Below, in pieces: positions 1 to 64,000 of a stretch of 64,000 nucleotides of DNA. The DNA is from Polynucleobacter sp. (lineage in GTDB: Bacteria > Pseudomonadota > Gammaproteobacteria > Burkholderiales > Burkholderiaceae): the NCBI RefSeq assembly GCF_030693775.1, contig NZ_JAUXZY010000004.1, forward strand, positions 62,001-126,000, written 5' to 3'. Made by a program: the position numbers and the translations under genes. Every line of letters starts with the position of its first letter. The stretch's first letter is position 1. Below the pieces are notes generated by a model, which worked only from the letters and a program-made list of their open reading frames with translations, was not told where the DNA came from and made no database searches.

Positions 1-27
1 ATTTTTCTCTACCATCACTAACTAAGC

Positions 28-1101
28 ATGTTTAACTTCGCTCAATTAGCACTGCCATTGATTCAGGCCCCAATGGCTGGCGGAATTACTACGCCCCAAT
101 TGGTGGCGGCAGTTGCTAATCACGGAGGGGTTGGAAGTTTTGGTTTTGCATACAGTACGCCAGAAAAGATTCATGCGGATTTACTTGCGGCGCAGTCACT
201 GACCAGCGGACCCATTAACGCGAATTTTTTTGTGTTCAGTCCAGTTTGCTTGCCAAGCAATCAGATACAAGTTCAAGCCGTGCAGGCTTTGCGGTCACTG
301 GGCGTCGACGGAGTTCGGTCGCTCACGATCCCGGCAGAGCCCTTCTATCCCAGCCTGATGGATCAGCTAGAGCCCATTTGGCAGGCGCGACCAGCAATTC
401 TGAGCTTTCATTTTGGCCTGCCGCCGGAGGGTGTGATTGAAAAAGCCCATGCGCTGGGAATTGCCGTCGGCATCAGTGCGACCAGCCTTACGGAAGCTTT
501 AGTCATTGAATCTGCTTCTGCCGATTTTATTGTTGCCCAGGGAATTGAAGCTGGCGGACACCGTGGGCAATTTGATTTGCAGGCTGAAGATGAGGCGCTG
601 AGCACCTTAGGGCTTACAGCTCTGCTAGCTAAGCATTGCCGCATTCCGATTGTTGCTGCAGGCGGCATCATGAATGGGGCCGATATACATGCGGCACTTG
701 CTAACGGTGCGCAGGCAGCCCAAATGGGAACGGCATTTTTATGTTGTGATGAGTCAGGGACTCCGCCCAGTTATCGCCACTATTTATTGCACAAACAAGA
801 CAGGTCAACGACGCTGACGAAGGCCTTTTCAGGGCGGCTTGCACGCGGCATAGAAAATACCTTCACCCGCACTATGCAAGATCAAGTCACCTTACCCTTT
901 CCAATCCAAAATACCCTGACAGGGCCTCTGCGCCAGTGGGCAGTAGAGCAGCAGGACGCCGAGTACCAGAGTCTTTGGGCGGGCACAGCGTATGCACAGA
1001 TGCGGAGCATGTCGACAAAAGACTTGATGCAGCAATTGCGCAATGAAATTGGGCAGGCATCGTTGACGCGGCGACATGAAAAGCAAAGTAGTAAGCCCTA
1101 A
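28..1101 (+). CDS. Nitronate monooxygenase-like FMN protein (NPD family)
   Basis: 357 aa, the usual length for the 2-nitropropane dioxygenase/nitronate monooxygenase family, which are FMN-dependent TIM barrels oxidising alkyl nitronates or related substrates. The N-terminus LPLIQAPMAGG matches the family opening. The EAGGHRGQFD motif near residue 175 and the phosphate-binding stretch AAGGIMNGADI followed by AQMGTAFL near residues 211-235 are the family signatures. It starts at the first ATG in the window after a 27-base leader, so upstream neighbours are unseen. The next gene on the same strand starts 89 bases downstream. The exact substrate cannot be read from the sequence; many family members are annotated simply as nitronate monooxygenase. 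Confidence 0.88.
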   Translation: MFNFAQLALPLIQAPMAGGITTPQLVAAVANHGGVGSFGFAYSTPEKIHADLLAAQSLTSGPINANFFVFSPVCLPSNQIQVQAVQALRSLGVDGVRSLTIPAEPFYPSLMDQLEPIWQARPAILSFHFGLPPEGVIEKAHALGIAVGISATSLTEALVIESASADFIVAQGIEAGGHRGQFDLQAEDEALSTLGLTALLAKHCRIPIVAAGGIMNGADIHAALANGAQAAQMGTAFLCCDESGTPPSYRHYLLHKQDRSTTLTKAFSGRLARGIENTFTRTMQDQVTLPFPIQNTLTGPLRQWAVEQQDAEYQSLWAGTAYAQMRSMSTKDLMQQLRNEIGQASLTRRHEKQSSKP

Positions 1102-1190
1102 ATAATTTAGGCGCTTCAAAGTCATGCCCGTACTGGTAAGATCAATTACGTCCAGATATTGCCTTTACCCATTAGAAAGTATTCAAACTC

Positions 1191-2894
1191 ATGCCGCATG
1201 ACATCGGCTTAATCGCGATCCTTGCCATTGGCTTTGGCCTTGCCCTTGTGCTGGGTATGGCGGTTTCATACCTAAAAATGCCGCCCTTGGTTGGGTATTT
1301 ATTGGCGGGCGTCATGATCGGCCCAGCAACACCGGGTTTTGTGGCGGACATCAGTCTATCGACACAGCTCGCTGAAATTGGGGTGATGCTATTGATGTTT
1401 GGGGTTGGACTGCATTTTTCGATTAATGACCTCTTATCAGTGAAGAAAATTGCAATCCCTGGTGCCCTCTTTCAGATGGCCGTAGCGACCGCCCTTGGCT
1501 TTTTTGTGGGTAGCTGGTGGGGCTGGTCATTTTTGGGCTCAATCGTATTTGGCCTCAGCCTCTCGGTAGCCAGTACGGTAGTTCTCTTGCGCGCACTCGA
1601 AGCAAAAGGTTTGCTAGAGACGCCCAACGGCAAAATTGCCGTCGGCTGGCTTGTCGTCGAGGACCTGGTAATGGTTCTGGCCCTGGTTCTCTTGCCCGTG
1701 ATGGCTGATATCTTTCATACGCAGCCAATGGGCGGTGCCGACAAAAATCAAATGGATGTATTGCAGGCAGTTGGTATTACCTTAGCCAAAGTCACGGCAT
1801 TTATTGTGTTGATGCTCGTGGTGGGTAAGCGCCTTCTACCTAAAATTCTATGGCTGGTGGCAAAAAATGGATCGCGTGAGCTCTTTACGCTCGCCGTTAT
1901 TGCGTCAGCGATTGGAATTGCATTCTTAGCGGCCTCGCTTTTTGATGTTTCATTTGCCTTGGGCGCTTTCTTTGCCGGAATGATGCTGGGCGAGTCTGAA
2001 TTAAGTAAACGCGCTGCAGATGAGTCGCTGCCATTACGCGATGCGTTTGCCGTTCTCTTTTTTGTTTCGGTTGGCATGCTTCTGAATCCCGAAATTGTAT
2101 GGAACGAGCCGCTCAAATTATTGATTGTGATTTTGATCATTACGGTTGGCAAAACACTGGCTGCCGTGGCCTTCGTTTTACTCTTCAAATACCCGCTCAA
2201 TACAGCAATGACCGTCGGTATTAGCTTGGCGCAGATCGGTGAATTCTCCTTCATCTTGGCGGGCATGGGCTTGGCCATGGACTTAATACCAAATGAGGCA
2301 TATAGCCTCATTCTGGCGGGGGCGATTATTTCGATTGCGATGAATTCCTTTTTGTTTGGCGGTATTGCTCCTGCAATCGAGTGGGCGCGTAAGCGCTCAG
2401 CTCTTGCCCGCAAACTAGATCAGCGGATTGATCCGCTGGCATTATTGCCCACCACAGTCAATCAATCGCTCCTGACTGGTCAGGTTGTGATTGTGGGCCA
2501 TGGCCGAGTTGGAAGAAGTCTTTTTCAAAAACTGCGGGCAAAGAATATTGCGTGTGTGGTGGCCGAAATGGATCGCGCCCTTGTGCAAGAATTGCGCACG
2601 CAAAACATTCCTGCCGTTGTCGGCGATGCAGCTGACCCCTTTGTGTTGATTCAGGCACATATTGCCCAAGCAGCCATCTTGGTGATTGCAACTAAAGATG
2701 CAATGGACATTGGCAAGATGGTCGAGACAGCCAAAGCACTCAATCCGAAGATTGCTATTTTTATTCGCGCAGAAGATAGCGACGCGATTGTGATTTATGA
2801 AAAAGAAGGTTGGGGCAAATCATTTACCGCAGAGGAAGAATTAGCCAATCGCTTGAGTAATGAAGTAATACAAGAGCTTCAGCGGGCGCACTAG
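1191..2894 (+). CDS. ybaL: YbaL/KefC-type cation:proton antiporter with TrkA-N domain
   Basis: 567 aa inner-membrane protein. Residues ~1-390 form a Na+/H+-exchanger domain with about a dozen hydrophobic segments (for example GFGLALVLGMAVSYL and VASTVVLLRALEAKGLLET). From ~430 a Rossmann-type TrkA-N/RCK domain begins with VVIVGHGRVGRSLFQKL, a GxGxxG nucleotide-binding motif, and ends at AKALNPKIAIFIRAEDSD. This architecture is that of monovalent cation:proton antiporter-2 proteins such as YbaL and KefB/KefC, which move K+ or Na+ against protons and are gated by nucleotide. No separate KefF/KefG ancillary gene lies beside it, which fits YbaL better than KefC. The pirin gene follows closely on the same strand. 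Confidence 0.88.
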   Translation: MPHDIGLIAILAIGFGLALVLGMAVSYLKMPPLVGYLLAGVMIGPATPGFVADISLSTQLAEIGVMLLMFGVGLHFSINDLLSVKKIAIPGALFQMAVATALGFFVGSWWGWSFLGSIVFGLSLSVASTVVLLRALEAKGLLETPNGKIAVGWLVVEDLVMVLALVLLPVMADIFHTQPMGGADKNQMDVLQAVGITLAKVTAFIVLMLVVGKRLLPKILWLVAKNGSRELFTLAVIASAIGIAFLAASLFDVSFALGAFFAGMMLGESELSKRAADESLPLRDAFAVLFFVSVGMLLNPEIVWNEPLKLLIVILIITVGKTLAAVAFVLLFKYPLNTAMTVGISLAQIGEFSFILAGMGLAMDLIPNEAYSLILAGAIISIAMNSFLFGGIAPAIEWARKRSALARKLDQRIDPLALLPTTVNQSLLTGQVVIVGHGRVGRSLFQKLRAKNIACVVAEMDRALVQELRTQNIPAVVGDAADPFVLIQAHIAQAAILVIATKDAMDIGKMVETAKALNPKIAIFIRAEDSDAIVIYEKEGWGKSFTAEEELANRLSNEVIQELQRAH

Positions 2895-2924
2895 GCAAAC
2901 ACATTATTTTTGCAGTGGAAAAAA

Positions 2925-3785
2925 ATGAAGAACATAATCAGAATACATAGTAATAATCAGGCGCATTGGGTGGGCGATGGGTTCCCGGTGCGAACCTTGT
3001 TTTCATATCAGTCGATGGGCGAAGAGCTAAGCCCATTTTTAATGTTGGATTATGCAAGTCCAGCCGCGTTTCCCCCAAGTGCCCAAGCAAAGGGCGTTGG
3101 CCCGCATCCGCACCGCGGCTTTGAGACAGTCACGATTGTCTACAAAGGAGAGCTTGCGCACAAAGACTCAGCAGGCAATAGCGGCACAATTGGGCCGGGC
3201 GATGTTCAGTGGATGACGGCTGGCGCAGGTATTTTGCACGAAGAGATGCATTCGGCGCAGTTCACGCAGCAAGGCGGTATGTTGAGTATGGCGCAGCTTT
3301 GGGTTAATTTGCCCGCAAACCAAAAGATGAGACCGCCTGGCTATCAGGCAATCGAGGCCGAGAGAATCCCCTGCATTCAATTCGAAAATGATCAGGGTAC
3401 GGCTCGGCTGATTGCGGGCAAGCATACTGGACTTTCCGGGCCTGCCAAAACCCACACAGCCATGCAAGTATGGGATCTACAGATTAAAAAAGGAGCGGTG
3501 ATTTCCTTACCTGCGCCTAATCATTGGACTGCTGCACTCGCTATATTGCAGGGCCAAGTGAAGACCGATAAGGGGCTTGCAGGAGATGCCAGTCTGATTA
3601 CGTATAGTCAAGCAGGCAGTGGCATTGAGCTGGTAGCCAGCCAAGATACGCACGCCCTCTTTTTGAGTGGCGAGCCAATTCGGGAACCTATGGTGGGCTA
3701 TGGCCCTTTTGTCATGAATACCAAAGCAGAAATTGCTCAGGCAATCGATGATTTTAATAGTGGTCAGTTTGGTAGACTCGATTAA
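2925..3785 (+). CDS. Pirin family protein (bicupin)
   Basis: 286 aa from the ATG at 2925; the ORF track opens at a TTG five codons earlier. The N-terminal cupin carries the conserved metal-binding set HPHRGFETVTIVYKGE followed by HKDSAGN and the pirin signature GDVQWMTAGAGILHEEM. The C-terminal half is the second cupin (pirin_C) and ends with the typical GPFVMNTKAEIAQAIDDF. Pirins are Fe-binding proteins; some bacterial ones (YhhW) have quercetinase activity, but the physiological role is usually unclear. It sits 30 bases after ybaL and may be co-transcribed. It converges with the outer-membrane gene, the two stop codons being almost adjacent. Confidence 0.9.
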   Translation: MKNIIRIHSNNQAHWVGDGFPVRTLFSYQSMGEELSPFLMLDYASPAAFPPSAQAKGVGPHPHRGFETVTIVYKGELAHKDSAGNSGTIGPGDVQWMTAGAGILHEEMHSAQFTQQGGMLSMAQLWVNLPANQKMRPPGYQAIEAERIPCIQFENDQGTARLIAGKHTGLSGPAKTHTAMQVWDLQIKKGAVISLPAPNHWTAALAILQGQVKTDKGLAGDASLITYSQAGSGIELVASQDTHALFLSGEPIREPMVGYGPFVMNTKAEIAQAIDDFNSGQFGRLD

Positions 3786-3786
3786 T

Positions 3787-4734
3787 CTAGAAGCTCGCAG
3801 CTAAACCAATCGACGTACCGCGTACGTTTTGTCCAAATTGATAGCGAAATACAATTCGCACGCGACTAAAGAGCGGCTCCGACTGACTGCGGTCAAACTC
3901 AATGCCACCACCGAGCGATGACAGGGAGTTAAAACCCAGTGCACCACGCAGATCACCTAAAAATTCGGTATGTGCTGCTTCCATCACAGCACGAATTGGC
4001 ATCGAAAAAAAACGCAGTGGTGTTGGTACCCGATTGCGGGCCCACAAGCTGAGGCTTTGGGAGTTGGCTGAGCCCTGAACTGCCTTAGAGGTATCAAACG
4101 TGTTCATTTCAATATTGGTATAACGCAATTCAATATCAATTTCACGTTCAAGCTTGTAATTTTCATAGTCCAGCATTAAAGAACCACCAAGACCGTAGGT
4201 ATTCATGCGCCCATTCTTTAAAAACTGCAGATCAGCGCCCGTTTGATTTTCAATCACGCGAGATGCAATCGATAGATCGCTTTCTAGGTGGCCCAGCATA
4301 ATGTTAGCAATCGGCCTGATGCGCAGTTCGTTAGTCAGTGGAAAGTCCCAGCCGACACCGCCGGTACCGGTGATGCTATTCCAATGCACGGGAACATCAA
4401 CGCTAGTATTGCCGACGGTCCCAATAAAACTGGGATTGTATCGATTAACCGCGAGAGTGCCTTCAAGATAAAGTGGCACGTTTCTACTCAGGCGATCTCC
4501 GCCGCCCAAGGAAATCATTTGCAAGTTAGGATTATTGCCGCTGCGATCAGTAATGGATAGAGATCCAGTGGTGACATCTGGCGTTAAAGAGTAACCAGTG
4601 ATTACCATAAAAGCATCTGCCCGTTTTTTTAAAAAGGAATTCAGGGCATCTGTGCCTTGTGCGTGAGCGCTCGCAATCCATACTCCCCACACCGCGATGA
4701 GGCAGATCAGTTGGCTTCGAAAAGTGTGTGGCAT
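3787..4734 (-). CDS. Putative secreted outer-membrane beta-barrel protein
   Basis: 315 aa with a clear signal peptide (LICLIAVWGVWIASAHA, likely cut after AHA). The mature part alternates short polar/aromatic strands and glycine-rich turns and ends in phenylalanine (SIGLAASF), the C-terminal signature of outer-membrane barrels recognised by BamA. The middle contains LRIRPIANIMLGHLES and VRIVFRYQFGQNVRG, which read like amphipathic beta strands. I do not recognise a named family, so function (porin, autotransporter-like barrel or lipid-related barrel) is open. It is transcribed divergently from the SbtA-like gene with about 98 bases between starts. Confidence 0.7.
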   Translation of the reverse strand: MPHTFRSQLICLIAVWGVWIASAHAQGTDALNSFLKKRADAFMVITGYSLTPDVTTGSLSITDRSGNNPNLQMISLGGGDRLSRNVPLYLEGTLAVNRYNPSFIGTVGNTSVDVPVHWNSITGTGGVGWDFPLTNELRIRPIANIMLGHLESDLSIASRVIENQTGADLQFLKNGRMNTYGLGGSLMLDYENYKLEREIDIELRYTNIEMNTFDTSKAVQGSANSQSLSLWARNRVPTPLRFFSMPIRAVMEAAHTEFLGDLRGALGFNSLSSLGGGIEFDRSQSEPLFSRVRIVFRYQFGQNVRGTSIGLAASF

Positions 4735-4832
4735 CGTTTGATGGTCAGCGGGATGGGCGAAGAGGTTATGCGCTTAAACGGGGCGAATAAAGAGCCCACA
4801 AGATCCCTGAAATTATAAGGTGGCTAGGCCAC

Positions 4833-5813
4833 ATGGCAAGCCGTTATCATAGAGGTGTGAATAACTTTCTTGATCCTGCCATCCTCTTTTTTGTGTTTGG
4901 CGCCTTTGCCGGCCTGATTAAGTCTAATTTAGAGATTCCGCAACCCATTGCGCGTTTTCTGTCGCTCTATTTGTTAATGGCCTTAGGGCTAAAAGGCGGC
5001 TTTGCACTGCAGAAATCGGGCTTTACTCAAGAGATTGGTTTGGCGCTGGGCCTCGCGATCTTTTTGGCCATCATTATTCCCATCATTGCCTATACAGTGC
5101 TGCGAACCCGATTAAACAATTACGACTCTGCCGCCATCGCAGCAACATACGGCTCGGTCAGCGCGGTTACCTTTATTACAGCAACGCAATTTTTGAGTAA
5201 TCAAGAAATTCCATACGGCGGACATATGGCGGCAGCGATGGCGCTCATGGAATCGCCCGCCATTATTTTGGCCATTGTATTGGCCAATAAGGCCCGTGTG
5301 AGCAGCACTAGCAAGGCTCAGTCTATCGGCTTATCGAAGGTATTGCATGAATCATTCACCGATGGCGCGCAGCTTTTATTGCTCGGGTCAATGGCGGTTG
5401 GCATGCTCAGCGGTGAAGATGGTCAGCGCATCATGGCGCCATTCTCAATTGATTTATTTAAGGGAATGCTGGCGTTCTTCCTCTTGGATATGGGGCTGAT
5501 GGCAGCAAAAAATTTCAGCGGCATCAAAGGCAAGCCGCTGATCGTATTGCTGTATGCGCTAGTTGCGCCTTTAGTGCACGCAGGCATTGCTTTGGTCCTT
5601 TGCACATTATTGAGGTTGCCATTGGGGGATACGATCCTATTAATGGTGCTCGCGGCCAGTGCCTCATACATTGCCGTGCCGGCGGTATTGCGCCATGCCT
5701 TACCGGAAGTCAATCCGGCCCTCTATATGGGCATGTCCTTGGGTATCACCTTCCCCTTCAATATCATTATCGGAATACCACTCTATTCTTTTGCAGCGCA
5801 ACTGCTGCGGTAA
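4833..5813 (+). CDS. sbtA: SbtA-type sodium-dependent bicarbonate transporter
   Basis: 326 aa with about ten membrane segments. The N-terminal stretch LDPAILFFVFGAFAGLIKS-LEIPQPIARFLSLYLLMALGLKGG is the SbtA/DUF897 signature, and the repeat unit recurs in the second half (DLFKGMLAFFLLDMGLMAA). Characterised SbtA of cyanobacteria imports bicarbonate with Na+. In a heterotroph it probably supplies bicarbonate for carboxylations, and the window also encodes a carbonic anhydrase. The ATG at 4833 has an AAGGTGG Shine-Dalgarno about 9 bases upstream; a GTG at 4857 is a less likely start. A small hairpin (GTGGC-TAG-GCCAC, 4820-4832) sits between this site and the ATG. No adjacent SbtB (PII-like) gene is visible. 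Confidence 0.85.
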   Translation: MASRYHRGVNNFLDPAILFFVFGAFAGLIKSNLEIPQPIARFLSLYLLMALGLKGGFALQKSGFTQEIGLALGLAIFLAIIIPIIAYTVLRTRLNNYDSAAIAATYGSVSAVTFITATQFLSNQEIPYGGHMAAAMALMESPAIILAIVLANKARVSSTSKAQSIGLSKVLHESFTDGAQLLLLGSMAVGMLSGEDGQRIMAPFSIDLFKGMLAFFLLDMGLMAAKNFSGIKGKPLIVLLYALVAPLVHAGIALVLCTLLRLPLGDTILLMVLAASASYIAVPAVLRHALPEVNPALYMGMSLGITFPFNIIIGIPLYSFAAQLLR

Positions 5814-5841
5814 CACGTTTTAATACGAGGCCTTCTTGGCT

Positions 5842-5850
5842 TGGTATAGT
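5842..5850 (+). promoter_or_regulatory. Candidate extended -10 promoter of the 78-aa gene
   Basis: TGGTATAGT is an extended -10 element (TG-n-TATAGT), 27 bases upstream of the ATG at 5878. No good -35 is visible at 16-18 bases, as is usual for extended -10 promoters. The second paralogue at 13129 also has an extended -10 element. Confidence 0.4.
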
Positions 5851-5877
5851 GATTGATCTACTAACAAAAGGACGGAT

Positions 5878-6114
5878 ATGACCCACCACGAAAAACTCAT
5901 CGCTGCGTTTGAGGCTTATAAAGAAGAAAATACCAAGTTTCAGGAAAAAGGCGTGAAAGCATCGGCTGCCCGCGCACGGAAAGCGCTTCAGGAAATTGCT
6001 GGGTCATGCAAAGAGCGCCGCAAAGAAATTACGGCAGAAAAAGAAATGCTGGAGGGCAAAAAAGGCGAGGGCATGTCACAGGATGCTGCCCGTCATGCCC
6101 ATATTCGAAAGTAA
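5878..6114 (+). CDS. Small basic Hc1-like protein, paralogue 1
   Basis: 78 aa, rich in Lys, Arg, Glu and Ala, with predicted continuous helix. Residues ~22-55 (EKGVKASAARARKALQEI followed by CKERRKEITAEK) are nearly identical to the 59-aa product at 13129-13308. The pattern G-x-K-A-x-A-x-R-x-R then RKE-x-x-x-AEK resembles the N-terminal half of chlamydial histone-like Hc1, without its lysine-rich DNA-binding tail. A role as a small nucleoid-associated or RNA-binding protein is inference from this resemblance. Strong ribosome-binding site AAAAGGAC lies just before the ATG. The last ~20 residues (GKKGEGMSQDAARHAHIRK) are absent from the paralogue. Confidence 0.75.
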   Translation: MTHHEKLIAAFEAYKEENTKFQEKGVKASAARARKALQEIAGSCKERRKEITAEKEMLEGKKGEGMSQDAARHAHIRK

Positions 6115-6139
6115 GCCACAAGAGCACTAGTTTGAATAA

Positions 6140-6172
6140 TGCGGTTAGGGTCAGCAAGACTAAACCGCATTT
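6140..6172 (+). terminator. Possible weak terminator after the 78-aa gene
   Basis: Stem TGCGGTT / AACCGCA, extended by AG/CT with one bulged base, followed only by TTT. It lies 26 bases after the stop at 6114 and before the cupin gene. The short T run makes efficient termination uncertain. Confidence 0.35.
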
Positions 6173-6215
6173 CCCATTTGTTGGATGCAGTGCTGTGCTA
6201 AATACAGGCGAGCCA

Positions 6216-6710
6216 ATGAAAACATTCATTCAAAGAAAAGCCATCCTCTTTTTGAGCTTGGCACCCCTGCTTCTGAGTGTGGCAGGACTTCAGGCAGAAT
6301 CTGCTCTTGCTGCAGATGACTACGCACAGGGCCTGGCAAAAGATCGGATTTCAGTTAAAACCTTATTGCCCCAGATGCCCTCAAAAACTATTATTGGGCA
6401 AGACTACCCATATCCGAATGGCACACCATTGATCGAGAGCTACCTGATAGAGATTCCTCCCGGACAAAAAACAGGCATTCATCTTCATCAAGTTCCCTTA
6501 TTGGCATACATTATTTCGGGTCGCCTCGAAACTAATTACGGCACTAAGGGGAGCAAGGTAAGCGCCGCAGGCGATGTATTTATAGAGGCAATCGAATGGT
6601 GCCATTTTGGGAAAGCGCTCGGAACGGAACCCGTGCAAATATTGGCTATTTATCTCAATTCAGTTGGCGGAACTCAAAAAAAGTCAGCTGACTGCGCTGC
6701 CTTGCAATAA
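6216..6710 (+). CDS. Exported cupin-domain protein
   Basis: 164 aa from the ATG at 6216; the longer ORF starting at 6006 overlaps the previous gene and is not credible because a clean signal peptide begins at MKTFIQRKAILFLSLAPLLLSV. Cleavage is likely around ALA-ADDYA, giving a periplasmic protein. The mature part is a single cupin: PPGQKTGIHLHQVPLLAYIISG supplies the metal-ligand histidines and GDVFIEAIEWCHFG the second motif. Substrate unknown. It converges with the MarR-like gene, stops being 26 bases apart. Confidence 0.75.
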   Translation: MKTFIQRKAILFLSLAPLLLSVAGLQAESALAADDYAQGLAKDRISVKTLLPQMPSKTIIGQDYPYPNGTPLIESYLIEIPPGQKTGIHLHQVPLLAYIISGRLETNYGTKGSKVSAAGDVFIEAIEWCHFGKALGTEPVQILAIYLNSVGGTQKKSADCAALQ

Positions 6711-6736
6711 CGCCGGGATTGACTGCAAGCGCAGGA

Positions 6737-7081
6737 TTAAGCGATCGTCTCAGCTTGGCCGTGCATCACTAACGCACTGAGCTCCCGATAGAGCTTGATT
6801 GCTTTGTTTGTTGGTACAAGGTACTTAAGACGACCATCTTTGGGATTACTCTTTGTGGTGATTAACTTTTTGCTGATGAGATACTTAATTCCCTGATGCA
6901 AGGTAACCGGAGAGGCAATGTGCCTTAGGGCAATAACATTAGATACAGTAATTGGTTGCTCGTTCACAAAGGCCTGAACAATAACACGTAACAGTGCGCA
7001 TGACTTTGAGTCAACTCCATAGCCGTGATTAATTTGATCGCGCGTATTGACAAAGTCAAGATACTCAAATTTCGTTGGCAT
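6737..7081 (-). CDS. Small MarR-like winged-helix regulator
   Basis: 114 aa, shorter than classic MarR proteins (~140-150 aa). A helix-turn-helix can be seen in ITVSNVIALRHIASPVTLHQGIKYLISKKLI, followed by the wing TTKSNPKDGRLKYLVPTNKAIKLY, which matches the MarR pattern (D-x-R ... L-T-x-x-G) fairly well. It has an N-terminal helix but lacks a long C-terminal dimerisation helix. It is divergent from the 71-aa gene at 7269, and each gene has a perfect AT-rich inverted repeat just upstream of its start, suggesting autoregulation and control of the neighbour. The ligand is unknown. Confidence 0.7.
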   Translation of the reverse strand: MPTKFEYLDFVNTRDQINHGYGVDSKSCALLRVIVQAFVNEQPITVSNVIALRHIASPVTLHQGIKYLISKKLITTKSNPKDGRLKYLVPTNKAIKLYRELSALVMHGQAETIA

Positions 7082-7104
7082 TAAAGTTAAACCCTATGAA
7101 CATG

Positions 7105-7127
7105 ATTTGATTTTTCTATTATCAAAT
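7105..7127. promoter_or_regulatory. Inverted repeat upstream of the MarR-like gene
   Basis: ATTTGAT (7105-7111) and ATCAAAT (7121-7127) are perfect 7-base inverted repeats with a 9-base spacer, centred about 35 bases upstream of the regulator start at 7081. Candidate operator for autoregulation; the link to the protein is inference. Confidence 0.45.
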
Positions 7128-7214
7128 AAAACCTGCCACATTCCAAGGCTTTAAATTAAGTTGATAAGGAGTGGCGCTAATCGCTAGTTACTAACAATCA
7201 ACAAACAAAAGAAA

Positions 7215-7255
7215 TTGACAATATACTTATATAAATTAAATTAAGTTTATATAAG
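7215..7255 (+). promoter_or_regulatory. Promoter with overlapping 10+10 bp palindrome before the 71-aa gene
   Basis: A consensus -35 TTGACA (7215-7220) and a weak -10 TAAATT (7237-7242, 16-base spacing) precede the ATG at 7269. CTTATATAAA (7226-7235) and TTTATATAAG (7246-7255) form a perfect 10-base inverted repeat with a 10-base spacer that contains the -10 element. A dimeric repressor bound here would block RNA polymerase. The adjacent MarR-like protein is the obvious candidate. Confidence 0.6.
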
Positions 7256-7268
7256 ATACGGTCGCATT

Positions 7269-7484
7269 ATGTTTAAGTTTTTTGATAGAAATCAAAGCGA
7301 CTTTGTTGTTAAAGACATTGATCGCAGGCGGCGAGTTGTCGTTGTTGAAGACCCAGCGCTTGGATTGGAATGCGAAGTGCCGTTTGAGAAGGATGACTTG
7401 CTAACGGCTGAAATATCGGGCGCCTACACCATCAAGCTAAGCTATATCGATGGTAAGACGGAGATAGTTCGATTTCTCAAATAA
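7269..7484 (+). CDS. Small uncharacterised protein (71 aa)
   Basis: 71 aa with no recognisable family. It is acidic to neutral with alternating hydrophobic residues (RRVVVVEDPALGLECEVPFEKDD and AYTIKLSYIDGKTEIVRF) that suggest a small beta-rich fold. It lacks a signal peptide or membrane segment. The gene has its own promoter with a palindromic operator and a strong terminator about 110 bases downstream, so it is probably a monocistronic regulated transcript. The surrounding AT-rich base composition differs from neighbouring genes, which may mark a transferred regulator/target pair. Confidence 0.65.
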   Translation: MFKFFDRNQSDFVVKDIDRRRRVVVVEDPALGLECEVPFEKDDLLTAEISGAYTIKLSYIDGKTEIVRFLK

Positions 7485-7592
7485 AAGTAATTTGCACCTT
7501 ATCGGTGCTTATTTGGCGGCAAGCCTAATTTAAGATGGGTAATATGAATCCGTAGTCGATTTATTTATTTTTACCCTCCATAAGATTTCTTT

Positions 7593-7620
7593 GGCCACCC
7601 TTTGGGGTGGCCTTTTCTTT
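7593..7620 (+). terminator. Intrinsic terminator
   Basis: GGCCACCC-TTTG-GGGTGGCC, an 8-bp GC-rich perfect stem, followed by TTTTCTTT. Orientation is plus, so it ends the transcript of the 71-aa gene. A weaker hairpin (GCACC/GGTGC, 7494-7508) lies between it and the stop codon. Confidence 0.85.
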
Positions 7621-7630
7621 GCGGGGTAGC

Positions 7631-8329
7631 TTATTTCATTGCTGTTGGCGTTGGATTGGCCGAGACTTCCATGGCCAACTTAACAGCGCGCTTAGCCATT
7701 TCCTCAAATGAGGCGATCGAGCCCGAGCCAGTTCGGAAGGTTTCACCTTCCAAGGTGATTACGCCGCCGCCAATAAAGTCCTTGGACTGACTGTCGGTAA
7801 TTTTGCTCTCAATGACCAGCGCAGGTGTTTTGGAGTTGACGCCAGAAGCATAGGCTGCCGCATTGGCTGCAAGCCCAATGGGGGTAAAGTTCCAAGGCTT
7901 AAGGCCATCGGCAGAAACTTCAGCGCCCGTAATGCCAACAGATATACGAGCCACTCCAGGGCCAGGTTGCGTGACGATCTTGATGCCGCGACGTCCCTCA
8001 ACCGCCTCACGCATCGACATTTCAAGAGCACGCTTTGTTTGTGCAACAACTTGCGGAGTAATCTCGCTCGTGAATTGCGATTGATTCAGGTAGATAGGAT
8101 CCAAAATAACGGCGGTGTAAGTATTGGGATTAACACCAGCGTTGCGATAGCGCCAAATACGCGTTCCATCGGGAGTATTGGCAACGGGCTGCAATAGGCG
8201 ATAGTTGGGCAAAAAGCCGGACTCTGGCATGGCAGTCGTCGACATTATTTTGGGGCCACCACTACAGGCCACCAAAGCGCTGACTAAGGGCGCAACGACG
8301 AGGAGTGCTACTAATTTTCTGCGATTCAT
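7631..8329 (-). CDS. DUF3313-type lipoprotein
   Basis: 232 aa from the ATG at 8329, which has AAAAGGAACC upstream; the ORF track extends it to 8518 without need. The N-terminus MNRRKLVALLVVAPLVSALVAC is a lipoprotein signal peptide with lipobox LVAC, so the mature protein is anchored to a membrane via Cys22. The body (SGFLPNYRLLQPV near the N-terminus, YTAVILDPIYL, and repeated AAAYASG-type segments) matches the DUF3313 family of periplasmic lipoproteins with no assigned function. It is divergent from the CMD-family gene at 8447. Confidence 0.75.
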   Translation of the reverse strand: MNRRKLVALLVVAPLVSALVACSGGPKIMSTTAMPESGFLPNYRLLQPVANTPDGTRIWRYRNAGVNPNTYTAVILDPIYLNQSQFTSEITPQVVAQTKRALEMSMREAVEGRRGIKIVTQPGPGVARISVGITGAEVSADGLKPWNFTPIGLAANAAAYASGVNSKTPALVIESKITDSQSKDFIGGGVITLEGETFRTGSGSIASFEEMAKRAVKLAMEVSANPTPTAMK

Positions 8330-8446
8330 GAATGGTTCCTTTTGATGGTCATGCGGCACATGAGGTAAATTCATTCTAAGGCTAAATGGATAACAGCGCC
8401 CGCAGCAGAAGCAATCAAATGAAATAAAAAAGAGGAGAACACCATA

Positions 8447-8833
8447 ATGAAGAGTGAGCGATTTGAGAAAGGCATGGTAGTGCGCCGCAAGGTATTGGGC
8501 GATGCCTATGTAGACCAAGCAATGCAGAAGGCGGATGATTTTTCAATGCCGCTGCAGGATTTTGTGACTGAAAATGCCTGGGGTACGGTGTGGGTACGAG
8601 ATGGCTTAACACTCAAGCAGCGTAGCTTAATTACCGTATCGGCCATCATTGCGATGAACCGACCACACGAACTAAAGTTACATATTCGTGGCGCCATCAA
8701 CAATGGCGTAACAAAGGTAGAGTTACGCGAACTCTTTTTGCACTGCGGCGCCTACTGCGGCGCGCCCGCCGTAGTCGATGCGTTTCGCATTGCGCGCGAA
8801 GTATTTGCGGAAGACGCTAAAGCAGCAGGCTAG
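8447..8833 (+). CDS. Carboxymuconolactone decarboxylase family protein
   Basis: 128 aa, the normal size for gamma-carboxymuconolactone decarboxylase (PcaC)-like proteins. Motifs include RSLITVSAIIAMNRPHELKLHIRGAINNGVT and ELRELFLHCGAYCGAPAVVDAF, in which the conserved Glu and His of the family are visible. PcaC acts in the protocatechuate branch of the beta-ketoadipate pathway, but no other pca gene lies nearby, so the true substrate is unknown. It could equally be an AhpD-like or general CMD-domain protein. It converges with the 2-hydroxyacid dehydrogenase, overlapping it by four bases. Confidence 0.8.
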   Translation: MKSERFEKGMVVRRKVLGDAYVDQAMQKADDFSMPLQDFVTENAWGTVWVRDGLTLKQRSLITVSAIIAMNRPHELKLHIRGAINNGVTKVELRELFLHCGAYCGAPAVVDAFRIAREVFAEDAKAAG

Positions 8834-9975
8834 AACGTACCGGGATACAAAATATCTTTCGTCACATCTTGAATATCACGGTGACCCGTAAAGGCCATCG
8901 TGATATCGAGCTCTTTGTGAATAATCTCAAGGCATTTCGTGACGCCGGCCTCACCCATGGCGCCAAGGCCATATAGGAATGGACGGCCGATTAAAGTGCC
9001 GCGCGCACCCAATGCCCAGGCTTTTAAAACATCTTGACCAGAGCGAATGCCGCCATCCATCCAAACCTCGATATCCTTACCAACCGCATTGACGATGCCG
9101 GGCAAGGCCTGAATACTTGAAATTGCACCGTCTAGTTGACGGCCACCATGGTTCGAGACGATCAGGGCATCTGCACCAGAATCTGCTGCGAGGCGCGCAT
9201 CACCCTCATCCAAGATTCCCTTAATGATGAGCTTTCCGCCCCAGCGTTTTTTAATCCACTCGACATCACCCCAATTGAGGCCCGGATCGAACTGCTCGGC
9301 AGTCCAAGAAGACAAGGACGACATATTGCCCACGCCAGTAGCGTGACCCACAATGTTGCGAAAGGTTCTACGCTGCGTCATGGCCATCCCAAGACACCAG
9401 CGGGGTTTGGTCATCATATTAATAATATTCGGAATGGTGAGTTTGGGAGGGGCACTCAAACCATTTTTTAGATCTTTGTGGCGCTGCCCCAGAATTTGCA
9501 AATCCAAGGTAAGCACAAGAGCAGAGCATTTGGCAGCGCGCGCACGCTCGATTAAGCGTTCAATGAAGGCGCGGTCTTTCATGACATACAGCTGAAACCA
9601 AAATGGTTTTGTGGTGTGCTCGGCAACATCTTCAATCGAGCAAATACTCATCGTCGATAAGCAGAAGGGCACGCCAAACTTTTCTGCCGCCTTGGCTGCC
9701 AGAATTTCGCCATCGGCATATTGCATCCCGGTTAGTCCAGTCGGCGCCAAAGCAACGGGCATGGCGACTTCTTCGCCGATCATGGTTGTTTTGGTAGTGC
9801 GATTGACCATGTTGACTGCAACGCGCTGGCGCAATTTAATCTTCTGAAAGTCGGATTCATTCGCGCGGTAGGTGGATTCTGTCCACGAGCCTGAATCTGC
9901 ATAGTCATAAAACATCTTAGGCGTGCGTTTTTGGTGCAGTACGCGCAAGTCTTCAATATTGGTAATAACGGGCAT
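8830..9975 (-). CDS. lldD: FMN-dependent 2-hydroxyacid (L-lactate) dehydrogenase
   Basis: 381 aa, the usual length for LldD/glycolate oxidase-type enzymes, which oxidise L-2-hydroxyacids with FMN and pass electrons to the respiratory chain. The N-terminus PVITNIEDLRVLHQKRTPKMFYDYADSGSW is typical. The catalytic motif SNHGGRQLDG and the FMN-binding stretches APTGLTGMQYADGE, WMDGGIRSGQDVLKA and ALGARGTLIGRPFLYGL are all present. L-lactate is the likeliest substrate because of overall similarity to LldD, but other 2-hydroxyacids are possible. It stands alone, with no permease or LldR regulator beside it. Confidence 0.85.
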   Translation of the reverse strand: MPVITNIEDLRVLHQKRTPKMFYDYADSGSWTESTYRANESDFQKIKLRQRVAVNMVNRTTKTTMIGEEVAMPVALAPTGLTGMQYADGEILAAKAAEKFGVPFCLSTMSICSIEDVAEHTTKPFWFQLYVMKDRAFIERLIERARAAKCSALVLTLDLQILGQRHKDLKNGLSAPPKLTIPNIINMMTKPRWCLGMAMTQRRTFRNIVGHATGVGNMSSLSSWTAEQFDPGLNWGDVEWIKKRWGGKLIIKGILDEGDARLAADSGADALIVSNHGGRQLDGAISSIQALPGIVNAVGKDIEVWMDGGIRSGQDVLKAWALGARGTLIGRPFLYGLGAMGEAGVTKCLEIIHKELDITMAFTGHRDIQDVTKDILYPGTF

Positions 9976-10073
9976 GAATAATCCTTGTTAATTCGACTCT
10001 GTATGACGGTATTGTATGGGCTCTAGTCTAGCTGTGAATATTGCTATGAGCAAACCGTAGTTACCCTTGGGGA

Positions 10074-10373
10074 TCAGGCGCTAGGTAGCATGCTGAATAA
10101 GGTTAACTGCATAGCCTGATTGCGAATCGGCACTAAGGCCAGGTACTCCGGGCTGGCTGCCCAGCGCTGGGCATCGGTTGCAGTGGGAAACTCAAGTTGT
10201 ACGTAGGCAGAGAATGGCTTGCATTGCAGCTCATTCCAAAAAATCTCCCCACGTACCCCGCGCTGCGCAATACGCCCGCCATACTGTTCTACCGTGGCGC
10301 CAACCTGCGCCCGGTATTTCTCAAACGCTGCCGGGTCCTGTAATTCGATTAAGCCAAGCACGTGCACTGCCAT
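10074..10373 (-). CDS. DUF1330 family protein
   Basis: 99 aa with the DUF1330 pattern: HVLGLIELQDPAAFEKYRAQVGATVEQYGGRI at the start, then PFSAYVQLEFPTATDAQRWAASPEYLALVPIR. The family has a ferredoxin-like dimeric alpha/beta-barrel fold and no assigned reaction. It is single and cytosolic, transcribed away from the DMT exporter at 10450 with a 76-base divergent gap. Confidence 0.8.
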   Translation of the reverse strand: MAVHVLGLIELQDPAAFEKYRAQVGATVEQYGGRIAQRGVRGEIFWNELQCKPFSAYVQLEFPTATDAQRWAASPEYLALVPIRNQAMQLTLFSMLPSA

Positions 10374-10449
10374 TGAATCGCTCCAGTTCTAGTATTGCTC
10401 TGCATGAAAGTGGAATAGGTATAGTACTGAATACACACAAGGGAATCCA

Positions 10450-11340
10450 GTGAAGAGTGATACCAAGGGCATGTTGATCGGGTTTGGTGGCATAGCCATC
10501 TTTAGCTTGACCTTGCCGGTGAGCAAAATAGCTGTTCAAGTCCTTGATCCGTATTTCATAGTGTTTGGTCGGGCTGCCCTTGCAGGATTGGTTGCTCTGG
10601 CATACCTATTCGCAATCCGCGCGCCCTTGCCCAGTCGCGCTACGCTGCCTGGATTTGCCTGGATTGCTCTGGGAGCGGTTTTCGGGTTTCCTTTGTTTAT
10701 TACGATCGCGATGACGCACGGCCCTTCGTCCAATGGCGCGGTGATTTTAGGCATCTTGCCATTGGTAACGACTGTGCTAGGCGCCATGCGCTTTAAAGAG
10801 CGTCCGTCGATTGGGTTTTGGCTGAGCTCACTGGTTGGTACGGGCTTAGTCTTGCTCTACGCGTTGATGCAAGGCGCCGGACAGTTTTCGTTTTTCGATG
10901 GCCTACTCATGGCAGCTTGTGTTTGCGCTGCCGTCGGCTATGTTGAGGGCGCCAAGCTATCCGCCATCCTGAAACCGAAAATCGTCATCTCCTGGGCGCT
11001 GGTTTTTTCACTGCCCATCAGCTTATTTTTCAGCGCCCTCAGCTATCAAACAGACTACGTGTATGCCGACCTTGATATCTGGCTCAGCTTTGCTTATCTG
11101 GGCATATTTTCTATGTTTGTGGGCTTCTTTTTCTGGTATGAGGGCCTGCGGATTGGCGGTATTGCTCGCGTCAGCCAAGTTCAGCTACTTCAGCCCTTTT
11201 GCACCCTGCTGGCATCCAGCATCCTATTAGGCGAGCCCCTGACCCTGCTTAATTTGGTGTTTGCTGCGCTGGTTGTTTCCACCGTGATGGTCGGAAAACG
11301 CATGCTCATTAAGGCGCCCGAACCAACGCCACCGCTGTAA
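10450..11340 (+). CDS. EamA/DMT superfamily transporter
   Basis: 296 aa with ten hydrophobic segments arranged as two EamA repeats, beginning GMLIGFGGIAIFSLTLPVSKIAVQVLDPYFIVFGRAALAG. The second repeat ends with QVQLLQPFCTLLASSILLGEPLTLLNLVFAALVVSTVMVG, the characteristic carboxy-terminal motif. Proteins of this kind export amino acids, nucleosides or drugs; the substrate cannot be told. The start is a GTG preceded by AAGGGA. It lies 91 bases upstream of the aminotransferase gene. Confidence 0.85.
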   Translation: MKSDTKGMLIGFGGIAIFSLTLPVSKIAVQVLDPYFIVFGRAALAGLVALAYLFAIRAPLPSRATLPGFAWIALGAVFGFPLFITIAMTHGPSSNGAVILGILPLVTTVLGAMRFKERPSIGFWLSSLVGTGLVLLYALMQGAGQFSFFDGLLMAACVCAAVGYVEGAKLSAILKPKIVISWALVFSLPISLFFSALSYQTDYVYADLDIWLSFAYLGIFSMFVGFFFWYEGLRIGGIARVSQVQLLQPFCTLLASSILLGEPLTLLNLVFAALVVSTVMVGKRMLIKAPEPTPPL

Positions 11341-11431
11341 GCGTCTATTTTTAGGGCCATTAATTCGCGGAAGATTTGCCATTTTTATTGGATAATCATG
11401 GGCTAAACCTATAAAAAGTGAGAGACACGCT

Positions 11432-12616
11432 ATGTTGAAATTAGATGCACACGCCTCAGGGCGCCATTTTTTACATATTCCTGGACCAAGCCCAGTCCCC
11501 TCGCGCGTCCTGCGCGCCATCAGCTATCAAACCATCGATCATCGCGGCCCCGAGTTTGGTCAGCTTGGATTAAAGCTGCTCGAGGACATTAAGCGTATTT
11601 TTAAAACCAAACACCCCGTGATTATTTATTCCTCGTCGGGCACGGGAGCATGGGAAGCGGCTTTAGTAAATACCCTTTCGGCCGGCGATCATGTCTTGAT
11701 GTATGAAACCGGTCAGTTTGCAACCCTGTGGAAAAACATGGCCGATAAGCTCGGCATCCATGCTGAGTTCTTGGGCAAGCCTGGGCTGGAAGGTTGGCGC
11801 AGGGGCGTTGATGCAAAGCTAATTGAAGAGCGTCTCAAAAAAGATACCGAGCACAAAATTAAAGCGGTCTGTGTAGTCCATAACGAAACATCCACTGGCG
11901 TTACATCCAATATTGCTGCTGTGCGCAAAGCAATCGATGAAGCTAAGCATCCTGCATTGCTGATGGTCGATACCATTTCCGGATTGGCATCGGCAGACTA
12001 TTGCCACGACGCCTGGGGTGTCGACGTGACGGTCAGCGGATCGCAAAAAGGCTTAATGTTGCCACCTGGCTTGGGCTTTAATGCCTTGTCACCCAAAGCG
12101 CTCGAGGCCAATAAAAAGGCAACGCTACCAAAAGCATTTTGGGCCTGGGATGAGATCCTCGTTTCCAATAAAACCGGATACTGGCCAACCACGCCGTCGA
12201 CGAACTTACTTTATGGCTTGCATGAAGCCATTGCGATGATTGAGTCAGAGGGCATGGATGCGGTATTTGCCCGTCACCAGCGTTTGGCTAAAGCGTGCCG
12301 AGCCGCAGTGACTGCGTGGGGCCTCGAAATTCTGTGCCAAGAGCCAGAGGTGTATTCACCAGTTTTGACGGGTGTCATGCTGCCCGAGGGCTTTGATGCA
12401 GACGCATTGCGTAAGCTCATTCAGGAGCGCTACAACTTGTCCTTGGGCACTGGCCTTGGCAAGCTGAAAGGCCGCGCATTCCGGATTGGTCACTTGGGCG
12501 ACTGCAATGAGCTCAGCCTCCTGGCTGCATTAAGCGGCTGCGAAATGGGCATGACTGCATTTGGCATTCCTCTTAAGGGCAGCGGTGTTTTGGCTGCGCA
12601 AGAGTTACTGCGCTAG
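11432..12616 (+). CDS. Alanine/serine-glyoxylate aminotransferase family, class V
   Basis: 394 aa PLP enzyme of the class-V aminotransferases. GTGAWEAALVNTLSAGDHVLM binds the cofactor phosphate, LLMVDTISGLASADYCHDAWGVDV carries the Asp contacting the pyridine ring, and SGSQKGLMLPPGLGF contains the PLP-binding lysine. This matches serine-glyoxylate aminotransferase (SgaA) and alanine-glyoxylate aminotransferase. With the nearby FMN hydroxyacid oxidase a glyoxylate-detoxifying role is possible but not proven. A strong terminator follows the stop. Confidence 0.87.
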   Translation: MLKLDAHASGRHFLHIPGPSPVPSRVLRAISYQTIDHRGPEFGQLGLKLLEDIKRIFKTKHPVIIYSSSGTGAWEAALVNTLSAGDHVLMYETGQFATLWKNMADKLGIHAEFLGKPGLEGWRRGVDAKLIEERLKKDTEHKIKAVCVVHNETSTGVTSNIAAVRKAIDEAKHPALLMVDTISGLASADYCHDAWGVDVTVSGSQKGLMLPPGLGFNALSPKALEANKKATLPKAFWAWDEILVSNKTGYWPTTPSTNLLYGLHEAIAMIESEGMDAVFARHQRLAKACRAAVTAWGLEILCQEPEVYSPVLTGVMLPEGFDADALRKLIQERYNLSLGTGLGKLKGRAFRIGHLGDCNELSLLAALSGCEMGMTAFGIPLKGSGVLAAQELLR

Positions 12617-12639
12617 TAGATTAGTTTCCATGTGAAAAA

Positions 12640-12670
12640 GCCGCCCAATACCAAGGCGGCTTTTTTGTTT
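12640..12670 (+). terminator. Intrinsic terminator after the aminotransferase gene
   Basis: AAAAAG-CCGCC / GGCGG-C pairing (GCCGCC with GGCGGC, 9-base loop) followed by TTTTTTGTTT. Plus orientation, 23 bases after the stop codon. The A run upstream could also support some termination on the minus strand for the small gene ending at 12716. Confidence 0.88.
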
Positions 12671-12715
12671 CCGGAAGACTGGTCTACAGTCCTAACTACG
12701 CCTAAAAGGCCGGGA

Positions 12716-12904
12716 TTATGCGGGCGCAACAACTGGCGCGCGCTTGCTTAGCTCGCGGCGCACTTTATCTTTGATTTTGGGCTTGGTTGCCGATTCCATT
12801 AACTTAGTTAGTTGAGCCACATTGAGTGGTCCCAGGCGTGCTTTGCCTGTTTTGGTAAGCATGGGATCGTTCTTGCGATTGCGCTGATTTTGACCTGCGG
12901 CCAT
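12716..12904 (-). CDS. Small basic protein of unknown function (62 aa)
   Basis: 62 aa, strongly basic (RNRKNDPMLTKTGKARLG and KPKIKDKVRRELSKR). There is no signal peptide or membrane segment. The composition suggests nucleic-acid or ribosome binding, but I cannot name a family. AGGATTACCT lies immediately upstream of the ATG, giving a plausible ribosome-binding site. It is divergent from the second Hc1-like gene across a 224-base intergenic region and converges on the terminator of the aminotransferase gene. Confidence 0.6.
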   Translation of the reverse strand: MAAGQNQRNRKNDPMLTKTGKARLGPLNVAQLTKLMESATKPKIKDKVRRELSKRAPVVAPA

Positions 12905-13043
12905 AGGTAATCCTTATATAGATTCAATGGCGCAAGGGGGGAAGTCATTTCGCCCAGTTAACCCCCCAATTAGGGCACAAAATAGTGATTCGATTCAGAA
13001 TAACAGCATTTTTTTGCCGAAAAAAAGTATATTTTATGAAATC

Positions 13044-13052
13044 TGCTATAAA
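13044..13052 (+). promoter_or_regulatory. Candidate extended -10 promoter of the 59-aa gene
   Basis: TGCTATAAA is an extended -10 element 77 bases before the ATG at 13129, in an AT-rich part of the 12905-13128 intergenic region. No convincing -35 is found at the normal distance. Apart from this, the intergenic region holds a run of six G and a run of six C (12938-12967) with no clear role. Confidence 0.4.
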
Positions 13053-13128
13053 TATTTGTAGTATTAACGAAGTAATAGCAGTGCATCACCCGAATTTAGT
13101 CTAGAACAACGTAAAGCAAAGGAAGATC

Positions 13129-13308
13129 ATGTCATCACACGAAACCATCATCGCTGCGTATGAAACTTATCTGGCTGAAAATGAAAAGTTCAAAGTAAAG
13201 GGAGTTAAAGCATCTGCTGCTCGAGCACGCAAAGCCTTGCAAGACATTGCTACTGCATGCAAAGAGCGCCGCAAAGAAATCTCTGCAGAAAAAGAAGCGC
13301 TGGCATAA
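13129..13308 (+). CDS. Small basic Hc1-like protein, paralogue 2 (59 aa)
   Basis: 59 aa, just too short for the ORF track. ATG at 13129 follows AAAGGAAGATC, a good ribosome-binding site, and TAA is at 13306-13308. The product MSSHETIIAAYETYLAEN continues into KGVKASAARARKALQDIA and CKERRKEISAEKEALA, which is closely similar over its whole length to the 78-aa protein at 5878. The two genes are conserved at protein level and each has its own leader, so both are probably expressed. The resemblance to the N-terminal part of chlamydial Hc1 suggests a nucleoid or RNA role; that is inference. Confidence 0.78.
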   Translation: MSSHETIIAAYETYLAENEKFKVKGVKASAARARKALQDIATACKERRKEISAEKEALA

Positions 13309-13348
13309 AGTGCGCGTGCCGCACCCGATGCGAATCTCGGTGTTTAGT

Positions 13349-13594
13349 ATGAGCGCGGTGCGGCGTTTTCTGAATCTTGGAATGGCGTTGCTGATTGGTC
13401 TTCAATTATCAGCATGCGCAACCATCTATACCGATGCGTCGGATTCTAACAAGGTGACGTTTCTAAACTCCACCAATGAGTCGCGTGCAGACTTGCAAAG
13501 CAAGGCGCAGGCTTACTGCATGCAGTATGGCAAAAAAGCAATTTACCGAGAAACGGATGGCGGTGTAGTCACCGTCTTTGACTGCAGGCCCTAG
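13349..13594 (+). CDS. Small putative lipoprotein
   Basis: 81 aa from ATG 13349; an in-frame ATG at 13328 is an alternative, whereas the ORF-track start at 13247 would overlap the 59-aa gene and is rejected. The signal peptide RRFLNLGMALLIGLQLSAC ends in lipobox LSAC, giving a short mature lipoprotein of about 60 residues with two further cysteines (AYCMQYGKKA and VFDCRP) that may form a disulfide. The family is unknown to me. It converges with prfC, the stop codons touching at 13594/13595. Confidence 0.65.
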   Translation: MSAVRRFLNLGMALLIGLQLSACATIYTDASDSNKVTFLNSTNESRADLQSKAQAYCMQYGKKAIYRETDGGVVTVFDCRP

Positions 13595-15319
13595 TTAGCC
13601 AGCAAGCTCCGATTGATAGATCAAACCAGCATGCTCACGCAAGGCATGAAACTCAATGCTCTCCCAGCGCTGCTGCGCAACATCGAGTTCTGATTTATGG
13701 GTTGCTAAAAATACGGCGGCGCCAACAACGTCTTCCGCCATGCGGTGAATATTTTCTTGTGTAAATTTTTTAAGAGCAACGGGGTCAGTTGAGCTGACCC
13801 AGCGCGCTAAGCTATAACGGGCTGGCAATAGCCGTACTTCAGCACCATATTCGCTCTTGAGGCGATGGGCGACTACTTCAAACTGCAATTGACCAAATGC
13901 CCCCAGTAGCATGATGCCACCCGCCATGGGCCTAAATACTTGGATCGCACCTTCTTCGCCGAGCTGCATGAGGCCCGTACGCAATTGCTTCGAGCGCAGC
14001 GGATCGGCAGACTCAACTAATTTAAAAATCTCTGGCGCAAAAAAAGGCAGGCCAGTGAATTGAAGTTGCTCGCCTTCGGTCAGTGTATCGCCTAAGCGCA
14101 GCAAGCCATGATTGGGCAGGCCAATGATGTCACCAGGAAAAGCCTCATCGAGAATGTCGCGCCGCTGCGATAAAAAAGACAGCGCATTGTTGGTTCGAAC
14201 TTCTTTGCCGTTACGGCAAATCTTCAGGCGCATGCCGCGCTGAAAGTGCCCCGAACAAATCCGCAAGAAGGCAACACGATCACGGTGCGCGGGATCCATA
14301 TTCGCCTGAATCTTAAAAACCACGGCAGAAAACTTACCCTCGGACGGCAGTACTTCGCGCTGAATAGCTTTGCGAGAGCCGGGTGGCGGCGCAAGTTCAA
14401 CTAGGGTGTTGAGAATTTCACGTACACCAAAGTTATTAATCGCGGAACCAAAGAATACCGGAGATTGCTTGCCGGCCAAGAATGCCTCTAGATTAAATTC
14501 AGGCATGGCATTGCGAATCAAATCAACTTCGGCCAGCGCTTCTTTTAGATCGGAGCCGAGCCGTTCTTGCAGGGCTGGATCATGAATATCAATCAGGGTG
14601 TCAGAGCTATCGGAGACGCGATCCTCTCCAGCTTTAAAGAGCCGCATCTTGGATTTGGCAATATCAATTACGCCAGCAAAGGATTTGCCCATGCCCACAG
14701 GCCAAGTAAACGGTACCACTTCCATTCCAAGGGCATTCTCGATTTCATCCATCAGCTCAAGCGGCCGTTTGACTTCGCGATCCATCTTATTGATGAAGGT
14801 AATCAGCGGCGTATTACGGGCGCGGCAGACCTCTAAGAGCCGTAAGGTCTGTGATTCCACGCCGTTGGCCGCATCAATCACCATGAGTGCTGAGTCCACT
14901 GCAGTTAGTACGCGGTAGGTATCTTCAGAAAAGTCTTGGTGCCCTGGCGTATCCAGCAAGTTAATGATGCAATCGCGGTATTCCATTTGCATCACGGAGC
15001 TCGCAACCGAGATACCACGTTGTTTTTCGATTTCCATCCAGTCCGAGGTCGCGTGGCGACTGGCCTTGCGGGCCTTGACGCTACCAGCAATTTGGATTGC
15101 CCCCGCGTACAACAATAGCTTTTCGGTCAGCGTGGTTTTACCAGCATCAGGATGAGAGATGATGGCAAAGCTACGGCGACGAAGTACTTCTTGGCTTGGG
15201 GATGCGGACTGCTGCGGATCGATGGCTGTTCTACTTAAGGTATAAATTCTGATGCAATTATAAGGGGCGGTGTTTGCGGGCTCCGTTAGAAGCGCTCTTC
15301 TGGACGTAAAAATCGCCAC
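13595..15319 (-). CDS. prfC: Peptide chain release factor 3 (RF3)
   Basis: GTPase that recycles RF1/RF2 from the ribosome after termination. G1 is SHPDAGKTTLTEKLLL, the switch region has EIEKQRGISVASSV, G3 is LLDTPGHQDFSEDTYR and G4 is FINKMDRE; domains II and III and the C-terminal RF3 domain follow (YRVLTAVDSAL through RYSLARWVSS). The catalytic core is intact. The start is unclear: there is no ATG, and the only GTG codons in frame (15403 and 15319) lie inside or overlap the pseudouridine synthase gene. I list 15319 (574 aa). The position where homologues are expected to start (LSRTAIDPQQ, about 15238, 547 aa) reads TTA. E. coli RF3 is 529 aa. Confidence 0.88.
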   Translation of the reverse strand: MAIFTSRRALLTEPANTAPYNCIRIYTLSRTAIDPQQSASPSQEVLRRRSFAIISHPDAGKTTLTEKLLLYAGAIQIAGSVKARKASRHATSDWMEIEKQRGISVASSVMQMEYRDCIINLLDTPGHQDFSEDTYRVLTAVDSALMVIDAANGVESQTLRLLEVCRARNTPLITFINKMDREVKRPLELMDEIENALGMEVVPFTWPVGMGKSFAGVIDIAKSKMRLFKAGEDRVSDSSDTLIDIHDPALQERLGSDLKEALAEVDLIRNAMPEFNLEAFLAGKQSPVFFGSAINNFGVREILNTLVELAPPPGSRKAIQREVLPSEGKFSAVVFKIQANMDPAHRDRVAFLRICSGHFQRGMRLKICRNGKEVRTNNALSFLSQRRDILDEAFPGDIIGLPNHGLLRLGDTLTEGEQLQFTGLPFFAPEIFKLVESADPLRSKQLRTGLMQLGEEGAIQVFRPMAGGIMLLGAFGQLQFEVVAHRLKSEYGAEVRLLPARYSLARWVSSTDPVALKKFTQENIHRMAEDVVGAAVFLATHKSELDVAQQRWESIEFHALREHAGLIYQSELAG

Positions 15320-16014
15320 TGACCAGCGGGCAGGGGGCCCAAGGAAATTCGGCCCATGCGCACGCGTTTTAAGCCTAAGACCCGAAGGCCAACCAGTTCG
15401 CACATTCTGCGGATTTGGCGCTTGCGGCCCTCACGCAATACAAAACGCAATTGATCTTCATTCTGCCAGCTGACCTTGGCAGGCTTGAGGGGCTGATCAT
15501 CGAGAATGAGTCCATGGCGAAGCAAATCCAGATCATCAAACGAGAGCTTGCCTTCAACCCGCACCAAGTACTCTTTTTCAATCGGGCTGTTTTCGCCAAT
15601 CAAGAGTTTGGCGATGCGCCCATCCTGCGTTAAGACCAGCATGCCAGTGGAGTCGATATCGAGTCGACCTGCCGGCGCTAAACCCTTGGTATTAAAGCGG
15701 CCAGTGTGTTTAGAGTCGCCCGCATAAAAGTTTTCGGGGGTGATCAGCGATGCCGCTGGTTGGTACTCTTGATCATCATCCCGGTGGGAAATAAAGCCAA
15801 CGGGTTTATTGAGGATGACGGTGACGCGGGCAGCTTGCTGTTTCTGGGCGTCTAAGCGCAATTCAATTTTTTGACTGCGGTATGCGCGTGAGCCGAGTTC
15901 AGACACAACCTTGCCATCCACCGTAACCAGGCCTTGCTCAATATAGGAGTCCGCCTCGCGCCGTGAGCACAGACCGAGTTCGGAAAGCAGTTTAGAGACG
16001 CGAAATTGTTCCAT
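15286..16014 (-). CDS. rluF: RsuA/RluF-type rRNA pseudouridine synthase
   Basis: 242 aa from the ATG at 16014; the ORF track adds 58 unneeded residues. An S4 RNA-binding domain (RVSKLLSELGLCSRREADSYIEQGLVTVDG) is followed by the catalytic domain with NKPVGFISHRDD and the catalytic-aspartate motif GRLDIDSTGMLVLTQDG. EGRKRQIRRMCELVGLRVLGLKRVRMG closes the domain. Sequence details resemble RluF (23S U2604) more than RluB or RluE, but the assignment within the family is tentative. It is divergent from a DMT transporter and its 3-prime end overlaps the possible upstream start of prfC. Confidence 0.82.
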   Translation of the reverse strand: MEQFRVSKLLSELGLCSRREADSYIEQGLVTVDGKVVSELGSRAYRSQKIELRLDAQKQQAARVTVILNKPVGFISHRDDDQEYQPAASLITPENFYAGDSKHTGRFNTKGLAPAGRLDIDSTGMLVLTQDGRIAKLLIGENSPIEKEYLVRVEGKLSFDDLDLLRHGLILDDQPLKPAKVSWQNEDQLRFVLREGRKRQIRRMCELVGLRVLGLKRVRMGRISLGPLPAGQWRFLRPEERF

Positions 16015-16059
16015 CACGCTATTATGAATTACACAGCGCCTTGCTAAACTGAATTCCGA

Positions 16060-17007
16060 ATGAATGCACCCCAAAAAGAGCCAAAACCGCAGGTAGATGC
16101 AATAAAACCGGTCGACGATCGTAAGCCGAGCTTGGATTGGCAGGCGATTATCCTGATAACGGGGTGTTGTTTGATATGGGGATATCAACAGATTGCCATT
16201 CAGGCAATAGCAGACGAAGTTCCGCTACTCATGCAATTGACCATTCGCTCGATTATTGCCAGCGCATGCGTGTGGGTCTGGATGATGTTTAAAGGGATTC
16301 GGCCATTTCAGTCGGACCGTACACTCATGCCAGGCATGATTGCTGGCCTCCTATTTTTTGCTGAGTTTGTATTGTTGTATTCGGCCCTCGAGCACACCAA
16401 TACATCACGCGCTATCACCTTCCTGTATTTAGCCCCATTTATTGTGGCTTTAGTGTTGCCCATCTTTATACCGGCAGAGCGCCTGAATTGGATGCAGTCG
16501 AGTGGCCTACTCATTGCCTTTGGCGGTTTAGCGTTTGCTTTTCACGATGGATTTTCAAGTAGCGCCGCCCACTTTCTACTGGGTGATATTGCCGTCATTG
16601 GCGCTGCTACGGCATGGGCATTTACAACCATTGTGGTGCGCACTACTGCGCTTGGACAAATTCAGCCAGAGCGCACTCTATTCTTCCAGCTGTTTTTCTC
16701 CTCCATTGCCTTAATTGCGCTTTGCTTTGTATATAGCGTTCCGCTACCCGAAACGCTTTCGATCAAAGCAATGGCCTCCCTATTTCTGCAATCTGTGATT
16801 ATTGCGGCTGCTAGTTATTTATTCTGGTTTTGGCTTTTGCGCCACTACCTTGCAACTAAAGTGTCTGCGTTTAGTTTCCTCACGCCGATGTTTGGACTGC
16901 TCTTTGGATTTTTTCTCGCAGGTGATCCAATCAACGGCAGCTTGATCGCTGCTTTTATTTCAATTGCACTGGGTATTTATTTAGTCAATCGCCGGCAAGG
17001 AAGTTAA
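16060..17007 (+). CDS. EamA/DMT superfamily transporter
   Basis: 315 aa with two EamA repeats of five membrane segments each. After a hydrophilic N-terminus of about 28 residues it begins WQAIILITGCCLIWGYQQIAIQAIADEVP, the typical first helix. The second repeat ends with HYLATKVSAFSFLTPMFGLLFGFFLAGDPINGSLIAAFISIALGIYLVN. Probable exporter of a small metabolite or amino acid; substrate unknown. It is the second DMT protein in the window and is not closely similar to the first. Its start lies 45 bases from the divergent pseudouridine synthase start. Confidence 0.85.
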   Translation: MNAPQKEPKPQVDAIKPVDDRKPSLDWQAIILITGCCLIWGYQQIAIQAIADEVPLLMQLTIRSIIASACVWVWMMFKGIRPFQSDRTLMPGMIAGLLFFAEFVLLYSALEHTNTSRAITFLYLAPFIVALVLPIFIPAERLNWMQSSGLLIAFGGLAFAFHDGFSSSAAHFLLGDIAVIGAATAWAFTTIVVRTTALGQIQPERTLFFQLFFSSIALIALCFVYSVPLPETLSIKAMASLFLQSVIIAAASYLFWFWLLRHYLATKVSAFSFLTPMFGLLFGFFLAGDPINGSLIAAFISIALGIYLVNRRQGS

Positions 17008-17029
17008 ATCCATCTTGCGCAAGGCTGGC

Positions 17030-17971
17030 CTAGTAAGGATTGGCTTGGCCGGCTGGACGATTTTTAAACCGTTTATGCACCCAGTAGTACTCCGCAATAT
17101 GCTGGCGGATCTCGGCTTCGTAGATTGCATTTAGGCGTGCGGCATCAGCAATAACATCATCGCTTGGAAAGCCATCAATCGGTTTGCTAATGACGCAGCA
17201 ATAGCGCGAACGGTCTGGCAGCAAAGTGGTAACCATCATGCACACTTCTGCTTGCGCAATAAGCGCTAGGCGAGATACGGCTGTAATGGTGTTGGTTGGA
17301 ATGTCAAAAAAAGGGACAAACACGGAATCCTTGAGGCCAAGATCTAAATCAGGTGCAATGATGATTAGATTACCTTTGCGAATTTCACGAATCAACGGGA
17401 GTAAGTTGCCTTGGCGATCGATGGCGTTTCCGCCAAAGCGATTTCGCCATCGAATGATGCGCTCATTGAAAAAAGAATTCTTCATGCGCTGAAAGAGGCC
17501 AGACGTTCGCGGCCAGCCTCGCTTCTCTGCAAGGGCGCTAATCACAATGCTGCCCTCGATGCCCGTGAAATGCATATTGACTAGAATGCGGGGCTTTTTG
17601 TCGCGTAAGTCGACTGCAGAGCGAACCTCAATCATGTTGGATACGGCTTGCGCACTACCCAGCCAAATAATCCCCCGCTCTGCAATGCTGCGACCCAATA
17701 GCTTCCAATGCTCGTTTGCGATTGCATTGATTTCGGAATCACTTAGTTGTGGAAAGCACAGTTGTAAATTGGTTTTAACAACCCGATTGCGCTTTCCAGG
17801 GATGCGCGCCGCTAGCGTACCCAGCCCATACCCAAACAACACCACAAGGCGGTAAGGTAAGACCGATAGGAGCAGCAAAAAGCCTACGCCGACATAATTA
17901 AGCGCCGCTTTAATCAAGACTGGCTTTGTTGTACCGAAGCAGGCTTTGGTCAGTGAGTGATTTAATGTCAT
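17030..17971 (-). CDS. LpxL/HtrB-type lysophospholipid acyltransferase
   Basis: 313 aa from ATG 17971 (the ORF track uses a TTG four codons upstream). An N-terminal membrane segment (YVGVGFLLLLSVLPYRLVVLFGYGLG) is followed by the acyltransferase domain with the HX4E catalytic motif NMHFTGIEG, and by IIAPDLDLGLKDSVFVPFF. The C-terminus EYYWVHKRFKNRP is a family signature. Such enzymes add secondary acyl chains to Kdo2-lipid A at the inner membrane. It is a close paralogue of 42043-42939, sharing long stretches, and overlaps the 3-prime end of the carbonic anhydrase gene by 62 bases on the same strand. Confidence 0.85.
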   Translation of the reverse strand: MTLNHSLTKACFGTTKPVLIKAALNYVGVGFLLLLSVLPYRLVVLFGYGLGTLAARIPGKRNRVVKTNLQLCFPQLSDSEINAIANEHWKLLGRSIAERGIIWLGSAQAVSNMIEVRSAVDLRDKKPRILVNMHFTGIEGSIVISALAEKRGWPRTSGLFQRMKNSFFNERIIRWRNRFGGNAIDRQGNLLPLIREIRKGNLIIIAPDLDLGLKDSVFVPFFDIPTNTITAVSRLALIAQAEVCMMVTTLLPDRSRYCCVISKPIDGFPSDDVIADAARLNAIYEAEIRQHIAEYYWVHKRFKNRPAGQANPY

Positions 17972-18587
17972 CGCTTGGCCCAACGGTCATGCCAAGATCA
18001 TGGAGTCCGCCATCTTCTAGGCGATATACCCAGCCATGAATGGTGAGGTCTTGCCCCCGTGACCAAGCATCTTGGACGATGGTTGTTTCACATACATTCG
18101 TAACTTGTTCAATGACATTGAGTTCGCACAGGCGATCTTGGCGTACGTGTTTTGGCAAGGCCTCACCGAGATAGCGCTCATGCTTTTGATGTACATCTTT
18201 CACATGCCTGAGCCAATTGTCGGCAAGGCCTACGCGCCTATCGCCGAGAGCGGCATGCACGCCAGAGCAGCCATAGTGACCACAGACAATCACGTGCTTT
18301 ACCTTGAGAAGATCGATGGCAAATTGCAAAACAGAAAGGCAATTCAGGTCGGTGTGGACAACGACATTGGCGATATTGCGATGAACAAAGAGTTCGCCAG
18401 GCAAAAGGCCAACGATGGCATTTGCAGGTACGCGGCTATCGGCACAGCCAATCCACAAAAAATCCGGGGCCTGTTGCGACACTAAGCGTGTAAAAAAATC
18501 CGGATCCGCCTCGACCATGGAGCTGGCCCATTCCCGATTCTTTGCAAAAAGGTGTTCCAGCACATTGGCAGAATTGGGTATAGTCAT
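17910..18587 (-). CDS. can: Beta-class carbonic anhydrase
   Basis: 225 aa, typical of Can/CynT-type enzymes interconverting CO2 and bicarbonate. The zinc ligands and the Asp-Arg dyad are visible in WIGCADSRVP (Cys, Asp, Arg) and VCGHYGCSGVHAALGD (His, Cys). The C-terminal region HGWVYRLEDGGLHDLGMTVGPSD is also characteristic. Together with the SbtA-like transporter in this window it would set the bicarbonate supply for carboxylases. The gene overlaps the following acyltransferase gene and is 22 bases from the divergent DUF167 gene. Confidence 0.93.
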   Translation of the reverse strand: MTIPNSANVLEHLFAKNREWASSMVEADPDFFTRLVSQQAPDFLWIGCADSRVPANAIVGLLPGELFVHRNIANVVVHTDLNCLSVLQFAIDLLKVKHVIVCGHYGCSGVHAALGDRRVGLADNWLRHVKDVHQKHERYLGEALPKHVRQDRLCELNVIEQVTNVCETTIVQDAWSRGQDLTIHGWVYRLEDGGLHDLGMTVGPSDDIKSLTDQSLLRYNKASLD

Positions 18588-18609
18588 GGTTTGATTTTAA
18601 AGTACATTG

Positions 18610-18906
18610 ATGACGCCACACTGGTTAAAACAAACGGATGTCGGAATCGAGCTGAGCATATATTGCCAGCCTGGGGCCAAAGTAAGCAAAATTGTGGGCA
18701 CGCATGATGGTCATTTAAAGATATCCTTGCAGCAGCCTGCCATGGATAACCGGGCAAATGAAGCCTTGCTGCAGTGGTTATCAAAGCAGCTGCGCATCCC
18801 GCAGCGGCAGATTCACCTTATTTCTGGTCAAGCCAGCAAAGTAAAGCGCATTGAGTTGTGGGCACCGATCTCTAAAGAGCACGTATTAGAAAGCCTTAAG
18901 CCCTAG
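18610..18906 (+). CDS. DUF167 (YggU) family protein
   Basis: 98 aa from ATG 18610; the ORF track begins one codon earlier at a TTG. The family pattern is clear: LSIYCQPGAKVSKIVGTHDGHLKISLQQPAMDNRANEALLQWLSKQL, then ISGQASKVKRIEL. Structures show a small alpha/beta fold, but the function is unknown. It is probably cytosolic. It converges with the LpxO-like gene, only four bases separating the two stops. Confidence 0.85.
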   Translation: MTPHWLKQTDVGIELSIYCQPGAKVSKIVGTHDGHLKISLQQPAMDNRANEALLQWLSKQLRIPQRQIHLISGQASKVKRIELWAPISKEHVLESLKP

Positions 18907-18910
18907 GCAT

Positions 18911-19813
18911 TTACCAAAAGAGCAGCCAAAGAATACCCAGAATTAACACCCATTTACCGACGTAATACACACTGCGTTGCTTGGCTTTGAGTTGCTTTGC
19001 TTTACTGCGTAAATGGTAAACATACGCAAATAGAACATTCACAAAGCCGACTTGCTCCGAGTCAACGTTTTTCGATGCAGCAGCACTCATCACGTGCTTG
19101 CCAAACCAGCGATTAAATGCCTGCACTACCTTGGTGTATACCGGACGTTCGATGTCGCAGAATAGAACGATGCGCTGGTGATCAGTTTTATTGGCAGCGT
19201 AATGAATGTAGGTTTCATCAAACATCACCGCTTCACCGTCTTTCCAGTAGTAGCGCTCGCCATCCACATCAATAAAACAGTCTGGACTATTGGGCGTTAC
19301 TAATCCCAAGTGGTACCGCAGTGAGCCGGCATAGGGATCGCGATGCCGTACTAGGGTTGCTTCAGGCGGCAGTGAGGCAAACATCGCCGCTTTGACCGAC
19401 GGGATGGACTTGAGTAGGGCCACTGTTTTAGGGCAAGCTGCCTCAGCAGAAGCTAAATCTTTACCGTACCAGTACAGATGAAAGCGTTTCCAGCCAGTGC
19501 GAAAAAAAGAGTTAAAGCCAATATCGTTGTAACCGGTGGCGGCCGCGATCGAGCCGCCCTCATTTAAGGCCAAGGCCTCGGCACGAATTACTTCCCAGTT
19601 GTCTTGCAGTTTTTTTAATTCAGGGAACTCCGTTACAGGAATGTACGCACCTGCTTTCACTTTGGAAAAGAGATAGAGCAGGGAATTGACTGGGGCTAAC
19701 AGAACCACATAGTCTGTGAGTGAGCGCATGACGCTAAAGCGAACGCGGCCCCTAAAATACACATAGATGGCAGAACTCACAAAGATCAACAGAATGGCGT
19801 GGCGAATTTCCAT
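18911..19813 (-). CDS. lpxO: LpxO-like aspartyl/asparaginyl beta-hydroxylase
   Basis: 300 aa. The N-terminal membrane anchor (AILLIFVSSAIYVYFRG) and C-terminal hydrophobic end (VGKWVLILGILWLLFW) flank a 2-oxoglutarate/Fe(II) dioxygenase domain. The iron ligands are HRD in EATLVRHRDPYAGSLRYHLGL and the distal His in MFDETYIHYAAN; the 2-oxoglutarate-binding arginine is in HQRIVLFCDIERP. LpxO 2-hydroxylates a secondary acyl chain of lipid A, which fits the three LpxL homologues in this window. Other members of the family hydroxylate proteins or ornithine lipids, so substrate is probable rather than certain. Confidence 0.8.
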   Translation of the reverse strand: MEIRHAILLIFVSSAIYVYFRGRVRFSVMRSLTDYVVLLAPVNSLLYLFSKVKAGAYIPVTEFPELKKLQDNWEVIRAEALALNEGGSIAAATGYNDIGFNSFFRTGWKRFHLYWYGKDLASAEAACPKTVALLKSIPSVKAAMFASLPPEATLVRHRDPYAGSLRYHLGLVTPNSPDCFIDVDGERYYWKDGEAVMFDETYIHYAANKTDHQRIVLFCDIERPVYTKVVQAFNRWFGKHVMSAAASKNVDSEQVGFVNVLFAYVYHLRSKAKQLKAKQRSVYYVGKWVLILGILWLLFW

Positions 19814-19939
19814 AACAGCAACAGTTACTTTCAGTAAAAATGGAGTGCCGCTTAAAACAAGGCAAAATCAACTATTCCCCATTTTAAGTGAGCGAACAGC
19901 TTTCGTGCAGCATAAATAGCGATCTCAATCGGAGTTTTT

Positions 19940-21049
19940 ATGTCTTTGTATAAAAAATTACAACAAAGGGCCCATGATTCAAAGCCAATTCGGATTGCAT
20001 TGATCGGCGCGGGCAAATTTGGATCGATGTATTTATCGCAAATACCCCGTACACCAGGCATTCATTTGGTCGGAATTGCTGATTTATCGCCGGAACGTGC
20101 TCAGGCTGCTTTGCGGAGGGTAGGATGGCAGGACGATCAGTTTGGGGCAACTTCGGTTGCTGAGGCGGTGCGCAAAGGCAGCACATACATTACTAGCGAT
20201 GCCGGTGCATTGATTAATGACAATGCCATCGAGCTGGTGATTGAGGCAACGGGCGTGCCTGCCGCCGGAATTGAGCATGCTCTACGCTGCATTGAGCATG
20301 GCAAGCACATCATCATGGTGAATGTCGAAGCCGATGTATTGGCAGGCCCCTATTTAGCAAAGCGAGCTGCCGAGGCCGGCGTGATTTATTCAATGGCCTC
20401 AGGCGATCAGCCTGCTTTAATTGCAGAAATGGTTGATTGGGCTCGCACCATTGGTTTGGAAGTGGTGTGTGCTGGCAAAGGTACAAAATACCTTCCGGCA
20501 TACCATGCATCGACCCCTAAAACCGTGTGGGGGCATTATGGGTTTAGTGAAGAACAAGTTGCGGGCGGTGACTTTAATGCGCAAATGTTCAATTCATTTT
20601 TAGATGGCACCAAGTCAGCGCTAGAAATGGCTGCGGTTGCGAATGCCTGCGATCTGCAGGTGCCTGATGATGGCTTAGGCTTTCCGGCATGCGGCGTTGA
20701 TGATTTGCCTGCGTTACTAAAGCCCGCCCAAGATGGCGGCCTACTGCCCTGCAAGGGTATGGTTGAAGTAGTGTCGTCGGTCGAGCGCGATGGCCGTCCA
20801 GTCTTCCGTGATTTACGCTGGGGAGTCTATGCGGTCTTTCATGCGCCAAGTCACTATGTCAGAGATTGTTTTCTACAGTACGGCTTAAAAACAGATGCTT
20901 CTGGATGGTATGCCGCCATGTATAAGCCTTACCACTTAATTGGCCTTGAATTGGGAATCTCGGTAGCAAGTGTGGCCTTGCGTCAGGAGGCAACAGGTGC
21001 GACGGGCGCCTTTGTGGGCGACGTGCTTGCTTGCGCTAAGCGCGATTAA
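19940..21049 (+). CDS. COG4091 homoserine dehydrogenase-like oxidoreductase, truncated by a frameshift
   Basis: 369 aa as it stands. The N-terminal Rossmann fold has IALIGAGKFGSMYLSQI (GxGxxG), and the middle domain contains VNVEADVLAGPYLAKRAAEAGVIYSMASGDQPA, features of COG4091 predicted homoserine dehydrogenases with a C-terminal SAF domain (~440 aa). The ORF stops at TAA 21047-21049 right after AKRD, where full-length relatives continue with a conserved linker and SAF domain. That remainder is encoded just downstream in another frame, so a single-base loss has truncated the protein. The NAD(P)-binding and catalytic parts are complete. Substrate is not established for the family. The gene is divergent from lpxO with a 126-base gap. 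Confidence 0.82.
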   Translation: MSLYKKLQQRAHDSKPIRIALIGAGKFGSMYLSQIPRTPGIHLVGIADLSPERAQAALRRVGWQDDQFGATSVAEAVRKGSTYITSDAGALINDNAIELVIEATGVPAAGIEHALRCIEHGKHIIMVNVEADVLAGPYLAKRAAEAGVIYSMASGDQPALIAEMVDWARTIGLEVVCAGKGTKYLPAYHASTPKTVWGHYGFSEEQVAGGDFNAQMFNSFLDGTKSALEMAAVANACDLQVPDDGLGFPACGVDDLPALLKPAQDGGLLPCKGMVEVVSSVERDGRPVFRDLRWGVYAVFHAPSHYVRDCFLQYGLKTDASGWYAAMYKPYHLIGLELGISVASVALRQEATGATGAFVGDVLACAKRD

Positions 21050-21276
21050 ATGCAGGTGAGGTATTGGATGGCGAGGGCGGCTTCACCGTTTATGGAAAGT
21101 TAATGCCGGCTGCGAGGTCCTTGCGCATGAGTGCATTACCGATTGGCTTAGCACATCACCTAACTTTAAAAAACAGTATTCGAGCTGGACAGATCGTGAC
21201 CTGGAATGATGTCGATTACGATGCTACTCACTCCGCCATACGCATTCGCAGGCTTATGGAGGCTGAGTTTAAATAA
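21050..21276 (+). pseudogene. Frameshifted C-terminal SAF domain of the COG4091 protein
   Basis: Reading in the shifted frame from GATT-A gives LNAGEVLDGEGGFTVYGKL then ARSLRMSALPIGLAHHLTL and RAGQIVTWNDVD, the SAF-domain tail expected for the upstream gene. Inserting one T at about 21046 (GATTAAAT to GATTTAAAT) restores KRD-LNAGEVLDGEGG and a single protein of about 445 aa. The tail has no recognisable ribosome-binding site of its own; the ORF track opens it at TTG 21064. Either a genuine pseudogenising deletion, a programmed shift, or a sequencing error. Confidence 0.85.
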
Positions 21277-21306
21277 GGAAGTACTGCTATCAAGCGCAGA
21301 CCACCC

Positions 21307-21684
21307 TTATTTTTTCTTAGTGCTTTCCCGCTTGATGATTTCCGCATTGATGCGTTCGAGCATTTTCGCATCTGGATTTTGCCAGCTGCCACCAGACTGG
21401 TTCACCATGAATACAAGTGATGCAGCAAAATCAGCAACGCTGAGATCCGCTTTGCCCCCTTTTGCGGGCATGCCCCGGACGCCAACATAACCATGGGTAG
21501 TTAATTGGGCTTGGCCTTCTTTAATTAAAGGCGCCCATTTGGCTTTATCGCCTACCTTTGGTGCACCTGCGACCCCACTTTGATGGCAAACAGCACACAC
21601 TTGCTTATAAGTATTTTCCCCAGTAGCGGTAGCGGTTTGCGTATAAAAAATTAGACTAATGGAAGCGAGTAGAAAACGGAACAT
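21307..21684 (-). CDS. Cytochrome c5-like periplasmic c-type cytochrome
   Basis: 125 aa from ATG 21684, which follows AAGGGG at the right distance; the longer ORF-track start is rejected. The signal peptide FRFLLASISLIFYTQTATA leads to the haem-binding site CAVCH in YKQVCAVCHQSGVAGAPK. GVRGMPAKGGKADLS supplies the axial methionine. Class I small cytochromes of this type carry electrons in the periplasm, for example to terminal oxidases. The C-terminal tail after NPDAKMLERINAEIIKRESTKKK is unusually charged. It converges with the frameshifted oxidoreductase. Confidence 0.87.
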   Translation of the reverse strand: MFRFLLASISLIFYTQTATATGENTYKQVCAVCHQSGVAGAPKVGDKAKWAPLIKEGQAQLTTHGYVGVRGMPAKGGKADLSVADFAASLVFMVNQSGGSWQNPDAKMLERINAEIIKRESTKKK

Positions 21685-21888
21685 TGCAGGCCCCTTACAA
21701 AATAGGTTGTGCATGCGCCCAATTTTGCCACCCAATACAAATAGCCTGTTTGCATGCTTACAGCGTTATGATAGATCGAGATGGGCACAAGATGACCATT
21801 AATTTTGAGCATGCGGCAATGCATGGCAACACTAATAGCGCTGCCATGGGGCGCTAATTTAACGCAAAATGCGATCGAGAAAAAAGCA

Positions 21889-22257
21889 ATGAATGGATTT
21901 GTTAAAAGCCTAATAGCCCTTATATTACTTGGACTTACGCTCATTTCAGCCTATACCTGGGTGATGCTGAGCTGGAGTTATGCCGACGGAGAGCGTGCCG
22001 GTTATGTTCAGAAATTCTCGAGCAGGGGGTACTTTTGTAAGACCTGGGAGGGTGAGCTAGCAATGGTTTCGATGCCGGGAACCATGTCAGAGAAATTCTT
22101 CTTTTCGGTGCGCGACGATGCTGTGGCGCAAAAAATAAACGCCAACTTAGGAAAAAAAGTAGCGCTAAAATACGAACAGCACATCGGCCTGCCAACCAGT
22201 TGTTTCGGGGAAACAGAGTACTTTGTGATTGATTTACTTGTTTTGGATCAATCCTAA
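21889..22257 (+). CDS. Membrane-anchored protein of unknown function
   Basis: 122 aa from ATG 21889; the ORF track starts 28 codons earlier at a weak site. One N-terminal membrane segment (SLIALILLGLTLISAYTWVMLSW) is followed by a domain of about 90 residues containing GERAGYVQKFSSRGYFCKTWEGELAMVSMPG and ALKYEQHIGLPTSCFGETEYFV. The two cysteines could form a disulfide in the periplasm. This resembles widely distributed 6-phosphogluconate dehydrogenase-mislabelled small proteins in proteobacteria that share the GYVQKFS-KGW-CKTWEGEL pattern, but no function is known. It lies upstream of the HU gene with an independent leader. Confidence 0.7.
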   Translation: MNGFVKSLIALILLGLTLISAYTWVMLSWSYADGERAGYVQKFSSRGYFCKTWEGELAMVSMPGTMSEKFFFSVRDDAVAQKINANLGKKVALKYEQHIGLPTSCFGETEYFVIDLLVLDQS

Positions 22258-22367
22258 TTCGAGTGCGTAGTAGAAATAGTTCAAACAACTTTATTTTTAT
22301 TATTTTTTGTGTTTAAAATCATGTCAGCGCGTTGTGCGCCAACACATATACCAACAAGGAGCTTCAC

Positions 22368-22652
22368 TTGAACAAAGCAGAACTTATCGCAGCGATTGCT
22401 GACGATGCTGAGATTTCAAAAGCCAAAGCAGAATTCGCACTGAATTCAGCAATTGAGCACATTATTAAAGCCGTTACCAAGGGTGACTCCGTTCAATTGA
22501 TCGGTTTTGGTACATTCAGTTCAGGCAAGCGTGCTGCACGTATGGGCCGCAATCCTAAGACTGGCGAGCCACTCAAGATTGCTGCAGCGAAGACTGTGAA
22601 GTTTTCTGCTGGTAAGGCATTCAAAGATTCAGTTAATAAGCGTAAGAAGTAA
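22368..22652 (+). CDS. hupB: DNA-binding protein HU-beta
   Basis: 94 aa nucleoid protein. The true start is TTG 22368: AAGGAG lies seven bases upstream, and the encoded [22 protein letters not shown] is the HU N-terminus. The ORF-track start at 22332 adds 12 residues with no support. The DNA-binding arm with [24 protein letters not shown] is complete and carries the conserved RNP. Single gene with a rho-independent terminator shared with rodA on the other strand. A TTG start for such an abundant protein is notable and would normally lower yield. Confidence 0.93.
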
Positions 22653-22667
22653 TTCGCGCAAGCTGAA

Positions 22668-22697
22668 ACAAAAGCCCGGTTCTGCCGGGCTTTTTTA
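22668..22697. terminator. Bidirectional intrinsic terminator between hupB and rodA
   Basis: GCCCGG (22674-22679) pairs with CCGGGC (22685-22690), followed by TTTTTT on the plus strand. On the minus strand the stem is followed by TTTTGTTT, so it can end both converging transcripts. Confidence 0.88.
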
Positions 22698-22707
22698 TTG
22701 GCGCTAT

Positions 22708-23850
22708 TTAGCTTTGAACCAGTCGCCGGTGGCGGTGAATGCTCATCAAAATGCCGGCACCAAATCCCAAGGTAACCAGCGCAGTTCCTCCGTAGGTCAT
22801 TAGTGGCAATGGCACGCCCACGACTGGCAATATGCCGCTCACCATGCCAATGTTGACAAAAGCATAGGTGAAAAAAATCATGGTGATTGCGCCGCCCAAT
22901 AGTCGAGTAAACATGGTGGGTGCTCCCGCTGCAATCGCAAGCCCACGCCTGACTAAAGCAAAGAACAGGCCGAGCAATAAGAGATTGCCTAAAAATCCAA
23001 ACTCCTCGGAATAAACCGCAAAAACAAAATCCGTGTGTTTTTCAGGAATAAATTCCAAATGGGATTGGGTGCCTTGACCCCAGCCTTTTCCAAAGAACCC
23101 ACCTGAACCAATTGCAATCACCGATTGAATCGTGTGAAACCCTTTTCCCAGCGGATCAGAAGAGGGATCCAATAATGTACAGACGCGATTTTTTTGATAG
23201 CCATGCAAGAGTGGCCAGGTGACATCGCTCGCGCAAATGCTGCCGCGGAAAATGATGAGCAGCAATATGCCGACAGCAAGCACACCAATCACCGGAAGAA
23301 TCCACCGCCAAGGCAGGCCTGCAAAAATAATTACGTAGAGACCGGCTGCAAACACCAGCAAAGCTGTACCTAAGTCGGGTTGGCGGGCAATCAGCATTAC
23401 AGGGATGGCCAGAATCACAGCAGCAACCAAATAGTCCCAGCCATTCTGAATGCCCTCGCGCCGCTGAAAGTACCAGGCCAACATCAGCGGCATGGCAATC
23501 TTCATTAGCTCCGATGGTTGAATCACAACACCTATATTGACCCAGCGCCGCGCCCCCTTTTTAACTAGGCCAAAAATAGCGACTGCAATCAGCAGGATTA
23601 CGCCGATGACATAAATCCAAACAGCTGCAGTCTCAAGCCACTTAGGCGGAATATATGAGACGGCCCACATGACCAAAAAAGCCAACACTAAATTACGAAT
23701 TTGATCTGCCAGTAATACCGGCGTATTTTGGCTCGCCGATAAGAACGTGATCGAACTCAAAATAGCAATGCCTAAAAAAATGAAGCCGAGCTGCGGATCA
23801 AGCCCAGAAAAAAATTGGTAGATGCGTTTCTTTATGGCGCCCTTTTCCAT
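22708..23850 (-). CDS. rodA: Rod-shape peptidoglycan glycosyltransferase RodA
   Basis: 380 aa SEDS-family polytopic protein, the lipid-II polymerase of the elongasome. About ten membrane segments are visible. Signature stretches are QPSELMKIAMPLMLAWYF, RQPDLGTALLVFAAGLYVIIFAG, FIPEKHTDFVFAVYSEEFGFLG and the C-terminal VPLPLMTYGGTALVTLGFGAGILMS. The aspartate in QPDLGTA corresponds to a residue important for catalysis in RodA/FtsW. It overlaps mrdA by 19 bases as the last gene of the mreBCD-mrdA-rodA operon. Confidence 0.95.
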   Translation of the reverse strand: MEKGAIKKRIYQFFSGLDPQLGFIFLGIAILSSITFLSASQNTPVLLADQIRNLVLAFLVMWAVSYIPPKWLETAAVWIYVIGVILLIAVAIFGLVKKGARRWVNIGVVIQPSELMKIAMPLMLAWYFQRREGIQNGWDYLVAAVILAIPVMLIARQPDLGTALLVFAAGLYVIIFAGLPWRWILPVIGVLAVGILLLIIFRGSICASDVTWPLLHGYQKNRVCTLLDPSSDPLGKGFHTIQSVIAIGSGGFFGKGWGQGTQSHLEFIPEKHTDFVFAVYSEEFGFLGNLLLLGLFFALVRRGLAIAAGAPTMFTRLLGGAITMIFFTYAFVNIGMVSGILPVVGVPLPLMTYGGTALVTLGFGAGILMSIHRHRRLVQS

Positions 23851-25742
23851 TCCGGAATCTCCTTAGGCCATTTGCCATTGATATAAAAGTCGAGCGCTTT
23901 GCGCGCAATCGGCGCAGCGTATTGCGCGCCGAAGCCGGCGTTCTCCACAATTAAAGCAATCACAATTGTGGGCTTCTCTGCGGGCGCAAAGGCAACAAAA
24001 AGAGCGTGGTCGCGTAAAAATTCGGGGGTAGTGGCATGGTTATATTCTTTCGAATTCAAGCTAAAGACTTGGGATGTGCCCGTTTTCCCTGCGTTGGTAT
24101 AGGGGGCATCTTTAAACGACTTTGCAGATGTACCAACTTGATTCACAGCCACCATTGATTTCTTGATGACGTCAATATTCTCCGGCTTAAAGTTCAGGCG
24201 ATAACTTTCTTTCGGGGTAGTTAGTTTTTGTTGGCGCGTAAAGGGATCCTCAACCGCTTTCACTAAATGCGGTTTCATCACTACACCTTCGTTGACCACA
24301 TTTGCTAGGGCATGCGCGACTTGCAAAATGGTGAAGGAGTTATAGCCTTGCCCAATACCAAGGGAAATTGTTTCGCCCTCAAACCATTTCTGCTGCTCTG
24401 GTTTCTTAAAGTATTTTTTCTTCCACTCGGTGGACGGCAAGATACCGACGGCTTCGCCATCCAGGTCGATGCCTGTTTTCTGACCAAAGCCCAGGGGCCG
24501 CATAAAATCATGCATCGTGTTGACTCCCATTTCCCGTGCCAACAGGTAGTAATAGGTGTCGCATGATTCAACAATAGACTTTTCCATGTCCACCATGCCA
24601 TGCCCACCTTTCTTGTCATCGCGGAAGGTATGCGTGCCTAAAGTAAAGAAACCAGGGTCTGCAATCGCCTGAGAAGGCGTTCTAATGCCGAGCTCAAGCG
24701 CGGCGAGCGCCATAAACGGTTTGTAGGTCGATGCAGGAGGATAAAGGCCTTTCAGCGGTCGGTTGTAGAGCGGCCTGCTTTTGGATTCATTGAGCTCTTT
24801 CCAGGTCGCCGAATCAATCCCCTCAACAAAATCATTTGGATTGAAATTGGGCTTCGATACAAATGCCAGTACATCGCCGGTGGCAGGCTCGATTGCAACG
24901 AATGCACCGCGGAAATTACCGTAGAGCTGCTCAACGAGGTATTGCAACTTGATATCAACCGAGAGGATGACGTTTTTACCGGGCTTTGAAGGAAAACTGG
25001 AGAGCGTTCGAATTGGCCTACCTCCAGCAGTGATTTCGACTTGATCGTAGCCTGGCACGCCCCGTAGAACATGCTCGTAACTCTGTTCAATGCCAATCTT
25101 GCCAACGTACTGAATTCCCGGCAAGAACGCATTTTTTAATTCACTCGCATCATCGGATTCCGTGGCATTGCTAATCTCGGATTGCATCCGCTCTTTGTCT
25201 TTTTGGGATACGCGTCCAATGTACCCAATCATGTGCGAGCCGAGTTCGTTGTAAGGGTACTCCCGAAAGTTGCGCGAACGGATCTCTACGCCGGGAAAGC
25301 GATAGCGGTTTGCCATAAAGCGTGCCGTCTCAACCTCATTCAGCATCGATCGCAACGGGAATGTCCCCATATTGCGAGCATCTTCTAGCGAGCGCTTAAA
25401 GTTACGGCGATCGCGTGGACTGATGGCGATAATCTCGGAAAGATCATCGATTAACTTATCGACACTGCTCTCAATTTCGCTCACGTTGACGTCTAAGGTC
25501 AGCGCAGAATAATTTCTACCGATCACAATCCCATTGCGATCAATCAATAGCCCCCGCATGGCTGGCGCAGGAACAATGGCAATGCGATTATTTTCGGCTA
25601 AGGTGGAGTACTTGCCATGATTGATGATTTGCAGCCAAACTAGGCGACTTAATAAAAGAACAAAACAAACAGTGACAAAAAGAATGGCAATCCGAGTGCG
25701 GTCCTGAAATGAGGAAAGGTCTGATTTTTTGAATGATGCCAT
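23832..25742 (-). CDS. mrdA: Penicillin-binding protein 2 (elongation transpeptidase)
   Basis: 636 aa. An N-terminal membrane segment (IAILFVTVCFVLLLSRLVW) precedes the pedestal domain and the transpeptidase domain. Active-site motifs are SxxK in PPASTYKPFMALAALE, SxN as SCDTYYYLLAREMG, and KTGT in AGKTGTSQVFS. PBP2 cross-links peptidoglycan laid down by RodA along the cell cylinder and is the target of mecillinam in E. coli. It sits between mreD and rodA, in the usual order. Confidence 0.95.
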   Translation of the reverse strand: MASFKKSDLSSFQDRTRIAILFVTVCFVLLLSRLVWLQIINHGKYSTLAENNRIAIVPAPAMRGLLIDRNGIVIGRNYSALTLDVNVSEIESSVDKLIDDLSEIIAISPRDRRNFKRSLEDARNMGTFPLRSMLNEVETARFMANRYRFPGVEIRSRNFREYPYNELGSHMIGYIGRVSQKDKERMQSEISNATESDDASELKNAFLPGIQYVGKIGIEQSYEHVLRGVPGYDQVEITAGGRPIRTLSSFPSKPGKNVILSVDIKLQYLVEQLYGNFRGAFVAIEPATGDVLAFVSKPNFNPNDFVEGIDSATWKELNESKSRPLYNRPLKGLYPPASTYKPFMALAALELGIRTPSQAIADPGFFTLGTHTFRDDKKGGHGMVDMEKSIVESCDTYYYLLAREMGVNTMHDFMRPLGFGQKTGIDLDGEAVGILPSTEWKKKYFKKPEQQKWFEGETISLGIGQGYNSFTILQVAHALANVVNEGVVMKPHLVKAVEDPFTRQQKLTTPKESYRLNFKPENIDVIKKSMVAVNQVGTSAKSFKDAPYTNAGKTGTSQVFSLNSKEYNHATTPEFLRDHALFVAFAPAEKPTIVIALIVENAGFGAQYAAPIARKALDFYINGKWPKEIPEWKRAP

Positions 25743-25759
25743 TGCAGTTAGCTCAGAGA

Positions 25760-26284
25760 CTAGAGCGGACGATTGTGATCAATGTCGATTGGACGTCGTT
25801 GTGGTGCAAGCAATAGCTTCGTTGCAACAGGCCACAATGCAGCCTCAATCACGCCTTGCAGGACGCCTCCCAGGCCCCACCAGTAGATCGATCCTGTTAA
25901 AAGCCAATGGACCAGCACTGGGAAAATCGACACCAACATAAATATAGGTAATACATGCAGGGCCTGTGCATAAACCTGCAATGAGCTGATGCGGCGATGC
26001 CACGCCACAGCAAGATAGGCAACCAAGGCATAACTGAAGGCGTGCAAACCAAGTAAGTCGGAGTTATGCACGTCCATCGCCAGCCCAAGGAGCGATGCCC
26101 ACACTACGCCAACATAGCGGTGTTGGTGGATGTTCCAAAACACAATGCAGATGATCAGCCAATCCGGAACCCAGGCGTGATTGCCCAGCGGTAATAAATT
26201 AAGGAGCAATGCGCAAAACAGGCTGACGAAGATAAATATTGGGTTAACCGGGCGCAGAATGTAGCCACTTTGAAAATCAATCAT
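25760..26284 (-). CDS. mreD: Rod-shape-determining protein MreD
   Basis: 174 aa with five to six hydrophobic segments (NPIFIFVSLFCALLLNLLPLG, WLIICIVFWNIHQHRYVGVVWASLLGLAMDVHNSDLLGLHAFSYALVAYLAV). The DVHN-D-LG-HA motif is a MreD family marker. Inner-membrane component of the elongasome, bridging MreC and PBP2. Overlaps mreC by four bases, indicating translational coupling. Confidence 0.92.
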   Translation of the reverse strand: MIDFQSGYILRPVNPIFIFVSLFCALLLNLLPLGNHAWVPDWLIICIVFWNIHQHRYVGVVWASLLGLAMDVHNSDLLGLHAFSYALVAYLAVAWHRRISSLQVYAQALHVLPIFMLVSIFPVLVHWLLTGSIYWWGLGGVLQGVIEAALWPVATKLLLAPQRRPIDIDHNRPL

Positions 26285-27192
26285 GGCATGCCTCGCGTAC
26301 GGGTTTTGCGTCGACCGGGTGCATTTTCTGGGGTCCCTGCGCTGGGCTTAGCATCCCATTGGGGGTCATACAAAAGGGCGAGCGCCTGACGGTTTCGATT
26401 AATGCCTGCTACCGGTGTACAAAAGACGTTCGCTGTATTTTTATCCACATTGCGTTCGATGCGCGTAATCATGGCGACCGCAAAACCGGGCGGGTAGGTG
26501 CCATCGATTCCCGAAGTAAGTAGGACGTCGCCCACCTCTAAATCACTCGCCACCGGCAGGTAGCGCAGCTCCAGTAAATTTCCGCGCCCAGTACCAAAGA
26601 CGGCTGCACGCAGGCCGTTGCGTGCGACTTGCACGGGAACGGCAAAGTCTCGATCCTCCAGTAGTGAAACTTCGGCAGAGCCCGCATACAGGCGGACCAC
26701 TTGACCCAAAATACCTGCGTCGCTGGCAATGGGGTTGCCCAGCTTTAAGCCATCTTCTGCGCCGCGATCAATGACCACGCGCTGTGAAATGGGATTGCTT
26801 GGGTTGTAGAGAATTTCAACCGGGATCGTTTTGTAAGCAACTTCTTTCTGTAGACTTAAAAGTTCACGCAAGTTTTGGTTTTCTGCGCGGAGTAATTCGG
26901 ACTGATTCGCAAGCAGTGTTAGCTCGCTTTGCCGTTGTTTTAGCTCGGCGTTCTCAATGGCCAAGGTAGAGCGCGTCGTGAAGTAAGAGTCACTCGCAGT
27001 AAACAAATTGCGCGGCAACTGCATGATGTATTCCAATGGGCGCAAGCCCAGATTGATGGAGTCACGCACGAGATCAATGGTCTTAAAGCGGAAGTCAATC
27101 AACATCAAGGCAGCGCTGATGGACAGGCACACAATGAGTTTGACCAGAGCGGGTATGCCCTGTTTAAAGAGGGGTGGGGCGCTGTGTTGCAA
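26281..27192 (-). CDS. mreC: Rod-shape-determining protein MreC
   Basis: 303 aa. The N-terminus MQHSAPPLFKQGIPALVKLIV has the conserved PPLFKQG and is followed by a single membrane segment, a coiled coil (AIENAELKQRQSELTLLANQSELLRAENQNLRELL) and the periplasmic beta domain (RVVIDRGAEDGLKLGNPIASD, GVLTSGIDGTYPPGFAVAMI-like region). MreC forms filaments in the periplasm that activate PBP2. The start codon is TTG with an AAGG only two bases away, so translation probably depends on the upstream mreB message. The tail after residue 280 is basic and proline-rich. Confidence 0.92.
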   Translation of the reverse strand: MQHSAPPLFKQGIPALVKLIVCLSISAALMLIDFRFKTIDLVRDSINLGLRPLEYIMQLPRNLFTASDSYFTTRSTLAIENAELKQRQSELTLLANQSELLRAENQNLRELLSLQKEVAYKTIPVEILYNPSNPISQRVVIDRGAEDGLKLGNPIASDAGILGQVVRLYAGSAEVSLLEDRDFAVPVQVARNGLRAAVFGTGRGNLLELRYLPVASDLEVGDVLLTSGIDGTYPPGFAVAMITRIERNVDKNTANVFCTPVAGINRNRQALALLYDPQWDAKPSAGTPENAPGRRKTRTRGMP

Positions 27193-27215
27193 GACCTTAT
27201 CTGACTAAGGTCGAC

Positions 27216-28283
<1,068 letters not shown>

Positions 28284-28320
28284 TTAATGAAAATACAGAT
28301 CAATGATACCCTAGCGCCCC

Positions 28321-28614
28321 ATGAAACTTGATGATGTTCAGCGCATAGCGCACCTCTCCCGCCTGGAGTTAAGCCAAGCAGAAGCAGAGCTTGTTTTGCC
28401 CCAATTGCAGGCCATTTTTTCCTTAGTGGAGGAGATGCAGGCGGTCGATACCAGTAATTTCGCTCCTCTGGCGCACCCGATTCTATTTTTGCGCGATTTA
28501 GCGCAGCCACTACGCCCAGACCAGGTTACCGAGGTGAATAACCGCGAGCAGAATATGCAGTCAGCTCCGGCCCAGCAAAATGGCTATTTTTTGGTCCCAA
28601 GGGTGATTGAATGA
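28321..28614 (+). CDS. gatC: Asp-tRNA(Asn)/Glu-tRNA(Gln) amidotransferase subunit C
   Basis: 97 aa, normal GatC length. Starts [53 protein letters not shown], the family pattern in which the N-terminal helix wraps around GatA. It stabilises the GatA/GatB heterodimer that converts Glu-tRNA(Gln) to Gln-tRNA(Gln) or Asp-tRNA(Asn) to Asn-tRNA(Asn). It overlaps gatA by four bases (ATGA). Confidence 0.94.
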
Positions 28615-30122
28615 GCTGGCATCTGTCTTCAGTAGCAATGCTGGCAAAGGCGCTGGAAGCCAAAACAGTCTCCAGCGTTGAGCTGGCAAGCCATTTCCTC
28701 TCGCGCATTCAGGCCGGCGCGTGCTGGAATGCCTTCTTGGACGTCAATCCAGACTTAACCCTGGAGCAGGCTGCCAGCGCCGACCGCATTCGGGCAGCTG
28801 GCAAGGCCGGTCAGTTAACCGGTATCCCCTTGGCCCATAAGGATGTTTTTGTCACGCGCGGCTGGAAATCCACCGCCGCTTCAAAGATGCTGCTTGGTTA
28901 TCAAAGCCCGTTTGATGCAGCAGTAGTCGAGCGCTTAGGCATGCCCAGTGAGCAAAACCCAAATGGCGCTGGCATGGTTTGTTTGGGCAAGGCCAATATG
29001 GATGAGTTTGCGATGGGCTCCTCCAACGAAAATTCAGCTTTTGGTCCCGTTCTTAACCCGTGGAATCCAGCCTATGTGGCGGGCGGATCATCCGGCGGCT
29101 CTGCCGCTGCAGTCGCTGCTGGCTTAGCGCCGATAGCAACGGGTACTGATACCGGCGGCTCGATTCGTCAGCCGGCCGCTCTGTGTGGTCTCACCGGGAT
29201 TAAGCCCAGTTATGGGCGGGTATCCCGGTACGGCATGATTGCCTACGCATCTTCCTTAGATCAGGCGGGCCCGATTGGGAAAACCGCCGAAGACTGCGCT
29301 CTATTGCTAAGCGCAATGTCCCACCATGATCCACGGGATTCAACATCCTTGGCCGATTCGGGCGAGGACTATGGTCGTTATCTAAATACAGCATGGGACG
29401 CTAGCGCCGCAGCAGCAAAACCTTTAAGCGGATTGCGTGTGGGCCTACCGGTTGAATTCTTCGCCGAAGGCTTGGCAGATGGCGTCGCAAAGTCGGTGCG
29501 TGAGGGCGCAAATCAATTGCAGGCCCTCGGCGCAACTTTGGTTGAGGTTAGTCTGCCGAAAACAAAACTCTCGATCCCGGTTTATTACGTACTGGCCCCA
29601 GCCGAGGCATCGAGTAATTTAAGTCGCTTTGACGGTGTTCGCTATGGTCATCGCACGAATGAATACCGTGATTTATCCGAGATGTATAAAAAATCACGGA
29701 CCGAAGGTTTTGGCTCGGAGGTGAAACGCCGTATCTTAATTGGTAGTTATGTCTTATCGCATGGCTACTACGATGCCTATTACTTGCAAGCCCAGCGTAT
29801 TCGGCGCATCATCGCTGCCGATTTCCAAACTGCTTTTGCGCAGTGTGACCTCATTCTGGGCCCCGTCACGCCAGACGTTGCTTGGAAGTTTGGTGAAAAA
29901 TCAAACGATCCCTTGCAAATGTATCTTGCCGATATTTATACCTTGTCTACCAATCTCGCCGGCTTGCCGGCGATGAGCGTTCCCTGTGGATTTAGTCAAG
30001 ACTTACCGATCGGTATGCAACTGATCGGTAACTATTTTTCAGAAGCGCGACTCTTGCAGGTGGCGCATCAGTTCCAGCAGGCCACCGATTGGCACCTGCG
30101 CCAACCTAGCGAGGTGCTGTAA
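28611..30122 (+). CDS. gatA: Asp-tRNA(Asn)/Glu-tRNA(Gln) amidotransferase subunit A
   Basis: 503 aa amidase-signature protein that hydrolyses glutamine to release ammonia for GatB. The Lys-Ser-Ser catalytic triad is visible: Lys in [14 protein letters not shown], the cis-Ser in [17 protein letters not shown] and the nucleophilic Ser in [31 protein letters not shown]. The C-terminal half carries [26 protein letters not shown]. Translationally coupled to gatC; gatB starts on its stop codon. Confidence 0.96.
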
Positions 30123-31588
30123 TGCAGTGGGAGGTTGTGATTGGTCTGGAGACGCATACTCAACTGCGTACTGAATCCAAAATTTTCAGTGGCGCGAGCA
30201 CGCAGTTTGGTGCCGACGTGAATACACAAGCTTGCCCGGTTGATTTAGCGTTACCGGGCGTGCTGCCAGTTTTAAATCGCCAAGCAGTCGAGCATGCCAT
30301 TCGCTTTGGTTTGGCAATCGATGCAGCAATTGCACCCGTGAGTATCTTTGCGCGGAAAAATTATTTTTATCCTGATCTTCCCAAAGGCTATCAGATTAGC
30401 CAGTATGAGATTCCAGTTGTCTTGGGCGGCCACTTAGAAATTGTTGTTGGTGACACCACGAAAGTAATTGAGTTAACCCGCGCACATTTAGAAGAAGATG
30501 CCGGCAAATCAGTCCACGAGGATTTTATTGGTCCGCATGGCGAGCCCTCCAGCGGCATTGATTTAAATCGCGCTGGCACCCCGCTGTTAGAAATTGTGAC
30601 GGAGCCAGTCATGCGTAGCGCTGCCGAGGCAGTGGCGTATGCAAAAACCTTACATAGTCTGGTAGTGTGGCTTGGGGTATGCGATGGCAATATGCAAGAG
30701 GGTTCGTTTCGATGTGATGCCAACGTATCGGTACGCCCTGTGGGGCAGGAGGCGTTTGGCACCCGCTGCGAAATTAAGAATTTAAACTCATTCCGTTTTT
30801 TAGAAGAGGCGATTCAATACGAAGTCCGTCGGCAGATTGAGCTAATCGAAGACGGCGGCACAGTGGTGCAAGAAACGCGTTTGTATGATCCGGACAAGCA
30901 AGAGACACGCAGCATGCGCAGTAAAGAAGATGCGCAAGATTACCGCTATTTCCCAGACCCCGATTTATTACCACTAGTGATTGATGAGGCTTGGATTGAT
31001 TCGATTCGCTCGACTATGCCAGCCCTACCAGCGCATCTAAAACAGCAGTGGCAAGATGCATTTGGTTTGAGTCTCTACGATGCCGAGTTGTTAACGCAAG
31101 ATCGTGCCACGGCAACACTCTTTGAAGAGTTGTTAGCCATACTGGGTAAGCCCTTGGCAAAGGCAGTAGCCAACTGGATGACGGGTGACTTTGCCTCGAC
31201 CTTAAATCGGGCCGGCATGTCGGCAGCCGATTCGCCCTTAAATGCAGCGCAGCTGGCCCCACTACTCAGCCGTGTGGCCGATGGAACCATCTCTAACAAG
31301 ATTGCGAAAGATATTTTTGCCGACTTATGGAAAGAGGCGTTAGAGGGTCAGCTCAAGAGCACGGTAGATTCGATTATTGAGTCAAAGGGCTTAAAGCAAA
31401 TTAGCGATAGTGGCGAACTCGAGACTCTGATCGACCAAGTCATGCAGGCCAATAGCGCATTTGTTGACGAGTTTCGTGCGGGCAAAGAAAAAGCATTTAA
31501 TGCCCTCGTCGGGCAGGTGATGAAGGCATCGCAAGGCAAGGCAAATCCCCAGCAAGTGAATGCGTTGCTGCGTAAAAAATTGAGCTAG
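30122..31588 (+). CDS. gatB: Asp-tRNA(Asn)/Glu-tRNA(Gln) amidotransferase subunit B
   Basis: 488 aa. [24 protein letters not shown] is the GatB opening. Signature runs include [18 protein letters not shown], the kinase-like [12 protein letters not shown] and [16 protein letters not shown]. The subunit phosphorylates the misacylated tRNA and performs the amidation. The C-terminal YqeY/tail domain ([13 protein letters not shown]) is complete. It starts on gatA stop (TAATG) and is followed eight bases later by the DUF484 gene. Confidence 0.96.
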
Positions 31589-31596
31589 GAATAAGC

Positions 31597-32256
31597 ATGA
31601 GTGAAATCGATTCAACCCAAGCAGAACAAGAAGCCCTCGTAGCAGAATGGCTGCGCGCAACCCCGGGATTTTTTGAGCGCTATGCTGACTTGTTAAATGA
31701 CATCCGTTTAAAGCACCCTCACGAAGACCGCGCTATCTCCTTGCAAGAGCGTCAGATGTCCTTGTTGCGCAATCAAAATACCGAACTCAATCGTCGCCTA
31801 AGCGAGATGCTACATTTTGGTAGTCGCAATGACAAAACCCAACAAGGCCTAGTCGCCTGGTTGCTGATGCTCATGAAAGCAAGCAGTCAAGCCGATGTCG
31901 AGCTTGCGGTTACGGCAGGCCTTGCACAGGTATTTGAAGTGGATGCAGTGCGCATTCTGAGTCCCAATGCGGCCTATGCCCCTTGGGTTGCAAAGCCCTT
32001 GTGTGGTCCGCTTGCTGACTTGCCCCAAGCGGATATTGATCTACTCTCGCAGTCACTTCCATTGGATGCCGCATGGCAAAGCATGGTGGCGATTGGCTTA
32101 CCCTTGCAGGATCACTCACCTGCTGTGCTGCTCTTAGCGAGCCACGATGCCACTCGTTTTACTGTGGACATGGGCGCGTTTTATCTGCAGCAGATTGCGC
32201 AACTCACTGCAGCCGCCCTAGACCGAGTTGGAGCGTATGAAGCCCCCATCGGCTGA
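31597..32256 (+). CDS. DUF484 family GAF-like protein
   Basis: 219 aa. The N-terminal region ATPGFFERYADLLNDIRLKHPHEDRAISLQERQMSLLRNQN is the DUF484 signature, followed by a helical linker and a GAF-like domain. This family is usually next to dapF or xerC in proteobacteria, as here, but its function is unknown. AGGAATAAGC precedes the ATG. It overlaps xerC by 20 bases, so the two are probably co-translated. Confidence 0.85.
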   Translation: MSEIDSTQAEQEALVAEWLRATPGFFERYADLLNDIRLKHPHEDRAISLQERQMSLLRNQNTELNRRLSEMLHFGSRNDKTQQGLVAWLLMLMKASSQADVELAVTAGLAQVFEVDAVRILSPNAAYAPWVAKPLCGPLADLPQADIDLLSQSLPLDAAWQSMVAIGLPLQDHSPAVLLLASHDATRFTVDMGAFYLQQIAQLTAAALDRVGAYEAPIG

Positions 32257-33214
32257 GCTGCACCCCCAGGTGCAGGCCTATTTGCACGAGCTGCATGTAT
32301 TGCGGCAACTTTCTCCCCACACTATCAAAGCCTATCAAGCCGATTTATCGGAGCTGCACCAGTCGGCTCAGGAGGATGGTTTAGATTTAACTGCAGTTAC
32401 GAATGGCCATATTCGTCGCTGGGCAGCTCGCTTGCACTCCAAGGGCAAATCACCCAGAACCATTGCACGCACCTTGTCAGCGTGGCGAGGTTGGTACGAC
32501 TGGCTATCCCAGAAGCAGGATCAGCCAACGTTAAAAGCAAATCCAGTAGACGATGTAAAGGCGCCCAAGCGGGCGCGAGCATTGCCCAAAGCCTTGTCGG
32601 TCGAGCAAGCGCTGGCATTAATTAATCAAGCGATCCTCGAGGCCAAAGCCAGTCCTGGCTTAGAAACCGTCCGCGATGCCGCCATCATTGAGTTGCTGTA
32701 TTCCTCTGGTCTGCGCTTATCCGAGCTTTTGGGGATTGATGTGGCCCCCAGCCAGGACCGCGCATATGAATCTGCGGGTTGGTTGGATTGGGATTCAGCG
32801 GAAGTGACGGTTTTAGGTAAAGGCGGCAAGCGCAGAAGTGTGCCAGTTGGAACGGCGGCGATGAGCTCGCTTAGAGCATGGCTCGAGATACGGCAGCAGC
32901 TGCAGCCTGCGCAGGCTACACCCGCATTGTTTTTGGGTAGCAGAGAAGCGCGCCTATCGCCTAGAACCGTTCAGGCACGCTTGCGCAGCTTAGCGATCCG
33001 CGCCGGCCTGCCAACCCATGTTCACCCGCACATGATGCGCCATAGCTTTGCTAGCCACGTCCTGCAGTCATCCCATGACCTGCGGGCAGTCCAGGAAATG
33101 CTGGGGCACGCCAGTATTGCCAGTACCCAAATTTATACCGCCTTGGATTTTCAGCACCTCGCGCAAGCCTATGATTTAGCGCATCCTCGTGCGAAGGCAG
33201 GGCAGGCAAAGTAA
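32237..33214 (+). CDS. xerC: Tyrosine recombinase XerC
   Basis: 325 aa from ATG 32237; the ORF track begins three codons earlier at TTG. The N-terminal SAM-like core-binding domain (YLHELHVLRQLSPHTIKAYQADLSEL) precedes the catalytic domain. Catalytic residues are Arg in LLYSSGLRLSELLG, Lys in TVLGKGGKRRSVPVG, His/Arg in HMMRHSFASHVL, His in MLGHASIASTQ and Tyr in QIYTALDF. With XerD it resolves chromosome dimers at dif. There is an insertion of about 15 residues (VAPSQDRAYESAGWLDW) between the Arg and Lys motifs. DUF484-xerC is a common pair. Confidence 0.93.
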   Translation: MKPPSAELHPQVQAYLHELHVLRQLSPHTIKAYQADLSELHQSAQEDGLDLTAVTNGHIRRWAARLHSKGKSPRTIARTLSAWRGWYDWLSQKQDQPTLKANPVDDVKAPKRARALPKALSVEQALALINQAILEAKASPGLETVRDAAIIELLYSSGLRLSELLGIDVAPSQDRAYESAGWLDWDSAEVTVLGKGGKRRSVPVGTAAMSSLRAWLEIRQQLQPAQATPALFLGSREARLSPRTVQARLRSLAIRAGLPTHVHPHMMRHSFASHVLQSSHDLRAVQEMLGHASIASTQIYTALDFQHLAQAYDLAHPRAKAGQAK

Positions 33215-33324
33215 ATCCCAGCAACGATGTCCTCGGAACTCGGTAAGATGATGGGTTAGTCACCATTAACTTACGCAAAACCACTTTTTACAACGGCATC
33301 TGACATAGCGAAAGCAATACGATC

Positions 33325-34392
33325 ATGGCATTAATTCCCGTCACCATTCTGACTGGCTTCTTAGGAAGCGGCAAAACCACCCTTTTAAAGCACATCTTGA
33401 CCGAGCAGCACGGCAAAAAAATTGCGGTGATTGAAAACGAGTTTGGCGAAGAGAACATCGATAACGATATTCTGGTCCAAGAGAGTCAAGAACAAATTGT
33501 GCAAATGAGCAATGGTTGTATTTGTTGCACGATTCGGGGCGATTTGGTGGAGGCCTTGAATCAGCTGTGGGAGCAGCGCCGCGATAAGAAAATTCAGTTC
33601 GAGCGAGTAGTGATCGAAACCACCGGGGTTGCCAATCCTGGGCCAGTAGCCCAAACCTTTTTTATGGACGATGACGTCGCCGATCACTACGTGCTTGATG
33701 CAATTGTGACCCTAGTGGACGCCAAGCACGGTCAGCAGCAGCTGAGCGAGCATGAGGAGGCGCAGCGCCAAGTCGGCTTTGCAGACCAAATTTTTATTAC
33801 CAAGACTGATCTCGTAACGGATGCCGAGGTCGCGGCACTGCGCGCCCGGCTCATGCACATGAACCCCCGTGCACCAATTAAGGCGATTTCCAAGGGGGTG
33901 GTGCCACTCAATGAAGTGCTGGATTTAAAGGGATTCAATCTCAATGCGAAATTAGACATTGACCCCCACTTTTTGGAACAGGAAGACCACAACCACGATG
34001 ATTGCGGGCATGACCATAGTCACGACCATGATCACGCCACCTGTGGGCACGATCACAGCCACGACACACACCAACACCATGGACACCATGGACATACTGA
34101 CCGCATTCAGTCATTTGTATTTAGGAGCGATCGTCCCTTTGACCACAAAAAATTAGAAGACTTCTTGGGCGGTATTTTGGAGGTCTTTGGTGAGAAGATG
34201 CTGCGCTATAAAGGGGTGCTGTATGTGAAGGGCAGTAATCGCAAAGTGGTGTTTCAGGGGGTGCACCAAATGATGGGCAGCGATATGGCCGGCCTTTGGG
34301 GTGCAGAGCCCAAGCAAACCCGGATGGTCTTTATTGGCATTGATTTACCCAAAGATACCCTAATGGCTGGACTAGAAGGGTGTTTGGCGTAG
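33325..34392 (+). CDS. COG0523 (CobW/ZNG1-like) GTPase with His-rich metal-binding region
   Basis: 355 aa G3E-family GTPase. Walker A is TGFLGSGKTTLLKHIL, the metal site is the family CxCC motif in SNGCICCTIRGDL, GTPase motifs are VVIETTGVANPGPV and FITKTDLV. Between the GTPase and the C-terminal CobW_C domain is a run of about 35 residues rich in His, Asp and Cys (HNHDDCGHDHSHDHDHATCGHDH and onwards). Such regions bind Zn, Co or Ni, and the family delivers metals to client proteins. The metal cannot be told from sequence. The next gene is a zinc-ligand-poor DksA, a notable combination. An imperfect GTTA/TAAC palindrome in the upstream gap is weak evidence of Zur control. Confidence 0.9.
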   Translation: MALIPVTILTGFLGSGKTTLLKHILTEQHGKKIAVIENEFGEENIDNDILVQESQEQIVQMSNGCICCTIRGDLVEALNQLWEQRRDKKIQFERVVIETTGVANPGPVAQTFFMDDDVADHYVLDAIVTLVDAKHGQQQLSEHEEAQRQVGFADQIFITKTDLVTDAEVAALRARLMHMNPRAPIKAISKGVVPLNEVLDLKGFNLNAKLDIDPHFLEQEDHNHDDCGHDHSHDHDHATCGHDHSHDTHQHHGHHGHTDRIQSFVFRSDRPFDHKKLEDFLGGILEVFGEKMLRYKGVLYVKGSNRKVVFQGVHQMMGSDMAGLWGAEPKQTRMVFIGIDLPKDTLMAGLEGCLA

Positions 34393-34515
34393 TACAATCC
34401 GCCGCCACAGGCCTGATTCGCTTGAGGTAACAAATTGGCAGTAAAACAGTAGTGAGTAGTAGCAAAACTTTGGCAGAATGGGGCAATAGTGCTCCAAATC
34501 CATGGAAAGAATGAC

Positions 34516-35016
34516 ATGACGGTAAAAACACCCAGCTCGAAGAGCCCCAAGGCAGCGGCGGGCGCTAGCGCGAAAACTGCTGGCAAATCGACGGCATCCT
34601 CAAAAGCGGTTCCGCTGACCGATGCAGAGTTACTCAAAATGTCTGAAAAAGACTATATGAACAAGGCTCAGCTCGCATTCTTTCGCTTAAAGCTGGCAAC
34701 CCTGAAAGAGGATCTGCTGAAGAATGCTTCAGAAACAACCGAGCACTTGCGTGAGAATATTTTGGTTCCCGATCCAGCCGATCGCGCCACCATCGAAGAA
34801 GAGCACGCACTCGAACTGCGTACTCGCGACCGTGAGCGCAAGCTGCTCAAAAAAGTCGAGCAAGCATTGGCTCGTATTGAGTCCGGTGAATATGGTTGGT
34901 GCGAAGAGACCGGTGAGCCGATTGGCTTGTCCCGCTTAATCGCGCGCCCTACTGCCAACTTATCGCTCGAAGCGCAAGAGCGCCGCGAGCTGCGTCAAAA
35001 ATTATTCGGCGATTAA
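34516..35016 (+). CDS. dksA: RNA polymerase-binding transcription factor DksA, cysteine-poor type
   Basis: 166 aa from ATG 34516. A Lys/Ser/Ala-rich N-terminal tail is followed by the coiled coil with the RNA polymerase secondary-channel tip motif DPADRATIEEE (D-x-x-D-x-A). In the C-terminal globular domain YGWCEETGEPIGLSRLIARPTANLSLEAQERRE keeps only one of the four cysteines that bind zinc in E. coli DksA. It therefore probably folds without zinc. DksA works with ppGpp to adjust promoter use in the stringent response. A GTG 27 bases upstream is an alternative start. Confidence 0.93.
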   Translation: MTVKTPSSKSPKAAAGASAKTAGKSTASSKAVPLTDAELLKMSEKDYMNKAQLAFFRLKLATLKEDLLKNASETTEHLRENILVPDPADRATIEEEHALELRTRDRERKLLKKVEQALARIESGEYGWCEETGEPIGLSRLIARPTANLSLEAQERRELRQKLFGD

Positions 35017-35050
35017 CTTTTACTAACTCTACTAGTACCCTCATTTCGGA

Positions 35051-35953
35051 ATGACTAAACCAATGCCAACCATTGCGGATATTTCCCCCTTATTGAAAGC
35101 GGAAATATTGGCAGAAGCGCTGCCGTATATCCGTCAGTACCATGGCAAGACCATCGTGATTAAGTACGGCGGGAACGCTATGGTGGAAGAGCGCCTAAAA
35201 GAAAGTTTTGCACGCGACGTTATCTTGCTCAAGCTCGTTGGCATGAACCCAGTCGTGGTGCATGGTGGCGGTCCGCAGATTGATGAAGCCCTAAAAAAGA
35301 TTGGTAAGACAGGCACCTTTATTCAAGGCATGCGCGTAACCGATGAAGAAACCATGGAAGTGGTGGAGTGGGTTCTGGGCGGCGAAGTGCAGCAAGACAT
35401 TGTGATGTTGATTAATCACTTTGGTGGTCAGGCAGTAGGCCTCACCGGCAAAGATGGTGGTTTGATTCATGCGCGCAAGATGTTGGTCGCGGACGAAAAA
35501 AAGGCGGGCGCGACCATTGATCTGGGTTTCGTAGGCGAAATCGAGGCCATTAATCCGGCAGTTGTAAAGGCCCTGCAAGACGATGCCTTCATTCCAGTGA
35601 TATCGCCAATTGGTTTTAGTGCACAGGGTCAGGCATTCAATATCAATGCCGATCTCGTGGCTGGCAAAATGGCTGAAATACTGGGTGCTGAAAAATTGGT
35701 CATGATGACCAATATTCCTGGCGTCATGGATAAAAGCGGTAATTTATTAACCGATTTGACTGCCCGTGAAATCGATGGTTTATTTGCCGATGGAACCATT
35801 TCGGGCGGAATGCTGCCCAAGATTTCATCGGCGTTGGATGCCGCAAAGAGTGGCGTGAACTCCGTGCACATTATTGATGGCCGCATCGAGCATTCCCTCT
35901 TGTTGGAAATTCTGACTGAGCAAGCATTTGGCACGATGATTCGTTCTCGGTAA
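35051..35953 (+). CDS. argB: Acetylglutamate kinase
   Basis: 300 aa amino-acid kinase. It phosphorylates N-acetylglutamate in arginine synthesis. Signature motifs are [12 protein letters not shown] near the N-terminus, [28 protein letters not shown] and [33 protein letters not shown] in the C-terminal lobe. The motif [25 protein letters not shown] is typical of the arginine-sensitive-like family end. It follows dksA by 34 bases, where in several Burkholderiales I would expect hslVU. Confidence 0.95.
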
Positions 35954-35971
35954 GTGGTACATTAATCAGTC

Positions 35972-36622
35972 ATGAGCACAAAACCACCCAACGACGATGT
36001 GAGCGCAGAAGCGCCAGCAGAAGAAAAGACGCGCAAGCGGCCGCGTCCGGGTGAACGTCGCTTGCAAATCTTGCAAGTGCTGGCGGAGATGCTGCAAAAC
36101 CCACGGGGTGAGCGCGTAACCACTGCTGCATTGGCAGCGAAAATTGATGTCTCTGAGGCTGCGCTGTATCGCCATTTTGCAAGTAAGGCGCAGATGTTTG
36201 AGGGCCTCATCGCTTTTATCGAGCAGACCGTCTTTGGTTTAATTAACCAGATCAATCAAAAAGAAGAGTCGGGTTTGGCGCAGACCCGTGGCATTTTGCA
36301 AATGCTCTTGGTGTTTGCGGAAAAAAATCCGGGCATGACGCGCGTGCTGTTGGGCGATGCCTTACTCCAGGAAGATGATCGCCTGCAGGATCGCATTTCT
36401 CAAGTGCTCGACCGAGTAGAGGCATCCCTCAAACAATCCCTGCGTATTGGCCAGTCACAAGGTAGTGCGCCAGGAAATGCAGGCCAAGATGACGTTGCGG
36501 TTCGTGCTGCTTTATTAATGAGCTTTGTGCTGGGCCGCTGGCATCGCTTTGCGCGCAGCGGTTTTAAAAAGTTGCCAACTGAGGCATCCGAGATTAGCCT
36601 TCGTATCTTGCTTGCAGAATGA
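35972..36622 (+). CDS. slmA: SlmA-like nucleoid occlusion factor (TetR family)
   Basis: 216 aa. Residues 1-27 are a charged extension. The HTH spans [34 protein letters not shown], and [24 protein letters not shown] precedes it as in SlmA. The C-terminal domain ([38 protein letters not shown]) matches. SlmA binds specific DNA sites over the nucleoid and inhibits FtsZ ring assembly. It overlaps metX by four bases, which couples a cell-division factor to methionine synthesis genes in the transcript. Confidence 0.87.
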
Positions 36623-37758
36623 GTGATCTCCATCTCTCACGAAATACCATCCATTTTGCAGAATCCCTACCCTTACAAAGTGGAGCGATTCTCAGTAATT
36701 ACAACCTAGTTATTGAAACCTACGGTAAGCTCAATAGCGATAAGAGTAATGCCATTTTGATTTGCCATGCACTCAATGCATCGCATCACGTAGCTGGACC
36801 TGATCCAGAAAATCCATCGGATATCGGCTGGTGGGACAACATGATTGGGCCAGGAAAGCCAATCGACACCAATCGTTTTTTTGTGATCGGCGTTAACAAT
36901 TTAGGTTCGTGCTTCGGCTCCACAGGACCCATGAGCGTGAATCCCGAAACCAATAAGCCCTATGGGGCAGATTTCCCGGTAGTGACGGTAGAGGATTGGG
37001 TCAATACGCAAGCCAGACTAGCCGATAAATTAGGTATTCGTCGCTTTGCTGCTGTCATGGGCGGCAGCTTAGGCGGCATGCAGGCAATGGCGTGGGCGAT
37101 TCAGTTTCCCAAGCGCCTAGGGCACTGCATCGTGATTGCATCGACCCCCAAATTGAGCGCTCAGAATATTGCGTTTAATGAAGTGGCGCGCAATGCCATT
37201 TTGTCGGATCCCGATTTTCATGGCGGCAACTACTACGCCCATGGCGTGGTACCCAAAAGTGGTTTGCGCCTGGCCCGTATGGTTGGCCACATTACTTATC
37301 TGTCAGACGATGACATGGCTGAAAAGTTTGGACGGGAGTTGCAACGCCCGGCTGGCGCGCCCGATGAGTATCGCTTTAGTTTTGATGTGGAGTTTGAGGT
37401 TGAGAGTTACTTGCGCTATCAAGGCGACAAGTTTTCGAGCTACTTTGATGCCAATACTTATCTTCTCATCACCCGCGCCTTAGATTATTTTGATCCTGCG
37501 CGCCGCTATGGAGGTAGTTTGAGTCGTGCCCTAGCTGAAGTACAAGCCCAGTTTCTGATCATTAGTTTTTCAACCGATTGGCGCTTTCCGCCCAATCGCA
37601 GCAGGGAAATTGTTGAGGCCCTGCTTAGCAATAAGCGCGAGGTATCGTATGCCGAGATTGATGCGCCGCATGGGCATGATGCATTTTTGTTAGATGATGC
37701 CCGGTACCATAATTTAGTGCGTGCTTATTTCAAAAAAATTGCTGAGGTGCTGCCATGA
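36619..37758 (+). CDS. metX: Homoserine O-acyltransferase MetX
   Basis: 379 aa alpha/beta hydrolase. The nucleophile elbow is [12 protein letters not shown] (Ser), and the catalytic Asp/His lie in [10 protein letters not shown] and [32 protein letters not shown] is also a family signature. It activates homoserine with acetyl-CoA or succinyl-CoA as the first committed step of methionine synthesis. MetX homologues differ in the acyl donor used, which cannot be told here. Overlaps slmA upstream and metW downstream by four bases, indicating tight translational coupling. Confidence 0.92.
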
Positions 37759-38336
37759 TGCGCGCTGATTTTGCCGCGATTGCCAACTGGGTTGCGCCGC
37801 AAAGCCAAGTGCTCGACTTGGGTTGTGGAGATGGCAGCTTTTTGGCTTTTTTGCAAACCCAAAAACCGGTGCATGCCTATGGTGTTGAGATCGATGACCA
37901 AAGAGTATTGGCCTGCGTGCAAAAAGGCCTCAATGTGATTCAGCAGGATTTGGAAGGGGGTTTAGCTCTCTTTGAAGATAAAAGTTTTGATACGGTTGTG
38001 TTATCGCAAACCGTACAAACGATTCACCAGACTGAAAAAATTCTTTCTGAAATCGTTCGCGTCGGAAAAGAGTGCGTCATCTCCTTCCCGAATTTCGGCC
38101 ATTGGTCGCATCGCCTCGCCGTTGCAATGGGACACATGCCCGTATCTAAGTCGCTGCCCTACGCTTGGTTTGATACGCCCAATGTGCGTGTTTTAACCAT
38201 TGCTGATTTTGAGGGGCTGGCACACCGACTGGGATTAGACATTTTGGATCGCGTTGTTTTGCACGAAGGCCGCCCAATCACCTGGGCCGCTAATCTACTG
38301 GGCAGCTTAGCCATTTACCGTATTCGTGGCACTTAA
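37755..38336 (+). CDS. metW: MetW methyltransferase-like protein
   Basis: 193 aa. A SAM-binding Rossmann fold starts [61 protein letters not shown], and [18 protein letters not shown] later in the sequence, are MetW signatures. It forms a complex with MetX and is needed for efficient homoserine acylation in several proteobacteria; its own methyl acceptor is unknown. Overlaps metX (ATGATG) and the AmpG-like gene. Confidence 0.92.
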
Positions 38337-39666
38337 TTCAATCCGTTCTTGGGCAAGTGATTTTCGGGTTTACCTGGAATGGCCTTGCCTGCGGATGCTG
38401 TTCTTGGGTTTTTCTGCGGGGCTCCCACTTCTACTCGTCCTAGGCACGCTGAGTTTTTGGTTGCGAGAAGCGGGCATTGATCGCAGCACCATTGGTTACC
38501 TCACCTGGATTGGCCTGATCTATGCAGGCAAGTGGTTATGGGCCCCTTTAGTGGATCGCCTACCGATTCCGTTTTTAGGTCGATTGCTGGGACGCCGTCG
38601 CAGTTGGTTGATCTTTGCCCAAACTATCATTGTTCTTGGCTTATTGGGCATGGCGAGCTTAGACCCCAAGCTTGCGATTACCCCAGTGGTGTGGTGCGCC
38701 TTACTGGTGGCATTTGGCTCTGCGACACAAGACATTGCGCTAGATGCATTCCGGATTGAGTCTGCCGACAGTGATCGACAAGCCGCATTAGCTGCAACGT
38801 ATCAAACGGGATATCGCCTTGCCTTGATTTGGTCAGGCGCAGGCGTGCTGTGGTTAGCGGCTCGCGTTGAGACAGGCGCGGGCTACGATGCCAGTGCATG
38901 GCAATTTGCTTATGTGGTCATGGCCTTTTCGATTAGCGTTGGCCTTATTACAACCCTCTTGAGCAAGGAGCCGGCACGCATTGAGTTGGCTAAGGCTCGC
39001 AATGCAAAAGCATGGTTGCATCAAACGCTCATTGAACCTTTTTCAGAATTCATTACCCGCTACGGTTGGCATGCCATTGTCATCTTAGGACTAATCGCAA
39101 TCTATCGGATTAGTGACATTGTGATGGGGATTATGGCAAATCCATTTTATGTAGACATGGGCTACACCAAAGATGAAGTGGCCGCAGTGAGCAAAGTGTT
39201 TGGCGTGATCATGACCTTGCTTGGCGCCTTTATTGGCGGCGTATTGGCACTCCGGTTTGGGGTGATGCGCATTTTGTTTTTGGGAGCCGTTTTATCTGCC
39301 GTTAGTAATCTACTCTTTGCTTGGCTGGCAACCCAAGGCCATGATTTGACTGGATTGGTTTGGGTTATTTCTGCAGACAACCTCAGCTCTGGAATTGCGA
39401 CTGCAGCCTTTATTGCATTTTTATCCTCATTAACGAACATCCAGTATTCAGCAACCCAATACGCCTTATTCAGCTCGATGATGCTCTTGGCACCAAAATG
39501 GTTGGCCGGATTTTCTGGGGTGTTTGTGGATGCCTTTGGATACCCTATCTTTTTTATTAGCACCGCCATTATTGGTGTGCCAGTGCTTTTACTAATCTGG
39601 CTGGTGATTCATTTCAATTTAGTGCAATTCAAAAAACAGGAATCAGCGACGATCCCTATCGATTAA
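38326..39666 (+). CDS. ampG: AmpG-like muropeptide permease (MFS)
   Basis: 446 aa with about 12 membrane segments. RMLFLGFSAGLPLLLVLGTLSFWLREAGIDRSTIGYLTWIGLIYAGKWLWAPLVDR is the AmpG opening, with the conserved DR at the end of the third segment. The QDIALDAFRIE motif is another family marker. AmpG imports anhydro-muropeptides for cell-wall recycling, consistent with the lytic transglycosylase gene in the window. The start is GTG 38326, overlapping metW. A substrate other than muropeptides is possible. Confidence 0.88.
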   Translation: MALNSIRSWASDFRVYLEWPCLRMLFLGFSAGLPLLLVLGTLSFWLREAGIDRSTIGYLTWIGLIYAGKWLWAPLVDRLPIPFLGRLLGRRRSWLIFAQTIIVLGLLGMASLDPKLAITPVVWCALLVAFGSATQDIALDAFRIESADSDRQAALAATYQTGYRLALIWSGAGVLWLAARVETGAGYDASAWQFAYVVMAFSISVGLITTLLSKEPARIELAKARNAKAWLHQTLIEPFSEFITRYGWHAIVILGLIAIYRISDIVMGIMANPFYVDMGYTKDEVAAVSKVFGVIMTLLGAFIGGVLALRFGVMRILFLGAVLSAVSNLLFAWLATQGHDLTGLVWVISADNLSSGIATAAFIAFLSSLTNIQYSATQYALFSSMMLLAPKWLAGFSGVFVDAFGYPIFFISTAIIGVPVLLLIWLVIHFNLVQFKKQESATIPID

Positions 39667-40445
39667 ATCGACCAGTCATAGTCGACGACTAAGGGCGCAT
39701 GATCCGAGAAGCGCTCTTGCTTGAAGATGGAAGTCGTTTTAGCTGATGCCGCAATTTTCGCAGTCGCGATCTGGTAATCAATCCGCCACCCGACGTTCTT
39801 GGCGTAGGCTTGACCTCGCTGGCTCCACCAGGTGTAGCAGGCATCGGTCGTATCGGGTTCGAGTTTGCGATAAACGTCGACGTATCCAATTTCGCCAAAG
39901 AGACGCGTTAACCAAGCACGCTCTTCCGGTAAAAATCCGGAATTCTTTAGATTGCCTTTCCAGTTCTTTAAATCCGCCTCGTGGTGCGCAATGTTGACAT
40001 CCCCGCATAGGACGATTTCACGGCCACTGCGCTTGAGTGCAATCAGATGGGGCATGAATGCCTCAAGGTAACGAAACTTGGCTTCCTGGCGCTCTGGCGA
40101 GCTGGAGCCGGAAGGCATGTACACCGAGATAACCGAAAGGGTTTTATAGCGGGCCTCAACGTAACGTCCCTCGGCATCAAACTCGGGATTACCAAAACCG
40201 TAAATGATGTCATCCGGTTGGTGCGGGGTATAGATCCCGCAGCCGCTGTAGCCTTTTTTCTCGGCACAGTGAAAGAAGCCCAGCAGATCGCCGGGGCGCA
40301 TGAGGTCTTCATCCAGATCGGGCTCTTGGGCCTTGAGTTCTTGCATACAAATGAAGTCCGCCTTTTGCTGGAGCGCCCAAGGAATAAAGCCTTTTTTGGC
40401 TGCAGAACGGATACCGTTGAGGTTCGCTGAAATGATGCGTAACAT
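39663..40445 (-). CDS. xthA: Exodeoxyribonuclease III
   Basis: 260 aa AP endonuclease/3-prime exonuclease. Conserved motifs: [17 protein letters not shown] at the start, [13 protein letters not shown] (catalytic Glu), [30 protein letters not shown] and [11 protein letters not shown] with [12 protein letters not shown] at the end. The final His of the SDH motif is catalytic. Divergent from pyrE with only eight bases between the ATG codons, so each promoter must lie within the other gene or its leader. Confidence 0.95.
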
Positions 40446-40453
40446 GGAGGCCT

Positions 40454-41131
40454 ATGAACTCTAAAAATGTAAATCAATTCGACTTTATCCGTTTTGCCCT
40501 AGAGGCTCAGGTTTTATCGTTTGGTGAGTTTAAAACCAAAGCCGGTCGTCAATCCCCTTATTTTTTTAATGCCGGCGGCTTTAGTGATGGCGCCTTGCTC
40601 GGGGCCTTGGGTAAGTACTACGCCAATGCCTTGCTCGAATCCGGCGTTGCATTCGACATGCTGTATGGCCCTGCTTATAAAGGCATCACCTTGGCTGCCG
40701 CAACCGCAATTGCCTTGGCCAGTCAAAATAAAAATGTTCCGTTTGCTTACAACCGCAAAGAGGCAAAAGACCATGGCGAGGGCGGCACTTTGGTGGGCGC
40801 ACCGGTTAAGGGCCGGGTGGTGATTATTGATGATGTGATTTCAGCAGGCACGTCCGTGCGAGAGTCCGTGGAATTGATTCGAGCTGCCGGTGCAGAGCCT
40901 GCAGCGGTTTTGATTGCTCTCGATCGAATGGAGCGCTCAGGCAATGCAATCGATATTGGTGAGCACTCTGCGGTTCAGAGTGTTGAGCACGAGTTTGGCA
41001 TCCCGGTGATTGCGATTGCTAATTTGAGTAATCTGATGGACTACCTCGATGCGTCTAAGGACACTGCTTTACAGAAATACCTTCCGGCCGTGACAGCCTA
41101 CCGCAAGCAATACGGGATCAAGGCAGGGTAA
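40454..41131 (+). CDS. pyrE: Orotate phosphoribosyltransferase
   Basis: 225 aa. The PRPP-binding motif is [28 protein letters not shown], the hallmark of type I phosphoribosyltransferases, and [14 protein letters not shown] near the N-terminus is the orotate-binding region. It forms OMP from orotate and PRPP in pyrimidine synthesis. Its 3-prime end overlaps dapF (minus strand) by 14 bases. GGAGGCC stands seven bases before the ATG. Confidence 0.95.
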
Positions 41132-42017
41132 ATTCGCCCTCAAAGACGGTGCTAGCTGGCCCGGTCATGATGACCGATTGCGCAGCGCCATCGCGAACTC
41201 CGGCCCATGCAATAGTCAGCTCCCCTCCGTGCGTTTGCACGCGCACTGGGGAGTCAAGCAAGCCTCTGCGAATCCCCGAGACCACTGCAGCGCAAGCGCC
41301 GGTACCGCATGCCAGGGTTTCTCCTGCGCCACGTTCATAGACGCGTAACTTGATGGCATTGCGATTCAGTACTTGCATGTAGCCAGCATTCACGCGCTGT
41401 GGAAAGGCGGAGTGGCTTTCAATGCGCGGGCCCTCTTGGGTGACAGGCGCGCTATCAACATCCATCACAACCTGCACGGCGTGCGGGTTACCCATTGACA
41501 GCACGCCAATCCAATCATCATGCCCGCCTGGATTTGAACCAATGGGCAGGGCGTAGAGGGTTTCATGAAACTCGATTTTGCTCGCTAAATTTTCAGCGTG
41601 AAATGGAATGCGATCGTGTTCAAAGATGGGCGCTCCCATATCGACTTGGACTTGTCCATCGGGAAGCGCCTCGAGTGTCAAGACCGTATGCGCAACTTCT
41701 ACCCGCAGTGGGTTTTTGCTCGATAGCTTTTTATCCAATACATAGCGCACGAAGCAGCGCGAACCATTGCCGCATTGCTCAACTTCGCCACCATCGGAAT
41801 TAAAAATACGATACCGAAAGTCAGCATCAGAGCGAGTTGCTTTTTCAATCAACAGAATTTGATCGGCCCCAATGCCAAATTGGCGATGGGCTAGCTGACG
41901 CCATTCCTCTTTAGTAATGGTGCTGAGATCCTGATCGATGCCATTGAGCACAATAAAGTCATTGCCTGCCCCATGCATTTTGGTAAAGCGCAGTGTGCGT
42001 TTTAAGTCAGTACTCAA
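41118..42017 (-). CDS. dapF: Diaminopimelate epimerase
   Basis: 299 aa. [16 protein letters not shown] is the family opening. The two active-site cysteines are in [15 protein letters not shown] and [15 protein letters not shown]. It converts L,L-DAP to meso-DAP for lysine and peptidoglycan. The ORF starts at TTG 42017 with GGAAC at a plausible distance. A later in-frame ATG lies within the MHGAGN motif and would remove the N-terminus, so TTG is preferred. Next to the two acyltransferases, same strand. Confidence 0.93.
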
Positions 42018-42042
42018 GCGGTGTTCCGTTCCGGATGGTCAA

Positions 42043-42939
42043 TTAATACAAGCTTGCTTCGCCAGGTGGGCGATGCTTAAAGCGTTTATGTACCCAATAG
42101 TACTCTGCAGGCCTTTCGCGAACAAGCGCTTCGATGCATTGGTTGAGGCGGGCGGCATCGTTGCTGGGATCGTCGCTTGGGAAGTTTTCCAGGGGCGCAC
42201 TGATGCGGCAAACATAGCCGCTGCGATTCGCATTTAAGGTAGTCGTCATCAAGCAGACCTCGGCGCCGCTCAATTGGGCCAAGCGCGATACTGAGGTAAT
42301 GGTGCTGGTTTGAATGCCAAAAAAAGGAACAAACACGGAATCGCGTGGTCCCAGATCAATATCTGGCGCAATGAAGATGAAATTCCCGGTTTGGATTTCT
42401 CGAATCAGGTCGCGCAAACGGCTTTGCCGCTCAATCGACTTACCACCAAAACGATTACGCCACTCAATCATCTTTTGATTGAAAAATGGGTTCTTCATTT
42501 TTTGGTACAGTCCTGCGCCGCCCATCCAGCCCCGTTCTTTTGCCATCACGGAAAGGGCCATGAAGCCCCCTTCTAAACCAACGAAATGCGGATTGATTAA
42601 TAGCCTTGGTTTGCGATCACCGAGCGGGATTGCGGATTCAATTTCGACCATTGCCTGAATTTGCGCCCCAGTGCCGAGCCAGATCCGGCTACGCTCAATC
42701 ACGCTGCGACCAAATAGCTTCCAGTGCTCCAGCGCAAGGGCGTTGATTTCATCGTCAGATAGAGACGGAAAGCAAAGTCGCAGATTCGTTTTGACGACGT
42801 GTGCACGCTCGTTCGGAATATGCGCTGCCAACCAGCCCAAACCATAACCAATCGGAACAATGATGGCGTAGGGCAAAAAGGCAAACAAGCGCAAGAGGCT
42901 GAGCGCTAAAAAATTAAAGATGGTTTGGGACCAGGTCAT
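42043..42939 (-). CDS. LpxL/HtrB-type lauroyl acyltransferase homologue
   Basis: 298 aa. One N-terminal membrane segment (IFNFLALSLLRLFAFLPYAIIVPIGYGLGWLAA), the HX4E motif in INPHFVGLEGGFMAL, and the late motif IFIAPDIDLGPRDSVFVPFFGI. The C-terminal EYYWVHKRFKHRPPG is almost identical to the paralogue at 17030-17971. Two LpxL-type genes divergent from metK is a common Burkholderiaceae arrangement. Probably transfers a fatty acyl chain to Kdo2-lipid A; which chain is unknown. Confidence 0.87.
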   Translation of the reverse strand: MTWSQTIFNFLALSLLRLFAFLPYAIIVPIGYGLGWLAAHIPNERAHVVKTNLRLCFPSLSDDEINALALEHWKLFGRSVIERSRIWLGTGAQIQAMVEIESAIPLGDRKPRLLINPHFVGLEGGFMALSVMAKERGWMGGAGLYQKMKNPFFNQKMIEWRNRFGGKSIERQSRLRDLIREIQTGNFIFIAPDIDLGPRDSVFVPFFGIQTSTITSVSRLAQLSGAEVCLMTTTLNANRSGYVCRISAPLENFPSDDPSNDAARLNQCIEALVRERPAEYYWVHKRFKHRPPGEASLY

Positions 42940-42951
42940 CTCAAATTCAAT

Positions 42952-43809
42952 CTAGTGTGGTGGTGGCTCAGCCCCAAGGGGGTGTTTAAAGCGGTTGTAA
43001 GCCCAAATAAACTGCTCGGGTGCGATTAAGATTGCTGCCTCGATTGCTGCGTTGAGTTCGTTGCAAGATATCCCTGGATCTTCCGAGAAGGCATCAAGGC
43101 GACTTGCTTGCATGAGCCAGCCTTCGCCAAGCCCTTTGCGTTTGGCAGTAAACATCACTACAGGCGTATGGTGCCGATTTGCAAGGCGTGCTGGCAGGGT
43201 GGTTGTGTAAGCTGGACGCCCAAAAAAAGAAGCCCAAATGCCATCACCGCCGCTGGGCACTTGATCCGGAAGAATGCCAATGGCCTCTCCTCGTGTCAGT
43301 GCGCGGGTCATTTGACGCACCCCTTGCAGGTTTGTTGGTACAAAATGCATATTTGGATAGGCCCTGCCGCCCTCGATAACGTCGTTTAGCCAGTCTTGTC
43401 GTGCTGGCCGATACAAAATCGTGGCCGGAAAGTGCTGTGCGAGCACGCGCGGAATAATTTCAAAGCCACCGAAGTGGGGTGTGAGCATGACTAAACCATG
43501 CCCCTCATTGATCGCTTTATCCACCACCTCCCAGTTGCTAATTTCAGTCGAAGAAAGGGCTTTGCTGGGATTACGCCATATCCATAAGCTGTCAGAGAAC
43601 AGCATTCCGGAGGCACAGGCCGCCGACCAAATACGTACTGGGAAGTGATTTTGCGTCGCAGCAGAAAGGTAATGTTGCTTAAAGAGGCTGCGATAGTGCT
43701 TTGATCCAACAAATGCCAGTAAACCCAGCGCACCCCCAATGACCTGCGCAAAACCTAGCGGCATCGCTGCAATGGTGTGGAGCATGAGCTTAAAAAGTAG
43801 GGTACGCAC
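42952..43809 (-). CDS. Second LpxL/HtrB-like acyltransferase
   Basis: 285 aa, more distant from the other two copies. The catalytic HX4E motif is HGLVMLTPHFGGFEIIPR (HFGGFE). Other markers are ILYRPARQDWLNDVIEGGR and GILPDQVPSGGDGIWASFFGR. The ORF starts at GTG; an ATG eight codons later could also serve. It probably adds a secondary acyl chain to lipid A, and with the downstream homologue forms a two-gene transcription unit divergent from metK. Confidence 0.85.
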   Translation of the reverse strand: MRTLLFKLMLHTIAAMPLGFAQVIGGALGLLAFVGSKHYRSLFKQHYLSAATQNHFPVRIWSAACASGMLFSDSLWIWRNPSKALSSTEISNWEVVDKAINEGHGLVMLTPHFGGFEIIPRVLAQHFPATILYRPARQDWLNDVIEGGRAYPNMHFVPTNLQGVRQMTRALTRGEAIGILPDQVPSGGDGIWASFFGRPAYTTTLPARLANRHHTPVVMFTAKRKGLGEGWLMQASRLDAFSEDPGISCNELNAAIEAAILIAPEQFIWAYNRFKHPLGAEPPPH

Positions 43810-43856
43810 CCCATCATCATATTCAATCCCTTAAAGGATCAGGCTAATTCTGAATT

Positions 43857-43885
43857 TTGCCCAAATCACGAAGTTCGGATAGAAT
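43857..43885 (+). promoter_or_regulatory. Promoter of metK
   Basis: -35 TTGCCC (43857-43862) and -10 TAGAAT (43880-43885) separated by 17 bases. Transcription would start near 43892, exactly where the leader hairpin begins, leaving a leader of about 118 nt before the metK ATG. Confidence 0.65.
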
Positions 43886-43891
43886 CCTCCC

Positions 43892-43974
43892 ATCGCCGAG
43901 TTAAGACAACTTGCGGGGCGATTAAAAATTCTGCTAAAGCGTCGCCGTTGTGGTTCCTGGCACGTCGAGTTGTC
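43892..43974 (+). promoter_or_regulatory. Structured metK leader with mutually exclusive helices
   Basis: Helix A: ATCGCC (43892-43897) pairs with GGCGAT (43917-43922), enclosing AGTT/AACT (43899-43902 with 43908-43911). Helix B: GACAACTTG (43905-43913) can pair with CGAGTTGTC (43966-43974), eight Watson-Crick pairs and one G-T, competing with the inner helix. I do not recognise it as a known SAM riboswitch class. A cis-regulatory role for the SAM synthetase message is inference from position and from the competing pairings. Confidence 0.5.
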
Positions 43975-44009
43975 CTACTGATCGTGTTAATTTTTAAAGG
44001 AAAAACGCA

Positions 44010-45176
44010 ATGGCAAATGATTATTTCTTCACCTCAGAATCAGTTTCTGAAGGCCACCCCGATAAAGTTGCAGACCAAATCTCCGATGCGATTTTGGACG
44101 CCATTTTGGCCCAAGATCCCAAGGCTCGAGTTGCAGCAGAAACGCTTTGCAATACGGGCCTAGTTGTCCTTGCAGGCGAGATTACAACCCACGCGAACGT
44201 GGATTACATCCAAGTCGCACGCAATACCTTGCGTGAAATCGGCTATGACAACACCGCTTACGGTATTGACTACAAAGGCTGCGCCGTCTTGGTCGCGTAC
44301 GACAAGCAGAGCCCAGACATTGCGCAGGGTGTGGATAAGGCCCATGACGACGGTTTAGATCAGGGCGCAGGCGATCAAGGCTTGATGTTTGGTTATGCCT
44401 GTGATGAAACTGCAGAGCTCATGCCTTTGCCGATTCACCTATCGCACCGCTTGGTTGAGCGCCAGTCCCAACTTCGCCGCGACGGCCGCTTAACGTGGTT
44501 ACGCCCAGATGCAAAGTCACAAGTGACGCTGCGTTACGTAAACGGTAAGCCCGACTCAATCGACACCGTAGTCTTATCAACGCAGCACGATGAAGATATT
44601 TCCCTCGAGAAATTACGTGAAGCAGTGATTGAAGAAATCATTAAGCCTGTCTTGCCAGCCCATCTGATTAAAGGCGACATTAAGTATTTGGTCAATCCAA
44701 CCGGTCGCTTTGTGATTGGTGGGCCGCAGGGCGACTGCGGATTAACCGGACGCAAAATTATTGTGGATACCTACGGCGGTGCAGCACCCCACGGCGGCGG
44801 CGCATTCTCGGGCAAGGATCCATCGAAGGTTGACCGCTCTGCAGCGTATGCGGGTCGCTACGTGGCGAAAAACGTCGTTGCGGCTGGTTTAGCAACGCGT
44901 TGCTTGATTCAGATTTCGTATGCGATTGGCGTAGCAAAGCCAACATCCGTGATGGTGAGTACCTTTGGTACCGGTAAGATTGCCGATGAAAAGATTGCTG
45001 CTTTAGTTGCAGAACACTTTGATCTGCGTCCGAAGGGTATTGTCAAAATGCTCGACTTATTGCGCCCGATTTATCGTAAAACCGCAGCGTATGGTCACTT
45101 TGGTCGTGAAGAGCCAGAATTTACCTGGGAGCAGTGCGATAAGGCACCAGCCTTACGCGCGGCAGCAGGCCTGTAA
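44010..45176 (+). CDS. metK: S-adenosylmethionine synthetase
   Basis: 388 aa. [26 protein letters not shown] is the N-terminal signature, and [16 protein letters not shown] is the ATP-binding motif. [26 protein letters not shown] is the phosphate-binding lid. It makes SAM from methionine and ATP and is preceded by AAAGGAAAAACGCA. It is the hub of the methyl cycle genes in this window (ahcY and metF follow). The start of the leader region is unusual; see the leader entry. Confidence 0.97.
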
Positions 45177-45215
45177 AGGCTTTATACCCTTAGGTAGTCG
45201 TTGTTAAGCTGTACC

Positions 45216-45241
45216 TGGCGAAATTGATTACAATTTCGCCA
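45216..45241. promoter_or_regulatory. Perfect 11-bp inverted repeat just upstream of the SAH riboswitch
   Basis: TGGCGAAATTG (45216-45226) and CAATTTCGCCA (45231-45241) flank ATTA. TACAAT (45229-45234) within it is a possible -10, which would place a start site close to the riboswitch 5-prime end at 45246. It could be an operator over the ahcY promoter or the end structure of the metK transcript; no T run follows, so it is not a classic terminator. Confidence 0.5.
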
Positions 45242-45245
45242 TACT

Positions 45246-45341
45246 CTCAAGGAGCGTTGCAAGGAACATTGCGAACCAATGATTCCCCAGGCTTGAGGGG
45301 GCAAGATCCGAACAGGAATTTGCTTTTTGCAACTGCGCTCG
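45246..45341 (+). ncRNA. S-adenosylhomocysteine (SAH) riboswitch
   Basis: CTCAAG (45246-45251) pairs with CTTGAG (45292-45297), and GAGCG-TTGCA (45252-45261) pairs with TGCAA-CTG-CGCTC (45328-45340). The conserved blocks AAGGAGCGTTGC, CCAGGCTTGAG and GCAACTGCGCTCGC match my recollection of the SAH riboswitch consensus of betaproteobacteria. It stands directly upstream of ahcY, the enzyme that removes SAH. SAH riboswitches turn genes on. Here the aptamer strand CGCTC shares bases with the 5-prime side of a downstream terminator, so SAH binding would prevent termination. Confidence 0.9.
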
Positions 45342-45375
45342 CTAACCCATGGCTCAATGGTTGGCGAGTTTTCTT
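45338..45375 (+). terminator. Terminator acting as SAH riboswitch expression platform
   Basis: CTCGCTAACC (45338-45347) pairs with GGTTGGCGAG (45359-45368), ten pairs including one G-T, with a further A-T pair at the loop side, and is followed by TTTTCTT. The bases CTC (45338-45340) belong to the aptamer helix as well, which provides mutual exclusion. Confidence 0.85.
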
Positions 45376-45410
45376 GCCCCAGCATTGATCCGTCCTTAGC
45401 TGGAGCATGA

Positions 45411-46862
45411 ATGAATACCGCATCTGATTTCAATTTAAATGATTTTGTAGCAAAACATTGCGCAATCGCCGACATCACCTTGGCTGATTTTGGCCGCAAA
45501 GAAATTGCCATTGCCGAAACCGAAATGCCAGGACTGGTTGCGATTCGCGATGAGTTCGCAGCAACTCAGCCACTGCGCGGCGCTCGCATTACGGGTTCAC
45601 TGCACATGACGATTCAAACGGCAGTGCTGATTGAGACGCTCGAAGCATTGGGCGCCAAAGTACAGTGGGCGTCCTGCAATATTTTCTCAACGCAAGATCA
45701 TGCTGCCGCAGCGATTGCCGCCAACGGCACTCCCGTATTTGCAATTAAGGGCGAGACCTTAGAGCAGTATTGGGATTACACCCACCGCATTTTTGAGTGG
45801 GCAGATGGCGGCTTTACCAATATGATTTTGGATGACGGCGGCGATGCAACATTACTGCTGCATTTGGGTGCAAAGGCAGAAAAAGATCAAGCAGTCTTAA
45901 GCAATCCCAGCAGCGAAGAAGAAACTATTTTGTTCTCGACCATTAAGAGCAAGCTAGCGATTGATCCAACCTGGTACTCGACTCGCTTAGCTAAGGTTGA
46001 GGGCGTTACGGAAGAGACAACAACCGGCGTGCATCGTTTGTATCAAATGTTTGCTAAAGGCGAGTTACGTTTCCCTGCAATTAATGTGAACGATTCAGTG
46101 ACCAAGAGCAAGTTTGATAACTTGTATGGCTGCCGTGAGTCTTTAGTTGATGCGATTAAGCGCGCCACCGATGTGATGATTGCCGGTAAAGTCGCCGTGG
46201 TCTGCGGTTATGGTGACGTTGGTAAGGGTTCAGCACAAGCCTTGCGCGCCCTGTCCGCTCAGGTTTGGGTTACAGAAGTCGATCCGATCTGCGCATTGCA
46301 GGCAGCAATGGAAGGCTATCGCGTTGTCACGATGGATTACGCAGCAGACAAAGCCGATATCTTTGTATCGGCAACCGGCAACTACCATGTGATCACGCAT
46401 GATCATATGGCGCGCATGAAAGATCAAGCCATTGTTTGTAATATCGGCCACTTTGATAATGAGATTGATATTGCGGGTATTGAAAAATACCGCTGGGAAG
46501 AAATTAAACCCCAGGTCGATCACGTGATTTTCCCTGCCATGAATGGCATGCCTGAAAAGCGCCTGATTATTTTGGCAAAAGGCCGCTTAGTTAATTTGGG
46601 TTGCGGCACTGGTCACCCATCTTATGTGATGAGCTCTTCGTTTGCGAACCAAGTGATTGCGCAAATTGAATTGTGGGGCGCAGTTGGTACGAAGAAATAC
46701 CCCGTCGGCGTTTATACCTTGCCAAAACACTTAGATGAAAAAGTAGCGCGCTTGCAGCTGAAGAAGCTCAATGCACAACTGACCGAGTTGAGCGATCAAC
46801 AGGCCAGCTACATTGGAGTGACAAAGCAAGGCCCATATAAGCCAGAGCATTACCGTTATTAA
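45411..46862 (+). CDS. ahcY: Adenosylhomocysteinase (SAH hydrolase)
   Basis: 483 aa, a length including the insertion seen in many bacterial SAH hydrolases. [23 protein letters not shown] (substrate) and the NAD-binding motif [21 protein letters not shown] are present. The end [10 protein letters not shown] is the family C-terminus that completes the neighbouring subunit NAD site. It splits SAH to homocysteine and adenosine, restoring methylation capacity. Controlled by the SAH riboswitch upstream. The ATG at 45411 has GGAG seven bases before; an ATG at 45407 is out of frame. Confidence 0.97.
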
Positions 46863-46891
46863 TCGCAGGTGTACTAGATAGGTCAAATGCA

Positions 46892-47725
46892 ATGGAATTG
46901 AGCGTCGAATTTTTTCCACCAAAAACACCAGAAGGAGAAAACAAACTCCGTCTGGTGCGTGAGCGCTTTAGTGAATCACTAAGGCCGGCGTTTTACTCCG
47001 TTACATTTGGCGCTGGCGGATCAACCCAGTCTGGTACCTTGCAGGTCGTTAGTGAGATTCATGCGGCGGGTGAGTCTGTGGCGCCGCATTTATCGTGCGT
47101 TGGTAGTTCGCGTGACAGTGTGCGCGCGATGCTGCATCAGTATCGTGAACTGGGGGTTCGCCGCATCGTTGCCTTGCGTGGCGATTTGCCTTCGGGTATG
47201 GGGCAGTATGGTGAGTTCTCGCATGCCAATCAGTTAGTCGAGTTCATTCGTGCGGAGACGGGTGATTGGTTTCATATTGATGTTGCGGCCTACCCGGAGA
47301 CCCATCCACAGGCAAAATCGCCCGCTTCGGATCTACAGTTTTTTGTAGAGAAAATGAAGGCCGGCGCCAATTCAGCTGTGACGCAATACTTCTTTAATTC
47401 GGATGCGTACTTTCGGTTTGTGGAGGACGCGTATGACCTAGGTGTCACTCAACCGATTATTGCGGGGATTATGCCGATCACCAATTGCAGTCAGTTATTA
47501 CGCTTTTCAGATGCGTGCGGCGCTGAAGTGCCGCGCTGGATTCGCTTGCGCTTGCAATCCTTTGGCGACGATACGGCATCCATCAAATCGTTTGGTGAAG
47601 ATGTTGTAACCGACTTGTGCGACCAGCTGCTGGTTACCGGTGCGCCTGGTTTGCATTTTTACTCGCTGAACCAGGCCGATGCGGTATTGGCAATTGCTGA
47701 GAACCTTAACCTTGGCTCAAATTAA
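46892..47725 (+). CDS. metF: Methylenetetrahydrofolate reductase
   Basis: 277 aa FAD-dependent TIM barrel. SVEFFPPKTPEGE is the signature, with the catalytic Glu, and VTFGAGGSTQSGTL, RGDLPSGMGQYGEFSHANQLV and QYFFNSDAYFRFVEDAYDLG follow. It reduces 5,10-methylene-THF to 5-methyl-THF for methionine synthase. It lies 29 bases downstream of ahcY, likely in the same SAH-responsive transcript. Converges with the 5-FTHF cycloligase, overlapping four bases. Confidence 0.93.
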   Translation: MELSVEFFPPKTPEGENKLRLVRERFSESLRPAFYSVTFGAGGSTQSGTLQVVSEIHAAGESVAPHLSCVGSSRDSVRAMLHQYRELGVRRIVALRGDLPSGMGQYGEFSHANQLVEFIRAETGDWFHIDVAAYPETHPQAKSPASDLQFFVEKMKAGANSAVTQYFFNSDAYFRFVEDAYDLGVTQPIIAGIMPITNCSQLLRFSDACGAEVPRWIRLRLQSFGDDTASIKSFGEDVVTDLCDQLLVTGAPGLHFYSLNQADAVLAIAENLNLGSN

Positions 47726-48360
47726 GCGCTTTTAAAGCGTAATCCAGATTCAGTCAGCATGGCATCGAGTGGCTCATCATGGGCCTCTGCTTGCCACTGA
47801 TTCGGGTTTAATTGCTGCCAGTCATACCCAACCCCAATACAGACGATGCTTGGCTTTGCAGTGCGTAAGTGGGCCAAGGTTCGGTCAAAATAGCCGCCGC
47901 CATAGCCCAGCCGCCAATAGTGCATTTGCAGAGGATCTCTGTGGGTATTGCTAGCCCAAGACCAACCGACGCAGGGGATCAAAATGCAGTCGGGCTCAAT
48001 GGACTTCATTTGGGGATCATTTGGATTGGGCTCTGCAATGCCGTGTTGCTGGCTTACTAATGCATCTCCATCCTGCCAGGAATAAAAATCAAGCCGCTTG
48101 TCAGCGCGCATGATGGGCAGGGCTAACTGCCTGCCATGCTTTGCTTTGGCCCAGTCACTGAGGCATTGGCGTAAATCAATTTCCTGCTGAATCGGCCAAT
48201 ACAGTGCAATTGACTCAATCGATTGCAGCTCTGTTGTGAGTGCGAGGCCCAATGCTGCTACGACTGCTTGGTTAGCGGAAGAGGTATTAGGGTCTTGCGC
48301 GTACGCAGTGCGTTCACGTAGCAGTCGATTTCGAAGGGCTTTTAAATCAGGGTTTGGCAT
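47722..48360 (-). CDS. 5-formyltetrahydrofolate cyclo-ligase
   Basis: 212 aa from ATG 48360 (the ORF track starts at a TTG further up). LKALRNRLLRERTAYAQDPNTSS, then IALYWPIQQEIDLRQCL and LGYGGGYFDRTLAHL (ATP-binding GxGxG-like loop with YFDR) are family motifs. It converts 5-formyl-THF to 5,10-methenyl-THF using ATP, sustaining the folate pool that metF draws on. A 6S RNA gene often neighbours this family in other proteobacteria; none fits the short gap here. Confidence 0.88.
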   Translation of the reverse strand: MPNPDLKALRNRLLRERTAYAQDPNTSSANQAVVAALGLALTTELQSIESIALYWPIQQEIDLRQCLSDWAKAKHGRQLALPIMRADKRLDFYSWQDGDALVSQQHGIAEPNPNDPQMKSIEPDCILIPCVGWSWASNTHRDPLQMHYWRLGYGGGYFDRTLAHLRTAKPSIVCIGVGYDWQQLNPNQWQAEAHDEPLDAMLTESGLRFKSA

Positions 48361-48422
48361 ACGAAATAGTACCAAGCGAGAGTGCAATGAATGAAAAAAC
48401 AAATAAAAGTTAGACTATAGGG

Positions 48423-50393
48423 ATGACGCCATTTATTCGCATTAATCGCTTTTTTACAGCACTCCCGCTTCTAGGCTCTTTCAGATGGATGCTAACAGCC
48501 ATTCTGATCTGCTGTGGGCTTTTCATTGCCCAAGAGAGCGTACTGGCAAAAAAACCTGCCAAACCAGCCAATACCCCGCTGGAATTGACCGAGGCAGACA
48601 GAACATTCATTGAGTTGCGGGAGGCTGCCCGTAAAAATGATGCTCCGCGTGCCCAGCAGCTTGCGGCCAGTTTGCCCAACTACATCATGAGCGATTACGT
48701 CGAGTACTTCAAGATTAAGCCGCAGCTATTTGATGCCGGCGGTATGGCGCGCGCCGAGACAACGGCCGATAGCCAGGTGATGGCGTTTTTAAGTAAGTAT
48801 GAGGGGACCGCCCTCGCAGATCGTATGCGCAATGATTGGTTGCTGGTATTAGGAAAGCGCAAAGACTGGCGTGCGTTTGATGCGGAATACCCCAAATTTG
48901 TATTGGACGACGATACCTCAGTGAAATGCTATGCCCTGCAATCCCGTTTGGCCCAAGGTGAAATTGCAGCAAAGACCGCGCACGATGCGCGACTTGTCAT
49001 GTTGGATCCTAAGTTTTATGGTCAAGGCTGTCAGGAATTAGTGCCCTTGTTATTGAATGCCGGAGCCATTACGCCAGCCGAAGCAAAGGCCTATGGCCGT
49101 AGTGCTGCCGAAATGGGACTCGAGACGATGGGCCGAAAAATGGCGGGAGAAGATCCCATTGGCGAGGTGGTGAAGGCAGCACGAGCTGACCCCGTAAAAG
49201 CCTATCGCGACTTTTCGCAAAATGCAGCACGTTACAGCAAAGAAAACCAGGCGGCAGGGTGGGGTGTCATTGGTCAATTTTTAGCCAAGCGCCAAGATCT
49301 GAGGGCAGATGATGTTTTCCGGATGCAGCACGACCTAGGCTTTAGTGAATTACTCTCGACCGAGAGCCAAGAGTGGAAAGTGCGAGCAGCCTTGCGCGCC
49401 CAGGATTGGCCCTTGGTGCGGGATGCGATTGAAACCATGAATCCTGCGGTTCGCTCAAAAGATCCTGCGTGGACCTATTGGTATGGGCGAGCACTGGAGG
49501 CAACTGGTCAAGCTGCCAAAGGCAAAGAGCAATATGAGCTCATTCATGAACAATTTAATTTTTATGGGCAATTGGCGCGCGAAGAACTTGGTAAGAAAAC
49601 CCAGATTCCAACGCGAGTTCGGGTAACGGATCAAGAGATCAAGTCCATGACGGAACGCAAAGGCTTTATTCGTGGCGAGCGTTTCTACGCCATGAATTTA
49701 CGCTTTGAGGGCAATCGCGAATGGAATTGGGAATTGCGCGGTATGAGCGACAAAGAACTTTTGGCTGCCGCCGAATACGCCAAACGTATCCAACTCTATG
49801 ATCGGACCGTCAACACGGCGGATCGAACCAAGGCGGAGCATGACTTCACCTTGCGCTTTCCAACACCCTACCGGGATGAACTTACACCCATCGCCCGCCA
49901 AATTGATCTCAATTTAGCGTGGGCTTATGGATTAATTCGGCAGGAGTCGCGTTTCATCATGAATGCCACCTCTTCCGTGGGCGCATCAGGCCTGATGCAA
50001 GTCATGCCGAATACAGCTAAGTACGTTGCCAAGAAAATTGGCATGACCTCGTATACGCAGGAAAAGTTAAAAGACACAAACACCAATTTAACTTTGGGAA
50101 GTAATTACCTGAATATGGTGCTGGTGGATTTAGATGGGTCGTGGGTACTGGCATCAGCCGCCTACAATGCTGGTCCATCCCGCTCTAAGTTATGGCGCGA
50201 GCGCTTAAATGCTCCCGTTGAGGGCGCAATTTTTGCAGAGACAATCCCCTTTCATGAAACCAGATCCTACGTTAAAAACGTGTTGTCAAATGCCAGCTAT
50301 TACTCGGGAGTGATGACGGGACAAACCATTTCTTTAAAACAGCGCCTTGGAACGATTGCTCCAAAGGCTGCAATGCAAAGTGAGTTGCCATGA
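48423..50393 (+). CDS. slt: Soluble lytic murein transglycosylase
   Basis: 656 aa. A signal-like hydrophobic segment (WMLTAILICCGLFIAQESVLA) leads to a long alpha-helical superhelix, then the C-terminal SLT domain. The catalytic Glu is in GLIRQESRFIMNATSSVGASGLMQVMPNTAKYVAKKIG, followed by LGSNYLNMVL and ASAAYNAGPSRSKLWRERLN. It cleaves the glycan strand forming 1,6-anhydro ends, for wall turnover. Overlaps the next gene by four bases. Confidence 0.93.
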   Translation: MTPFIRINRFFTALPLLGSFRWMLTAILICCGLFIAQESVLAKKPAKPANTPLELTEADRTFIELREAARKNDAPRAQQLAASLPNYIMSDYVEYFKIKPQLFDAGGMARAETTADSQVMAFLSKYEGTALADRMRNDWLLVLGKRKDWRAFDAEYPKFVLDDDTSVKCYALQSRLAQGEIAAKTAHDARLVMLDPKFYGQGCQELVPLLLNAGAITPAEAKAYGRSAAEMGLETMGRKMAGEDPIGEVVKAARADPVKAYRDFSQNAARYSKENQAAGWGVIGQFLAKRQDLRADDVFRMQHDLGFSELLSTESQEWKVRAALRAQDWPLVRDAIETMNPAVRSKDPAWTYWYGRALEATGQAAKGKEQYELIHEQFNFYGQLAREELGKKTQIPTRVRVTDQEIKSMTERKGFIRGERFYAMNLRFEGNREWNWELRGMSDKELLAAAEYAKRIQLYDRTVNTADRTKAEHDFTLRFPTPYRDELTPIARQIDLNLAWAYGLIRQESRFIMNATSSVGASGLMQVMPNTAKYVAKKIGMTSYTQEKLKDTNTNLTLGSNYLNMVLVDLDGSWVLASAAYNAGPSRSKLWRERLNAPVEGAIFAETIPFHETRSYVKNVLSNASYYSGVMTGQTISLKQRLGTIAPKAAMQSELP

Positions 50394-51301
50394 AATACGA
50401 TGTACTTGTCATAGGTGGTAATGGGTTTGTCGGCAGTGTGCTGGTGCGCAGACTGCAACGCGAAGGCTATTCGGTATTGTTGCCAACACGCCATTTGGCA
50501 GCAGCACGGGATTTTCGTTTGCTGCCAAGCGTTCATCTAATTCAAGCCGATGTGAATGATCAGGCCACCTTAAATGACTTATGTAGTCAGGTTAAGCCAG
50601 GCGGTACCGTCATTAATTTAGTCGGCGTTTTGCATGATCGCCCGGCCAAGCCCTATGGCAAAGTATTTGAGCGTGCCCACGTATTGCTACCAACCCACTG
50701 CATCGCTGCAATGAAAGCCAATGGTATCAAGCGCTATTTGCACATGAGCGCATTGGGTGCAGACTCGCACGGACCATCGATGTACCAACGCAGCAAAGGC
50801 GATGGTGAAGCTGCTGTCCGGGCCAGCGGATTGGATTGGACTATTTTTAGACCTTCGGTTATTTTTGGACAAGAGGATCAATTCATCAATCTGTTTGCTA
50901 ACCTAGCAAAAGTGTTTCCAGTGATTCCCTTGGCAAATTCGCAGGCGCTGTTTCAGCCGGTGAGTGTGAATGATGTGGCTGCTGCCTTTGTTGCCTCCAT
51001 CACGATGAAGCAAACCATTCACCAAACCTATTCTTTGGTTGGACCTGAAGTGCTTAGCATGGCAGAGCTGGTTCGTTTTGCCGCCTTAAAAGCACAAACC
51101 ACGACGCGGGTTATTCCAATGCCAGCCATCGTTGGTTATCTACAGGCGTTGATGTTCGAATTCTTGCCCGTGCCCACCTTGATGTCGCGAGACAACATTG
51201 CATCCATGCAGTTACCCAATGTATTGCCGCCGACAGCAGCAGATGATCTGATCACGACCTTTGGCATATCGCGCCAATCCATTCGGAGTCTGTTGGCTTG
51301 A
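50390..51301 (+). CDS. NAD(P)-binding protein, NDUFA9/NmrA-like
   Basis: 303 aa atypical [33 protein letters not shown] is the Rossmann motif, [12 protein letters not shown] and [45 protein letters not shown] match the complex I NDUFA9-like family, often annotated as NAD-dependent epimerase or ubiquinone oxidoreductase accessory. Catalytic Tyr-x-x-x-Lys is preserved as YQRSK. Its function in bacteria is unclear. Translationally coupled to slt upstream and cca downstream. Confidence 0.83.
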
Positions 51302-52431
51302 ACATATACGCCGTTGGCGGAGCAATACGGGATGCGGTAATGGGTATCCCGGTGAACGACATTGATTATGTGGTGGTTGGAAGCAGTGCAGAGGAAATGA
51401 TTGCGCTGGGCTACCAGCCGGTTGGCAAAGACTTCCCTGTCTTTTTACATCCCCAGACCCATGCCGAATATGCCTTGGCTCGGACCGAACGAAAGACAGG
51501 CATCGGTTACCAGGGATTTCATTTTTATGCCGACCCTTCGGTCACCTTAGAACAAGATTTACAACGGCGCGACCTCACCATTAATGCCATGGCCCAGCGC
51601 GTCGATGACACTGGCGCGGGAGTAGGCCCCATCATCGATCCCTATGGCGGTCAAAAGGATATTCAAGCCAAGGTATTCCGCCATGTTTCCGCTGCATTTG
51701 CAGAAGACCCGCTGCGTTTATTGCGCATTGCTCGGTTTGCTGCGCGCTTTCCAAACTTTACGATTGCAGCTGAAACACAAGAGGCGCTGCGCGCCATTGT
51801 GCAGTCGGGTGAGTTGTCGGCTCTATCACTGGAGCGGGTATGGCAAGAACTCGATCGCGGTATGCGTTCAGCTGAGCCGCTGCGCATGCTTGAAGTGCTT
51901 TTGGAGACCGGCGCTGCAGAGCAATTCTTGCCGCAGCCCTTGATTGCAGTTTGCAAGAGTCCACAACTCAAAAAACAATTGGCGAATGACTTTGATTTGT
52001 TAGCAGCAAACAAAGTAGCAGACGTCGATTCCGTTTGTGCCGTGCTATTGGCCGATCTCAGTGAAGACGCTATTCGGCAATGGTCCGAAACCACCCGTAT
52101 GCCACATGGCACCCGCGATTTTGCTGAGCTATTCTCAGCGCTGAAAAAACGCGTGACACAACAAGACTATAGCGCAGGTGACATTATGGCTTGGTTTAAC
52201 CGAGCCGATGCGTGGCGTAAGCCCGAGCGTGCAGAAAAATTAATCGCACTGGCTGGTGTTTTGGGTTTTCAGGTACAGCGGATTAAAGCTGGCCTAGGAG
52301 CAGCGCTGGCCATCGATAGCCAAGCTGTTATTCAGCGCCTTTCGGCAACAGAGCAACAACAAGGTGAACGCATTCGCTCCGCAATTGATGCCGCACGATT
52401 ACAGGCTGTGGAAGCGATTACGGCCACCTAA
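51298..52431 (+). CDS. cca: CCA-adding tRNA nucleotidyltransferase
   Basis: 377 aa class II enzyme. Starts TTG 51298, inside the stop of the previous gene: [26 protein letters not shown] is the catalytic G-G-x-x-R-D motif with the DxD pair, so the short N-terminus is essential and TTG is the only sensible start. [11 protein letters not shown]-like [12 protein letters not shown] and [17 protein letters not shown] follow. It lacks the C-terminal HD domain of the longest Cca proteins. It adds CCA to tRNA 3-prime ends. Converges with the MidA gene, overlapping 33 bases. Confidence 0.92.
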
Positions 52432-53583
52432 CCCTGGAAGCATATCTAGCGAGAGTCCGAGCAGATTTTTTTTGAATGCAAAGACTTTAAATAGCTCACC
52501 CATCTCTGCTTCTGATAACAATTTTTGTAAGGCATTGGAGACCGGTAAAAAAGCAGTCGCGTTAGCCGGATCCATTTTTTCTAAAACTAAATCACCAATA
52601 CCTGCTTCTAATAAGAAGTTACCTTGATTGTTGAAATAGATTTCGTCCGCTCCAGCAGTAAGGGCTGCGCTCGAAATGGATGACCACTCCACATGACTCG
52701 TTAGGTCGCATAGACCCGGCATATAGAGTGGATCTGTAATGGTATGGTGGCGGTGGTGGGCCATCAATGTCCCTTGCTCACGCTGCGGGTGAAAAAACTC
52801 GCTCGCCGGAAATCCGTAATCCAGCGTAATAAAGAGACCACTCCTTAGCGTCTGCGTTAAGGCCCTAATCCAAGCCACACTTTGTGGGTTGATTTCGGTG
52901 GTGTAGCCTTCAGCGAAGGGGTGGGTCAGGAGATAGTCTGGTAATAATTGCCGATCGACTACGGACCCGATCTCTAAAGCAAGGGCGCCATTACTAATGA
53001 CTACCCCTTGTTGGTGCCATTCTCCGTTTTGGTAAACAATGCGTTCGCACGGTATTGCATCAAGCACTTCATTTGCAATGATGACGCCCTCAAATTCACT
53101 TGGAAGGGCGCTGAGCCAGTCGATTGCGGTTAAGCACTGCAGATCGTTTTTTGTTTCTTCTAACAAGGTGCGCTGGCGCTGCGCTAAATCGGGAGCGATT
53201 TCGAGAATGCCATAGTGGTCCAAGGGAAATTCGAGCTCACTTAGGCGACCAAGGATGGACGCAGCCAACTTCCCTGTTCCGGCGCCAAACTCAAGAATGC
53301 GGGTTGGCTTGCCTTGAGATCGGAAGGCCTCTAAGACCGGAAGGATGGCATTCGTCAGGGCCATGCCAAAAAAAGGACTGATTTCTGGGGCGGTAGTGAA
53401 GTCCCCACCACTTCCCAATTTATGGGCGCCAGCACTGTAGTAGCCACTGCCCGCTTGGTAAAGGGCCATCTCCATGTAGCGCGAAAAAGGCAAGTAACCC
53501 CCATGGGATGCGACTTCTAGGGCAATTTCTGCGCTCAAGCGCGCACTATGCGCTTTTTCAGTGTCGGTCAAGGTAATATCCAT
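52399..53583 (-). CDS. SAM-dependent methyltransferase of the MidA/NDUFAF7 family
   Basis: 394 aa. [46 protein letters not shown] is the DUF185 signature, followed by [17 protein letters not shown], the SAM-binding loop, and [18 protein letters not shown]. In mitochondria NDUFAF7 methylates an arginine of complex I NDUFS2; the bacterial role is likely related but unproven. Divergent from folM with 24 bases between starts. It shares its 3-prime end with cca on the other strand. Confidence 0.87.
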
Positions 53584-53607
53584 AACTCGCTAGTCTAAGA
53601 GAAAAAC

Positions 53608-54429
53608 GTGAATTCAAGTTCTGCCTCCGCACCCAAGATCAAAAAATGCGTTTTGGTCACCGGCGCTGCAAAGCGCGTGGGGCAGGCTATTGCCATTCAT
53701 TTTGCAGAACAAGGCTGGGATGTGGCCGTTCACTATGGGCAGTCAAAAACAGAAGCCGATGAAACGGTTGCCGCGATTCAGAAATTAGGCTCAAGGGCAA
53801 TGGCGTTTCAAGCTGATTTAGCCAGCGAGTCAGAAATTACCACTCTGTTTCATACTGTTACAGCCAATATGGGCGCGCTGGATTGCATCGTCAATAGCGC
53901 ATCACAATTTGAGTACGACCGAGCTAGTGCAGAGCCGCAGCTGATTAACACGGCTTTTTTTCAGAAGATGATGCAAGTGAACGTCTTGGCGCCAGTCTTA
54001 TTAGCGCAGCTGCTCTACCGACAGCAAAAATCCAAGGCAGCGGATCCTTCTTCTACTGGCGATATTCCAGCGGTGATCCAGTTGCTCGATCAAAAGCTCA
54101 TTAATCTCAATCCCGATTATTTTTCATACACCCTATCGAAGGGCGCGCTCGAGTGTGCGAGTCAGATGATGGCAATCGACTTTGCCCCGTATCTGCGCGT
54201 GGTTGGATTGGCGCCCGGCATTTCCTTGCCATCCGGACCGCAGTCCGAGGATGGCTTTAAGGCCGCCCATACAATGACGCCATTAAAGCGCTCATCCACG
54301 CCAATCGATATTGCAAAGACGGCTGTTTTTATTGCAGAGTCAAATGCGATTACGGGTACAACGATTTACGTCGATGGAGGCCAGCATTTAATGCCATCAT
54401 CACGCGATGTTATGTTTAAAACTGAATAG
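53608..54429 (+). CDS. folM: FolM-like pteridine/dihydromonapterin reductase (SDR)
   Basis: 273 aa. TGAAKRVGQAIAIHFAEQGWDVAVHYGQS carries the TGxxKRxG signature of FolM/pteridine reductase type SDRs. The active-site YxxxK is in YFSYTLSKGALECASQMM. It reduces dihydromonapterin or dihydrofolate in folate-type metabolism, supported by folB immediately downstream. The start is GTG 53608. An insertion of about ten residues (KAADPSSTGDIPA) precedes the catalytic Ser region. Confidence 0.83.
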   Translation: MNSSSASAPKIKKCVLVTGAAKRVGQAIAIHFAEQGWDVAVHYGQSKTEADETVAAIQKLGSRAMAFQADLASESEITTLFHTVTANMGALDCIVNSASQFEYDRASAEPQLINTAFFQKMMQVNVLAPVLLAQLLYRQQKSKAADPSSTGDIPAVIQLLDQKLINLNPDYFSYTLSKGALECASQMMAIDFAPYLRVVGLAPGISLPSGPQSEDGFKAAHTMTPLKRSSTPIDIAKTAVFIAESNAITGTTIYVDGGQHLMPSSRDVMFKTE

Positions 54430-54439
54430 GCTTTACAGA

Positions 54440-54841
54440 ATGCTTGATGCAATGCAGCACCCCTCCTTACTCGATTGCCGCCGCTTGTTTCTGCGGGATT
54501 ATGAGATTTATATCAATATCGGCGTACATGACTTTGAGAAAAAAGCAGAGCAACGCGTCATTCTGAATATTGATCTGTACATCCCGTTTACGCTCAACAC
54601 GCCAACAAAAGATACCTTGGATGAAGTGCTCGATTACGACTTCATGCGCGAGACCATTCGGACCCGAGCCCAGAAAGGCCACATCCATTTACAAGAAACC
54701 CTCTGCGACGACATTGTTGCTGCCATGCTGGCGCACCCCAATGTGAAAGCAGCCCGCGTCTCAACCGCTAAGCCAGATGTCTATTCCGACTGTCACTCGG
54801 TGGGCGTCGAGGTATTTCGTATTAAAGATTCCTTACGCTAA
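54440..54841 (+). CDS. folB: Dihydroneopterin aldolase
   Basis: 133 aa from ATG 54440; an ATG four codons later is possible, and the ORF-track start overlaps folM. FLRDYEIYINIGVHDFEKKAEQRVILNIDLYIPF has the family Tyr/Glu active-site set, and DEVLDYDFMRETIRTR, CDDIVAAMLAHPNVKAARVSTAKPD match FolB. It makes 6-hydroxymethyl-dihydropterin in folate biosynthesis. Part of a folM-folB-ttcA unit. Confidence 0.88.
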   Translation: MLDAMQHPSLLDCRRLFLRDYEIYINIGVHDFEKKAEQRVILNIDLYIPFTLNTPTKDTLDEVLDYDFMRETIRTRAQKGHIHLQETLCDDIVAAMLAHPNVKAARVSTAKPDVYSDCHSVGVEVFRIKDSLR

Positions 54842-54850
54842 GGTAAGTCA

Positions 54851-55762
54851 GTGAACGATCCACGTAAAGCCGCTTTTGAAGAAAACAAACTCGAGAAAAA
54901 ACTGTCTCGCTTAGTTGGTCAGGCGATTGGTGACTTTGGCATGATCGAGGATGGTGACAAAGTGATGGTCTGCGTCTCCGGTGGAAAAGACAGCTACGCT
55001 ATGCTCGATATTTTGCTAAAGCTGCGCGAGCGGGCACCCATTCAGTTTGATATCGTTGCAGTGAATTTGGATCAGAAGCAACCCAACTTTCCAGCAGAAA
55101 CATTGCCGAATTATTTAAGCTCTTTGGGTGTGCCATTTCACATTGAAGAGCAAGATACCTACAGTATTGTGAAGCGCGTGATCCCGGAGGGTAAGACAAC
55201 CTGCGGCTTATGCTCCCGTTTACGGCGCGGTATTTTGTACCGGGTTGCCGATGAATTGGGAGCAACCAAAATTGCCCTTGGCCATCATCGCGACGATATT
55301 CTCGAAACCCTATTGCTCAATCTATTTTATGCCGGCAAATTAAAGGGTATGCCACCTAAGTTGCGATCCGATGACGGCAAGCACATCGTGATTCGGCCAC
55401 TCGCCTATGTTCCTGAAAAATTACTCGAGCGGTATGCCGAAGACATGCAGTTCCCCATCATTCCATGCGATTTGTGTGGCAGCCAGCCCAACCTGCAGCG
55501 CGGCGCGATGAAGCAAATGCTGCGCGACTGGGAAAAGAAACACCCAGGCCGGGTAGAAAATCTCTTTCGGGCGATGCACCACATTGTGCCGTCCCATTTA
55601 ATGGACCGCGAGGCATTTGATTTCACCAATTTAGAGATCGACGGCAGTAATGGTGGAGCCCTTGGTAATTTAGGAGCCAGATCCCCGGGTGATCGCGGAA
55701 TTGATGAGTCTGAACTGGATGAATTAGCCTGCGGAACCCTGATTCGCGGCGTTTATAATTAA
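54851..55762 (+). CDS. ttcA: tRNA 2-thiocytidine biosynthesis protein TtcA
   Basis: 303 aa. The PP-loop is [18 protein letters not shown], and two iron-sulfur CxxC pairs are visible in [22 protein letters not shown] and [24 protein letters not shown]. It thiolates C32 of some tRNAs. GTG 54851 is the start with AAGGTAAGTCA upstream. Follows folB by nine bases and precedes glmU by four. Confidence 0.94.
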
Positions 55763-55766
55763 TAGC

Positions 55767-57239
55767 ATGAATATTGTCATACTGGCTGCAGGACAGGGAA
55801 AGCGGATGAAATCCGCTTTGCCGAAGGTCTTGCAAACTCTCGCCGGTAAACCCTTACTAGAGCATGTTCTCGTCACCGCCAATCAGCTCGTCGGTAAGGC
55901 TAAAACAAAACCCTTCGTTGTGATTGGTCATGGCGCAAGTGCCATCACTGCTTACTTAGAGCAGATTCAAAAAAATCATCCAGGACTTGCGGATGCTGTG
56001 ACGGTGATGCAAAAAGAGCAAAAAGGTACAGGTCATGCCTTGTTGCAAGCGCTGCCTAAGCTCGATCTAGATGAGCCTACTTTAGTTCTTTATGGTGATG
56101 TTCCCTTAATTTCCAAAAAAACCCTGATGCGTTTAGTAACCTTAGCCGATGGTAAGCGTGGAAGTGATTCCGCGCTTGCCTTGCTGACGCAGCAAATGGA
56201 TAACCCAACAGGGTATGGCCGCATCCTGCGTAACGCTGAAGGTGCTGTCATAGGTATTGTTGAGGAAAAGGATGCGGATCGCCACCAAAAAAACATCTCC
56301 GAAATTAATACCGGCATCATGGTGTTGCCAAGTGGCCACTTAAAGAAATGGCTGAAATCATTGCGGGCAAGTAATGCGCAAGGCGAGTATTACTTAACGG
56401 ATGTGATTGTAATGGCTGCGCGAGACAATGTTCCTATTCGCACAGCCCAGGCGGATTTTGAGTGGGAAACCACTGGTGTGAATAGCCGCGATCAATTGGC
56501 ATCCTTGGAGCGAACCCATCAGCACGTGATTGCGATGCAGTTAATGGAGGCGGGCGTTTCCTTGCTCGATCCGGCTCGCATCGATGTTCGTGGAACCTTG
56601 AGTTGCGGCTCGGATGTGGTCATCGATGTGGGATGTGTTTTTGAGGGCGATGTCACACTAGACTCCGGCACATGCGTCGGACCCTATTGCATCGTCCGCA
56701 ATAGCGCAATTGGCAAACACGTTACGATCCAGGCATTTAGCCATTTAGATGGGGCCGTGGTTGGAACCAATTCCATTATTGGACCCTATGCCCGCTTACG
56801 TCCTGGCGCTGATTTAGCAAATGACGTCCACATTGGCAATTTTGTCGAGGTTAAGAACAGTAAGATTAATTCCAATAGCAAAGCAAATCATTTGGCATAT
56901 GTTGGCGATTCCCTGGTGGGCGCACGCGTCAATATTGGCGCTGGCACCATTACCTGCAATTACGATGGCGTTAATAAACACCAAACCATTATTGAGGACG
57001 ATGTCTTTATTGGTTCCGATACACAGCTTGTTGCCCCGGTGCGAGTTGGGCGTGGAGCAACTTTAGGTGCGGGTACAACCCTAACTAAAGATGCGCCTGC
57101 TAATCAGTTAACGGTATCGCGCGCCAAGCAATTATCGATCCAGTGGCAGCGCCCAGTGAAGCAGGAAAAGAAGACAGTCAGCAAAAAAGCAGCTACCAAA
57201 AAAGTAGCCGTTAAAAAAACGGCAAAGGCTAAAAAATAA
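55767..57239 (+). CDS. glmU: Bifunctional GlmU with lysine-rich C-terminal tail
   Basis: 490 aa. The N-terminal pyrophosphorylase has [32 protein letters not shown] and LYGDVPLIS, and the C-terminal acetyltransferase is a left-handed beta-helix of hexapeptide repeats ([68 protein letters not shown]-like run). It makes UDP-GlcNAc. After residue ~462 it carries [27 protein letters not shown], a basic Lys/Ala tail not found in typical GlmU (E. coli is 456 aa). ATG overlaps no upstream gene; stop overlaps glmS. Confidence 0.95.
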
Positions 57240-59071
57240 TGTGCGGCATTGTTGGGGCGGCATCACGCAAGAATATTGTTCCTATCCTCATTGAGGGTTT
57301 ACGTCGCCTCGAGTACCGTGGCTATGACTCCTGCGGATTTGCTGTGATTGATGCGGCAAGTACAAAGCACCCGATTGAGCGGGCGCGGACAACCGCACGG
57401 GTTTCTGAGTTGGCTGAGCAAGGCAATCAGTTTCAGGGCACCTTGGGGATCGCCCATACACGCTGGGCAACGCACGGCAAGCCCGATACCCACAATGCCC
57501 ATCCCCACATATCCAATCAGTTAATTGCAGTGGTGCACAACGGCATTATTGAAAACTACGATGTACTGCGTACCGAGCTGATAGCCGCAGGCTATGCATT
57601 TGAGTCAGAAACTGATACCGAAGTCATTGCCCATTTAATTCATCAAACCTATGTTGCGCAATCCACTCGCAACATTGCGCTTGCAGTGCGTGCGGTATTA
57701 CCGCGTCTGCACGGCGCTTATGCCATTGGCGTGATTGCACAAGATTGCCCTGATGCTTTAATTGGTGCGCGTGTTGGCTCTCCGCTGGTTGTTGCCTTTG
57801 GCGAAAATGAAAACTTTATTGCGTCCGATGCCTTAGCGCTGGCAGGTCATGCAAAGACCATGCTGTATTTAGAAGAAGGTGATGTTGCCGTCTTAAAGGC
57901 TGATCAGGTCAGTATTAGCGATGGCAATGGTCAACTGGTTCAGCGCGTGCAAAAACCCATGCCAGCACAGGCTGACTCCGTTGATTTGGGCCCATATCAG
58001 CATTACATGCAAAAAGAAATTTTTGAGCAGCCCACAGCGATTGCCAATACCCTTGCCAATATCACGCATTTTGGTCCGGATCTCTTTGGTGCGGATCCTA
58101 AGGCGTGGCAGGGGTTTGACCAGCTTTTAATTTTGGCGTGTGGCACCAGCTATTACTCGGCTTGCGTTGCAAAGTATTGGCTTGAAGCCATCGCAGGAAT
58201 GCCGACGCAGGTTGAGATAGCAAGTGAGTATCGCTACCGCACTTCAGTGCCTAATCCCAACACTCTGATTGTGGTGGTGTCGCAGTCGGGCGAGACAGCC
58301 GATACCTTGGCCGCCTTACGTCATGCCAAAACACTTGGCCACACCATGACCTTAGCGATTTGTAATGTGGCTAGCAGTGCGATGATTCGTGAAACGAATT
58401 GGCGCTTTTTAACGAAGGCCGGCACTGAAATTGGGGTTGCTTCAACCAAAGCGTTTACGACTCAATTGCTTGCCCTCTACTTATTGGCTATGTCCATTGC
58501 CAAACGCCAGGGTCGCATTAGTGAATCAGAAGAAAAAAATGCACTAAAGGCTTTGCGGCACTTGCCTAAGGCCTTAATTGCCGTGTTGGCCTTAGAGCCG
58601 CAAATCATTGCCTGGAGTGCAGCCTTTGCGCAGTGTGAAAATGCCCTTTTCTTGGGCCGGGGTCTGCACTACCCGATTGCCCTTGAGGGCGCTTTAAAGC
58701 TCAAAGAGATTTCTTATATTCATGCAGAAGCCTACCCTGCTGGTGAGTTAAAGCATGGCCCATTGGCATTGGTCACAGAAAAAATGCCAGTAGTGACAGT
58801 AGCGCCAAATGATGCCTTGCTTGAAAAACTCAAATCCAATATGCAAGAAGTGAAGGCCCGTGGTGGCCGCTTGTATGTATTTGCAGACCAAGATACTGAA
58901 ATCGTCAGTAGCGATGGCATTGCCGTGATTCGTTTGCCTGAATACTACGGGGATTTATCGCCCATTTTGCATGTGGTGCCACTGCAATTGCTGGCTTATC
59001 ACACGGCATGCGCTCGCGAAACCGATGTGGATAAGCCAAGAAATTTAGCAAAAAGCGTGACCGTCGAATAA
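57239..59071 (+). CDS. glmS: Glutamine-fructose-6-phosphate aminotransferase
   Basis: 610 aa, standard length. N-terminal Cys2 ([32 protein letters not shown]) is the glutaminase nucleophile. The isomerase part has two SIS domains with [17 protein letters not shown] and [17 protein letters not shown], and the C-terminus [12 protein letters not shown] is the lid. It makes glucosamine-6-phosphate, the first step of UDP-GlcNAc synthesis, and is coupled to glmU (TAATG). No glmS ribozyme or GlmZ-like site is evident in the overlap. Confidence 0.96.
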
Positions 59072-59161
59072 GCCCGTACGCTTTGCGCAGTTGGATTACC
59101 TCTAAGCCGTTGCCATTCAAGCTGTAATGCCTTCGGATAGGCCTAGAGCGCCGAATAAAGC

Positions 59162-59185
59162 CCCTTATCTGTGTTCAAATAAGGG
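59162..59185 (+). promoter_or_regulatory. Hairpin covering the ribosome-binding site of the efflux operon
   Basis: CCCTTAT (59162-59168) and ATAAGGG (59179-59185) form a perfect 7-bp stem with a 10-base loop. The Shine-Dalgarno AAGGG is in the 3-prime arm, five bases before ATG 59191. It could fold in mRNA to hide the site, or serve as a DNA palindrome for a TetR-type repressor. Confidence 0.5.
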
Positions 59186-59190
59186 TTGCC

Positions 59191-60729
59191 ATGAGCGAAT
59201 CAATACTTAGCCCATCACCCTGCATTCAAAGACGCGTGTACTTAGCTCAGCGTGCATTCGTTGCGCTCTTAGCGGCTAGCCTGGTCGCGTGTGCAGCAGG
59301 CCCGGATTTCAAGCAGCCAGATGCTCCAAAAGTAGCTCGCTTTACTGAAAAGCCGACGGCTACTACATTGGCTACTGCGCCGAACGTAGCTGGAGGAACT
59401 GAGCAGCAGATTATTCCAGATACCGATATTCCGGCAGAGTGGTGGACCTTATTTAAATCACCTCAGCTGGATAAGTTGATTAAAACCGCCTTGGAGCAAA
59501 ATCCCAATTTGGCTGCCGCAGATGCAGCTCTGCGGGTTGCTCAGGAAAATGTGAACGCACAAATTGGTGGGCAGTATTTTCCAAGCATTGGCCTAGGTGG
59601 TAACGCAACGCGCCAACAACAATCCTTAGCCACATTTGGCCTGCCCGGTCAAAATATTTATAACGTATACAACACCTCGATTAATTTAGGATATCGTGTA
59701 GATGTATTTGGCGCTGCGAGACGAGCCGTGGAGAGCGCGCGTGCGCAAGCAGAGATTAGTCAATTCCAACTCGAAGGCGCATACCTTGCTTTAACGGCCA
59801 ATATCGTGACAGCGGCCGTTCGCGAAGCCGCACTGCGCGCGCAGTACGCTGCCACATCCGAGATTCTAAAAGCCCAACAAAATTTTGCAGACGTAACCGA
59901 GCGTCAGCTTGCCATCGGCACTGTATCGCGGGTAGACCTGACCTCCCAGCAAACCTTAGTGGCGAACTCCCAGGTCGATTTATTGACTTATGAACGTAAT
60001 CTCGCTTTTGCACGCAATCAGCTTGCCGTCTATACCGGCGCATTTCCTAGCAATGCGCAGATCGCTGAATTCGAGTTAGCCAATTTACATTTACCCGATA
60101 AGCTCCCACTGTCTCTGCCATCGAACTTGGTGCGGCAGCGCCCCGATATTCGGGCGGCTGAGGCCTTACTGAAATCAACCAACGCCTTAGTGGGCGTGGC
60201 TACCGCCAATCTTTTGCCACAAATTAATCTGAGTGCTAGCGTCGGCTCAGTGGCGCTATCCTCAGGCGCCTTATTTGGACCTTCGGCAGCAATTTGGAGT
60301 GTTGCTGGCGGGGTGTTTCAACCCTTGTTTCAGGGCGGACAGCTGCTAGCGCAGCGGCGTGGTGCGATTGCGGGTTACGAACAGGCAGTATTTCAGTACC
60401 AGGCTACTGTCCTTACCGCCTTTCAAGAGGTAGCCGATGCCCTACGTGCGCTAGAGACGGGTGCCCAGTCTTTAAAGGCCGCTGCCGATGCCGAGCGCTA
60501 CTCAAAAGAAACCTTGGATTTAGTGCAAGAACAATACAAGCTTGGAACTAGTAGCTATTTAGCTGTGCTGTATTACCAAAACCTGTATCAGCAGGCCAAG
60601 GTGAAATTTGTGCAGGCGCAGGCGGTACGCTTTGCAGATACAGCCGCGCTGTTTGCTGCCCTAGGCGGAGGCTGGTGGAATCGAGATGGTCCGGCATACC
60701 AACCGAATGTTGCAAGGAATGCGCAATGA
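59191..60729 (+). CDS. RND efflux outer-membrane lipoprotein, NodT/OprM family
   Basis: 512 aa. The signal peptide ends with lipobox VAC (LLAASLVACAAGPDF), so the mature protein is a lipidated TolC-like channel. It has two OEP repeats (YFPSIGLGGNATRQQQS; LLPQINLSASVGSVALSS), and LVRQRPDIRAAEALLKSTNALVGVATANLLP is the family signature. The trimer forms the outer-membrane duct of the efflux system encoded by the next two genes. It overlaps the membrane-fusion gene by four bases. Order (outer membrane first) is less usual than MFP-RND-OMF. Confidence 0.92.
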   Translation: MSESILSPSPCIQRRVYLAQRAFVALLAASLVACAAGPDFKQPDAPKVARFTEKPTATTLATAPNVAGGTEQQIIPDTDIPAEWWTLFKSPQLDKLIKTALEQNPNLAAADAALRVAQENVNAQIGGQYFPSIGLGGNATRQQQSLATFGLPGQNIYNVYNTSINLGYRVDVFGAARRAVESARAQAEISQFQLEGAYLALTANIVTAAVREAALRAQYAATSEILKAQQNFADVTERQLAIGTVSRVDLTSQQTLVANSQVDLLTYERNLAFARNQLAVYTGAFPSNAQIAEFELANLHLPDKLPLSLPSNLVRQRPDIRAAEALLKSTNALVGVATANLLPQINLSASVGSVALSSGALFGPSAAIWSVAGGVFQPLFQGGQLLAQRRGAIAGYEQAVFQYQATVLTAFQEVADALRALETGAQSLKAAADAERYSKETLDLVQEQYKLGTSSYLAVLYYQNLYQQAKVKFVQAQAVRFADTAALFAALGGGWWNRDGPAYQPNVARNAQ

Positions 60730-62045
60730 AATCATTGCAGGAATTTATTCAAACACTGAAGTCTAAAGTACATGAGTGGAAACTAATGGAATACGTCAGC
60801 AAGGCATGGACTGCAATAAGTCATTTATTTAGTCGCATTGGCAATACGCTGCGTTTGCGTGAGCGCTTCAAGGGTACAAAAACCTATGCCAAGCTGATGG
60901 CGATGACGCCGTTGCGCCGCCGCATGATCGTCATGCTGGTCTCTGTCTGCATACTGCTTGGATTGCTAGTTGGTTTCAATACACTGAAAACCGCATTAAT
61001 CACCTACTTTATCTCCAGTATGGGCTTGCCCCCTGCAACGGTATCGACGATGGTGGTAGAGGAAGATGAGTGGCAGCCAACCTTAAGTAGTGTGGGTAAT
61101 ATTCGCGCGTTTCGCGGCGTTGACTTAAGTGCCGAGACTGGCGGAGCCGTCTTAAATGTGTCGGTTAAATCCGGGATGGATGTGAAGAAGGGCGATTTGT
61201 TAATTCAGCTCAATGACGCAGCAGACATTGCTCAGCTCAACTCCTTTAAAGCAATGGCTGATTTAGCGAAGGTGATTAACGAGCGCGATAAACAACAGCT
61301 GGCCATTCAAGCGATTAGTAAAAATGTCTTCGATACAAGCGCGGCAGACGCTAAGTCAAAAGCAGCGCAGGTTGAGCAGCAGGCTGCGCTGGTTGCAAAG
61401 AAGAGTATCAAAGCTCCGTTTAGCGGCCGCGTCGGCATCATTGCGATTAACCCAGGCCAATATGTCAATGCAGGCGATAAGATGCTGACCTTGCAAACAC
61501 TTGATCCCATTTTTGTGGACTTCACCTTGCCGCAAAGTACGGCAGGCATGATTCAAGTAGGACAAGAGATTGAAATGAAGACCGATGCATTTAAGGATGC
61601 TGGGTTCAAAGGCAAGATTACGGCCGTGAGCCCAAAGGTTGAGCTCAATACGCGCAATATGCAAATTGAGGCAATGGTGAGTAATCCCGATAAAAAGGTA
61701 TTGCCAGGCATGTTTGCAAACGTCACCATCAACTTGGGCGATCGTGTCAAATACCTCACCCTGCCTCAAACAGCCATTACCTACAATCCCTACGGTAGCA
61801 CTGTCTTCATTGCTCGCAAAACCGATCGCATGGATAAGCAAGGCAAGCCGCTGATTGAAGCCGAGCAGGTATTTGTGACAACAGGCCTCACCCGGGGTGA
61901 TCAAGTCGCGATTGTCAAAGGCCTTGAGCCAGGCGTGATGGTAGTCACCAGCGGACAACTCAAATTAAAAAATGGCACGCCATTGATTATTAATAATAAA
62001 GTCCAGCCCAGCTTTAATCCCAATCCAAAGCCACAAGAACAATAA
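60726..62045 (+). CDS. RND efflux membrane-fusion (periplasmic adaptor) protein
   Basis: 439 aa from ATG 60726, overlapping the preceding stop. The first ~65 residues (MKSLQEFIQTLKSKVHEWKL ... TPLRRRM) are a basic cytoplasmic extension before the membrane anchor MIVMLVSVCILLGLLVGF. The adaptor region follows: GNIRAFRGVDLSAETGGAVLNVSVKSGMDVKKGDLLIQLN (lipoyl), QAALVAKKSIKAPFSGRVGIIAINPGQYVNAGDKMLTL (second lipoyl half), then beta-barrel. The extension is longer than in typical MexA/AcrA relatives. Its partner is the RND gene 21 bases downstream. Confidence 0.88.
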   Translation: MKSLQEFIQTLKSKVHEWKLMEYVSKAWTAISHLFSRIGNTLRLRERFKGTKTYAKLMAMTPLRRRMIVMLVSVCILLGLLVGFNTLKTALITYFISSMGLPPATVSTMVVEEDEWQPTLSSVGNIRAFRGVDLSAETGGAVLNVSVKSGMDVKKGDLLIQLNDAADIAQLNSFKAMADLAKVINERDKQQLAIQAISKNVFDTSAADAKSKAAQVEQQAALVAKKSIKAPFSGRVGIIAINPGQYVNAGDKMLTLQTLDPIFVDFTLPQSTAGMIQVGQEIEMKTDAFKDAGFKGKITAVSPKVELNTRNMQIEAMVSNPDKKVLPGMFANVTINLGDRVKYLTLPQTAITYNPYGSTVFIARKTDRMDKQGKPLIEAEQVFVTTGLTRGDQVAIVKGLEPGVMVVTSGQLKLKNGTPLIINNKVQPSFNPNPKPQEQ

Positions 62046-62066
62046 ATCGAGCGAACTGACTAATTT

Positions 62067-64000
62067 ATGAAGTGGACTGATCTATTTATTCGCAGACCGG
62101 TATTGGCGCTGGTGGTGAGTGCGCTCATTCTGGTGTTTGGACTGAAGTCTGCTAGCACCTTACCAGTCAATCAGTACCCGCAAACTCAAAATGCCATCGT
62201 TACCATCACGACCGCATATTTTGGAGCAGATCCTGAAACGATTGCTGGCTTCATTACCCAACCCTTAGAGGCGGCGATTGCACAGGCCCAGGGCATTGAT
62301 TACCTCTCGTCAACCAGCATTAGCGGCATCTCCACCATTATTGCAACCTTGCAGCTAAATTACGATGCTAATAAAGCGCTGACACAAATCAACACGCAAA
62401 TTAGCTCCGTTCGCAATCAATTGCCACCGCAGGCCCAGCAGCCTGTCCTAACCGTGCAGGTTGGTCAATCCACTGCAGCAATGTATTTGGGTTTTTACAG
62501 TGACGTTATTCCCAATAACAGCACAACCGATTACCTGTTGCGCGTCGTAAAGCCAAAGCTTGACTCGGTCGCTGGCGTTCAAAATGCCGAGATTTTAGGT
62601 GGTCGTAAGTTTGCCCTGCGCGCTTGGCTGGATCGTGATCGCATGGCTGGTGTGGGCGTAGGAGCAGATGACGTCTATAACGCGCTTGCCGCCAATAATT
62701 ACCTCTCTGCCGTTGGCAGCACGAAGGGTGAAATGGTGGCGGTAGATTTAGTGGCTGGAACTGATCTACATACCTTGGATGAATTCCGTAAATTGGTAGT
62801 TAAGCGCAATGGCGCGGACATTGTTTACTTAGATCAAGTGGCAACAGTAAGCCTGGGATCGGATGACTACAACACCAATGTGGCATTTAGCGGTAAGCAG
62901 TCGGTGTTTATTGGTATCAAAGTGGCACCCGATGCGAATTTGCTTGATGTTGCAGAGCGGGTGCGCGCGGTCTTGCCCGATATTCAGAGGCAGTTGCCAA
63001 CCGGCTTAGTTGGCAACATTGTCTATGACTCAACGAAATTCATCACCACCTCCATTGACGAGGTGGTAGCTACTTTACTTGAGGCCCTCCTCATTGTGAC
63101 CGTGGTGATCTTCTTATTCTTGGGAAGCTTCCGAGCAGTCGCCGTGCCTGTCATTGCGATGCCACTATCGCTCATCGGCACATTCTTCTTAATGCAGGTC
63201 TTGGGTTATTCCATTAATTTGCTTACCCTGCTTGCCTTGGTTTTGGCGATTGGCTTGGTCGTGGATGACGCCATCATTGTGGTGGAGAACGTCGATCGCC
63301 ATATGAAAGAGGGTAAATCGCCACTCGAAGCATCCTTGATTGCGGCGCGGGAACTCGGCAATCCGATTCTGGCAATGACCGTAGTACTCATCGCTGTTTA
63401 TATTCCGATTGGCTTTCAGGGCGGCCTTACCGGGGCGTTATTCACCGAATTTGCATTTACCTTAGCCAGTGCGGTAGCAGTTTCTGGAGTGGTAGCGTTG
63501 ACGCTGTCGCCCATGATGTGCTCCCGCATTTTTACCGAAGGGCAAGAGACTACTCCCTTTGTGAAAAAAATTGATGCGATTTTTGATCGCGTGCATCACC
63601 GCTATCAGACTTTGTTACGTGACCTATTAAGTACCTGGCAGGTCATTATCGTGATGGGCGTATTTTTGCTGGGCGGAGTTGCGTACCTGTATGCAACTGC
63701 CCATTCGGAGTTAGCACCCATTGAAGACCAAGGCATTGTGCTGATGCAGGCCTCTGGCCCGCCTAATGCCACGGTCAATCAAATGCAAACCTATGCTGAT
63801 CAGATTCAAAAAATCGCTGCTGCCGAGCCGGAATATTTGCAGATGTTCCAAATTACGAGTGCGACCAGCAGTTTTGGTGGCGTACTGATGAAGGATTGGA
63901 ATGAGCGTAGCCGCAGTGCGTCGGCTTTTCAGCAAGACATGCAGAATAAGTGGAATAGCATTGCCGGCGTCCGAGTTGCCGCCTTCCAGTTTCCTGCTTT
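62067..64000 (+). CDS. RND multidrug efflux permease, partial (HAE1 family)
   Basis: The open frame from ATG 62067 (62067-64000, 644 complete codons) runs past the window end, which explains why it is absent from the ORF track. The product begins MKWTDLFIRRPVLALVVSALILVFGLKSASTLPVNQYPQ, the HAE1 opening, and contains GLVVDDAIIVVENVDRH, with the TM4 Asp pair needed for proton transfer. The large periplasmic loop (AYFGADPETIAGFITQPLEAAIAQAQGIDYLSSTS) is standard. About 400 residues are missing from the C-terminus. It forms a tripartite pump with the two genes upstream. Substrates are unknown; hydrophobic drugs are likely by analogy with MexF/AcrB-type pumps. Confidence 0.93.
   Translation, partial: MKWTDLFIRRPVLALVVSALILVFGLKSASTLPVNQYPQTQNAIVTITTAYFGADPETIAGFITQPLEAAIAQAQGIDYLSSTSISGISTIIATLQLNYDANKALTQINTQISSVRNQLPPQAQQPVLTVQVGQSTAAMYLGFYSDVIPNNSTTDYLLRVVKPKLDSVAGVQNAEILGGRKFALRAWLDRDRMAGVGVGADDVYNALAANNYLSAVGSTKGEMVAVDLVAGTDLHTLDEFRKLVVKRNGADIVYLDQVATVSLGSDDYNTNVAFSGKQSVFIGIKVAPDANLLDVAERVRAVLPDIQRQLPTGLVGNIVYDSTKFITTSIDEVVATLLEALLIVTVVIFLFLGSFRAVAVPVIAMPLSLIGTFFLMQVLGYSINLLTLLALVLAIGLVVDDAIIVVENVDRHMKEGKSPLEASLIAARELGNPILAMTVVLIAVYIPIGFQGGLTGALFTEFAFTLASAVAVSGVVALTLSPMMCSRIFTEGQETTPFVKKIDAIFDRVHHRYQTLLRDLLSTWQVIIVMGVFLLGGVAYLYATAHSELAPIEDQGIVLMQASGPPNATVNQMQTYADQIQKIAAAEPEYLQMFQITSATSSFGGVLMKDWNERSRSASAFQQDMQNKWNSIAGVRVAAFQFPA

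Follow-up and report, generated by a model that had tools for sequence, protein, structure and literature searches.

The 64,000-nucleotide stretch of DNA analysed here (the window) carries metK, the SAM synthetase gene (44010–45176; TIGR01034, 611 bits), and just after it a SAH riboswitch of known type (RF01057; window 45243–45347; 47.7 bits, above threshold) that lies 5' of ahcY; an earlier note, made from the sequence alone, had remarked that RNA regulates ahcY in this genome. Our subject is the metK leader, all features of which lie, like the gene, on the forward strand. The earlier note had placed a promoter and a hairpin at the transcript start, and both are there: a sigma-70-type promoter, TTGCCC-17-TAGAAT (43857–43885), comprises a −35 box (TTGCCC, 43857–43862), a 17-nt spacer and a −10 box (TAGAAT, 43880–43885), and its predicted start, 43892, is the first base of hairpin P1. 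In a promoter scan this was the sole promoter-like site within 1 kb, where shuffled sequences average 1.4 sites. A −10-like box also lies at the right distance 5' of P1 in 81 of 100 metK leaders, as against 2 of 100 at a control position.

P1 is formed by AUCGCC (43892–43897) and GGCGAU (43917–43922), its strands being supported by order-wide covariation, and it encloses the inner helix AGTT (43899–43902)/AACT (43908–43911). Between the P1 strands lie, in turn, the third strand L1, GAGUUAA (43898–43904; numbered after PMC6061858, with its variants counted across leaders); the 5' strand of P2a, GAC (43905–43907), whose partner is at 43941–43943; AAC (positions 16–18, 43908–43910), the spacer between P2a and P2; and the 5' strand of P2, UUGCGG (43911–43916), that is, U19, U20, G21 and C22 plus two more bases. 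An A-rich linker follows (43923–43930), at the place where alignment A2 has a variable hairpin, P3, in other genera. The next segment (43931–43938) consists of the P2 3' strand CUGC, an unpaired U (U43935, equivalent to U47 in SAM-V/SAM-II numbering), AA (A48 and A49) and A43938, equivalent to A50. A further hairpin, P4, CGU[C]GCCG...UGGCACG (43940–43964), folds at −4.8 kcal/mol; GUC (43941–43943) is both the 3' strand of P2a and part of the P4 base, and these shared bases would be the switching bases. Directly 3' of this GUC is an anti-Shine-Dalgarno segment, GCCGUUGUGGUUCCU (43944–43958), whose complements, AGGAA and CAAUGGC, lie at the metK start. The genus-specific anti-aptamer strand GUUGUC (43969–43974) pairs with GACAAC (43905–43910), and the Shine-Dalgarno sequence, AAGGAA, can be read at 43997–44002.

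The earlier note had drawn attention to a helix competing with P1's interior, in which GACAACTTG (43905–43913) pairs with CGAGTTGTC (43966–43974), 53 bases downstream. The complementarity is real (duplex −10.5 kcal/mol), and its core, GACAAC:GUUGUC, is kept with hardly any variation in 33 of 33 distinct leaders of the genus, but most leaders from other genera lack it, and we therefore rejected the 9-bp helix as the principal pairing conserved beyond the genus. The pairings that are conserved across the order are absent from the earlier note: a pseudoknot, UUGC/GC[U]AA, together with GAC:GUC (43905–43907 with 43941–43943), both of which compete with the inner AGTT/AACT helix. Folding of the single sequence is unremarkable: relative to dinucleotide shuffles, the z-score of the minimum free energy is −1.5 for the leader and +0.4 for the 85-nt core, values not beyond chance. 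The single-sequence fold being no better than that of shuffles, the case rests wholly on comparison.

That comparison begins within the genus, where the leader and the metK start are present in 148 of 151 genomes; across the 33 distinct leaders (alignment A1), 97% of cells show the proposed pairing, with compensated changes inside P1. A covariance model, R1, gave a match in 290 of 300 family genomes at E ≤ 10, a level at which only the stronger matches are safe; when twenty of the matches were read, 19 had the same core upstream of metK. Their layout begins with a TATAAT-like box and UUCGCCGAGUUAA-nn-GACAACUUGCGGGGCGAA; most then have a variable hairpin, after which come AAAUCCGCUAAAGCGUCGCC, another hairpin, the Shine-Dalgarno sequence and metK. 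A model rebuilt from A2, using metK leaders only (R2), found matches at E ≤ 1 in 268 of 399 order genomes, representing 132 of 158 genera, mostly 5' of metK; among the R2 matches listed, the best E-values run from 1e-22 to 1e-9. Scanning 85,000 named species for the core pattern returned at least 119 stretches; those listed come from betaproteobacterial lineages (Cupriavidus, Bordetella, Achromobacter, Thauera, Thiobacillus, Roseateles, Sutterella and others), from some MAGs whose lineage is not stated, and from three Pelagibacteraceae. Of 123 loci carrying the pattern, 100 have metK immediately 3'. GCUAAA is invariant in both alignments; as a search pattern in the window's own genome, TTGC..GCTAAA gave hundreds of chance matches and was set aside as uninformative.

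Several individual copies deserve separate mention. One additional copy (L131; G235 C49), with an L1 of GAUUUAA, is not 5' of metK, and neither are four (L352, L354, L355 and L357; R2 E 1e-9 to 1e-13) from genomes of the class beyond the order. One Polynucleobacter leader (L076) has an internal duplication, AGTTAAGACA being repeated inside L1, which may perturb the aptamer.

Covariation among the relatives' leaders, which the earlier note had put forward as the check, was assessed in 48 distinct order-wide rows, gathered with the GCTAAA anchor, against column shuffles; these ignore relatedness, so that the following p-values are indicative. Five of the seven P1 pairs (3–7) are paired far above column shuffles, with many pair types (p ≤ 0.001 each), and one pair of pseudoknot P2, N30:N105, is paired in 98% of rows versus 85% when shuffled (p 0.0002; GC, AU, GU and CG). 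P2a is paired in most of the rows but is nearly invariant, GAC:GUC being paired in 28 of 28 wide leaders. Compensated double changes do occur (AAC:GUU in L200 and L207; AGC:GUU in L356), and the pairing is broken in four leaders (L186, L191, L205 and L217); over the 48 rows, P2a covariation as a whole is not significant, nor is pairing of a P2a extension in the order-wide rows. That the leader is regulatory and adopts alternative folds, as the earlier note proposed, is well supported, a SAM riboswitch being the likeliest kind.

Position by position, the conserved core, G-A-[G/U]-U-U-A..[GAC]-AAC-UUGC..GC-U-AAA-GC-[GUC], corresponds to the SAM-V/SAM-II pocket. In that pocket, U9 and U20 lie beside the sulfonium, U47 pairs with the adenine and A50 holds the amino-acid end (PMC6061858). 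By sequence comparison, the SAM-contacting positions U9, U10, U19, U20, U47 and A50 are conserved in the metK leaders; UUGC is present in 47 of 48 and the AAC spacer in 45 of 48. Position 8 varies: the window has G there, as do 38 of the 48 leaders, and the other 10 have U.

Judged by its sequence, the metK-leader RNA shares its ancestry with accepted SAM-II aptamers, and we infer that it binds SAM and switches. We read the leader as a riboswitch of the SAM-II class, one that would turn off metK translation when SAM is abundant, and assign this reading a probability of about 0.82. At its thresholds, Rfam 15 gives no match in the metK leader, its one report being the SAH riboswitch of known type 5' of ahcY; with the SAM-II model, RF00521, the window's leader scores 12.8 bits against a gathering score of 36, a shortfall that explains why libraries and a 2014 survey overlooked it. 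We take the sub-threshold score to be a limit of the reference model and not a biological feature. When 15 leaders of the genus were compared with 4227 Rfam families at E ≤ 10, SAM_alpha alone was found, in 5 of 15 (15.4–19.4 bits), full length and in a single register. When 18 long loci were scanned with Rfam by E-value, SAM_alpha did not appear and all matches were at chance level, probably an effect of the filters, which longer sequence tightens; in a genome-wide SAM_alpha ranking, the window's site fell below chance matches and was not singled out.

Two further links to SAM-II are drawn through relatives. The core is identical, G8 included, to that of the first aptamer of a tandem in Pelagibacteraceae, the second aptamer of which is a certain SAM-V (72.4 bits) and the downstream genes of which we read as bhmT and metY; R2 scores these first aptamers at E about 1e-10. 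R2 also finds certified SAM-II members at E 1e-8 to 1e-11, such as a metX leader (G517; SAM_alpha 52.5 bits, R2 E 6e-9) and the first copy of a tandem (G706; SAM_alpha 44.8 bits, R2 E 1e-8). Conversely, betaproteobacterial relatives recognised by R2 score 37–52.5 bits with the Rfam SAM-II model. The metK leaders further share the SAM-II trait of a start site just 5' of P1 in a methionine/SAM gene context. The other SAM classes fit less well: there is no match to SAM_V (RF01826) in the window's leader and none to SAM/SAH (RF01727) at E ≤ 10, and the Shine-Dalgarno sequence lies 54 nt 3' of GUC, thus not within P2a. The description of the leader as unrecognised holds in that it has no Rfam 15 threshold match and was missed by the 2014 survey (PMC4239095), but its type is known: SAM-II. 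Of the two results that the earlier note had named as refuting its view, one, a known family accounting for the leader, has largely been found in SAM-II, by way of Pelagibacter and of the betaproteobacterial sites that Rfam scores as SAM-II; the other, an absence of covariation across relatives, has not.

How might such an aptamer control metK? In the window, the anti-Shine-Dalgarno segment can pair through GCCGUUG..UUCCU with AGGAA..CAAUGGC (duplex −19.3 kcal/mol). In other leaders too, the segment directly 3' of the P2a GUC is complementary to the leader's own Shine-Dalgarno/start region, although with different sequences: CAGGCUC with GAGCCUG in L183, and CUGCUCC with GGAGCAG in L180. Over 49 non-redundant leaders, the mean energy is −21.4 kcal/mol with the leader's own Shine-Dalgarno region versus −16.4 kcal/mol with exchanged partners (permutation p ≤ 1e-4), a difference that partly reflects shared base composition; against dinucleotide shuffles of the own Shine-Dalgarno region, the mean z is −1.9, and 23 of 49 leaders pass 5%. 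This anti-Shine-Dalgarno segment doubles as the 5' arm of P4: a local fold holds the arm in 39 of 45 leaders, with hairpin energies moderately below those of shuffles (mean z −1.0), and in 33 of 45 the local hairpin takes at least two of the three P2a GUC bases. Complementarity to the own Shine-Dalgarno sequence and the bases shared by P4 and P2a led us to propose an anti-Shine-Dalgarno/anti-anti-Shine-Dalgarno switch.

We hypothesize that transcription starts at P1, and that with SAM present the pseudoknot would close (P2 plus P2a GAC:GUC), using bases of the P4 base and so freeing the 5' arm of P4, which would then pair with the Shine-Dalgarno sequence and start codon: the OFF state. Without SAM, P4 would form as an anti-anti-Shine-Dalgarno hairpin that holds this arm; in Polynucleobacter, GUUGUC would additionally take GACAAC and dismantle the aptamer, and the ribosome site would stay open long enough to be used: the ON state. 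In the window, with pseudoknots ignored, the OFF fold (−37.3 kcal/mol) is favoured over the ON fold (−26.3 kcal/mol) by 11 kcal/mol, and P4 is weak beside the anti-Shine-Dalgarno duplex (−4.8 against −19.3 kcal/mol); with OFF the more stable, ON would have to be kinetic, reached during transcription. There is some chance, which we consider much the smaller, that the aptamer is right and this platform is wrong, control being exerted by transcription termination or by steric hindrance from the pseudoknot. Most SAM-II riboswitches do act transcriptionally (PMC6061858), and the window's leader has a CACG..CGUG stem that, together with the UUAAUUUUU next to it on the 3' side, could be a weak terminator; yet a terminator scan scored none in the leader, the U-run is absent from more distant members of the genus, and the anti-Shine-Dalgarno complementarity tracks the own Shine-Dalgarno sequence of each species.

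Related elements lie before other genes. The metX leaders of four other genera (L372–L375) have a SAM-II core with GAUUUG, GCGCCGAUUUG..CUUGCGGGCGCG..CGGCUAAAGAGG, and one of them (L374) scores 52.5 bits with Rfam SAM_alpha, above threshold; the metXZ element described in PMC4239095 therefore appears, from these sequences, to be SAM-II. The metX leader of the window's own genome has no SAM-II-like element. Eight loci (L220, L222, L223, L224, L228, L229, L230 and L231) have SAM-II-like copies, mostly in tandem, 5' of a MATE/NorM transporter operon that also encodes a protein of about 100 amino acids, beginning MFDC or MYDC, without a Pfam or NCBIfam match; the tandems, which occur in several families, have a first copy with a terminator and a second of the metK type. 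MDR-II, considered as an account of the MATE contexts, was rejected: the overlapping Rfam matches are SAM_alpha. At two further loci (L225, 881–3078, and L226), a metK-type element is 5' of operons (HD domain; AAA ATPase-like) with a second metK-like gene.

These MATE operons and the prevalence of G8 raise the question of whether some SAM-II-fold RNAs are specificity variants for another ligand, such as SAH, methylthioadenosine or another adenosyl compound. U8 holds U47 in SAM-V (PMC6061858), and comparable substitutions have changed the ligand elsewhere, as in the spermidine variant of SAM-I (PMC10853860). However, the contacts to the adenine, the sulfonium and the amino-acid end (U47, U9, U20 and A50) are retained, U8 members exist too, and the tandem SAM-II of Pelagibacter, in the relatives that we read, also has G8; the isolated SAM-II domain of P. 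ubique, taken here from its description, is reported to respond to SAM (PMC11508383). We consider a non-SAM ligand improbable, and equally speculative the broader idea of an order-wide G8 subclass of SAM-II, ancestral to metK control, in which an altered triple would shift ligand preference or affinity, and metK and the MATE exporter would follow a SAM-related signal other than SAM alone. Least probable is a conserved leader under protein control or acting via mRNA stability, its likeness to SAM-II being coincidental or vestigial, for although the Rfam score is far under threshold and single-sequence folding is unremarkable, the pocket positions are kept while the helix sequences covary, the metK-only model R2 recognises certified SAM-II sites, and both types occur in tandem within one leader (L380).

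Taken as a SAM-II element, the leader probably lets the cell stop SAM synthesis when SAM is plentiful. metK is the essential SAM-making gene, and the element offers a testable answer to how betaproteobacterial metK is controlled, one covering most sampled genera of the order, to which Bordetella, Cupriavidus, Thauera and Thiobacillus belong. The metXZ element, which bears a name of its own, would on this evidence be of the same class, and the natural G/U variation provides a test of the role of position 8 in the SAM-II/SAM-V pocket. The 2014 survey of betaproteobacteria had left metK without a known regulator after a search for one failed (PMC4239095). In this order a well-known riboswitch class has been largely overlooked, since its members there lie beyond the reach of the reference model. 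SAM-II was first described from alphaproteobacteria, with few occurrences elsewhere and with the start site immediately before P1 as a described trait (PMC1273637); beta- and gammaproteobacterial and tandem SAM-II were mentioned later (PMC2258182, PMC2704228, PMC9481103), and the SAM-II/SAM-V tandem arrangement is described in PMC2704228 and PMC11508383. In the literature, as far as we checked it, metK is not named as a SAM-II target in betaproteobacteria, and the wide distribution of metK SAM-II there is unreported.

Compared with known systems, the metK leader shares with SAM-II (RF00521, SAM_alpha, the metA motif) an H-type pseudoknot, an L1 with GA[U/G]UU, the UUGC/GC[U]AAA core, a putative P2a with 3-nt spacers, a start site beside P1 and a methionine/SAM gene context. 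Spacers of 3 nt also flank P2a in metX SAM-II, in agreement with the Rfam consensus. The L1 consensus of SAM-II is GAUUU; that of the window, GAGUUAA, keeps U9 and U10. Unlike RF00521 members, the metK leader has a sub-threshold Rfam score, mostly G in place of U8, metK as its target, in most genera a variable hairpin that separates P1 from the 3' core, an anti-Shine-Dalgarno/anti-anti-Shine-Dalgarno platform as proposed here, and a betaproteobacterial home. In the Pelagibacter tandem, the SAM-II aptamer shares the core of the metK leader, GAGUUAAGACAACUUGCGGG..GCUAAAGCGU, with its G8, but a terminator and a SAM-V aptamer come after it, the genes under its control are bhmT or metY, and its P1 is different. 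With SAM-V (RF01826), the leader has in common the pocket, the pseudoknot, a P3 hairpin at the same place (in most genera; PMC6061858) and, as proposed, a translational OFF logic, but its Shine-Dalgarno sequence is outside P2a and Rfam SAM_V does not match it. The SAM/SAH riboswitch (RF01727) is likewise upstream of metK, with an H-type pseudoknot and translational control, but is confined to Rhodobacterales and has no Rfam match in the metK leader. The metXZ element of Leyn et al. (2014; PMC4239095) is, like the metK leader, a betaproteobacterial methionine-gene RNA with a pseudoknot, and metX leaders have the SAM-II core; it differs in having L1 GAUUUG and a terminator, and in lying upstream of metX instead of metK.
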